Origin: Alphaproteobacteria bacterium
GTDB taxonomy: Bacteria; Pseudomonadota; Alphaproteobacteria; Reyranellales; JAQSWP01
NCBI GenBank assembly: GCA_029266575.1
Contig: JAQSWP010000014.1
Location: 1 to 36,213, forward strand
Direction of reading: 5' to 3'
Length of the DNA stretch: 36,213 nucleotides
The translations under genes were made by a program, and so were the position numbers. Shown one piece after another: positions 1-36,213 of the stretch (position 1 is the first letter of the stretch; each line of letters begins with the position of its first letter). Under the pieces are notes generated by a model that saw only the letters and a program-made list of their open reading frames with translations, ran no database searches and was not told the DNA's origin.

Positions 1-53
1 GGCGCAACCAAACTGATCGGCTAGCGCTGCCGAATGCCGCTGTTTCCGAGAGG

Positions 54-458
54 TTATGACGGTTTGGGGAGGAAAGCCTCGTCAACCGGCACTTGCAGGC
101 CGATCGCCAGCCGATTGGTGGTGCTGGCCATGGCCACGATCGCCATCAATTCTGCCAGTTGCGGGTCGGTCAGGCCCTTCGCCCGGGCGGCAGCCGTGTG
201 CGAGCGGATGCAGTATTCGCAATTATTCGCCACCGAGACGGCGACATAGATCATCTCCTTGACCAGCGGATCGATGGTCCCCGGCCCCATCACCTGCTTC
301 ACGTTCTCCCAGGTGCGCTTCAGCAGCACCGGATCATGCGCGATCACGCGCCAGAAATTATTCACGAAGTCGGTCTTGCGCGTGGCGCGAATGTCGTCGA
401 TCACCGCGCGCGAGGCGGGTTGCATCTGGTCGTCGGAGAGGATGGGGAGCAGGGACAT
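54..458 (-). CDS. AhpD-like carboxymuconolactone decarboxylase-family protein
   Basis: A 134-residue alpha-helical protein of the carboxymuconolactone decarboxylase/AhpD superfamily. The diagnostic stretch NNCEYCIRSH carries a CxxC pair followed by His, the redox site used by AhpD-like alkylhydroperoxidases. The frame opens further upstream, but the ATG at 458 has a strong ribosome-binding site (GAAGGAG) a few bases before it, so I chose that start. It lies 19 bp downstream of the nuclease-like gene on the same strand and is probably the last gene of that short array. A role in peroxide or thiol redox chemistry is inferred from the family; the substrate is unknown. Confidence 0.85.
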   Translation of the reverse strand: MSLLPILSDDQMQPASRAVIDDIRATRKTDFVNNFWRVIAHDPVLLKRTWENVKQVMGPGTIDPLVKEMIYVAVSVANNCEYCIRSHTAAARAKGLTDPQLAELMAIVAMASTTNRLAIGLQVPVDEAFLPKPS

Positions 459-477
459 GGGAACTCCTTCACTTGGA

Positions 478-996
478 TCAATTCGCCGAAGGCTGCTGGT
501 CGGGCTTTGACGGGAAAAGACGTTCAAGCAGGTCGTCCAACTCCTGGAACCGTTCGAATCGACTGCCCGGAATTATGAAAGTATTCGCCCTCTCCTTTTT
601 CTTGCCGGTCGAGTCACCCTTCGTATGTTTTGCTTTCTTGAGGTCGCGCAGATCCAACCGCTGCGAAGGATCGGCCCCGAACCATCGATACGGACCTAGT
701 TGCAGAGAATCGCGATCAAATCCCAACCAGACAACGCATCCTCCACGTTTCTCCACCAATGCTGCGTTAACCTTCTGGCTGGATGCCTTTGCGCCATTAA
801 ACGACGCTTTCAGCTGGATATATCTCGTAATGCCCCGAGCTTCGATCACTACGTCATACCCAGAACCATCCACTTCGGAACGCAGAACTTCGGCATTGCG
901 AATGCCCCGCCTCCACAGGCGGCGCAGGCATTCGCCAACGAAAATATGCTCGAGAACTTTTTCTAAGAACGACGAGTGAATGTAATGGCTATCCAT
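478..996 (-). CDS. PD-(D/E)XK nuclease-like hypothetical protein
   Basis: A 172-residue protein I do not recognise by name. It has the layout of a small restriction-endonuclease fold: an N-terminal helix with E16/E22, then D48 in SGYDVVIEARG, then the strand YIQLKAS giving Q61-x-K63, as in E...D...(E/Q)xK nucleases. The C-terminal third is basic (KKAKHTKGDSTGKKKER) and could bind nucleic acid. Base composition is unlike its neighbours: my hand count gives 98 G+C in 180 bases (601-780), about 54%, against about 67% in a sample of the adjacent regulator gene. This suggests horizontal acquisition. It starts 22 bp after the response-regulator stop. The ribosome-binding site is weak. Nuclease activity is inference from motif spacing only. 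Confidence 0.7.
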   Translation of the reverse strand: MDSHYIHSSFLEKVLEHIFVGECLRRLWRRGIRNAEVLRSEVDGSGYDVVIEARGITRYIQLKASFNGAKASSQKVNAALVEKRGGCVVWLGFDRDSLQLGPYRWFGADPSQRLDLRDLKKAKHTKGDSTGKKKERANTFIIPGSRFERFQELDDLLERLFPSKPDQQPSAN

Positions 997-1018
997 TTCG
1001 CGGCCGTTTCAATCGAAT

Positions 1019-1708
1019 TTACGGCTGCAGCCGGTAGCCGCCCTTGTCCGTCACCAGCAGCGCGGCTTGCGAGGGATCGCGCTCGATCTTCTGGCGCAGC
1101 CGGTAGATGTGGGTCTCCAGCGTGTGCGTGGTGACGCCGGCGTTGTAGCCCCAGACTTCGTTGAGCAGGGTCTCGCGCGCCACCGGCTTCTCGCCGGCGC
1201 GATAGAGATATTTCAGGATCGCCGCTTCCTTCTCGGTCAGCCGCACCTTCTTCTTGCCGCCCTTCTCCAGCAGCATCTTGGCGGCGGGCTGGAATTCATA
1301 GGGGCCGATATTGAGCACCGCATCCTCGGAGCGCTCGTGCTGGCGCAGATGGGCGCGCAGGCGGGCCAGCAGCACGGTGATGCGGAAGGGCTTGGTGATG
1401 TAATCGTTGGCGCCGGAATCGAGCCCGAGAATGGCGTCGGAATCGGTATCGGCCGCGGTCAGCATGATGATCGGCGCGCGCACACCCTGGCGGCGCAAGA
1501 GCTTGCACAGGTCGCGCCCGTCCATGTCGGGCAAGCCGACATCGAGGATCAGCGCCTCGAAATGATCGCCCTTAGCGATCTCCATGGCCTGCGCCGCAGT
1601 GCCGGCCTGCAGGCAGACGAATTCCTCGTGCAAGCCCAGTTGCTCGGCCAGTGCGCCGCGCAAGGCTTCGTCGTCGTCGACCAGCAGAATCTTGCGGCCC
1701 TTGCTCAT
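1019..1708 (-). CDS. OmpR/PhoB-family response regulator
   Basis: A 229-residue two-domain response regulator. The receiver domain (about residues 5-120) has the acidic pocket DDD at 11-13, the phospho-acceptor D56 in ILDVGLPDMDG, T84 and K106 (ITKPF). The C-terminal winged-helix domain (about 130-228) ends in THTLETHIYRLRQKIERDP, typical of OmpR/PhoB DNA-binding domains. No histidine kinase lies in the window, so the regulator is an orphan here and its signal is unknown. It sits 25 bp downstream of the hydrolase gene and 22 bp upstream of the nuclease-like gene on the same strand, so the genes may be co-transcribed. Start ATG at 1708 follows an AGGAGAGGC-type ribosome-binding site. Confidence 0.95.
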   Translation of the reverse strand: MSKGRKILLVDDDEALRGALAEQLGLHEEFVCLQAGTAAQAMEIAKGDHFEALILDVGLPDMDGRDLCKLLRRQGVRAPIIMLTAADTDSDAILGLDSGANDYITKPFRITVLLARLRAHLRQHERSEDAVLNIGPYEFQPAAKMLLEKGGKKKVRLTEKEAAILKYLYRAGEKPVARETLLNEVWGYNAGVTTHTLETHIYRLRQKIERDPSQAALLVTDKGGYRLQP

Positions 1709-1733
1709 GCCTCTCCTCTTGCGATGCCGGCGC

Positions 1734-2612
1734 TTATAGCACGGAACCGGTCTGGATCAGCCGTGCCAGGCGCGGGAAAAGCGCCACCTCGCGGCTGGCC
1801 AACGTCTCGAGCACGGAAAAGTGATTGTGTTGCTCGAGCTCGATTTCGCCCACGGACCAATTGCGCTGACGCGCTGCTGAGGCGAAGTCGCGCTGCTGGC
1901 GCACGAACTCGGGCAACTCGGCGGCGCCTACCGCCAGCAACAGCGGCGGCAATGCAGCGGCATCGTGCGGCAGATGGTGGATCGGCGACAGAGCGCGCGC
2001 TTCACTGGCATCGAGCTTCAGCGCCTCGTTGACATAGGCCAGCCGCACCGGCTCGAGTTCGTAGAGGCCGGAAATGCTCAAGCCGCCCTTGACCAGATCG
2101 GCCGGCGCGCCATAGCCCGTCCAGTCGGTCAGCAGCATCATGGTGGCGAGATGCCCACCGGCGGAATGGCCGCCGACGAAGATGCGATCGGCGTCGAAGC
2201 CCAGTTCGTGCGCCTGAGCGTGCAGCCACAAAAGCCCTTCGCGGATCTGCTGCGTCAACCGCGTCATGCTGATGGTGGGACACAGATCGTAGGTCATGGC
2301 GGCGCAGGCGATGCCCGCCGCGTTGAGCGGCGTCGCCATGAAGGAGAACGGCTTGTTGTCGAGCGACTGCCAGTAGCCGCCATGGATGAAGACGAACAGC
2401 GGCGCGTTCTTGGCGGCGGCAGGAAAGAAATCCAGTTTCTGCCGCGCATCGCGGCCATAGGCGAGATCGAGCCTGGGTTTCAACGTCTGGCGCGCGCGTT
2501 CGCTCTGCGCCTGGAAGCGCTCCACGATCTGCATGAAATGCGGCACATGGGCGCGATTGTTGTAAGCCGCGTCGAGCGCGGCCTGGGTGAGCTGGCGATA
2601 GATAAAGCTCAT
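1734..2612 (-). CDS. alpha/beta hydrolase, arylformamidase (KynB-like) type
   Basis: A 292-residue alpha/beta-hydrolase. The oxyanion motif HGGYWQ and the nucleophile elbow GGHSAGGH are those of the arylformamidase/esterase-lipase group, and a late His (HNHFSVLE) fits the catalytic triad. Family members hydrolyse N-formylkynurenine or small esters and amides, but no other kynurenine-pathway gene is nearby, so the substrate is open. The open frame begins at 2648; I prefer the ATG at 2612 because MSFIYRQLTQAALDAAYNNR is the usual family beginning. The ribosome-binding site is weak for either start. It runs divergently from ribA, with about 160 bp between the two starts. Confidence 0.85.
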   Translation of the reverse strand: MSFIYRQLTQAALDAAYNNRAHVPHFMQIVERFQAQSERARQTLKPRLDLAYGRDARQKLDFFPAAAKNAPLFVFIHGGYWQSLDNKPFSFMATPLNAAGIACAAMTYDLCPTISMTRLTQQIREGLLWLHAQAHELGFDADRIFVGGHSAGGHLATMMLLTDWTGYGAPADLVKGGLSISGLYELEPVRLAYVNEALKLDASEARALSPIHHLPHDAAALPPLLLAVGAAELPEFVRQQRDFASAARQRNWSVGEIELEQHNHFSVLETLASREVALFPRLARLIQTGSVL

Positions 2613-2771
2613 GCCCGGATCATTCCCTGCCCCAGCCCGGCTATTCAATAACGTTGCGCGCCCATGCCGCTGCCGGCATTGACCTTTATACGACCCGCGC
2701 TCATCTTCGGATGCGACACAGTGAGAAAACTAGGACAAAACTACACAACTTTTGTCTGGAATATCAATGAG

Positions 2772-3941
2772 ATGGCTAGCCCCGTCGGACCTATAACCAA
2801 TCAAACGGCCACCACCGGGCCGATGGCGACGGTGGAGCGCGCCGTGGCCGAGCTGCGCCGGGGCGGCATTGTCGTGCTGCGCGATCCTTCCGGCCATGCC
2901 GCCCTGATCGCCGCCGCCGAGGGCCTGGGCGGCGAGGTGCAGCGGCGGCTGACCGGGCTGTGCGCCTCCACACCCTATTTGCTCCTGACCGAACCGCGCG
3001 CCCGCACCTTGGCGATCGACGTGCCGCCGCATCTGCAGGCGCAGATCCGCGAGACCAACACCGTGGCGCTGGCGATACCGACCGGCGTCGCCGCCGAGAT
3101 CCTGGCCGATGTCGCCGATCCCAGCGCCGATCCCAAAAAAGTCGGCCGGCATTTCTCGCGGCCGGTGGCGCCGCCGTCCAGCGCCGTCGCCAAGGCGGCG
3201 ATCGAGCTCTCCAAGCTGGCGCGGCTGCTGCCAGCGGTGCTGATGGGACCGATGGCGGTGGACCGGCGCAATCAATTGCGCGCCTGGGCGCGCGAGCAGG
3301 ATTTGATCTATGTCGAGACCGAAGCCATCAAGCTCTACGAGGAGCTGGCGGCGCAAACGCTCAATCCGGTGGCCGACGCCCGCGTGCCGTTGGCGGGCGC
3401 GGAGAATGCCCGCATCGTGGCGTGGCGGCCCAAGGACGGCGGCAAGGAGCATCTCGCCATCGTCATCGGCGACATCGATCCGACCGGCCCGGTGCTGATC
3501 CGCCTGCATTCCGAATGCTTCACCGGCGATCTGCTGGGCAGCCTGCGCTGCGATTGTGGCGAGCAGTTGCGCGGCGCCATCGCCGAGATCGCCAAGGCCG
3601 GCTCGGGCGTGCTGCTCTATCTGGCGCAGGAGGGCCGCGGCATTGGCCTGGTCAACAAGCTGCGCGCCTACCAGCTGCAAGACAGCGGCTTCGACACCAT
3701 CGACGCCAACGAGCAGCTGGGTTACGACCCCGACGAGCGGCTCTATCGTCCCGCCGCCGCGATTCTGACCAGCATGGGCATAAGCCAGGTGCGGCTGATG
3801 ACCAACAACCCGTCCAAGCTGGGTCAGCTGGCGCAGTTCGGCATCGAGGTGGTCGAGCGCGTGCGCCACGTCTTTCCGGCCAACGCCCATAACGAGACCT
3901 ATCTGCGCACCAAGCAGACCCGCGCCGGGCATATGCTCTGA
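2772..3941 (+). CDS. ribA: GTP cyclohydrolase II with degenerate RibB-like N-terminal domain
   Basis: This enzyme opens riboflavin synthesis by converting GTP to 2,5-diamino-6-ribosylamino-pyrimidinone phosphate. The C-terminal half is a full RibA domain: zinc ligands C249, C260 and C262 in HSECFTGDLLGSLRCDCG with the E. coli-type spacing, then QEGRGIGLVNKLRAY and TNNPSKL. The N-terminal 170 residues align in outline with 3,4-dihydroxy-2-butanone-4-phosphate synthase, but the acidic DDEDRENEGD catalytic motif is replaced by RDPSGHAALIAAAE, so that activity is probably lost. Start is uncertain: ATG 2772 gives 389 residues; ATG 2664 and ATG 2823 are alternatives and none has a strong ribosome-binding site. 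A GNAT gene follows after 29 bp. Confidence 0.95.
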   Translation: MASPVGPITNQTATTGPMATVERAVAELRRGGIVVLRDPSGHAALIAAAEGLGGEVQRRLTGLCASTPYLLLTEPRARTLAIDVPPHLQAQIRETNTVALAIPTGVAAEILADVADPSADPKKVGRHFSRPVAPPSSAVAKAAIELSKLARLLPAVLMGPMAVDRRNQLRAWAREQDLIYVETEAIKLYEELAAQTLNPVADARVPLAGAENARIVAWRPKDGGKEHLAIVIGDIDPTGPVLIRLHSECFTGDLLGSLRCDCGEQLRGAIAEIAKAGSGVLLYLAQEGRGIGLVNKLRAYQLQDSGFDTIDANEQLGYDPDERLYRPAAAILTSMGISQVRLMTNNPSKLGQLAQFGIEVVERVRHVFPANAHNETYLRTKQTRAGHML

Positions 3942-3970
3942 CGGCAGGGAAGGCTAAGGTGGTCGCAGCA

Positions 3971-4486
3971 ATGACCATTCGCATCGAATCCTACGCCGCG
4001 CACCACCGCAATTCCCTGATCGAGATGATCCTGGAAATCCAGCAGGACGAGTTCAACCTGCCGATCACCTATGGCGAGCAAAAGGATCTGCACGACATCA
4101 GCGCCGCCTATCGCATCGGCGCCGGCCAGTTCTGGGTGGCGCAGGCGCCCAACACTTTGCCCGATCACGTCGTGGGATCGCTCGGCCTGCACGACATGGG
4201 CACCGATGGAGTGGGAAAACGCGTCGGCGCGCTGCGCAAGATGTTCGTGCGCAAGGATTTCCGCGGCGGCGGCGAGCAGGGCGCGGCGGCCCTGCTGCTG
4301 AAGACGCTCGAAGAGCATTGCCGCCGCCACGGCATCGTCGCGCTCTATCTCGGCACCACCGAGGCCTTCAAGGCGGCGCACCGCTTCTACCAAAAGCGCG
4401 GCTATACGCCGATGTCCGCCGACGACTTGCCGGAGAATTTCGTGCGCCTGGCGGTGGACACGCGGTTTTACACGAAAGCGCTTTAG
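3971..4486 (+). CDS. GNAT-family N-acetyltransferase
   Basis: A 171-residue GCN5-related acetyltransferase. The acetyl-CoA-binding region is MFVRKDFRGGGEQGAAALLLKTLEEHCRR, a variant of the R/Q-x-x-G-x-G/A loop, followed by LYLGTTEAFKAAHRFYQKRGY, the typical motif B with the late Tyr. Start ATG at 3971 follows AAGGTGG at a suitable distance; a GTG at 3959 is an alternative. It lies 29 bp downstream of ribA on the same strand, so co-transcription is likely, but no functional link to riboflavin is evident. Substrate unknown. The stop codon touches the left arm of a 22-bp inverted repeat. Confidence 0.88.
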   Translation: MTIRIESYAAHHRNSLIEMILEIQQDEFNLPITYGEQKDLHDISAAYRIGAGQFWVAQAPNTLPDHVVGSLGLHDMGTDGVGKRVGALRKMFVRKDFRGGGEQGAAALLLKTLEEHCRRHGIVALYLGTTEAFKAAHRFYQKRGYTPMSADDLPENFVRLAVDTRFYTKAL

Positions 4487-4542
4487 GATTAACCACAGAG
4501 GCACAGAGAAGATCGCTCACCTCTGTGCCTCTGTGGTTAATC
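4487..4542. repeat. perfect 22-bp inverted repeat between convergent genes
   Basis: The arms 4487-4508 (beginning GATTAACCACAGAG) and 4521-4542 are exact reverse complements around a 12-base loop. The element begins on the base after the GNAT stop and its right arm contains the last codons and TAA stop of the convergent VOC gene. It can form a strong hairpin in either transcript and probably acts as a bidirectional terminator or mRNA 3'-end stabiliser. The CACAGAGGCACAGAG core resembles dispersed intergenic palindromes known from many bacteria; its copy number here cannot be judged from one window. Confidence 0.9.
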
Positions 4543-4911
4543 TACCGGCTGTCCGACGCGCAAGAGATTGCCGCAGGGATCGATGACGTAGAACTCGCGC
4601 ATGCCCCAGGGCTTGTCCTCGGGCCTGGTGATGCGCGCGCCGGGCGCCTGGGCGCGCCAGCGTTCGGACAGCGCATCGACATCGGTGCTGCGCACATAGG
4701 CGCCGGTGGCTTCGGCGATGGAGCGGTCCTCGGTCAGCCAGAAATGCAGCTCCGGCCCATCAGCGCCATGGCGCAGCAGCAGATAGTCTTCGTGGCGCGA
4801 GATCAGGGTGAAGTCGAGTTTCAGGTAGAAGGCAATGGTCTTGTCGAAGTCCAGCGACGCCAAGAGCGCGACGATGCTGTCGGGGGCGGGAATTTTCGGC
4901 GCGGCAACCAT
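4537..4911 (-). CDS. VOC-family (glyoxalase/bleomycin-resistance-like) protein
   Basis: A 124-residue single-module VOC protein. The two beta-alpha-beta-beta-beta repeats are visible: ALLASLDFDKTIAFYLKLDF with the paired ELHFWLTED strand, and WGMREFYVIDPCGNLLRVGQ at the end, typical of the glyoxalase/bleomycin-resistance fold with the late metal-binding Glu replaced around DPCGN. The open frame extends to 5022, but the upstream part overlaps the riboswitch leader on the other strand and looks non-coding; ATG 4911 gives the normal length. The stop codon lies inside the 4487-4542 inverted repeat. Whether it is an enzyme or a drug-binding protein cannot be told. Confidence 0.85.
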   Translation of the reverse strand: MVAAPKIPAPDSIVALLASLDFDKTIAFYLKLDFTLISRHEDYLLLRHGADGPELHFWLTEDRSIAEATGAYVRSTDVDALSERWRAQAPGARITRPEDKPWGMREFYVIDPCGNLLRVGQPVD

Positions 4912-5003
4912 GCCAGCGATGATTCCGCGCCCGCGGCAGCGACGCAAGACCGCGCCTTTTGTCGCGGCATCGCATTGCCGCTTCCCTGTGCATTGGCACA
5001 GCC

Positions 5004-5010
5004 CTATATC
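5004..5010 (+). promoter_or_regulatory. possible -10 element for the riboswitch transcript
   Basis: CTATATC at 5004-5010 would place transcription start near 5016, just ahead of the aptamer. No good -35 hexamer is seen at 17 bp, so this is weak. Confidence 0.25.
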
Positions 5011-5018
5011 AACACCAT

Positions 5019-5123
5019 CCATCGGGGAGTAGCCGCCCGCATCGAAGCGGGGCCTGCGTCAACACACTTGGGCGAGAGTCCATGGCGCAGGCAGGAGCCA
5101 AAAGCTTCTGGCGAGACCGCTGG
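5019..5123 (+). ncRNA. yybP-ykoY manganese riboswitch aptamer
   Basis: The leader of the GDT1-type exporter carries the conserved blocks of this family in order: GGGGAGTAG (5024-5032), GTCAACACACT (5058-5068) and GGCGAGACC (5110-5118). Supporting helices are present: a closing stem CCATCG/CGCTGG (5019-5024 with 5118-5123, one mismatch), CCCGC/GCGGG (5036-5050), CCTGCG/CGCAGG (5053-5058 with 5086-5091) and CAGGAGC/GCTTCTG (about 5093-5110). Family knowledge: the aptamer senses Mn2+ and usually switches on Mn-efflux genes. The downstream gene is such an exporter, so the assignment is consistent. Exact ends are my estimate by eye. Confidence 0.88.
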
Positions 5124-5154
5124 CATCGTCTTCCAAAGACCGGGCGGCAGGCCA

Positions 5155-5206
5155 GGGTCGGGCGGGAAGATGACGCCACGGTCATGGTCTCGCCCGGCCC
5201 CCGGAG
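5155..5206 (+). promoter_or_regulatory. probable riboswitch expression platform and Shine-Dalgarno
   Basis: GGGTCGGGCG (5155-5164) pairs fully, with one G-U, with CGCCCGGCCC (5191-5200), ending two bases before the Shine-Dalgarno GGAG (5203-5206). The overlapping GGTCTCGCC (5186-5194) is an exact complement of the aptamer core GGCGAGACC (5110-5118). The two helices share 5191-5194 and cannot coexist, which suggests a translational switch. The direction of switching is inferred from the family, not seen. Confidence 0.6.
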
Positions 5207-5212
5207 ATTTCC

Positions 5213-5773
5213 TTGGAATCGTTTTTTGCGTCGACGGGCGCCGTGGCGCTGGCCGAGATCGGCGACAAGACGCAGTTGCTGGCCCTCATGCTGGCCAGCC
5301 GCTATCGCAAACCGCTGCCGATCGCCTGCGGCATCCTGATCGCCACCCTGCTCAACCACGCGCTGGCCGCCTGGGGCGGCAGCGTGCTGGCCGGATTGCT
5401 GCAAGGACCATGGCTGCGCTGGATCGTCGGCTTCTCTTTCATCGCCATGGCGGCGTGGACTCTGATTCCCGACAGGCTCGATGCCGGCGACCAGCGTCGC
5501 TTCGACCGCTACGGCCCCTTGCTTGCCACCGCGATTTCCTTCTTCCTGGTCGAGATCGGCGACAAGACCCAGATCGCCACCGTGGCGCTGGCGGCGAAAT
5601 ACCAAGCCGTCGCGCTGGTCACCGCCGGCACCACGCTCGGCCTGATGCTGGCCAATGTGCCGATGCTGTGGCTGGGCAACAAGGCGGCCGGGAAACTACC
5701 GCTGCACTGGATCCGTTTTGCCGCCGCAGCGCTGTTCGCGGTGCTGGGCGTAGCGGCGTTGCTGTTTGCCTAG
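5213..5773 (+). CDS. GDT1/UPF0016 (TMEM165-like) manganese/calcium exporter
   Basis: A 186-residue membrane protein of the UPF0016/GDT1 family, with two homologous halves of about three transmembrane helices each. Each half holds the signature EIGDKT (residues 15-20 and 114-119), whose acidic residues bind the transported cation. Bacterial members export Mn2+ (MneA/MntX type), which agrees with the Mn2+ riboswitch in the leader. The start is a TTG at 5213, preceded by GGAG at 6 bases; the beginning MESFFASTGAVALAEIGDKTQ fits the family, so the start is well supported. It should protect the cell from excess manganese. The stop codon lies in a short inverted repeat shared with the convergent gene. 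Confidence 0.93.
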   Translation: MESFFASTGAVALAEIGDKTQLLALMLASRYRKPLPIACGILIATLLNHALAAWGGSVLAGLLQGPWLRWIVGFSFIAMAAWTLIPDRLDAGDQRRFDRYGPLLATAISFFLVEIGDKTQIATVALAAKYQAVALVTAGTTLGLMLANVPMLWLGNKAAGKLPLHWIRFAAAALFAVLGVAALLFA

Positions 5774-5797
5774 AGCGGATTCACACCTTTGCTCTAG
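5770..5797. terminator. short inverted repeat spanning two convergent stops
   Basis: CTAGAGC (5770-5776) and GCTCTAG (5791-5797) are exact reverse complements. Each arm contains one TAG stop: that of the exporter (5771-5773) and that of the convergent secreted protein (5794-5796). It may serve as a weak bidirectional 3' end; there is no T-run. Confidence 0.5.
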
Positions 5798-6687
5798 TTG
5801 ACCGGTTCTTCGATCAGCACCACTTCGGCCGGCACGATGCCGCGGCTGATGTCGAGACGATCGCCGATCACCGGCAGCAGCAGATTGTGATCGCCGATCA
5901 TGATGCGCAGGCCCGCGCCAACCACCGCAGCGGCCTCGCGCTTGCCGTCGGCCTGCCACAAGGTCAGGCGGCCGCCTTGTATCGCATTGGGCTTGTCCGT
6001 CTCCCAGATGAGCTTGACCTCGCGATACTTGTCGTCGATGCGCCCTTCCTGGCGCTGCAGCACCTTGATGCGCTGCATCGGCACGGCGGGCGAGGCATAG
6101 GTGATCAGCGCCAGCGAGTTCTGGCTCTTCAGCACCGTCTCGTGCGTCGCCGAATGGACGCCGTGCACGGCAACGAAGCGGAAGCCCAGCGGACCGGTGT
6201 TGGGGATTTCCATGCTCACCACCTGCGCCCCCGGGCTGGCGCCGGAGCTGGTGTAGAGCACCTTGCCGCTGGCGGCCGATACCGCCGAATAGGCATTGCT
6301 GGCGCCGCAACAGCCATAGGTCGGGATCATGATGCGCTCGCCCGAGATCCAGGCCTCGTGGCCGCCATAGGCGCCGCTCCACGCCTCAAGCTGGATGCCG
6401 TCAGCTTTCACCCGCCATGCCTTGGCCCGGATGGTACCGTCGGCGCCTTCCTTGGCCGTGGTGCGCACGACTTCCGATTCGAACTGCACGATCAGGCCGC
6501 GCTCCTCCGGCGCCACCGGATTGTGCGCGACATAGGCGAATTCGGTGTTGCGCGTGATCCAGGTGGTGGCGTCCTTCTCCACCTTGACTTCGATGCGCGA
6601 GGAGCCCTCGCGCGGTTGCGCGCCCAGCGACAGCGGCAGAGCCAGAACGAAGACGGAAGCGGCAAGGATACGGATCGAAGCAGACAT
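5794..6687 (-). CDS. secreted hypothetical protein
   Basis: A 297-residue protein I do not recognise. It begins with a clear Sec signal peptide (MSASIRILAASVFVLALPLSLGAQ), cut probably after AQ near residue 24, so it should be periplasmic. The mature part is rich in short beta strands and contains a Cys-Cys pair in PTYGCCGASN. No catalytic motif is evident. The start ATG at 6687 is preceded by GGGAGATTTCTTTA, a good ribosome-binding site. It is convergent with the Mn exporter and stands alone on its strand, about 115 bp from the next gene upstream. Function unknown. Confidence 0.8.
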   Translation of the reverse strand: MSASIRILAASVFVLALPLSLGAQPREGSSRIEVKVEKDATTWITRNTEFAYVAHNPVAPEERGLIVQFESEVVRTTAKEGADGTIRAKAWRVKADGIQLEAWSGAYGGHEAWISGERIMIPTYGCCGASNAYSAVSAASGKVLYTSSGASPGAQVVSMEIPNTGPLGFRFVAVHGVHSATHETVLKSQNSLALITYASPAVPMQRIKVLQRQEGRIDDKYREVKLIWETDKPNAIQGGRLTLWQADGKREAAAVVGAGLRIMIGDHNLLLPVIGDRLDISRGIVPAEVVLIEEPVN

Positions 6688-6803
6688 TAAAGAAATCTCC
6701 CGCGCGGGACCGGCGGAAGAGTATAGAGCAGGAGAGCGGTAAAAGGCGAAACGGCGGCAGGTGTTTCTGCCGCCGTTGCCCGTTCTACAGTATCGGACCG
6801 GTC

Positions 6804-7133
6804 CTAACGGAAGCGGCTGTCATCCCAGCGCTGGTAACGCGGGTCGCGCCACCGCGGGTCGTTATCCCAGCGCCTGTCCTCACGCATGGCCTGCAGCGTT
6901 TCATGGATGGCCATGTTGACGTGACGCAGCGCCTGATAGCGGCTGGGTTCGCGACCGCCTTCCATCAGCTCATCACGCGCCCGCACCAGCAGGTCGAGGG
7001 CGTCGCCGTATTCGGCTCCGCGATATTGCGCCGCAGCCGGCGAGGCGCCGGCAACCGCCAGGCCCATCGTCGCCGCGCCGACCGCCGCAACGCCAAGCAC
7101 CTTGCGGCGGGAAAGAGATGAAGAATTGCTCAT
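6804..7133 (-). CDS. small Tat-exported hypothetical protein
   Basis: A 109-residue protein with a twin-arginine signal: SRRKVLG at residues 8-14, a hydrophobic stretch VAAVGAATMGLAVAGA and an ASPAAAQ cleavage site near 35. The short mature part (about 75 residues) is helical, with DALDLLVRARDELMEGGREPSRYQALRHVNMAIHETLQAM, and ends in a charged tail with repeated W-D/R units (RRWDNDPRWRDPRYQRWDDSRF). The ATG at 7133 has a strong GGAGG site; the longer open frame upstream is not needed. Its leader contains a large hairpin (7153-7195). No known function. Export folded through Tat is inferred from the signal. Confidence 0.85.
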   Translation of the reverse strand: MSNSSSLSRRKVLGVAAVGAATMGLAVAGASPAAAQYRGAEYGDALDLLVRARDELMEGGREPSRYQALRHVNMAIHETLQAMREDRRWDNDPRWRDPRYQRWDDSRFR

Positions 7134-7152
7134 ATGCGTTCCTCCGTAAATG

Positions 7153-7195
7153 GAAGTACCGGGCGCTCTTCGCCATCGCCCGTCCTTCGTACTTC
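7153..7195 (-). promoter_or_regulatory. long hairpin in the leader of the Tat-exported protein
   Basis: GAAGTAC (7153-7159) pairs with GTACTTC (7189-7195), and inside it CGGGCG (7160-7165) pairs with CGCCCG (7177-7182). The structure lies 20 bases upstream of the start codon, next to the GGAGG site, in the presumed 5' leader. It could be a translation-control or stabilising hairpin, or an operator. Confidence 0.5.
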
Positions 7196-7280
7196 TAATT
7201 ACGAATGGGAAGACTCCGCATCCCCTGCAATATTCCTGGGGCCGGCGGAACGGCCACAATCATGCCACGATACCTCGGCG

Positions 7281-8141
7281 TTACTGCGGCTTGTTCATCG
7301 GCCGGTTCTCGGTCCAGTCGAAGGTGCCGTTGTCGCGCTCCTTGACCGCTTCCTTCCAGCCGCGCTCCTCGGCCCGCTTCTTGAAGTTCAGGCCTTCCCT
7401 GGAGTGGCGCGTGATGCCATCGAACAAGGTGGCGATCATCTGCGTGTTGTTGAGGCCCATATTGTCGTAGGCCTGGTTGATCATCAGCTTCTGCATCATC
7501 AGCTGGTTCTGCGGCACGCCGGCCATGCGCTCGGCCAGCACCTCGACCTCTTCGTCGAGCTGCGCCGGCGGCACCGCCTTGTAGATCAGGCCCAGCGCGG
7601 CGGCTTCCGCGCCGGTGATCTTGTCACCGGTGAACAGCATGCGCTTGGCCTTCTCCGCTCCCAGCCGGTAGACCCACATAGCGGTGGTCGGACAGCCCCA
7701 GACGCGGGTCGGCATGTAACCGATGCGCGCATCGTCGGCCATGAAGATGATGTCGGAACACAGCGCGATGTCGGAGCCGCCGGCCACGGCGTAGCCGTGC
7801 ACCTTGGCGATCACCGGCTTGTAGGAACGCCACAGGCTCATGAACAGCTCGGTGTTGCGCATCATGAACTTGTAGTCCTGCATCGGATCCCACGGCATCT
7901 TCTGCGTGATGTCGTTGGTGCCGGTGGCCTGCGCGTAATAGGTGAGATCGTAGCCGGCGCAGAAGGCGGGGCCCTTGCCGCTCAGCACGATGACGTGGAC
8001 CTTGGGATCGTCGTTGGCGGCGCGCACGCACTGGGCCAGATCGTGCGGCAGCTCGTCGTTGATGGCGTTCATCACCGTGGGCCGGTTGAGCGTGATGCGC
8101 CCGATCCGCCCGTCGCTCTCGTACAGCACCGTATTGCCCAT
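7281..8141 (-). CDS. crotonase-superfamily enoyl-CoA hydratase/isomerase-like protein
   Basis: A 286-residue crotonase-fold protein. The CoA-oxyanion motif is visible as GPAFCAGYDL (57-66) and HGYAVAGGSDIALCSD (115-130). Both catalytic Glu positions of classical enoyl-CoA hydratase look altered: the first is D124 in GGSD, and the usual PE motif is replaced around 143-145 by MPT. It is therefore unlikely to be a standard hydratase; isomerase, hydrolase or decarboxylase chemistry is possible. The ATG at 8141 follows TCTGGAGG, a strong site, so the longer open frame is rejected. A TetR regulator gene lies 111 bp upstream on the same strand and may control it. Confidence 0.9.
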   Translation of the reverse strand: MGNTVLYESDGRIGRITLNRPTVMNAINDELPHDLAQCVRAANDDPKVHVIVLSGKGPAFCAGYDLTYYAQATGTNDITQKMPWDPMQDYKFMMRNTELFMSLWRSYKPVIAKVHGYAVAGGSDIALCSDIIFMADDARIGYMPTRVWGCPTTAMWVYRLGAEKAKRMLFTGDKITGAEAAALGLIYKAVPPAQLDEEVEVLAERMAGVPQNQLMMQKLMINQAYDNMGLNNTQMIATLFDGITRHSREGLNFKKRAEERGWKEAVKERDNGTFDWTENRPMNKPQ

Positions 8142-8252
8142 GGTCGCCTCCAGATTTCGTGAACACCGTTCATAGTCTGCCCGAGCGGCAGCGAAACGCA
8201 AGACCGGCGAACGACGTCGCTCGGGCGCTTCTGCTCTCGCGCCGACGAATTC

Positions 8253-8873
8253 CTAAGGCGCGAGAGCTTTCAAGGTGAGATCTATATGCCGCTCCACCAG
8301 CCTATCGGGATTGCCGTTCAGCCGGCTCAATCGTCCAGTGCGTTGCAGCACAAGAACGCCCATCAGGCCGCTGAGCAAGGTCTGCTGATGCATTTCGCAT
8401 TCGCGTGCGCGCATGCGCGGGCGCAGGCGCATCAGCGCCGCCGTCATGATGCCGATGGCGACGCCGAGCTTGGCATTGAGCTCCTCGTCGAGTTCGCGCG
8501 TCAAGCCGCGCGGGCCCAGCCCTTGATAGATGTAAAGACTGAGATCGAGATCGTGCGGGTTGTCGCGATAGAAGCGATAGAAGGCGCGCACCACCCCGCG
8601 CAGCGATCTTCGCGCATCGCGGGCAAGGCCGCCTTTCGCCGCCGCCCGATGCAGGCGTTCCAGCGAATCGCGCAAGATGTCGGCGTAAATTTCTTCCTTG
8701 GAGGCGTAATAGGCATAGAGCGCGCCCGGCGCGTAATCGCAGGCTCGCGCGATGGCGCGCAACGAAGCGCCTTCCAGCCCCTCCTTGACGAACACTTGCT
8801 TGGCGACGGCGAAGATCGCCGCGCGCTTCACATCGTGCCGCGCCTTCTTGCGCTTGACGCGCTCCCTGCTCAC
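8253..8873 (-). CDS. TetR/AcrR-family transcriptional regulator
   Basis: A 206-residue repressor-type protein. The N-terminal helix-turn-helix is clear: AAIFAVAKQVFVKEGLEGASLRAIARACDYAPGALYAYYASKEEIYADIL (about residues 18-67). The C-terminal ligand domain is variable and gives no clue to the effector. The start is a GTG at 8873, preceded by GGGGGCAT; the basic N-terminus SRERVKRKKARHD is plausible for a DNA-binding protein. It is divergent from the YkuD-like gene and upstream of the crotonase gene on the same strand, so either may be its target; this is inference. Confidence 0.93.
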   Translation of the reverse strand: MSRERVKRKKARHDVKRAAIFAVAKQVFVKEGLEGASLRAIARACDYAPGALYAYYASKEEIYADILRDSLERLHRAAAKGGLARDARRSLRGVVRAFYRFYRDNPHDLDLSLYIYQGLGPRGLTRELDEELNAKLGVAIGIMTAALMRLRPRMRARECEMHQQTLLSGLMGVLVLQRTGRLSRLNGNPDRLVERHIDLTLKALAP

Positions 8874-8963
8874 TGGATGCCCCCGAATCTAGAGCGCAAG
8901 AAAGGCCAAACCCACGCTTGCGTGCAAGGAGAAACTTGCCGACCCACCGCCAAGCGAGGCCTT

Positions 8964-9506
8964 ATGGGCCTTATGCCGATGCATAATCCAATTCTCTCGG
9001 TGCATTTGGATCGAAGCGATTCGCGGCGCGGCATGGCAAAACTCGCCGACGGGCGCAGCTTCGCCTGCGCTTTGGGCAAAGGCGGCGCCCGTGCCGACAA
9101 GCGCGAAGGCGACGGCGCCACGCCCCTAGGGCGTTTCGGCCTGCGAGGGCTGTTCTACCGTCCAGACCGCGAGCCCGCGCCGCAGACCGGCTTGTCCCGG
9201 CGTGCTTTGGCGCCGGAAGACGGCTGGTGCGATGACCCCGGCGCTGCCGAGTACAACCGTATGGTCCGCCTGCCCTGCCCGCATCGCCATGAGCGTCTGT
9301 GGCGCGAGGACCATGTCTACGATCTTATCGTGGTGGTCGGTTATAACGACGCGCCCGTCACAGCAGGACGCGGCAGCGCCATTTTCCTGCATCTGGCACG
9401 CGAGGATTACGCCCCGACTGAAGGCTGTATCGCCTTCAGCCGCGAGGATCTGCTGGAGATACTGACGGCGCTGGGGCCGGAGTCGATGGTGGTCATCGAA
9501 GCATAA
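8964..9506 (+). CDS. YkuD-type L,D-transpeptidase catalytic-domain protein
   Basis: A 180-residue protein with the YkuD catalytic motif: H143 in FLHLARED and C155 in PTEGCIAFS, the H...(S/T)xGC signature of L,D-transpeptidases, which make 3-3 peptidoglycan cross-links or attach lipoproteins. There is no obvious signal peptide, unlike most periplasmic members, so location is uncertain; short signal-less YkuD proteins of this type are common in alphaproteobacteria. Start chosen at ATG 8964, five bases after GAGG; ATGs at 8973 and 8979 are alternatives. Divergent from the TetR gene by about 90 bp. A REP-like palindrome follows the stop. Confidence 0.85.
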   Translation: MGLMPMHNPILSVHLDRSDSRRGMAKLADGRSFACALGKGGARADKREGDGATPLGRFGLRGLFYRPDREPAPQTGLSRRALAPEDGWCDDPGAAEYNRMVRLPCPHRHERLWREDHVYDLIVVVGYNDAPVTAGRGSAIFLHLAREDYAPTEGCIAFSREDLLEILTALGPESMVVIEA

Positions 9507-9510
9507 AAAT

Positions 9511-9617
9511 TGTCATCCCGGCCGCAGCCCGAAGGGCGGAGAGCCGGGACCCATAACCCTGTTCGTTACTAACGACATCATGGGTCCCGCATCGCGCGTC
9601 GCGCGTCCGGGATGACA
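9511..9617. repeat. nested REP-like palindromic element
   Basis: Outer arms TGTCATCCCGG (9511-9521) and CCGGGATGACA (9607-9617) are exact reverse complements; inner arms GGGACCCAT (9546-9554) and ATGGGTCCC (9580-9588) are too. It fills the gap between two convergent genes. GTCATCCCGG-type palindromes are dispersed in many alphaproteobacterial genomes. It may act as a bidirectional 3' end. Confidence 0.85.
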
Positions 9618-9628
9618 GTCTTTATCGA

Positions 9629-10405
9629 TCAACTCGCCGCGATCAGCCGCCCGCCCCCCGGCAGATCGATGAGGCGCGCTTCGACCTCGTAGGCCTGGCG
9701 CACGAAGTCTGGCGTCAGCACCTCGTCGGGTGCGCCGAGCGCGATCAGCCGGCCGGCGGCGAGCACCGCTACTCTATCGGCTAACAGCGCCTGGTTGAGG
9801 TCGTGCAGGATCGCCAGCACGCCGATGCCCTGCCCGACCTGCGCCCGCAGCAGTTTCAGCAACGCCAGCTGATGCTTGAGATCGAGCGCCGCCGTCGGCT
9901 CGTCGAGCAACAGATAGCGCGGTTCGGCGGCATCGCCACCGATGTCGAGCTGCGCCAGCACGCGCGCCAGGTTCACCCGCTGGCGCTCGCCGCCCGACAA
10001 GGTGGGCCAGGCGCGCTGGCTGAAGTCGCTCATGTCCACCGCCTCCAGCGCGCGGCTGGTGGCGATGCGATCCTGTATACGATCGGAACGGCCGCGATGC
10101 GGCAGGCGGCCAAGCTGCACCACCTGTTCCACCGTCAGCGAAAAAGCCAGCCGCGTTTCCTGCGGCAGCACGGCGCGGCGCAATGCCAGCGCCTCGGGAC
10201 CGATCTGCTTCAGCGTCTTGCCGTCGAGCGTGACTTTGCCATCTGCGATGCGCGCCTCGCCCGACAGCGCGCGCAACAAGGTCGATTTGCCGGCGCCATT
10301 GGGGCCGACCACCGCCAGCATCTCGCCCGGCCGCAAGGCCAGCGAGATGCCGTCGATCAGCCGCTTGCCGGCGACGGTCACGGAAACATTGTCGGTTCGC
10401 AGCAT
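9629..10405 (-). CDS. hmuV: haem ABC transporter ATP-binding protein HmuV
   Basis: A 258-residue ABC ATPase that powers haem import through HmuU. Walker A is GPNGAGKST (34-42), the signature is LSGGERQRVNLARVLAQ and Walker B is YLLLDEPTAALD, followed by the switch His in ILHDLNQ. Length and the FecE-like LGRLPHRGRSD insert fit HmuV. The start ATG at 10405 lies 3 bases after the hmuU stop, so translation is probably coupled. It is the last gene of the haem cluster; a REP-like palindrome follows between it and the convergent YkuD gene. Confidence 0.95.
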   Translation of the reverse strand: MLRTDNVSVTVAGKRLIDGISLALRPGEMLAVVGPNGAGKSTLLRALSGEARIADGKVTLDGKTLKQIGPEALALRRAVLPQETRLAFSLTVEQVVQLGRLPHRGRSDRIQDRIATSRALEAVDMSDFSQRAWPTLSGGERQRVNLARVLAQLDIGGDAAEPRYLLLDEPTAALDLKHQLALLKLLRAQVGQGIGVLAILHDLNQALLADRVAVLAAGRLIALGAPDEVLTPDFVRQAYEVEARLIDLPGGGRLIAAS

Positions 10406-10408
10406 GGC

Positions 10409-11497
10409 TCAGCTCATGGTCAAGGCGCGCCGCTGGCGCAGCATCCAGAGGAAGAACGGCCCGCCCAGCGCGCTCATCACCACGCCAATCGGCAGTTCGG
10501 CCGGCGCCACTACCACCCGCGCCACCAGATCGCACACCAGCATCAGCGCCGCGCCCAACAGCGCCGCACCCGGCAGCACGTAGCGGTGATCGGCGCCCAG
10601 CATCAGGCGCGCCAGATGCGGCACCACCAGCCCGACGAAGCCGATAATGCCGGAGGCGGCGACCGAGGCGCCGACCGCCAGCGCCGAAACGGCGATAATC
10701 AGCTTCTTGTGGCGCTCGACATTGATGCCCAGATGCCCCGCCTCGCGCTCGCCCAGGATCAGGGCGTTCAGCGTGTTGGCCAGCAGGGGTGCCGCCGCCA
10801 GCACTGGCAGCAGGAAGATCGCGGTCGCCAGCACCGAACGCCACGACGAGCCGCCCAGGCTGCCCAGGGTCCAGAAGGTGATGTCGCGCAATTGCCGGTC
10901 GTCGCTGAGGAAGGAGAGATAGCCGATGCCGGCCATGCAGATTGCCGCCACTGCAACGCCGGCCAGCAGCATGGTGGCGATCTCGGTCTCGCCGTCGCGC
11001 CGCGCCAGCTGGTGGATCAGCAATGTCGCCACCAGACCGCCGGCAAAGGCGGCGACGGGCAGCACGAACGGCATCACCGCCTTGGGCAAAGCCAGCCATA
11101 GGATCACCGGCGCGCCCATCACGATGGCGGCCGCCGCCATCAGCGCCGCCCCGCTTGAAATGCCGATCAGACCGGGATCGGCCAGCGGATTGCGGAACAG
11201 CCCTTGCATCAAGGCGCCCGACAAGGCCAGGCCGGCGCCGACCATGATGCCCTGTATGACGCGCGGCAGGCGGATGCCCAGCACAACGGCCTGATCGCGC
11301 AATTCGACCGGTGCGATGTTCAACCCAACGGCGTCGAATAGCACGGCGATCACCCGGCCCGGCGACAGCCATGACGCACCCGAGCCGATGGCCAGGACGA
11401 TCGAAACGAGCAGCACGGCCAGCAGCGCCAGCAGCATCAGCGGCGCGCGTTCGCGAATCATTCCAGGGGCCGGCGATGTCGATATGACCACGGCCAT
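10409..11497 (-). CDS. hmuU: haem ABC transporter permease HmuU (FecCD family)
   Basis: A 362-residue inner-membrane permease of the FecCD/BtuC family with about ten hydrophobic helices. Family marks include LRLPRVIQGIMVGAGLALSGALMQGLFRNPLADPGLIGISSGA, the conserved N-terminal region, and FVGLVVPHLARLMLGADHRYVLPGAALLGAALML, the coupling region that contacts the ATPase. It carries haem delivered by HmuT into the cytoplasm using HmuV. The ATG at 11497 is one base after the hmuT stop, so it is tightly coupled. Confidence 0.95.
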   Translation of the reverse strand: MAVVISTSPAPGMIRERAPLMLLALLAVLLVSIVLAIGSGASWLSPGRVIAVLFDAVGLNIAPVELRDQAVVLGIRLPRVIQGIMVGAGLALSGALMQGLFRNPLADPGLIGISSGAALMAAAAIVMGAPVILWLALPKAVMPFVLPVAAFAGGLVATLLIHQLARRDGETEIATMLLAGVAVAAICMAGIGYLSFLSDDRQLRDITFWTLGSLGGSSWRSVLATAIFLLPVLAAAPLLANTLNALILGEREAGHLGINVERHKKLIIAVSALAVGASVAASGIIGFVGLVVPHLARLMLGADHRYVLPGAALLGAALMLVCDLVARVVVAPAELPIGVVMSALGGPFFLWMLRQRRALTMS

Positions 11498-11498
11498 G

Positions 11499-12434
11499 TC
11501 AGCCCTTTAGCGCCCAGGCGCGCTCGGGCAGCGCCGAGAGCGCCGCTTCCGGATGCAGCGCCGCCGCCAGGTCGCGCCCGGCATGCGCCACCCGCGGGCC
11601 CAGCCCCAGCAAATAGGTGCCTTCCATGGCGATCAGCCGCCGGTTCCTCGCCGCTGGCGAGCTGGCAAGCGCGGGCAGCGCCAGCACGGCATCGATGCCG
11701 CCCGCCGCGTCCAGGGTCTGATGCATCATCAGCACCGCATCGGGCGCCACGTCGAGCGCGCTTTCGGCCGAGATCGGCTTGAAGCCCCTGACGTTGACGG
11801 CGTTGACGCCGCCGGCCAGCTTGATCATGGCGTCAGCGGCGGTGTCAGCGCCACCCGCCATGAGTTGCGCCCGCGCCACCGACAGCAGGAAGAGAACGCG
11901 CGGCCTGCTCTTCAGCCCGGCGACTTGCGCGCGCAGAGCGGCGATGTCGTCGTCGACGGCTGTGGCGAGTGCGGTGGCCTGTGCCTTGAGATCGAGCGCT
12001 TCGCCGACGGCGATGATCTTGGCCGCGATGGCCTCGATGTGCGGATCATCGGGAATGAGGCGGAGATCGACGCCCGCATCCTTGATCTGGCGCAGCACCG
12101 CTTCAGGTCCAGAGCGATCGGAAACCAGTACCAGCGAAGGGTTCAGCGCCACGATGCCTTCAGCCGCCAGCGCCCGCATGTAGCCGACTCTCGGCAGATC
12201 GAACACTGCGCGCGGATAGAGGCTGGTGGTGTCGGTGGCGACGATCCGGCACATGGCATTGAGCGCGGCGGCGATCTCCGTCACAGCACCCCCGATCGAC
12301 ACCACGCGCTGGCCGTTGCCGGTGCAGGCGGCGGCCGTGGCCGGACGCAGCGCCATTGCCCCGACGCCCGCTGCCGCCCCGCCCGCCAGCAGCGCGCGCA
12401 GCAGCGCCCGTCGCTGCAGCACCGGCGTCTGCAT
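11499..12434 (-). CDS. hmuT: periplasmic haem-binding protein HmuT
   Basis: A 311-residue substrate-binding protein of the class III (cluster A-II, TroA/BtuF-like) fold: RVVSIGGAVTEIAAALN at the mature N-terminus, a long backbone helix in the middle and PDAVLMMHQTLDAAGG in the second lobe. The signal region has a twin Arg (LQRRALLRALLAGGAAAGVGAMAL) ending ATAAA, compatible with Tat or Sec export. ATG 12434 is chosen; it is 2 bases after the hmuS stop, and the longer frame would overlap hmuS. It passes haem from the receptor to HmuU. Confidence 0.93.
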   Translation of the reverse strand: MQTPVLQRRALLRALLAGGAAAGVGAMALRPATAAACTGNGQRVVSIGGAVTEIAAALNAMCRIVATDTTSLYPRAVFDLPRVGYMRALAAEGIVALNPSLVLVSDRSGPEAVLRQIKDAGVDLRLIPDDPHIEAIAAKIIAVGEALDLKAQATALATAVDDDIAALRAQVAGLKSRPRVLFLLSVARAQLMAGGADTAADAMIKLAGGVNAVNVRGFKPISAESALDVAPDAVLMMHQTLDAAGGIDAVLALPALASSPAARNRRLIAMEGTYLLGLGPRVAHAGRDLAAALHPEAALSALPERAWALKG

Positions 12435-12436
12435 CT

Positions 12437-13519
12437 TCAGTTCCAGCCGGCCGGCAGGCTTTCGACCAAGCCATGCGCCAGCGCGCGCCACTGCCGGTTC
12501 TCAGGCTGGCCGGGCTTGCGGGTGCCGAACAGCTGCGCCACCTGATCGCCATTGGCATCGAACAATTCGACCGCGGTGACGTCGCCGTCGGTGGTGGGTT
12601 TGCGCACCAGCCACGCTTCGGCCACGCCGCTTTCGCGCAAGTGCAGGTTGAAATCGGGATCAAGCACATTGATCCACGGGCCCATCGGCACGATCTTGCG
12701 CACCCGGCCGCTATGGATCTGGATGCAGCCCGAGCTGCCGACGAACACCATGATCGGCGTTTCGCTGGCTGCGGCGCGGTTCAACACGGTCCGCGCCACG
12801 TCCTCGCCCAGCTTCACCGCAAAGCTCCCACCGCCCAGGCGCAGGGCCTGCTGGCGGCCGACCTTGAATTTGCGCAGCAGGCCGAAGAAGTCATGCGTGT
12901 CCTTCAACGTCGCCCAACCCTCGCGCAGGCCGGCAACCTCGATCTCGCCGTCGGGGCGATCGACGCCGCGCGCCGGCTTCTCGGCGACGCTCTGCACCGG
13001 GCTCTGGTCGGGCGCGGTGAAATCGGCCACCAGCTTGTCGTAAGCGGCAACGTCGCTTTCGTTCTGCAGATAGATCTTGTGCACGGCCTCGCCCGAAGCG
13101 TCGAAGAATTGCAGTGAGCGGCGAATGCCTTCGGCGATCGGCTCCTGCACGGCGAAGCCGATCTTCCACTGGCTCATGAACAAGCGCAGGTCGATATCCT
13201 CGCCCAGCACCAGCCCCATATGGGCCTGGAACGAGGGATCGTTATAGACGCCCTTGCGCTCGTGCACGCATTGCTCGTTGCGGGTCAGCGCCATCACCCG
13301 GCCCAGCGCCGGCACGCGCTTCAGCACCTCGCGCCAGTCGCCTTGCAGCCGCGTCGCGGTCGAGCCGCAACCGGTGGCCAGCAATTCGGCCTCGCTGACG
13401 CCCAGCTTCTGCGCCGCGTCGCGGATGCGCAGATTTTTCTCGGCCTGTTTCAGCGCCTGCCAGCTTGCAGCCAGCGGCAGGCCGGCTCCCGTCGCTTGAG
13501 ACTGACTTTGCATCGACAT
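12437..13519 (-). CDS. hmuS: HmuS/HemS-family haem-degrading or haem-trafficking factor
   Basis: A 360-residue cytoplasmic protein with the duplicated HemS/HmuS/ChuS fold. Landmarks are RVMALTRNEQCVHERKGVYND in the first half and IMVFVGSSGCIQIHSGRVRKIVPMGPWINVLDPDFNLHLRE in the second, both family signatures. Members bind haem and degrade it or pass it on. ATG 13519 is preceded by GGGAGAGAGAAA; the longer open frame lacks a good site. It lies 53 bp after the tonB-like gene and 2 bp before hmuT. Confidence 0.95.
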   Translation of the reverse strand: MSMQSQSQATGAGLPLAASWQALKQAEKNLRIRDAAQKLGVSEAELLATGCGSTATRLQGDWREVLKRVPALGRVMALTRNEQCVHERKGVYNDPSFQAHMGLVLGEDIDLRLFMSQWKIGFAVQEPIAEGIRRSLQFFDASGEAVHKIYLQNESDVAAYDKLVADFTAPDQSPVQSVAEKPARGVDRPDGEIEVAGLREGWATLKDTHDFFGLLRKFKVGRQQALRLGGGSFAVKLGEDVARTVLNRAAASETPIMVFVGSSGCIQIHSGRVRKIVPMGPWINVLDPDFNLHLRESGVAEAWLVRKPTTDGDVTAVELFDANGDQVAQLFGTRKPGQPENRQWRALAHGLVESLPAGWN

Positions 13520-13572
13520 TTTCTCTCTCCCTTGGCTTCTCCGACGGTTCCCGAAACCGTCCTCGAAAAAAC

Positions 13573-14580
13573 TCAGTTGATTCTGAAACGCACCGGCACT
13601 TCGACCCAGACGGCGACCGGCCGCCCGTTCACCGTCTCCGGCATGAACTGCCACTCGCCCACCGCCTCCAGCGCCGCCTTGTCGAGCAGCGGATAGCCCG
13701 AAGTGGCCTGCAGCTTGATCTGGCGTGCCGCCCCCTGCTCGTCGATCAACGCCCGCAGCAGCACCACGCCCTCCTGGTGTTGCGACAACGCGCGGCGCGG
13801 ATAGGGCGGTGGTGGCGGCGTCACACGAAAACGCGCCTGCAGGATGCGCGTGCCGACGCTGCCCAAAGCGGCAACCTGCTTGCCGCCCGCGCCGCCGGTG
13901 GCGGCAGGGCCGCTGGCACCGGCATCACTGGCCTCGCCGTGCGAAGCGGCGGTATCGGCCGTCGCCGCCGGGGCGGGCGCGCTGGCGGTGTCAGCCGGTT
14001 TGGCCTGCTGTGGCGCTTTGGGATCGATGGCCTTGGCCGGCGCCGGTTTCAGCGCCTCGCGTTTGGCTTCAACCTTGGCCTTCTCGACCGGCTTGGGTTT
14101 GTCTTCGGCTTTGGCTTTCTGCGCCGGTTCGGGCGGCCGGAAGTTGAGCGGAAAAGCGTCGGCCTCGACCGGTGGCGGCGGCAGTGTCACGACTTGCGAC
14201 GCGGCCTCGGTTTTTGGCGCCTCGGCTTCCTTGTTCTCTTCCGCCTGCACGGCGTCCTTGGGAGCGGCGGCAGCCGCCGCCGTGTCGGCGGCCGGCGCCA
14301 GCGCCACCAGCTCGACCAGGATGCCGCCGCCTTGCGCCTCGCCTGCGCCACCGCCGCTGCCGCCCATGGTTTCGCTGCCGAGCGCTGCCAGCGCCACGCC
14401 GGCAACGACGGCATGCAACAGCAGGGAGGCGCTCATGGCCCAGGGCGCATGCCGCTCGCGGCGTTCGAAAAATGAGCCCCGCGCCCGTTCGGGGACGGGC
14501 GCGGGCGGCGCGGCATGACGGCCCGAGATCCCGTCCGGCTGCCGTCCGGCGGGATAGAGGGAGAGGGCTTGGACCGTCAT
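13573..14580 (-). CDS. TonB-family energy transducer
   Basis: A 335-residue TonB-like protein. A cytoplasmic N-terminal tail (about 48 residues) precedes one membrane helix (MSASLLLHAVVAGVALAAL) with the S-x-x-x-H motif used to contact ExbB. A long periplasmic linker rich in Pro, Ala, Lys and Glu follows, and the C-terminal TonB domain has PPPPYPRRALSQHQEGVVLLRALIDEQG and SGYPLLDKAALEAVGEWQF. It should couple the inner-membrane proton gradient to the haem receptor encoded 20 bp upstream. No exbB or exbD is near. Start ATG 14580 has a weak site; ATG 14436 would remove most of the tail. Confidence 0.93.
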   Translation of the reverse strand: MTVQALSLYPAGRQPDGISGRHAAPPAPVPERARGSFFERRERHAPWAMSASLLLHAVVAGVALAALGSETMGGSGGGAGEAQGGGILVELVALAPAADTAAAAAAPKDAVQAEENKEAEAPKTEAASQVVTLPPPPVEADAFPLNFRPPEPAQKAKAEDKPKPVEKAKVEAKREALKPAPAKAIDPKAPQQAKPADTASAPAPAATADTAASHGEASDAGASGPAATGGAGGKQVAALGSVGTRILQARFRVTPPPPPYPRRALSQHQEGVVLLRALIDEQGAARQIKLQATSGYPLLDKAALEAVGEWQFMPETVNGRPVAVWVEVPVRFRIN

Positions 14581-14600
14581 AGCTGTGCCGATTCCAGCCG

Positions 14601-16742
14601 CTAGAGCTTCAGCGTGTAGGAAACCGCTATCCCGGCATCGAAGCCCGGTTCGGGTATCGACTGAAGATGGCGGCGGTAGTCCTTGTCGAAGATGTTGTCG
14701 ATGCCGGCATCGACCCGCAGACCTTCCAGCGGACCCATGCTAGGAACCCACGAGGCGAAGATGCCGGTGAGGAAATAACCGTCGGTCTTGGGCTGCGCCG
14801 AGCCGCGCGCGATGCGGTGCTGGTCGAACACCAGCTCATGACGGATGCCGGCCACCACATCCCATTCCGGCAGCTTGAAGCCGTAGGTGCCGACGATCTT
14901 GTCGGCCGGGATGGTATCGATCCAGGTATCGGCCGCAGTATCGCGGCCGCGGATCAGCGAGCCGCCCAAGGTGGCGAAGGCATAGCGCATGTCGTAACGC
15001 GCTTCGGCTTCGATGCCCCACACGCGCGCCTTGTCGAGATTGACCGGCGTGGTGGTGCCGCAGATCAGATCGATCAGCGGCGGGCCTGGGAACGGGCACA
15101 GGCCCGGCTGGATGTCGAGCGTGATGAAGTTCTTGTAGTAGGTGTCGTGGAAGGCCGCGCTCATGGTGAGGCGGTCGCCCTTGGTCGCGACGTCGTCGAA
15201 CTTCAGGCGCACGCCGGCTTCGTAGCCAGTGCTCTTCTCCGGCTCGAGCGTGGGATTGGGGATGAAGGTATTGAAGGCGAAATGCGTGCCGGTGACGAAC
15301 AATTCGGTCATCGACGGCGCGCGGAAGCCCAGCCCGGCATTGCCGTACACGGCAAGCCATGGCGTCGCCTGCCAGATCGCACCGACCCGGGGCGAGATGG
15401 CATCGTCGTGCACCTTGTCCTGCGCCCCGTCGGGATCGCGCCAGAACCCGTCGTAGCGGATGCCGCCGACAAAGGTGACGGTCTCGGTGATCGCCACCGC
15501 ATCCTGCACGTAGACGCCCAGCACGTCGCCCTTCGAGGCGGGAAATTGCGGCCGGTTGACGCCGTTGCGCGTGCCGTCCTGCTTCTCGCGATAGAACTCG
15601 ACGCCATAGGTCAGCGTGTGGCCCATGCCGCCCAGCATGAAGCGGGAGGTGTTGTAGATATCGAGGCCCTTGGTGTTCTGGTCGGAGAAATCCTCGCGCG
15701 CCGCGCCGCCATCGATGCGCCTCTCCTTGATCTCCAGATCGGTGTTGTAGAGCGTCACCGACGGCGCCAAGAGCGGCGTCGAAGGATCGTTCCCCTTGTA
15801 GGAGAAGATCAGCTGGCGATGGCGGTTGTCGCGGCGCACCAGCGGGTTGTCGACCAGATTGGGCAGCTCGACGCTGGGATTGGCGGGAATGTCGCCGTCC
15901 TGGTTGAAGAAGCTGTAGCTCAGCTGGAAGCGATGATGCTTGAACGGCTCGACGCCGAACTTGAACAGGCCCGACAGCAGATCCTCTTCGGAGAATTCCA
16001 GCGTCTCGCCGCCGCCCATGCGGATGTCGTTGGCGTTGCGGCTGGTGATGTTGGCCAGCATGTCGATACGATCGTGCGGCTTGGCAAAAGCGGTGCCGCT
16101 ATAGAGGAATTCGTCGGCGGCCGAACGCCAGCCGGCTTTCAGCCTGATGCCGGCGGTCTCGCCCGGCTCGAGGAAATCGGCGGCATCCTTGGTGGTGGTG
16201 GCGATGACGCCGCCAATGGCGCCCGAGCCGTACAGCACCGACGCCGCGCCCTTCAGCACGTCGACCTGCTTCAGGATATCGGGCTCGAAGAAGATGCGGC
16301 CCTTGTGGCCGGCGTCGAAGTTCTGCCGCGCGCCATCGACCGTCACCAGCACGCGGTTGCCGTCGACGCCGCGCACCGAGGGCGTCTGCGAGGAGCGCCG
16401 CGGTCCGGCGACGCCATCGACGCCAGGAATGTCGCGCAGCAGATCGTCGAGCTTGTAGGGCCGGCGCTGCTCGATCTCTTCTTGTCCGACGACATTGACG
16501 GTGAACGGCAGCTTGGCCGCCTCTTCCGGCGTCTTGGTGCCGGTCGAAGTGACGGGACCCAGCTTGCGGATATCCTCGGCCGAAACGGGAGTGACGGTTT
16601 GCGGCACCTCGCGCCCGGCTTGCGCTTCCTGCGCCTGCGCCGATTGCGGTTCATTTGCGGTCTGCGCCAGAACGGCGGGCGAGACCAGTACCAGCGCCGC
16701 ACTCCCCAGCAACGCCAGTTTCAGACAATTGATGTTCGACAT
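14601..16742 (-). CDS. TonB-dependent haem/haemoglobin receptor
   Basis: A 713-residue outer-membrane receptor of the haemoglobin/transferrin/lactoferrin class. A Sec signal peptide (residues 1-26, ending VLAQ) is followed by a plug with LDDLLRDIPGVDGVAG, SVRGVDGNRVLVTVDGARQNF and LKGAASVLYGSGAIGGVI, then a 22-strand barrel ending in SYTLKL. Haem-receptor boxes are present: FRAP at 473-476 and NPTL at 496-499, with H487 between them at the expected ligand position. Two Cys (LCPFPG and LICGTT) are likely disulphide-bonded in a loop. Start 16742 has GGGAG about 11 bases upstream. It is the second gene of the cluster after hemP. Confidence 0.95.
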   Translation of the reverse strand: MSNINCLKLALLGSAALVLVSPAVLAQTANEPQSAQAQEAQAGREVPQTVTPVSAEDIRKLGPVTSTGTKTPEEAAKLPFTVNVVGQEEIEQRRPYKLDDLLRDIPGVDGVAGPRRSSQTPSVRGVDGNRVLVTVDGARQNFDAGHKGRIFFEPDILKQVDVLKGAASVLYGSGAIGGVIATTTKDAADFLEPGETAGIRLKAGWRSAADEFLYSGTAFAKPHDRIDMLANITSRNANDIRMGGGETLEFSEEDLLSGLFKFGVEPFKHHRFQLSYSFFNQDGDIPANPSVELPNLVDNPLVRRDNRHRQLIFSYKGNDPSTPLLAPSVTLYNTDLEIKERRIDGGAAREDFSDQNTKGLDIYNTSRFMLGGMGHTLTYGVEFYREKQDGTRNGVNRPQFPASKGDVLGVYVQDAVAITETVTFVGGIRYDGFWRDPDGAQDKVHDDAISPRVGAIWQATPWLAVYGNAGLGFRAPSMTELFVTGTHFAFNTFIPNPTLEPEKSTGYEAGVRLKFDDVATKGDRLTMSAAFHDTYYKNFITLDIQPGLCPFPGPPLIDLICGTTTPVNLDKARVWGIEAEARYDMRYAFATLGGSLIRGRDTAADTWIDTIPADKIVGTYGFKLPEWDVVAGIRHELVFDQHRIARGSAQPKTDGYFLTGIFASWVPSMGPLEGLRVDAGIDNIFDKDYRRHLQSIPEPGFDAGIAVSYTLKL

Positions 16743-16841
16743 CCCCGGATAGACTCCCAGCTCAAGTTCGATCGTGATGGTCGAATGGCTGGCTACCGGG
16801 ATCGCGATCCGCGTCGCGAAGGGGGTGGCTTGCTTTTCGCT

Positions 16842-16889
16842 GCCCGCGTGACGAAGCGGGCGCTCGTTTGCCGGCGGAAAATTCCGCCG
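16842..16889 (-). promoter_or_regulatory. tandem hairpins between hemP and the receptor gene
   Basis: CGGCGGAA/TTCCGCCG (16872-16879 with 16882-16889) lies directly after the hemP stop, and GCCCGC/GCGGGC (16842-16847 with 16856-16861) follows. Neither is followed by a T-run on the minus strand, so they look more like RNA-stability or partial-attenuation structures than full terminators. They could let hemP be more abundant than the receptor mRNA. Confidence 0.5.
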
Positions 16890-16893
16890 CGCG

Positions 16894-17091
16894 CTATTTG
16901 GTCAGAATGAGTTTGCCGTTGCTGGTCAGGCGCAGGCGGTAGAGGTCCTGACCGTGTTCGATGATGGCTTCGCGCGCGCCGCCCAGCAGGTCCGTCGAGC
17001 GCAGACGCGGCAGATCGGGTTGGCGCCCCGCCGCTTCAACGGCGCTTTGCATGGTGTTCACTTTGCTCTCCCCTTTGGCGGCATCGCTCAT
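16894..17091 (-). CDS. hemP: haemin uptake protein HemP/HmuP
   Basis: A 65-residue protein with the family core LLGGAREAIIEHGQDLYRLRLTSNGKLILTK at its C-terminus, matching HemP/HmuP almost over its whole length. In rhizobia HmuP is a co-activator of haem-uptake genes, so it may regulate the cluster that follows it. ATG 17091 is preceded by GGGGACGG; an internal ATG at 17052 is possible. It is the first gene of the haem cluster, with 151 bp and two hairpins between it and the receptor gene. Its upstream region holds a Fur-like dyad. Confidence 0.95.
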   Translation of the reverse strand: MSDAAKGESKVNTMQSAVEAAGRQPDLPRLRSTDLLGGAREAIIEHGQDLYRLRLTSNGKLILTK

Positions 17092-17251
17092 TTACCGTCC
17101 CCATGCGGCAGCGGACGCAGCAGGCCGCGCAGGAAACTCCGGCACGCACACCACGCGCGCCACATGCCATCGCCCCGGTTGCCGCCCCAGGCATACATAA
17201 GCGTCCACCTTTCGCCCGCCCGACCTGCAATTGCCGCAGGTTTTGGATCAA

Positions 17252-17272
17252 TTATGCGAATGCCTCGCAATA
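17252..17272 (-). promoter_or_regulatory. candidate Fur/iron-responsive operator upstream of hemP
   Basis: Read on the minus strand this is TATTGCGAGGCATTCGCATAA, an imperfect dyad (TTGCGA / TCGCAT) that resembles alphaproteobacterial Fur boxes. It lies about 160 bp upstream of the hemP start in a 247-bp gap. No convincing -35/-10 pair was found beside it. An Irr or Fur control of the haem cluster is expected from family knowledge but not shown. Confidence 0.4.
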
Positions 17273-17338
17273 TCGATTTGGTAACTCATCCACAGGGCGG
17301 CTGCAAGTGCGAATTGGTCGCGATTTGGACGTCGGCTA

Positions 17339-18259
17339 TTACGGGTGGGAAACCGTCAATTGCGAGGTGGCCAGATCGGCTTTGGCCTCGTCCAGGATCC
17401 AGTCGCGGAAGGCTTTAAGCTTGGGCTGCTCTGCGGTCGATTCGGGGCCGACGATCCAGAACGCCTTGCCGTTGGGCACCACCAGATCGAAGGGCTGGAA
17501 CAGCCGGCCCGACGCAAGCTCGGTCTTGAACAGGAAGGGCGCGCCCACCGCCACGCCGGCGCCTTCCATGGCGGCGTCGACGGCGATCTTGGTCGAATCG
17601 AACATCATCGCCTGGATGCGGGGCGGCTGGCGGATGCCGGCGGCTTGCAGCCACACCGGCCAGTCGAGATCGCCGGTGGTCTCGATCAGCGGCACGCGCA
17701 AGAGATCGGCTGGCACCTTCAATCGCTCGCGATAGACCACACCGCACAAGGGCGTCAGCAGATCGTTGAACAGCCGGTCGGCGCGCAAGCCGGGCACGCC
17801 GGGATTGGCGGAATAGCGGATGGCCAGATCGACGTCCTCGCGGGCGAAATCGGCCAGGCGCTGGGTGGTCAGCATGCGCACGTCGATGGTCGGATGCTGC
17901 GCCTGGAAGCGATGCAGGCGCGGCACCAGCCAGGTCAGCGCGAACGTCGTCATCAGGCTGATGGTGAGAGGGCCTTCATTGCCCAGCACGCTGAGCTTGT
18001 TCATCGCCTGCTCGATGCGGTCGAAGGCGCCGCGCAGCTCGGGCAGCAGCGCCTGGCCCTGTTCGGTCAGCATCAGCCCGCGCGGCAGGCGGCGAAACAG
18101 CTTCAGGCCCAGCCGGTCTTCCAGCGCTTTGACCTGATGGCTGACGGCGGCTTGCGTCACATGCAGCTCGTCCGCCGCCACGGTGAACGACAGATGGCGG
18201 GCGGCGGCTTCGAAAGCACGCAAGGCGTTGAGGGGCGGCAGGCTGCGCATGGCTGTCAT
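17339..18259 (-). CDS. LysR-family regulator, GcvA-like
   Basis: A 306-residue LysR-type regulator. The N-terminal winged helix-turn-helix is PLNALRAFEAAARHLSFTVAADELHVTQAAVSHQVKALEDRLGLKLFRR (about 9-57), the GcvA/AmpR subgroup form. The effector domain includes PLTISLMTTFALTWLVPRLHRFQAQHP and the usual GcvA-type ending. It is divergent from the DUF1127 gene with 151 bp between, so that gene is a possible target. Start ATG 18259 has no clear Shine-Dalgarno; ATG 18250 is an alternative. Despite its position upstream of hemP, nothing ties it to haem. Confidence 0.93.
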   Translation of the reverse strand: MTAMRSLPPLNALRAFEAAARHLSFTVAADELHVTQAAVSHQVKALEDRLGLKLFRRLPRGLMLTEQGQALLPELRGAFDRIEQAMNKLSVLGNEGPLTISLMTTFALTWLVPRLHRFQAQHPTIDVRMLTTQRLADFAREDVDLAIRYSANPGVPGLRADRLFNDLLTPLCGVVYRERLKVPADLLRVPLIETTGDLDWPVWLQAAGIRQPPRIQAMMFDSTKIAVDAAMEGAGVAVGAPFLFKTELASGRLFQPFDLVVPNGKAFWIVGPESTAEQPKLKAFRDWILDEAKADLATSQLTVSHP

Positions 18260-18410
18260 CTTACACCATAGACCCTAGAAAATCTAATCCGTCTCCAGAG
18301 AAAAGATCGTTTGTTGCCGGGGCGGAAAAGGCGGAAATACGGGGCACGGAGCGGCGTTGAACAGACAACAGAACGATCTGTCTCAGAACTGCCATAAAGG
18401 AGATTAGGCC

Positions 18411-18629
18411 ATGTCGAGCACCATGATGCATTCCACCGTAGGCACCGGCCGGGCCGTTGCCGGCCCACGGCGCGGCCTGACCTTGCGCCTGCTGGAGAGC
18501 TGGTTCGGCATGCTGGCCAAGCAGCGCTCGCGCCGGCAACTCGCCGAGCTCGATAGCCGCCTGCTGCGCGATATCGGCATCGACCGGGCCAGCGCCTATG
18601 AAGAGGCCCGCCGGAGCGTTTGGCAGTAA
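18411..18629 (+). CDS. DUF1127 small Arg-rich protein
   Basis: A 72-residue protein with the DUF1127 core in its C-terminal 45 residues: LAKQRSRRQLAELDSRLLRDIGIDRASAYEEARR. Such small arginine-rich proteins are typical of alphaproteobacteria, where some bind RNA and affect RNA turnover and metabolism. A strong site AAAGGAG precedes the ATG at 18411. It is divergent from the LysR gene and followed by a GFA gene after a hairpin. RNA binding here is inferred from the family. Confidence 0.9.
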   Translation: MSSTMMHSTVGTGRAVAGPRRGLTLRLLESWFGMLAKQRSRRQLAELDSRLLRDIGIDRASAYEEARRSVWQ

Positions 18630-18649
18630 TCTGCGTTGCAAGCGCAGAT
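18629..18649 (+). promoter_or_regulatory. hairpin covering the start codon of the GFA gene
   Basis: ATCTGCG (18629-18635) and CGCAGAT (18643-18649) are exact reverse complements with a 7-base loop. The left arm begins in the DUF1127 stop codon and the right arm includes the first two bases of the GFA ATG (18648). It could limit translation of the second gene or mark the end of the first. Confidence 0.45.
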
Positions 18650-19067
18650 GAGCCAGACAGACGGAAAAATCCTTGAAGGCGGCTGCCTGTGCGGCGCGAT
18701 CCGTTATCGCGCCACCGGGCAGCCATCCGACGTCAATTACTGCCATTGCAGCCAGTGCCGGCGCCATTCCGGCGCGCCGGTCGCCGCTTTCGCCACATTC
18801 GCCGCCGCCGACGTCACGTGGACCAGGGGCCAGCCGCGGCTGTTCGCCTCTTCCGATATCGGCCGCCGCGGCTTCTGCCCCGATTGCGGCACCTCGCTGA
18901 CCTGGCAGGGCGTGAAGACCCCGCACGAGGTCGATCTCGGCATCGGCACGTTCGACGATGCCTCCTCCTTCCGCCCCAAGGATCACATCTGGACCGAGAG
19001 CGGCATTCGCTGGTTTCACGTCGCCGACGCTCTGCCGCGCTACAGGCGCTCGCGCAAGGAAGGGTGA
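18648..19067 (+). CDS. GFA-family zinc-binding protein
   Basis: A 139-residue protein of the GFA/CENP-V family, named after glutathione-dependent formaldehyde-activating enzyme. All zinc ligands are present: CLC at 13-15, CHCSQC at 32-37 and CPDC at 77-80, with RRHSGAP after the second motif. Most family members have no proven role in formaldehyde metabolism, so a specific reaction should not be assumed. ATG 18648 gives the normal length; a TTG at 18636 is an alternative. No good ribosome-binding site is seen because a hairpin occupies the region. It lies 18 bp after the DUF1127 stop. Confidence 0.9.
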   Translation: MSQTDGKILEGGCLCGAIRYRATGQPSDVNYCHCSQCRRHSGAPVAAFATFAAADVTWTRGQPRLFASSDIGRRGFCPDCGTSLTWQGVKTPHEVDLGIGTFDDASSFRPKDHIWTESGIRWFHVADALPRYRRSRKEG

Positions 19068-19085
19068 GGCGCCCGCCCTTTCCCT

Positions 19086-19182
19086 TTTCCGCCATGCTGA
19101 GCGTAGCGAAGCATCTTGCCTGAATGCGATAGATCGGCGTTGATGGGAGAAGATGCTTCGCTCCCGCTCAGCATGACGGAAA
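19086..19182. repeat. long imperfect inverted repeat overlapping a start codon
   Basis: Arms 19086-19117 and 19150-19182 match as reverse complements except for one substitution and a GT/GGG difference (core CATGCTGAGC ... GCTCAGCATG). The element lies between the GFA and isochorismatase-like genes, and the ATG of the latter (19173) is inside the right arm. It resembles dispersed REP/MITE-like palindromes. Confidence 0.85.
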
Positions 19183-19751
19183 TCTTATCCCTCCCCCTGC
19201 CCTGCGCCTTGCTGCTGATCGATCTGCAAAAGGCGATCGATGCGCCCTATTGGGGGCCGCGCAACAATCCGCAGGCCGAAGAGAATATCGCCGCCCTGCT
19301 GGCGGCCTGGCGCAACGCTGGCTGGCCCATCATCCATGTACGCCACGATTCCACCGATGACCATTCGGCCTATCGCGCCGGCACGGACACGGCCCAGTTC
19401 AAGCCACAGGCCATGCCGCTGCCCGGCGAAACGATTACCCCCAAGCAGGCACACAGCGCCTTTGTCGGCACCGATCTGCACCAGCGCCTGCGCCAGCGCG
19501 GCATTGCCGCGCTCTGCGTCGGTGGCGTCATCACCGACAATTCGGTCGAGGCCACTGTGCGGCACGGGGCGGATCTCGGCTGGGCCATCGCGCTGATCGA
19601 GGATGCCTGCTTCACCGTCGATCGCCGCCTGCGCGATGGCACGATCGTGCCGGCGGCGCAGATGCACGCGCGCAGCCTGGCGCTGTTGGAAGGCGAATAC
19701 GCGAAAATCGTTGCGACGGCACAGGCATTGCAGTGGATCGGGTCGCTGTGA
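19173..19751 (+). CDS. isochorismatase-like cysteine-hydrolase-family protein, Ser at the Cys position
   Basis: A 192-residue protein of the isochorismatase/nicotinamidase fold. The strand CALLLIDLQKA supplies D17, and K91 (ITPKQAHSAF) fits the catalytic Lys. The nucleophile motif reads VGGVITDNSVEATVRHGADLGW, so the usual Cys (as in TDxCVxxT) is S124. I recall a subgroup with NNSVEATVR at this site, so this may be normal for its clade, but hydrolase activity is uncertain. The ATG lies inside a palindromic repeat and has no visible ribosome-binding site. The stop overlaps the next start by GTGA. Confidence 0.85.
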   Translation: MTEILSLPLPCALLLIDLQKAIDAPYWGPRNNPQAEENIAALLAAWRNAGWPIIHVRHDSTDDHSAYRAGTDTAQFKPQAMPLPGETITPKQAHSAFVGTDLHQRLRQRGIAALCVGGVITDNSVEATVRHGADLGWAIALIEDACFTVDRRLRDGTIVPAAQMHARSLALLEGEYAKIVATAQALQWIGSL

Positions 19752-20239
19752 GCGAGGCCCTCGCCATCCGCCCGGGCCGCGACGAGGATGCGGCGCGGCT
19801 GATTGCGCTGATGGGCGGGGTGTGGGGCGAGTATGACGGCATCGTGTTCGACGTCGCTGCCGAGCTGCCCGAGCTCTATGCGCTGGCGACGCATTTAGCC
19901 AATCGCCAGGGCAGGCTGTGGGTGGCGGAGCGCGCCGACGGCGCGATCGTCGGCATGGTCGGGATGGCGCCCGGGGAGGGCGGCGTCGAATTGCACAAGC
20001 TCTACGTCGCGCGCGAGGCGCGCCGCAGCGGGCTGGCGACAAGACTGCTGGCCCTGGTCGAGAACGAAGCGAAGCGGCGTGGCGCAGCCTTCATCGAGCT
20101 CAACACCGACACACGCTTTATCGAAGCGCATGCCTTCTACGAGCGCCACGGTTTTACGCGCCAGCCGGGCGAATGGCCGCTGCACGATCTCTCCAATTCG
20201 ATCGAGTTCCGCTATCGCAAAGAGCTGCCCGCCGCTTGA
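19748..20239 (+). CDS. GNAT-family N-acetyltransferase
   Basis: A 163-residue GCN5-related acetyltransferase. Motif A is LHKLYVAREARRSGLATRLLALVENEAKRRG with the acetyl-CoA loop RRSGLA, and motif B is IELNTDTRFIEAHAFYERHGF. The start is a GTG at 19748 that overlaps the isochorismatase-like stop (GTGA), so the two genes are translationally coupled and probably co-transcribed; GTG 19733 is an alternative. Substrate unknown. Convergent with yggS, with only 7 bases between stops. Confidence 0.88.
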   Translation: MSEALAIRPGRDEDAARLIALMGGVWGEYDGIVFDVAAELPELYALATHLANRQGRLWVAERADGAIVGMVGMAPGEGGVELHKLYVAREARRSGLATRLLALVENEAKRRGAAFIELNTDTRFIEAHAFYERHGFTRQPGEWPLHDLSNSIEFRYRKELPAA

Positions 20240-20246
20240 ACCGATC

Positions 20247-20930
20247 TCAGAGCTGCGGCTTTTGCCTGGCGCCAAACAGCGCCGTGCCGACCCGCACATA
20301 GGTGGCGCCCAGCCGGATCGCGGTCTCGAAATCGCCGCTCATGCCCATCGAAAGCTGATCCAGCCCGTTGCGGGCGGCGATCTTGGCCAGCAGCGCGAAA
20401 TGCGGCGACGGCTCCTCCTCGGCCGGCGGGATGCACATCAGCCCAACCACGTTCAGACCCAGCGTACGGCATTCGGCGACGAAGGCCTCCGTCTCGCCCG
20501 GGGCGATACCGGCTTTCTGTTCTTCCTCACCGGTATTGACCTGCACGAAGCACGGCAGCGATCGGCCCTGTTTTGCCATCTCTTCGGCCAGCGCGCGCGC
20601 CAGTTTCGGCCGGTCGACGCTTTGCACTACGTCGAACAGCGCCACCGCCTCCTTCACCTTGTTGGTCTGCAGCGGGCCGATCAGGTGCAGCTCCAGCCCG
20701 GGCCAGACCGATTTCAGCGCCGGGAACTTGGCCTGCGCCTCCTGCACCCGGTTCTCGCCGAACACGCCGTGGCCGGCACGCAGCAGCGCTTCGACCTTTT
20801 CCGCCGGGTGCGTCTTGGAAACCGCGACCAAAGTCACTTTCGGCCGCGGCGTCAGGCTGGCCTGCCGCGCGGCTTCGATGCGCGCGGCGATGGCGGCGAG
20901 ATTGGCGGCGGCGTCGAAAACTTCGCTCAT
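20247..20930 (-). CDS. yggS: YggS-family pyridoxal-phosphate homeostasis protein
   Basis: A 227-residue PLP-binding protein of the YggS/PROSC family, a fold-type III barrel that keeps free PLP in balance. The PLP Lys is K39 in LVAVSKTHPAEKV; other marks are GENRVQEAQAK, LHLIGPLQTNK, VNTGEEEQKAG and LSMGMSGDFETAIRLGATYVRVGTALFG. Length and motifs are complete. ATG 20930 is the natural start. It stands alone on its strand; the porin gene that ends at 21079 lies upstream with a strong terminator between, so yggS needs its own promoter, which I could not identify in the short gap. Confidence 0.96.
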   Translation of the reverse strand: MSEVFDAAANLAAIAARIEAARQASLTPRPKVTLVAVSKTHPAEKVEALLRAGHGVFGENRVQEAQAKFPALKSVWPGLELHLIGPLQTNKVKEAVALFDVVQSVDRPKLARALAEEMAKQGRSLPCFVQVNTGEEEQKAGIAPGETEAFVAECRTLGLNVVGLMCIPPAEEEPSPHFALLAKIAARNGLDQLSMGMSGDFETAIRLGATYVRVGTALFGARQKPQL

Positions 20931-20952
20931 GCCCTGTCTAAAGCATGGAAGC

Positions 20953-20989
20953 GGGGAAAAGAAAACGGGCCTCGAAAAGAGGCCCGTTT
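20953..20989 (-). terminator. Rho-independent terminator of the first porin gene
   Basis: AAACGGGCCTC (20963-20973) and GAGGCCCGTTT (20979-20989) form a perfect 11-bp stem with a 5-base loop. On the minus strand it is followed by TCTTTTCCCC. It lies about 90 bp after the porin stop and just before yggS. A further hairpin CGCTGCGG/CCGCAGCG (21027-21034 with 21045-21052) lies nearer the stop. Confidence 0.88.
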
Positions 20990-21078
20990 GGGAGCACGTA
21001 AGTCACCGGCCGTTTGGGCCTTGCATCGCTGCGGTGTGGCTCGCCCGCAGCGAACCATCCCGGCCGGCGGGCTTGGCC

Positions 21079-22221
21079 TTAGAAGGTCAGCTTGGTGCCA
21101 ACATAGCCCTTGAGGCCCGAGCTGCTCTGGGCAAAGAACGGCGCGCCCGAGTACTTGGCCCACTGGGCGCCGGCGAAGAGATCGACGCCGGGCCCGAGGT
21201 TGTAGACCGCGCCGCCGTCGATCAGCGACAGCTTGTCGGTGTCGAACGGGCCGTCCTTGTCGCGGGTTTGCGAGGCGGCGATGCCGAAGGTCCAGGCGCC
21301 GCCATCGGTGTAGGTCACGCCCAGTCCGTACATGATCTGGTCGTTGTCGCCCTGCAGGCCCTGGTTGGACCAGCGGAAGGCGCCGCCGACGGTGAAGCCC
21401 GAGAAGCTGAACGACAGGCCGGCGGCCAGGCGCGAGTAATCCTTGAGTACGCCGCCCTTGACCTCGGCATCGGCCCAGAAGCCGCCGACGCTGGCGGCGA
21501 TGGTGACCGAATTGAATTCCGCTTCATAGCGGATCGCGCCTTCGACGGCGTGCTGCCACTCGCCGAAATTGTTTTTGGTGCAAACGCCGAAGCTGGTCGA
21601 CGAGCCGCCCGTCGCGGCGCAAACGTTGCCGTTGGTGCCGGGCGCGAATTCTGGCGTATAGGAAACGCCGAAGCGGAAGCCGCCGAACTTGGGCGAGAAG
21701 TAGACGATCTTGTTGGCGTCGCCGATATCGGCGTTGTCGCTGCCCGCCGTCGACCACAGCACCGCGTTGGAGAAACCAGGCGTGGCGAAGTGGAAATAGT
21801 CCGGCGTATCGACGCCACCGCCCGGCGTCGCTGCCGGAATGAAGACATGCAGCTGATTGGCGGCGCCGGCGACGGCACCCAACTCGACGCGGCCCCAGCT
21901 GTCTTCGAACCAGACGTAATGCTTGTCGATCTGGTCGCCGCCGGCGCCGGTGGTGAAGGCTTCGAGTTCGACCACGAAGCCGACGCGCAGGCCGTTGTCG
22001 AGCTGGGTGCGGCCCTTGAACTGGATCTCCCCATCCCACTTGATCTGGTCGAACCGATCGCCGGTGCCGGCGAAGGAGGAGACGTTGGTCTGGTTGCCGA
22101 AGGCCATGACCCACGACACGTAACCTTCGATGCTGACCTTGATCGGGTCCGCCGCGTGGGCGCCGCCGCCGGCAAGTCCGGCCGCGATCAAGGCCGAGGT
22201 CCCCAAAAGAAACTTTTTCAT
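21079..22221 (-). CDS. Gram-negative porin (first paralogue)
   Basis: A 380-residue outer-membrane general porin. Signal peptide MKKFLLGTSALIAAGLAGGGAHA is followed by ADPIKVSIEGYVSWVMAFG, and the protein is a series of beta strands ending in the terminal Phe (GTKLTF) needed for barrel assembly. A segment with C-x12-C (codons at 21619 and 21580) is identical to the second porin and could form a disulphide in a loop. ATG 22221 is preceded by GAGGGGACAT. A 7-bp hairpin lies in its leader and a strong terminator follows. It forms a diffusion channel; selectivity is unknown. Confidence 0.93.
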   Translation of the reverse strand: MKKFLLGTSALIAAGLAGGGAHAADPIKVSIEGYVSWVMAFGNQTNVSSFAGTGDRFDQIKWDGEIQFKGRTQLDNGLRVGFVVELEAFTTGAGGDQIDKHYVWFEDSWGRVELGAVAGAANQLHVFIPAATPGGGVDTPDYFHFATPGFSNAVLWSTAGSDNADIGDANKIVYFSPKFGGFRFGVSYTPEFAPGTNGNVCAATGGSSTSFGVCTKNNFGEWQHAVEGAIRYEAEFNSVTIAASVGGFWADAEVKGGVLKDYSRLAAGLSFSFSGFTVGGAFRWSNQGLQGDNDQIMYGLGVTYTDGGAWTFGIAASQTRDKDGPFDTDKLSLIDGGAVYNLGPGVDLFAGAQWAKYSGAPFFAQSSSGLKGYVGTKLTF

Positions 22222-22555
22222 ATGTCCCCTCATTTACTTGCTTCCGAAGCTGCAACGCTTCGGGTTGTACTCTTTGCACAGGCCGTGCCAGCGCCAGCGG
22301 CCGGAAAGCCATGAAGCCAACATACCGGCCTGCTCCGGCTCCTCTCAATGCCGGATTTGTCAGGTTTTTCATTGGCTTCCCGCATGTGCTGCCAAGAACA
22401 CGTTCAGCCCGCGAGAAGTGCAAAAAGCCGCCATCGGCCCCTTACTACCCGTTATGCGGGAAAAACTCCGGTATTGGCGGAGAGCGACTGGAATTAATTT
22501 GGGCGGACTGTTCAGAAAAGGAACAACAGGTGATCGGCCCCAAGAAGCCCGCCTG
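22222..22555. other. 334-bp gap upstream of the first porin
   Basis: No convincing gene in either strand; frames that cross it are shadows. It should hold the leader and promoter of the porin on the minus strand, but I could not find a clear -35/-10 pair. The only structure is the hairpin at 22244-22263. No terminator is visible after the sulfotransferase stop at 22556. Confidence 0.6.
22244..22263 (-). promoter_or_regulatory. hairpin in the first porin leader
   Basis: CCGAAGC (22244-22250) and GCTTCGG (22257-22263) are exact reverse complements with a 6-base loop, about 10 bases upstream of the porin Shine-Dalgarno on the minus strand. It may stabilise the mRNA or affect translation. Confidence 0.4.
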
Positions 22556-23434
22556 CTATTTTTCGAGCTGGGTGATCTCGAAACGGGCACGGTCGGCCGG
22601 CGGCAAGGGCCAGTAGCCGAAGGCCTGCATCTGCTCCTTGTGGGCGGCGCACAGGCGCTGGACCTGGGCTGAACTCAAGATCCTTCGCCAGCCGCCCGCC
22701 TCGCCCTGACGGAAGAAGGCCTTGGAATGGCTGGATCGCTCGACGAAGCCCTTGCCGGACTCCAGCTTCTGCAAGGTCGCAAACGAGGAGAAGGCGATGG
22801 CGCGTTCGATGCGCTCCCGTGATGCCGGCAGACCGAGAAATCGCGTCAGCTGCGTGAAGGCGGCTAGCGGTTTGGCCGCCATGTCTTCGTAGCGCATCAC
22901 ATGCAGGCGGGAATTGCGCTGGCCGGCCCAGCTCTTGACGTGATTGCTCCACGAACCCATCACGTCGGGCACGCGATGCTTGAGGTTCAGGGTACGGGCA
23001 TTGCCATCGCCCATCTGGGCAATGGCCTGGTCGAGCGAGACGCCGAAATGGTCGGCCAGCGACGGCGCGACATCGAGCGGATTGCGCACCACGTAGATGG
23101 CGCCTGCAGTCACGTTCATGTCGATGCAGGGGTGGCCGTGATCCAGCCCCAGCCAGTTATGCGTCTTGACGAACACCGTGTCGGGCGAGGTGGCGGCGAG
23201 ATCGCGCTGCACCTGGGCGCGCAAGGCGGCGATCTCTTCCAACGGCATGTCGATGGTGGCGCGGCCTTTGGCATGGGGCGCAAAAAAGCGCGCCATGCCG
23301 TCGCCCAGGGTGAGTTCATTGAGCCGGTTGGGCTCGATCGGCCGCGCCGCGTTGCGCATCAGATTGTGCAGGAACGCGCGCAGCCAGGTATTGCCCGATT
23401 TGGGGTAGGAGGCGAGCCAGATGATGCCGGCCAT
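22556..23434 (-). CDS. PAPS-dependent sulfotransferase-family protein
   Basis: A 292-residue sulfotransferase-fold protein. The 5'-phosphosulfate loop is YPKSGNTW (10-17), the 3'-phosphate site is VVRNPLDVAPSLADHFG, and the family ending WRRILSSAQVQRLCAAHKEQMQAFGYW is present. Such proteins move sulfate from PAPS to an acceptor such as a sugar, lipid or small molecule; the acceptor is unknown. ATG 23434 gives MAGIIWLASYPKSGNTW; a GTG at 23446 is an alternative, and neither has a clear ribosome-binding site. It sits between two porin paralogues on the same strand, an unusual place. The upstream porin ends in a strong terminator, so it must have its own promoter. Confidence 0.9.
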   Translation of the reverse strand: MAGIIWLASYPKSGNTWLRAFLHNLMRNAARPIEPNRLNELTLGDGMARFFAPHAKGRATIDMPLEEIAALRAQVQRDLAATSPDTVFVKTHNWLGLDHGHPCIDMNVTAGAIYVVRNPLDVAPSLADHFGVSLDQAIAQMGDGNARTLNLKHRVPDVMGSWSNHVKSWAGQRNSRLHVMRYEDMAAKPLAAFTQLTRFLGLPASRERIERAIAFSSFATLQKLESGKGFVERSSHSKAFFRQGEAGGWRRILSSAQVQRLCAAHKEQMQAFGYWPLPPADRARFEITQLEK

Positions 23435-23587
23435 TAGCAGAGCCACGCGCTACTGACCAAGGGCGACAGCCGAGTGATGTAGCTGCTCAAAGGCGGTTTA
23501 CTCCTGCCCCTGCAGGTCAAGCACCACACTGCATCGCACGACCGCGGCTCCGTACTCAAGCCGGGATCGGCAATTGAACCGCCGGAC

Positions 23588-23618
23588 AAAAAAAGAGAGC
23601 GGGCCGAAGCCCGCTCTC
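23588..23618 (-). terminator. Rho-independent terminator of the second porin gene
   Basis: GAGAGCGGGC (23595-23604) and GCCCGCTCTC (23609-23618) form a perfect 10-bp stem with a TTCG tetraloop on the minus strand, followed by seven T. It lies about 30 bp after the porin stop. Confidence 0.95.
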
Positions 23619-23647
23619 CCCAATCTCCCCCGGAAAGGGTCGATGCC

Positions 23648-24805
23648 TTAGAAGGTGATGGCCGTGCCGAGCACGAGCTGCCAGTTGTCGCGACCGACGT
23701 CCGGACGCGCACCGCCGGCCTTGTCGCCAGCCGAGGCGTTCCAGATCAAACCACCAGCCAGCGCAATGCCCGGTCCGATGCGATAGTTCGTACCGATTTC
23801 GAACTGATGCACCTTGTCGTTCTCATCCAAGCCCGGCAGGTTGCGATTGAAGTGGCGCCAGCCACCGCCAACCGTCCACGGACCAGTCGTGTAGGTCAGG
23901 CCCAAGGCATACATCCAAGTCTGGGTTTTTTCGTCCAGACCGTTATTGTCGCGGCCAATGTTGCCGCCGATGCTGAAGCCCTGGACGGTGACGTTGAAGC
24001 CAACCAGCCAATGCCACCAATCGTCCGCCGAGCCGGCCACGCCGCCGACGGTGGCGGCCGAATTCTTGTCTTCCGGCGCGGCATACATCAAACCGCCGTA
24101 CAGAGCCAAATTGACCGAGTTGAAGGTCGCGAGATAGTTGACCGCGGCCTGGAAGGCGGTCCACTGGTTCGCGTTGTCCTTGGTGCAGACGCCGAAGCTG
24201 GTCGACGAACCACCCGTGGCGGCGCAGACGTTGCCGTTCACGCCGGGTTGGAATTCCGGCGTGTAGGACACGCCGAGCTGGAAGCCAGCGAAACGCGGCG
24301 TAAAGTAGCTGATCTTGTTCGCGTCGCCGTTGTGACGGTCGTCCTGGATGGCCGTGCTGTAAGCGGTGTTGGTGGCCCAGCCGGTGCCGAAGTTGAAGTT
24401 CTGCGAAATGAAGCCGAAGCCCGGCAGCGCCGAGGGAGCGCCGTAGACCATCTTCGACATGACGCCGTTGGTGGCACCCGCTTCGATACGGCCCCAGTCG
24501 CCGGAGAAGAACAGGTAATGTTCGTCAACCTGGTCGGCGGTCGTATAGGCTTCGAGCTCGATGCGGAAACCGACGTTGGTGCCGTTGTCGAGCTTGGTGA
24601 TGCCGTTGAACCAGATTTCGCCTTCCTGACGAATGCTGTTCGAGCGGCCATCGGCGCCAGTGGACAGCTCGTCCCAGCCACCGACAACGAAATACCATTG
24701 GTAATAGCCGTTAACCGAGACCTTGATCGGGTCAGCGGCCAACGCGCTTGCGGACATCAGACCTGCAGCGGCCAGCGCGGTCGATCCCAAAAGAAGCTTC
24801 TTCAT
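23648..24805 (-). CDS. Gram-negative porin (second paralogue)
   Basis: A 385-residue outer-membrane porin, paralogue of the gene at 21079. Signal peptide MKKLLLGSTALAAAGLMSASALA is followed by ADPIKVSVNGYYQWYFVVGGW, then beta strands ending in the terminal Phe (LGTAITF). The segment with C-x12-C (Cys codons at 24224 and 24185) is identical in both porins although the surrounding sequence has diverged. ATG 24805 has GGGAGACAC before it. A long leader with an inverted repeat lies upstream and a very strong terminator downstream, the pattern of a highly expressed gene. Confidence 0.93.
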   Translation of the reverse strand: MKKLLLGSTALAAAGLMSASALAADPIKVSVNGYYQWYFVVGGWDELSTGADGRSNSIRQEGEIWFNGITKLDNGTNVGFRIELEAYTTADQVDEHYLFFSGDWGRIEAGATNGVMSKMVYGAPSALPGFGFISQNFNFGTGWATNTAYSTAIQDDRHNGDANKISYFTPRFAGFQLGVSYTPEFQPGVNGNVCAATGGSSTSFGVCTKDNANQWTAFQAAVNYLATFNSVNLALYGGLMYAAPEDKNSAATVGGVAGSADDWWHWLVGFNVTVQGFSIGGNIGRDNNGLDEKTQTWMYALGLTYTTGPWTVGGGWRHFNRNLPGLDENDKVHQFEIGTNYRIGPGIALAGGLIWNASAGDKAGGARPDVGRDNWQLVLGTAITF

Positions 24806-24953
24806 GTGTCTCCCTCTCTGTCTTTCTACTAGCCGAGATCTTCTGGGACCGGATGCGAGCCACCCCCAACATCCGTCCAGCCTCAACGCGGCTGACGGGG
24901 CACAATAAACCGGCAGGGCGGGGGAGGGTCAAGGCGAGTTGGGCGAAACCTTG

Positions 24954-24983
24954 GCGAATTGGTGGGCACTGTGTCCAATTCGC
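24954..24983. promoter_or_regulatory. 9-bp inverted repeat in the second porin leader
   Basis: GCGAATTGG (24954-24962) and CCAATTCGC (24975-24983) are exact reverse complements around 12 bases. It lies about 35-65 bp downstream of the possible -10 box. It may be an operator dyad or a leader hairpin. Confidence 0.45.
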
Positions 24984-25017
24984 AACAACCTTCGGTACGC
25001 AGCGCAATCCTTTGAAA

Positions 25018-25046
25018 ACTATACGATTTTTATCGCTCGCAATAAA
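25018..25046 (-). promoter_or_regulatory. possible porin promoter
   Basis: On the minus strand TATAGT (25018-25023) lies 17 bp after TTTATT (25041-25046). The -10 is good and the -35 poor. It would give a leader of about 200 bases for the second porin. Confidence 0.3.
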
Positions 25047-25160
25047 TAGCAATCTCGGCTTGCCGGGCCCTTTCCGAAGACCCTATAACCTTGACGGCAA
25101 AGACGTGCGACATGGCGATTGCCATGACACGCTTCCGCAATGACAAAGGGCAAGATTTTC

Positions 25161-25736
25161 ATGCCGATTTCGATCCGGCGTCCCCTGCAAGCGATTGCAT
25201 TCGCTTGCATTTCCGCCTCCTTGCTGGCCGCCTGCGGCGGCGAGCAGGACTATCCCACGACCAATTCGACGGAAAAGCATCTGGGACGGCCGATGACCGA
25301 CGCTGAGCGCGCCAAATCGGGTGGCGGCCTGTTTGGCCCTGGCGGCATCACCTTGCTGGGCAACAGTGGCCGCGATCAGGAAAAGCGCGGCGCTAGCGGC
25401 GGCGACGGCATCGGCGTCAATTCCTTCATCTGGCGCGGCGCGCTCGACACCATCGCCTTCATGCCGCTGGTCTCCGCCGATCCGTTTGGCGGCGTCATCA
25501 TCACCGACTGGTATCAACCGCCGGAAGCGCCGGGCGAGCGGGTCAAGGTCCATATCCTCATTCTCGATCGCGAATTGCGCGCCGACGGCGTGCGCGCCTC
25601 GATCTTCCGCCAGCGTTACGATCAGCGCGCCGGCGGCTGGATCGACCAGACCATCGATCCCAAGACCACGGTCGATCTCGAGAACACCATTCTCACCCGC
25701 GCCCGCCAGCTGCGCATCGCCCAGCTCGGCAGCTGA
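25161..25736 (+). CDS. DUF3576 outer-membrane lipoprotein
   Basis: A 191-residue protein of the DUF3576 family, found widely in alphaproteobacteria. A lipoprotein signal with lipobox LLAAC (C25) is present, so it should be membrane-anchored. The family core GGDGIGVNSFIWRGALDTIAFMPLVSADPFGGVIITDWY and the ending LENTILTRARQLRIAQLGS are clear. ATG 25161 is preceded by AAAGGGCAAG; ATG 25140 is an alternative. In many relatives this gene lies directly before leuS; here a convergent small gene lies between. It ends in a strong terminator. Its role is not known. Confidence 0.92.
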   Translation: MPISIRRPLQAIAFACISASLLAACGGEQDYPTTNSTEKHLGRPMTDAERAKSGGGLFGPGGITLLGNSGRDQEKRGASGGDGIGVNSFIWRGALDTIAFMPLVSADPFGGVIITDWYQPPEAPGERVKVHILILDRELRADGVRASIFRQRYDQRAGGWIDQTIDPKTTVDLENTILTRARQLRIAQLGS

Positions 25737-25757
25737 CGGGAGCGCATCGACGACGGC

Positions 25758-25788
25758 AAAACGCCGCCCCGCGGGCGGCGTTTTCTTT
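25758..25788 (+). terminator. Rho-independent terminator of the DUF3576 gene
   Basis: AAAACGCCGCCC (25758-25769) and GGGCGGCGTTTT (25773-25784) form a perfect 12-bp stem with a 3-base loop, continuing into TTTTCTTTT. It lies about 20 bp after the stop and would also work in the reverse direction for the convergent gene. Confidence 0.95.
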
Positions 25789-25845
25789 TGCGGCAAAGCT
25801 ATTCGATGCAGGCCGGACGCGGGTTTTTCAATCCCGGCAAAATCC

Positions 25846-25860
25846 CTGAACGCCGTTCAG
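25846..25860. terminator. small hairpin after the 99-residue gene
   Basis: CTGAAC (25846-25851) and GTTCAG (25855-25860) pair with a 3-base loop, 10 bases after the stop of the minus-strand gene. No T-run follows, so its role as a terminator is doubtful. Confidence 0.3.
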
Positions 25861-25870
25861 CGCCACGCTT

Positions 25871-26170
25871 TCAGGCCGCGTTGACCAGATGATCGAGGCG
25901 CAACTGCGCCAACTTTTCATCGGCATAGGCGCGGCGGCTGGCGTAATCGGCGTTGCGGTTTTTGCCGCGGCACCACAGGCGAAAAGCATCGGGACGCAAT
26001 TCGATGCGATGCACCTTGTAGCCTTCCTGGCGCCATTTGGTTTCGCGCGCGATGGCGCTCGATTTCCACGTGTCGTAGCAGGGCGAAATGGCGTCGCGGT
26101 CGGCGAATTCGGCGTGCAGTGCCGGCCAGTCTTCGCGATGGTACCAGGGCAGGGCGACAGTCTTGCTCAT
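25871..26170 (-). CDS. small conserved-looking hypothetical protein
   Basis: A 99-residue protein I do not recognise. It is basic and rich in Trp, Arg and Tyr (LPWYHREDWPALHAEFADRD, TWKSSAIARETKWRQEGYKVHRIELRPDAFRLWCRGKNRNADYASRRAYADEKL), with no signal peptide or membrane segment, and is probably a small cytoplasmic alpha/beta protein. ATG 26170 follows a strong AAGGGGGG site, so it is very likely translated; the longer open frame is not used. It runs against the DUF3576 gene and divergently from leuS. Confidence 0.75.
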   Translation of the reverse strand: MSKTVALPWYHREDWPALHAEFADRDAISPCYDTWKSSAIARETKWRQEGYKVHRIELRPDAFRLWCRGKNRNADYASRRAYADEKLAQLRLDHLVNAA

Positions 26171-26473
26171 TGGAACCCCCCTTGAGGTTCGGATCGTTCC
26201 CCGGCTTTCCTTGCCTTTAACCGTGCTCCGGAATACCTCATGAGTCGAATCATTTATGGCCCCATAAGCTGTGATAATAATTTCCTTACCGGCAGTTTTG
26301 CGCGGTTTTCGATGAGGTTTCCACAGCCCGCGCGGCCCTCGGGCGCTGCACTCGCCTCTGCCGAGTGCCAACGACGCCGCAGCGCTTCCGCTTCCCTCCG
26401 CGCATGATCCGCTCTAAAACCGCGCGACTTTATTGTACCGGCGCGGGATCAGCCGCGCGCCGTTTGAGGAAAC
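26171..26473. other. 303-bp divergent intergenic region upstream of leuS
   Basis: No gene seen. It holds divergent leaders for the 99-residue gene and leuS. An AT-rich patch at about 26245-26285 (TGATAATAATTTCC) is the likely promoter zone. ATCCGCTCTA (26407-26416) is the reverse complement of TAGAGCGGAT found at 5771, probably part of a dispersed motif. The leuS Shine-Dalgarno TTGAGG is at its right end. Confidence 0.5.
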
Positions 26474-29068
26474 ATGTCGGACTCCAAGACAGATAGCGCC
26501 GTTCGCTACAATTTCCGCGAAACCGAACGCAAATGGCAGTCGGTGTGGAACGAGCGCGGCACCTTTACGGCGAAGATCGATCGTTCGAAGCCCAAATATT
26601 ACGTGCTGGAAATGTTTCCCTATCCTTCGGGCCGGATCCATATGGGGCACGTGCGCAACTACACCCAGGGCGACGTCGTGGCGCGCTACCGCCGCGCCAG
26701 GGGTTTCAACGTGCTGCACCCGATGGGCTGGGATGCGTTCGGCCTGCCGGCCGAGAACGCGGCGATGGAGAAGCAGACCCATCCCGCGAAATGGACCTAC
26801 GACAACATCGCCACCATGCGCGCCCAGCTTAAGAGCATGGGTCTGTCGCTGGACTGGAGCCGTGAAGTCGCCACCTGCCATCCGGGCTACTACAAACACC
26901 AGCAGAAGATGTTCCTGGATTTCTTCAAGCAGGGTCTGGTCTATCGCAAGGAAGCCTCGGTCAACTGGGATCCGGTCGATCAGACCGTGCTGGCCAACGA
27001 GCAGGTGATCGAGGGCAGGGGCTGGCGCACCAACGCCATCGTCGAGCGCCGCCTGCTGTCGCAATGGTTCTTCAAGATCACCCACTACGCCGACTCATTG
27101 CTCGACACCTTGGCGACCCTGGACCGCTGGCCGGAGAAAGTGCGTCTGATGCAGGCCAACTGGATCGGCCGCAGTGAAGGCGCGCGCGCGTTCTTCAAAT
27201 TGAAGGATCGCAAAGACCAGCTGGAGATTTTCACCACCCGTCCCGACACGCTGTTCGGCGCTTCGTTTCTGGCGATCTCGCCCGATCATCCGCTGGCGAA
27301 GGAACTGGCAGCGAAGGATGCCAAGCTCGAAGCCTTCATCGCGGAATGCAAACGCACTGGCACCTCGGCCGAGGCGATCGAGACGGCGGAGAAGCTGGGC
27401 TATCGCACCGGCCTGCAGGCGATCCATCCGTTCGATCCGACATGGACCTTGCCGGTCTACGTCGCCAATTTCGTGCTGATGGAATACGGCACCGGCGCGA
27501 TTTTCGGCTGCCCCGCGCATGATGAGCGCGATCTGGAGTTCGCCCGCAAATACCAATTGCCGGTGCTGCCGGTGGTGATTCCGCCCGGCCAGGATCCCAG
27601 CAGCTTTAGCGTCGGTAAGGAGCCCTATGTCGATGACGGCACATTGGCCAACTCGCGCTTCCTTGACGGCCTTTCCGTCGAGGAAGCGAAGAAGCGCGCC
27701 ATCGACGAGCTGGTGAAACTGGGCGCCGGCGAGCGCACCATCAATTATCGCCTGCGCGATTGGCTGGTGTCGCGCCAACGCTATTGGGGCTGCCCGATTC
27801 CGATCGTGCATTGCGCCAAATGCGGCGCCGTGCCGGTGAAGGAAAGCGATTTGCCGGTGGTGCTGCCCGAGGATGTCTCCTTCCTCGAACCCGGCAATCC
27901 CCTGGTACGCCATCCGATCTGGAAGCATGTGAGGTGTCCAAGCTGCGGCGGGGAAGGCACGCGCGAGACCGACACGTTCGACACGTTCGTGGATTCGTCG
28001 TGGTACTTCGCGCGCTATTGCAGCCCGCGAGCCGAAGACGTGCCGTTCGAGCGCGAGGCGGCCGATTACTGGATGCCGGTGGACCAGTATATCGGCGGCG
28101 TCGAGCACGCGATCCTGCATCTGCTCTATTCGCGCTTCTACACCCGCGCCATGCGCGATGTCGGATTGATCGGCATCGACGAGCCGTTCGCCGGGCTGTT
28201 CACCCAGGGCATGGTCTGCCACGAGACCTACAAGGACCAGAAGGGCCATTTCCTCTTCCCCGAAGAGGTGACCAAGGAGGGCGAGAAATTCGTCACTATC
28301 GCCGGCCACCAGCCGGTGACGGTTGGCCGCTCGGAGAAGATGTCGAAGTCGAAGAAGAACGTGGTCGATCCCGACCAGATCATCCGCGACTACGGCGCCG
28401 ACACCGCGCGCTGGTTCATGCTTTCCGACTCGCCGCCCGAGCGCGATCTGGAATGGACCGAAGCCGGCGTCACCGGCGCCTGGCGTTTCCAGCAGCGCCT
28501 GTGGCGGCTGGTCGATGCCATTGCCGCGACCCTGCCGGCGCCGGGCGGCAAAGCGCCAGTGTCTTTCTCCGACAAGGCGACGGCGCTGCGGCGCATCGCG
28601 CATCGCGCCGTCAAGGGCGTGGGCGAGGACATCGAGGCCTTCCACTTCAACAAGGCGGTGGCGCGTCTGTACGAGCTCTCCAACGCCATCGCCGATTTCA
28701 AGCCGGCGGCGAACCAGGCGGGCGACGGTTTCGCTTTGCGTGAAGCCTTGGAGACCTTTATCCGCCTGATCGGGCCGATGACGCCGCATATCGCGGAAGA
28801 GATGTGGCAGCGCCTGGGCCACCAGGGATTGCTGGCCGATACACCTTGGCCGCAGGCCGAAGCGGTGCTGTTGCAGGAGACAGAGGTCACCGTCGCGGTG
28901 CAGGTCAACGGCAAACTGCGCGCCACCGTCACCCTGCCGCACAACGTGCGCCGCGATATCGCCGAGGCTACGGCGCTGGCTGCGCCCGACGTCGTCAAGG
29001 CGCTGGAGGGCCGCCAGCCGCTCAAAGTGGTCGTGGTGCCCAACCGCATCGTCAATGTGGTGGTGTGA
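26474..29068 (+). CDS. leuS: leucyl-tRNA synthetase
   Basis: An 864-residue class I aminoacyl-tRNA synthetase that charges tRNA-Leu. The HIGH motif is HMGH at 56-59 in [16 protein letters not shown], and KMSKS is at 622-626. Between them are the CP1 editing domain ([24 protein letters not shown], with the conserved Thr-rich region and the Asp of AHDERD) and the zinc-like CAKCGAVPV and CPSCGGEG knuckles. The anticodon-binding and C-terminal domains are complete, ending [13 protein letters not shown]. Length is normal. ATG 26474 follows TTGAGGAAAC. In relatives it is followed by LPS-assembly (lptE) and holA genes; here a palindromic element and an unknown gene follow instead. Confidence 0.98.
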
Positions 29069-29092
29069 GCGTCGGGCGGCGTCTTCTCTTTT

Positions 29093-29196
29093 TGTCATTT
29101 CGAGCGTAGCGAGAAATCTTCCCCGGGCTGAGCCCTGACAGGCGCCACGTGTCCGGTGGCTAAAGGGGAGGATGTCTCGCTGCGCTCGACATGACA
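29093..29196. repeat. long imperfect palindromic element after leuS
   Basis: Arms 29093-29124 and 29165-29196 match as reverse complements at 28 of 32 positions (core TGTCATTTCGAGCG / CGCTCGACATGACA). Two smaller hairpins lie in the loop (GGGCT-GAGCCC and GCCAC/GTGGC). This TGTCATTTCGAGCG type is a known kind of dispersed intergenic palindrome in many bacteria. It lies 25 bp after the leuS stop and may act as its 3' end. Confidence 0.88.
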
Positions 29197-29258
29197 TGGA
29201 AAGGGAAAAGCCTTCGGCCCTGCCTCTTTAACAGGCAGAACCCTCCGTCAGCTCCTGA

Positions 29259-29843
29259 TTGCCCCAGACAAGCGTTCGCGTGGTTTTGCTCGCACTCGCC
29301 CTGCTTGCAGGCCCGGCGACCTACGCTCACGCGCAAACCCAGCAAGCCGCCAATCTTCCATCGCCTGACCTGCCATTGCCGGTGCTGCAGTCGCTTGACT
29401 ATGTCGATATCGAAAAGGGGCGCGCGCTGTCCTTGATCGACGGACGCTACAGCGACGAGCGCCGCGTCTTGCGCCTGCTGGCAACGCCGATGGCGCAAGG
29501 CGATCTCGACGGCGACGGCACGCGCGATGCGGTGGTGCTGCTGGAGGAGCGCAACGCCGACACCACCATCCTGCATCTGTCCGCCGTCGTGCAGCGCGCC
29601 GGCCGCGTGCGCAACATGGCCAGCATAAAACTGGGCGACCACGCCCAGGTCACGGCGATGGCGATCGAGAACGGCATGATCGTGCTGACGCTGCTGACCA
29701 CAGGCGAGAGCGATGCGGCGGCGGAACCGCGTCAGCGCCTGCTGCTGGGATGGAAGCTCGCCGGCAGCGAGTTGCTGCTGATGCGCCGCGAGCCCAAAGG
29801 CAGGCTGACAGAACTGCCGCCAGCGGCCGGTGCGCGCCACTGA
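29259..29843 (+). CDS. secreted hypothetical protein with a calcium-loop-like motif
   Basis: A 194-residue protein I do not recognise. A Sec signal peptide (VRVVLLALALLAGPATYAHAQ) is present, so it should be periplasmic. The motif GDLDGDGTRDAVVLLEE resembles the DxDxDG calcium loops of FG-GAP/VCBS repeats. No ATG is possible: an in-frame stop lies just before TTG 29259, so the start is TTG 29259, GTG 29280 or TTG 29286, none with a clear ribosome-binding site. It follows the leuS palindrome and precedes the patatin gene by 128 bp. Reality as a gene rests on the signal peptide and on codon pattern. Confidence 0.7.
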   Translation: MPQTSVRVVLLALALLAGPATYAHAQTQQAANLPSPDLPLPVLQSLDYVDIEKGRALSLIDGRYSDERRVLRLLATPMAQGDLDGDGTRDAVVLLEERNADTTILHLSAVVQRAGRVRNMASIKLGDHAQVTAMAIENGMIVLTLLTTGESDAAAEPRQRLLLGWKLAGSELLLMRREPKGRLTELPPAAGARH

Positions 29844-29971
29844 ATTTTCCCCGTCGATCGGCAGGAAACCGGCGACGTTTTAGCGCCGATGCGCGATAAT
29901 CCGCGTTGCGAATGACCGAGTTGAAAGTCACTCAATCCAGGTCCGATTCGCATAAGGGTGGGGGGTCCTAA

Positions 29972-31210
29972 ATGTCTGATCCGGCTCGTCGGGCCATCGC
30001 ACGCGATCCCCTCTCGCGCCGCGGCGTGCTGCGGGCGATGGCGGGCGGCTGCCTGGCCGTGTCGCTGCCGGCCTGTTCGACGCCCGAGCGCGTGGCGCCG
30101 GTCCCAGCCAACCTGGCCTCGCGCGCCAGCGTGCTGGGCATCGCCAACGAACGCTTCTATCCCATCGCCCAGTCGAAGGCGCTCGATGCCGAATACTTCG
30201 CGGCCATGGAGCGTCAGCAGCGCCATCTGAAATTGCGCGCCATCGATCCGCTGCCCGAGTTGAAATTGCTGTCGGTGTCGGGCGGCGGCGAGAACGGCGC
30301 TTTTGGCGCCGGCGTGCTGTGCGGCTGGAGCGAGCAGGGCGCGCGGCCGGAATTCGACATCGTCACCGGCGTCAGCACCGGCGCGCTGACCGCGCCGTTC
30401 GCCTTCCTGGGCCCGCGCTACGATCGCCAGTTGCGCGCGGTCTATACCGAGATCGGACCGGGCGACATCCTCAAGCGCCGCGGCTATATCGCCGCCCTGA
30501 TCGACGATGCGCTGGCCGACAACTCGCCGCTTTACGCCACCATCTCCAAGCATCTCGATGCGACGATGATGGCCGAGATCGCCCGCGCCTATGAGAGCGG
30601 CCGGCTGCTGCTGATCGGCACCGCCAATATCGACGCGCAGCGCCCGGTGGTGTGGAATATCGGCGCCATCGCCGCCAGCGGCCATGCCAGGGCGCTGGAA
30701 ACCATCCGGCGCATCCTGCTGGCCTCTGCCGCCGTGCCTGGCGCCTTTCCGCCGACCATGTTCGACGTCGCCATCGACGGCAAGGCGTATCAGGAGATGC
30801 ATGTCGATGGCGGCGCCTTCGCCCAGGTCTTCCTCTATCCCACCGCCGCCTTGCAGGCGCGCCGCAATCGCATCCGCGCCGGGCAGCGCATCGCGCCGGT
30901 CACCGCCTATGTGATCAGGAACGGCCGGCTGGAGCCGGAATGGTCGGCGGTCGACCGCAGCACGCTCAGCATCGTCGGCCGCACGATCTCGACCATGATC
31001 GCCGGCAGCGGCTACAACGACGTGCTGCGCATCTACGCCAATGCCAAGCAGGACCGCATCGATTTCAACCTGGCCTACATAGAATCCGACTTCACCCAGA
31101 TCTCGCCGGAGCCGTTCGATACTGCCTATATGCGGGCGCTGTTCGATTACGGCTACCAGCGCGGCCGAGCCGGCTACAAATGGGACAAAGTGCCGCCACA
31201 AAGCGTTTAA
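29972..31210 (+). CDS. patatin-like phospholipase, Tat-type lipoprotein
   Basis: A 412-residue patatin-family lipid hydrolase. The oxyanion stretch is SVSGGGENGAFGAG, the nucleophile is S135 in GVSTG, and the dyad partner is D279 in DGG, so the catalytic machinery is complete. The N-terminus has a twin Arg (LSRRGVLRAMAGGCLAVSLPAC) with a lipobox-like LPAC, so it is probably exported by Tat and lipid-anchored. ATG 29972 follows GGGTGGGGGG. It may act on membrane phospholipids or lysophospholipids in the envelope. A HAD hydrolase gene follows after 73 bp. Confidence 0.93.
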   Translation: MSDPARRAIARDPLSRRGVLRAMAGGCLAVSLPACSTPERVAPVPANLASRASVLGIANERFYPIAQSKALDAEYFAAMERQQRHLKLRAIDPLPELKLLSVSGGGENGAFGAGVLCGWSEQGARPEFDIVTGVSTGALTAPFAFLGPRYDRQLRAVYTEIGPGDILKRRGYIAALIDDALADNSPLYATISKHLDATMMAEIARAYESGRLLLIGTANIDAQRPVVWNIGAIAASGHARALETIRRILLASAAVPGAFPPTMFDVAIDGKAYQEMHVDGGAFAQVFLYPTAALQARRNRIRAGQRIAPVTAYVIRNGRLEPEWSAVDRSTLSIVGRTISTMIAGSGYNDVLRIYANAKQDRIDFNLAYIESDFTQISPEPFDTAYMRALFDYGYQRGRAGYKWDKVPPQSV

Positions 31211-31283
31211 GCCACCGAGCAACCCTGCCGCGCGGTTGCGGCATTTGCCTTTCCGGGCCGGATCGCTGCATAACCCGGAAATC

Positions 31284-32141
31284 ATGACCTTCACGCGCAA
31301 CCCGATCCTGAAATACCCGCCGGCGCCGCAGCCGGTCGCGGCCCGTCCCCAGGCGATCCTGTTCGACCTCGACGACACCTTGCTCGACGCCTATGGCGAT
31401 CCGCATGGCGCCTGGCACCGGCTGCTGGGGCAGTTCGATCACGGGCTGGAGCCGCAGGTGGCGGCGCGCATTCCCGGCACCCTGCAGGAGGTGGCGCGGC
31501 CATACTGGGCCGATGCGCAATGGTCGGCGCGCTGGCGCGTCGATCTGAAGGGCGCGCGGCGGATGGTGCTGCGCGAGACTTTCGAGCGGCTGGAGCTGCT
31601 CGACCGCACCGTGGCCGACGGCGCCATGCACCGGCTGGCCGACGCCATGGCCGACGCCTTCTTCGAATTGCGCAAATCGGAATACAAGCTGTTTCCCGAT
31701 GCGCTGCCGGTATTGCAGGCCTTGCGCGCCGAAGGCATCAGGCTGGCGCTGATCACCAATGGCGGCGCCGACATCCAGCGCCACAAGGTGACGCGCTTCG
31801 AGCTGGAGCAGTATTTCGACCACGTGCAGATCGAGGGCGAATTCGGCAAGGGCAAGCCCGAGCGCGAGGTCTATCTGCACGCGCTTTCCAAGGTTTCCTG
31901 CGAAGCCTGCGACACCTGGATGGTGGGCGACAATCTGGAATGGGACGTGTTGGCGCCCAAGCGCGAAGGTATCCACGGCATCTGGTTCGATCCGCACCAG
32001 CGCGGGCTGGCCGGCGCCATGCATACCGGCGTGCCGCACGCGGCCGCGCGCGAGGGTCGGCTGGAAGCGCAGCCCGACCGCATCATCCACACTTTGCCCG
32101 AGCTGCTGGAGCTGCCCGAGCGCGGCTGCGCGCTGCGATAG
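31284..32141 (+). CDS. HAD-superfamily hydrolase
   Basis: A 285-residue haloacid-dehalogenase-type hydrolase, probably a phosphatase. Motif I is FDLDDT with nucleophile D28 and D30, motif II is LITNGG, motif III Lys is in GKGKPEREVY and motif IV is MVGDNLEWDVLAPK. The cap is the helical C1 type, placing it near the YjjG/Gph group. Substrate unknown. ATG 31284 gives MTFTRNPILKYPP; the site CCGGAAATC is modest. It is convergent with the next gene, with only 3 bases between the two stops. Confidence 0.93.
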   Translation: MTFTRNPILKYPPAPQPVAARPQAILFDLDDTLLDAYGDPHGAWHRLLGQFDHGLEPQVAARIPGTLQEVARPYWADAQWSARWRVDLKGARRMVLRETFERLELLDRTVADGAMHRLADAMADAFFELRKSEYKLFPDALPVLQALRAEGIRLALITNGGADIQRHKVTRFELEQYFDHVQIEGEFGKGKPEREVYLHALSKVSCEACDTWMVGDNLEWDVLAPKREGIHGIWFDPHQRGLAGAMHTGVPHAAAREGRLEAQPDRIIHTLPELLELPERGCALR

Positions 32142-32144
32142 GGT

Positions 32145-32597
32145 TCAACCCCACCGCAGAGTGATGCCGATATCGCCGGGCACGCCGCCGGAGAAATCGA
32201 CCACCTCGTATTTGATCTTGTAGCCGCGCGGCTTCAGGTGTTTTTCCCAGAACGCGTAGAATTCCTTGGGCAGGCCGTTCAGCGTCTTCTCCCAGCCCGC
32301 TTCCATGTTGTTGAGCGCCCGGCCGCGATCGCTCAACAGCGAATTGGGGAAGCGCAGCACCTGCACCTCGTAGAGCCCGTTCTGCGCCGCCCGCTCGATC
32401 AGAGCGGCGGCGCGCTTCATGCGCTCCTCATCGGAGACGCCGGACGCCTTCATCAGCTTGTCGATCAGCGCCTGCTTCTCGGCGTCCTCTTTCGCTTTGG
32501 CCTTGGCCGCGATGCTGGCCTTATCCGCCTGCACTTGCGCCAGCTGTTTCATGATGTCCTTGGCCGAGGGCAGCGGCGATTTGTTGTCGATGGCCAT
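32145..32597 (-). CDS. hypothetical protein with N-terminal coiled coil
   Basis: A 150-residue protein I do not recognise. The first half is a charged Ala/Lys-rich helix (SAKDIMKQLAQVQADKASIAAKAKAKEDAEKQALIDKLMKASGVSDEE), probably a coiled coil; the second half is a compact alpha/beta part (EVQVLRFPNSLLSDRGRALNN, FYAFWEKHLKPRGYKIKYEVVDF). No signal peptide. ATG 32597 has a strong AGGAGACAG site. It starts 19 bp after the AI-2E-family gene stop, so the two are probably one operon. Confidence 0.8.
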   Translation of the reverse strand: MAIDNKSPLPSAKDIMKQLAQVQADKASIAAKAKAKEDAEKQALIDKLMKASGVSDEERMKRAAALIERAAQNGLYEVQVLRFPNSLLSDRGRALNNMEAGWEKTLNGLPKEFYAFWEKHLKPRGYKIKYEVVDFSGGVPGDIGITLRWG

Positions 32598-32616
32598 TGT
32601 CTGTCTCCTGTCGTTT

Positions 32617-33729
32617 CTATGACTTGGCGAGAGGCTGGACTTCCGCCGCATCGGCGGGAGTGTCGGTCCTGGTGACGATGAATTCGCCCGGGCTCCATTC
32701 GCGCATCAGCGCATAGAGCACGGCCAGAATCGTCGGCCCGAGGAAAATGCCGATGAAGCCCAAAGCCGTGGCGCCGCCCAGAATGCCGATCAGCACCAGC
32801 AGCAGAGGCAGCGGGCTGCCGCGCGAGACGAACAGCGGGCGGATGACGTTATCGGCGCTGCCGACCACCAGGGCGCCCCACAGGATCGTGAAGATGCCCC
32901 AGCCGATCTCATCCGACTGGAACAGCCAGATCGAGGCCGGCAGCCAAACCAGGGCCGGGCCGCCGGGAATGATGCCGAGGAAGCCGGTGATCATGCCGAG
33001 CAGGATCGGCGCCGGCACGCCCGCGATCCAGTAACCGAAAATCGCCAGCAGGGCCTGCACCAGCGACGAGCCCAGCACGCCATAGACCACGCCCTTGAGC
33101 GTGTTGTAGGCCACCAGCATCAGATGGCGCGCGCGCGGCCCCGCCACTCGATCGAGAATGTCGCGCGTGCGCTGCAAGGCCGCTTCGCCATCGCGATAGA
33201 AGAAGAAGACGCAAATGACGCTGAGCGCCAGTTGCGCGATGCCGCCGCCGATGGCGCCGACCACGCCCAGCAGCCATTGCAGCACGCCCAGCACCGCCTG
33301 GCGGGCTTCGTTGGACAGCGAACCGTCGGCCAGCAGCGCATTCCAGCGCGCCACCAGCCGCTCGCCGATCAGGGGAATTTTGCCCAGGAATTCCGGCGCC
33401 GCCAGATCGCCTTGCAAGGCCGCTCGCACGCGCTCGGTTAAATTCGCGACGTTCTCCGACAACGCGGTGCCCGCCAGCGCCACCGGGCCCAGCAGCACCA
33501 CCGCCACCAGCAAGGTAACCAGCGCCGCCGCCAATGTGCGGCGGCCGCCCAGCCGGCGGCGGAACCAGACGTACACCGGCCAGGTGGTGATCGCCAGAAT
33601 GACGCCCCATAGCAGCGGCGCCAGAAACGGCCGGGCGATGACGAAAGCCAGCACGCAGAGGATCGCCAGGAAGGCCATGGCGAAGGCGGTGGCGACGTAA
33701 GTGTCGCGCTGTCGGGTTGTGACTTCCAT
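32617..33729 (-). CDS. AI-2E/UPF0118-family membrane transporter
   Basis: A 370-residue polytopic membrane protein of the AI-2E exporter/PerM (UPF0118) family. Two N-terminal helices (YVATAFAMAFLAILCVLAFVIARPFLAPLLWGVILAITTWPVYVWF) are followed by an amphipathic central part and the family ending PLLLVLIGILGGATALGFIGIFLGPTILAVLYALMREW. The GFLGIIPGGPALVWLPASIWLF segment is typical. Members export diverse small molecules or ions, so autoinducer-2 export should not be assumed. ATG 33729 follows AGAGGTCC. Followed by the 150-residue gene after 19 bp. Confidence 0.92.
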   Translation of the reverse strand: MEVTTRQRDTYVATAFAMAFLAILCVLAFVIARPFLAPLLWGVILAITTWPVYVWFRRRLGGRRTLAAALVTLLVAVVLLGPVALAGTALSENVANLTERVRAALQGDLAAPEFLGKIPLIGERLVARWNALLADGSLSNEARQAVLGVLQWLLGVVGAIGGGIAQLALSVICVFFFYRDGEAALQRTRDILDRVAGPRARHLMLVAYNTLKGVVYGVLGSSLVQALLAIFGYWIAGVPAPILLGMITGFLGIIPGGPALVWLPASIWLFQSDEIGWGIFTILWGALVVGSADNVIRPLFVSRGSPLPLLLVLIGILGGATALGFIGIFLGPTILAVLYALMREWSPGEFIVTRTDTPADAAEVQPLAKS

Positions 33730-33830
33730 GGCGGACCTCTTTTGCAGCCTTACCCTAGGCCTCCGGCTGCCATCGCCCGTTGATTACGGTCAAGGCTGCC
33801 GTGGCGATTGCGGACGGACGCGCGGCAAAT

Positions 33831-34904
33831 TCACTGGCTCACCATGTCGGGCAGGAAGAAATAGGTCAGGCCCAGCACCAGATAGATCGTCAGAAGCTGC
33901 ACGCCCTTCAGCCAGTCCGACCGCCCGTCGCCCGCGATCTGGCCGGTGATCAGCACCGCCAGCAGCACCGACAGCACCAGCCCGGCGGGGAAGGCCATAT
34001 CCATCGGCGCCGGGCCCAGGAACAGGCTGACCAGCACCAGCACGGGGGCGACGAAGATCGCCACCTGTACGCTCGACCCGATCGCAATCGACAGCGACAG
34101 GTCCATGCGATTCTTCATGGCGGCGGTGATCGCGGTGGCATGCTCGGCGGCATTGCCCAGGACAGCGACCACGAACACGCCGATGAAGACGTTGCTGAGG
34201 CCGAACTCGCGCGCCGTCGGCTGGATGGCGCCGACCAGGATCTCGCTGATCCAGGCGATGGCCACCGTGGCCAGTCCCAACACCAGGGCGGCGCGGCCGA
34301 TCGACCACTTCGCATGGCCTTCTTCCTCGGGCGCGGTGTAGGAGCCGGAGAACAGCGCGGAATGGGTGAACAGGGAGAAGATCAGGAACAGCGCGTAGAC
34401 GATCAGCAGGATCACCGCCAGCGAGATGCTGAGCGGGATCAGCGCTGCGGCAGCGACGTTCTCGCCCACCGCCGATTTGAATGCCGCCGGCAGGATCAGC
34501 GCGATGGCCGCCAGGGTCAGCATGGTGGCCTGCGCGCGCCCGCCTTCGGCGCTGAAGCGCTGCTCGCGATGGCGCAGGCCGCCGGCCAGCATGGCCGCAC
34601 CCAGCACCAGCAGGATGTTGCCGACGATCGAGCCCACGATCGAGGCCTTGACCACGTCGTAGAGACCCGCGCGCAGGGCAGCCAGCGCGATGATCAACTC
34701 CGCCGCATTGCCGAAAGTGGCGTTGAGAAAACCGCCCGGCCCTTCGCCCAGATGCTCGGCCAGATGTTCGGTGGCGCGGCCCATCCAGCCGGCCAGCGGC
34801 AGGATGGCCACGCCCGATACCACGAAGATCAGCAAATGGCGCTCGGGCGCAAAATGCTCCAGCCCGATGGCAAGCGGCACGAAGAGCAGCAGCCATTTCA
34901 TCAT
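33831..34904 (-). CDS. CaCA-family calcium/cation-proton antiporter
   Basis: A 357-residue cation/proton exchanger of the Cax type with about eleven membrane helices. Both alpha repeats are clear: [24 protein letters not shown] and [34 protein letters not shown], with the GNAxE cation-binding cores. An acidic stretch (APEEEGHAK) between the halves is the usual regulatory loop. The start ATG at 34904 overlaps the SulP stop by ATGA, and the long frame into the SulP gene is rejected. It exports Ca2+ or a similar divalent cation. Coupling to an anion transporter suggests linked ion traffic, which is inference. Confidence 0.94.
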
Positions 34905-36213
34905 GTCCCTGTCCCCTTTGTGGCCGCTGCGTATTGGCGCACCGCCGCCTCGAGCGTCGGAAAGAACGAGGCCTCGCCCAGCTGCGGGAACAGGCCGAAG
35001 CGTTTCAGCTTGTCCTTCACCGGATCCTTGAGCTCGGCGAAGCACAGCCTGATCTCGCTCGCGCGCAGCATCTGGTCCAGTTCCGCCAGCATGTCGACCG
35101 CCGTGACATCGACGCTGGTCACCGGCTCGGCCGCCACCACCAGCCAGCGCACCGGCGTGGGCGAGGCCGCCACCGCATCGAGCACGCGCTCCTGGAACAA
35201 CTCGGCGTTGGCGAAAAACAACGGCGCATCCCAGCGGAACAGCACCAGGCCGGGAATGAGACGCGCATCGGGATAGCGGGTGAGGTCGTGATAGCCCTCG
35301 ACGCCCTCGGGATGGCCCAGCACCGCCGAATGCGGCCGCCAGCCATCCCACAGGAATTCGATTACCGCCAGCACGATGGCGATCAGGATGCCGGGGATGG
35401 CGCCGAACACCGCGACGCCGATGAAACAGACGATCGACAGCCAGAACTCCCAGCGCTGGATGCGCCAGATGCGGGCCAGGTCGGCGAACTCGAACAGGCC
35501 GATGGCCGAGGCGATCACCACTGCCGCCAGCGCCGTGCTGGGCAGGAAACGCAACAGGTCAGGCGCCGCCACCAGCAACAGCGCCACGCACAGCGCGCCG
35601 ACGATGCCCGTCACCTGCGTTTTCGAGCCGGCGGCTTCGGCCACCGGCGTGCGCGAGGAAGAGGACGAGATGGGGAAGCCCTGGAACAACCCGGCCGCCA
35701 GATTGGCCGCGCCCAGCCCGACCATTTCCTGGTTGGGATTGACGTAGGTGCCAGTGCGCGCGGCATAGCTGCGCGACAGCACCGACGTATCGGCGAACGA
35801 CACCAGCGCCACAGTGATCCCGCCGATCACCACCGCCGTCAGATCCTGCAGCGGCAGCCAGGGAATTTCAAACTCCGGCAAGCCCTGCGGCAGCGAACCC
35901 AGCACCGCGACGCCGGATTTTCCCGACAGGTCGAGAAGGCCGACGACCAAAGTTGCGCCGATGACGGCGATCAGGATGCCGGGCAGGGGCTTGTTGCCCT
36001 TGAGCAGGAAGATGGTCGCCAGAGTGCCGGCGCCGATGGCAAAGGCGATCCAGTTGGCCTTGCCGTCCAGCAATCCCTGAACGATGGCGATGATGTTGTG
36101 CAACGGGCCAGCGCCCTCGATCGAGAAGCCGAACAGTTTCGGCAGCTGGCTGATCAGCACCGTCAGCGCGATGCCGTTCATGTAGCCGTAGCGGATCGGC
36201 TTCGACAGCAGCT
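34901..36213 (-). CDS. SulP-family anion transporter with STAS domain (5' end cut by window)
   Basis: The C-terminal 437 residues of a SulP/SLC26 transporter. The frame stays open to the window edge and reads [27 protein letters not shown], so the real start lies outside. The membrane part includes [26 protein letters not shown], the family signature, and the cytoplasmic STAS domain (about the last 120 residues) has [26 protein letters not shown] and [18 protein letters not shown]. It may carry sulfate, bicarbonate or another anion. Its stop overlaps the start of the Ca2+/H+ antiporter by ATGA, so the two are translationally coupled. Confidence 0.94.

Follow-up and report, generated by a model that had tools for sequence, protein, structure and literature searches.

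Manganese riboswitches of the yybP-ykoY class, their ligand and their association with GDT1 genes are already known. In described members, Mn2+ stabilizes the P1.1 helix against strand invasion, so that the aptamer strand is held and the downstream strand is released (PMC6754395, PMC11087558). The E. coli mntP leader is reported to be a Mn-ON switch acting at the ribosome-binding site (RBS), which Mn2+ makes accessible (PMC11647493). In Vibrio, the GDT1 gene mneA is induced by Mn (PMC13274385), and a UPF0016 gene was reported under a yybP-ykoY riboswitch in 328 of 333 screened strains (PMC7380456). We found no description of the expression platform analysed below in the literature that we searched, and we make no claim that it is unpublished.

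The window, by which we mean the whole 36,213-nt stretch of alphaproteobacterial DNA that was analysed, contains a single Rfam match, to the yybP-ykoY Mn2+ aptamer RF00080 at 5012-5191 on the forward strand (71.2 bits, E = 7e-17; cmscan, Rfam 15). The score exceeds the gathering cut-off of 45 bits, and the match covers model positions 1-177 of 177, taking in the aptamer and part of the expression platform. It is also the only RF00080 match in the genome bin, a provisional count given that the bin is 81.9% complete. The switch helix P1.1 is formed by 5019-5025 (+) and 5117-5123 (+), with six of seven standard pairs (5022-5120 is U-C). Within the match, the L1 sequence GGGGAGTAGCC occupies 5024-5034 (+), and its terminal GCC (5032-5034) pairs with GGC at 5110-5112 to form P1.2. 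On its 3′ side, the aptamer core reads GGCGAGACC at 5110-5118 (+), a motif present in relatives that spans the 3′ strand of P1.2, the 3′ side of L1 and the first bases of the P1.1 3′ strand. Motifs typical of the class, as also seen in the relatives, are GGGGAGUAG in L1, GUCAACA in L3 and GCRAGACC in the 3′ core; the window leader (L001) carries all three, as GGGGAGTAG, GTCAACA and GCGAGACC.

The gene that begins 21 nt past the end of the match encodes a 186-aa, MneA-like cation transporter of the GDT1/UPF0016 (TMEM165-like) family (5213-5773 (+), TTG start; PF01169, E = 1.6e-42, with the domain in two copies), and no other GDT1 gene was found in the genome bin. The GDT1/UPF0016 family includes Mn exporters. 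A Shine-Dalgarno (SD) sequence, GGAG, lies at 5203-5206 (+) within CGGAGA (-6.6 kcal/mol to the anti-SD). A sequence-only reading of this DNA had proposed a manganese riboswitch of the yybP-ykoY type, which usually turns on Mn efflux, and both the covariance model and the PF01169 gene bear it out. The RNA ahead of the exporter gene is thus a standard yybP-ykoY manganese sensor, for which Mn2+ binding itself is predicted. Divergent from the riboswitch is a glyoxalase/bleomycin-resistance-like open reading frame (PF00903; 4537-5022 (-)), whose first ATG, as listed, lies within the 5′ end of the riboswitch; a more internal start is likelier. A search of 4850-5900 found no sigma-70-type promoter ahead of the riboswitch (0 found, 0.1 expected).

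For comparison, we collected leaders from related genomes. Under strict filters, RF00080 matches were present in 38 of 61 genomes of the same order (including the window's own), 26 of 190 in a class sample and 136 of 397 in a phylum sample. A scan with the GDT1 protein returned 80 loci, 51 of them with the aptamer motif and 50 of these before a GDT1 gene; the 29 motif-less loci and the one remaining were not used. From the phylum-sample matches, 80 further stretches were taken, which are part of those matches. This gave 169 loci with both the aptamer motif and a GDT1 gene (order set, 29; GDT1 scan, 50; class set, 17; phylum set, 73), and 39 further loci with the motif and no recognized GDT1 gene. 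Usable leaders came from 155 of the 169, as 14 were dropped (10 without a core by the motif pattern, 4 without a start); the two E. coli leaders, L111 and L112, were excluded from the set. A greedy 65% identity rule applied to the platform, which is not a phylogeny, placed the 155 leaders in 35 clusters, and pairing was assessed by a swap test that compares a leader's own partner with partners from other clusters. Among the genomes sampled, one (G262) holds two equal-scoring RF00080 copies 20 kb apart (C2:152205-152377 and C2:172457-172629) and a third elsewhere, and another (G028) has two matches about 1.3 kb apart (C12:8674-8848 and 10163-10344), perhaps serving two separately controlled genes. 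In Duganella radicis (L044), the distance from aptamer to start is about 110 nt longer than in relatives and looks like an insertion.

P1.1 covaries in this set (swap z = -7.6; own partner better than the median other in 32 of 35 clusters), and its 3′ strand is used twice. A second helix, X, joins 5115-5134 (+) to 5165-5183 (+) through 18 pairs with one bulge and one mismatch (duplex energy -31.4 kcal/mol). In relatives, the 3′ strand of X (X3) resembles the 5′ strand of P1.1 (GUCAUUGG in many), so that the P1.1 3′ strand at 5117-5123 has two possible partners and can enter either P1.1 or X. The pairing of X is strongly leader-specific by the swap test in fixed windows (z = -12.7; own partner favoured over the median other partner in 34 of 35 clusters; 0 of 10,000 permutations), and restriction to AGACC plus the P1.1 strand gave z = -8.1 (30 of 35 clusters). 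We prefer these fixed-window tests to the earlier swap tests, in which the X3 and Y segments had been picked for good own pairing, a bias in favour; as the X register is ungapped in the family tests, the bulged window leader is only approximately placed in them. Counted pair by pair, both-sided changes occur at ten positions, core+8 to core+17, and at none from core+2 to core+7, where the core hardly varies, so that these counts neither show nor exclude pairing of X into the core. Judged by this comparison of leaders, it is helix X that competes with the aptamer in a conserved way, re-using the P1.1 3′ strand.

The other conserved element of the platform is helix Y, which pairs 5155-5167 (+) with 5188-5200 (+) and ends 2 nt before the SD sequence. 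Of 300 shuffled sequences, 2 produced an uninterrupted helix of at least 13 pairs and 38 one of at least 10 pairs. Helix Y is conserved in relatives with many compensatory changes (swap z = -12.5 in fixed windows; own partner favoured over the median other partner in 34 of 35 clusters; 0 of 10,000 permutations) and adjoins the SD sequence. Its end lies a median of 13 nt upstream of the start codon (10-90% range, -17 to -9), and the TTG start at 5213 fits because Y ends at -13 in the window. In the 90 leaders with a clear SD sequence, Y stays outside it in 49, reaches 1-3 nt into it in 30 and further in 11. Downstream of the aptamer, the platform runs in the order X5 (including the P1.1 3′ strand), Y5, X3, Y3, SD and start, and the crossing order X5<Y5<X3<Y3 holds in 149 of 154 leaders. 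X and Y thus cross, and must be mutually exclusive or form a pseudoknot. They overlap at 5165-5167 in the window, where folding also places a small hairpin in the loop of Y (5170-5185 (+); 5170-5174 paired with 5181-5185) that takes up the X 3′ strand. Competing hairpins built from the riboswitch tail are, on the evidence of the compared leaders, a conserved design common to many relatives.

The sequence-only reading had described ten pairs of helix Y (5155-5164 with 5191-5200, two bases before GGAG), which we recover with one U-G pair (5158-5197) and extend to 13. It had overlooked helix X, which is longer and engages the same aptamer strand, and had proposed as the competing element a 9-bp helix between the core at 5110-5118 and its exact complement GGTCTCGCC at 5186-5194 (+). 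That complement is present, as is its overlap with helix Y at 5191-5194, and by chance an exact 9-base core complement arose in 10 of 5,000 dinucleotide shuffles of the 94 nt downstream (at least 8 bases in 35 of 5,000). However, an exact core complement of at least 8 bases occurs in 1 of 155 leaders, that of the window alone, and swap tests of the core against the pre-SD region were weak (z = -1.7 and -2.2 in fixed windows, -3.0 in a floating window). We therefore dropped the core helix as the family-wide main competitor in favour of helix X. In the window leader, it is a second option for the outer half of X and overlaps Y: GACC at 5115-5118 pairs with 5180-5183 (X) or with 5186-5189 (core helix), the inner part of X being unchanged. 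In L168 and its relatives, the strand before the core, GGGTTTGAC, is perfectly complemented by GTCAAACCC, which runs into Y3; this helix is of the same kind but arises from different sequence.

Our main reading, to which we assign a probability of roughly 60%, is of a yybP-ykoY Mn2+ riboswitch in which strand exchange between P1.1 and X, together with Y, lets Mn2+ turn translation of the GDT1 exporter ON. Without Mn2+, the P1.1 3′ strand (5117-5123) would be captured by a segment further downstream that copies the P1.1 5′ strand, giving helix X, whose base the core helix (5110-5118/5186-5194) could extend or replace in the window. With Mn2+, the docked aptamer would keep P1.1 closed and X blocked, and the released downstream segment would fold into helix Y (5155-5167/5188-5200), ending just before the SD sequence. 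In the metal-free folds of the window, the freed L1 strand is additionally paired with the Y3/SD region or with the start codon; Mn2+ should therefore expose the RBS and switch exporter translation ON. Such a sign suits an exporter and agrees with reports on Vibrio mneA at the RNA level (PMC13274385) and on mntP (PMC11647493).

Folding of the window leader gave minimum free energies of -119.2 kcal/mol for the free/Y state, -116.9 for inner X plus the core helix, -115.1 for X and -108.1 for P1.1 plus Y. The free/Y, core-helix and X states thus lie within about 4 kcal/mol of each other, and these energies make the competition proposed in the sequence-only reading energetically plausible in the window. 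The P1.1 state would need stabilization by about 11 kcal/mol in this model, in which tertiary and metal contributions are not represented. As a point against the main reading, the lowest-energy metal-free fold has Y present and X absent. Opening 5201-5222 takes 5.1 kcal/mol with P1.1 versus 10.1-10.7 kcal/mol in the free, X and core-helix states; the RBS is about 5 kcal/mol easier to open with P1.1, since without metal the folds engage the L1 strand around the SD sequence or start codon. In the window, this model predicts a more open RBS on aptamer formation, that is, an ON switch.

Control might instead act on transcription, with X serving in the absence of metal as a terminator or as a Rho- or pausing-dependent stop, P1.1 as the antiterminator and Y as a by-product near the RBS. 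The L. lactis and X. oryzae members have been described as transcriptional (PMC6754395, PMC11087558), an action of Rho on E. coli mntP has been reported (PMC11647493), and U-rich tracts follow X in some relatives (for example, L038, L040 and L093). However, at least six U in the 8 nt after X occur in only 10 of 155 leaders, so that X can seldom be an intrinsic terminator; in the window no U tract follows X and no intrinsic terminator (stable hairpin plus U tract) was found near the platform. Intrinsic termination at X is therefore unlikely here, and Rho- or pausing-dependent control may operate in the window. Termination would also have no need of a Y helix at a fixed distance from the start codon. 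We regard transcriptional control as unlikely, though worth keeping in view; the near-fixed spacing between Y and the start codon points to translation, which our data suggest is the level of control.

Alternatively, X and Y could form a single metal-free pseudoknot over the RBS, with Mn2+ breaking X, leaving hairpin Y and turning the gene ON. The crossing order in 149 of 154 leaders is as such a fold would have it, the two helices covary independently, and the loop from the end of X3 to Y3 has a median of 6 nt (10-90% range, 2-12). Yet a loop of 2-12 nt would be tight across a helix as long as X (18 pairs in the window), and in the window the overlap at 5165-5167 and the inner hairpin of Y, which consumes the X 3′ strand, both speak against coexistence. 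We consider the pseudoknot improbable.

Access to the RBS was also compared across the family by forcing either P1.1 or X. At the SD sequence, the P1.1-forced state was the more open one in 60 of 155 leaders and the less open one in 63; at -12..+9 the corresponding counts were 57 and 71 of 155. At -20..+9 it was more open in 29 and less open in 110 of 152 leaders, because Y sits there. With the aptamer 5′ part omitted, 47 of 57 leaders were less open at -18..+8 in the P1.1 state. It is very improbable that Mn2+ turns the gene OFF, with P1.1 preventing X and Y then hindering the ribosome: the -20..+9 result (29 of 35 clusters) and the simpler test without the aptamer 5′ part agree with this reading, but SD access is neutral across the family, the window fold predicts ON, Vibrio mneA is induced by Mn (PMC13274385), and a substrate that shuts off its own exporter makes little sense. 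Modelled folding is thus inconsistent in sign across the family, and sequence alone does not settle which hairpin turns the gene on. The translational switch of the sequence-only reading holds in its competing helices near the SD sequence, and translational ON is the likeliest outcome, although folding across the family gives no consistent sign. Its proposal that Mn2+ frees the aptamer strand is reversed, since Mn2+ is described as holding that strand in P1.1 (PMC6754395, PMC11087558).

Swap tests over 35 clusters (Y0:SD, W and L1:RBS) found no conserved partner of the SD sequence, which also weighs against the main reading. Y0, the segment before Y5, was rejected as an SD sequestrator (z = +0.6 in 11 clusters and -1.5 in 35 clusters; z = -1.6 in 52 leaders and -2.8 within one 7-member cluster), as was the local hairpin W between the segment before Y3 and the SD sequence (z = +2.1 over 52 leaders and +2.3 over 35 clusters). 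For L1, a conserved interaction with the start region or RBS was likewise dropped (z = +0.5), although the window's metal-free minimum-energy fold contains it. Nor did Y3 hide the SD sequence beyond chance, as the unpaired probability was 0.397 versus 0.413 in shuffles (20 clusters with an SD sequence). That the GDT1 leaders of Pseudomonadota share one undescribed platform, in which crossing, covarying X and Y helices work as a switch with three states or as a pseudoknot and not as a simple SD sequestrator, is a possibility that we raise only tentatively.

Among known systems, the E. coli mntP leader belongs to the same RF00080 aptamer family as the window, but mntP encodes a different exporter family from GDT1, and the X/Y arrangement is not obvious in its leader on comparison by eye. 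In the riboswitches described from L. lactis and X. oryzae, as in the window, P1.1 is the switch helix, whose 3′ strand is contested by a strand further downstream; those platforms are described as transcriptional terminators (PMC6754395, PMC11087558), whereas the window has no U tract and its conserved helix Y abuts the SD sequence. The Vibrio mneA leader places the same gene family under the same aptamer, with a mechanism that its authors leave open (PMC13274385). To these systems our analysis adds a comparative map of the platform, in which one aptamer strand has two covarying partners across 35 sequence clusters and a second helix stands at a near-fixed distance from the start codon, and the map points directly to mutants that could tell whether such exporters are regulated translationally, and with what sign.
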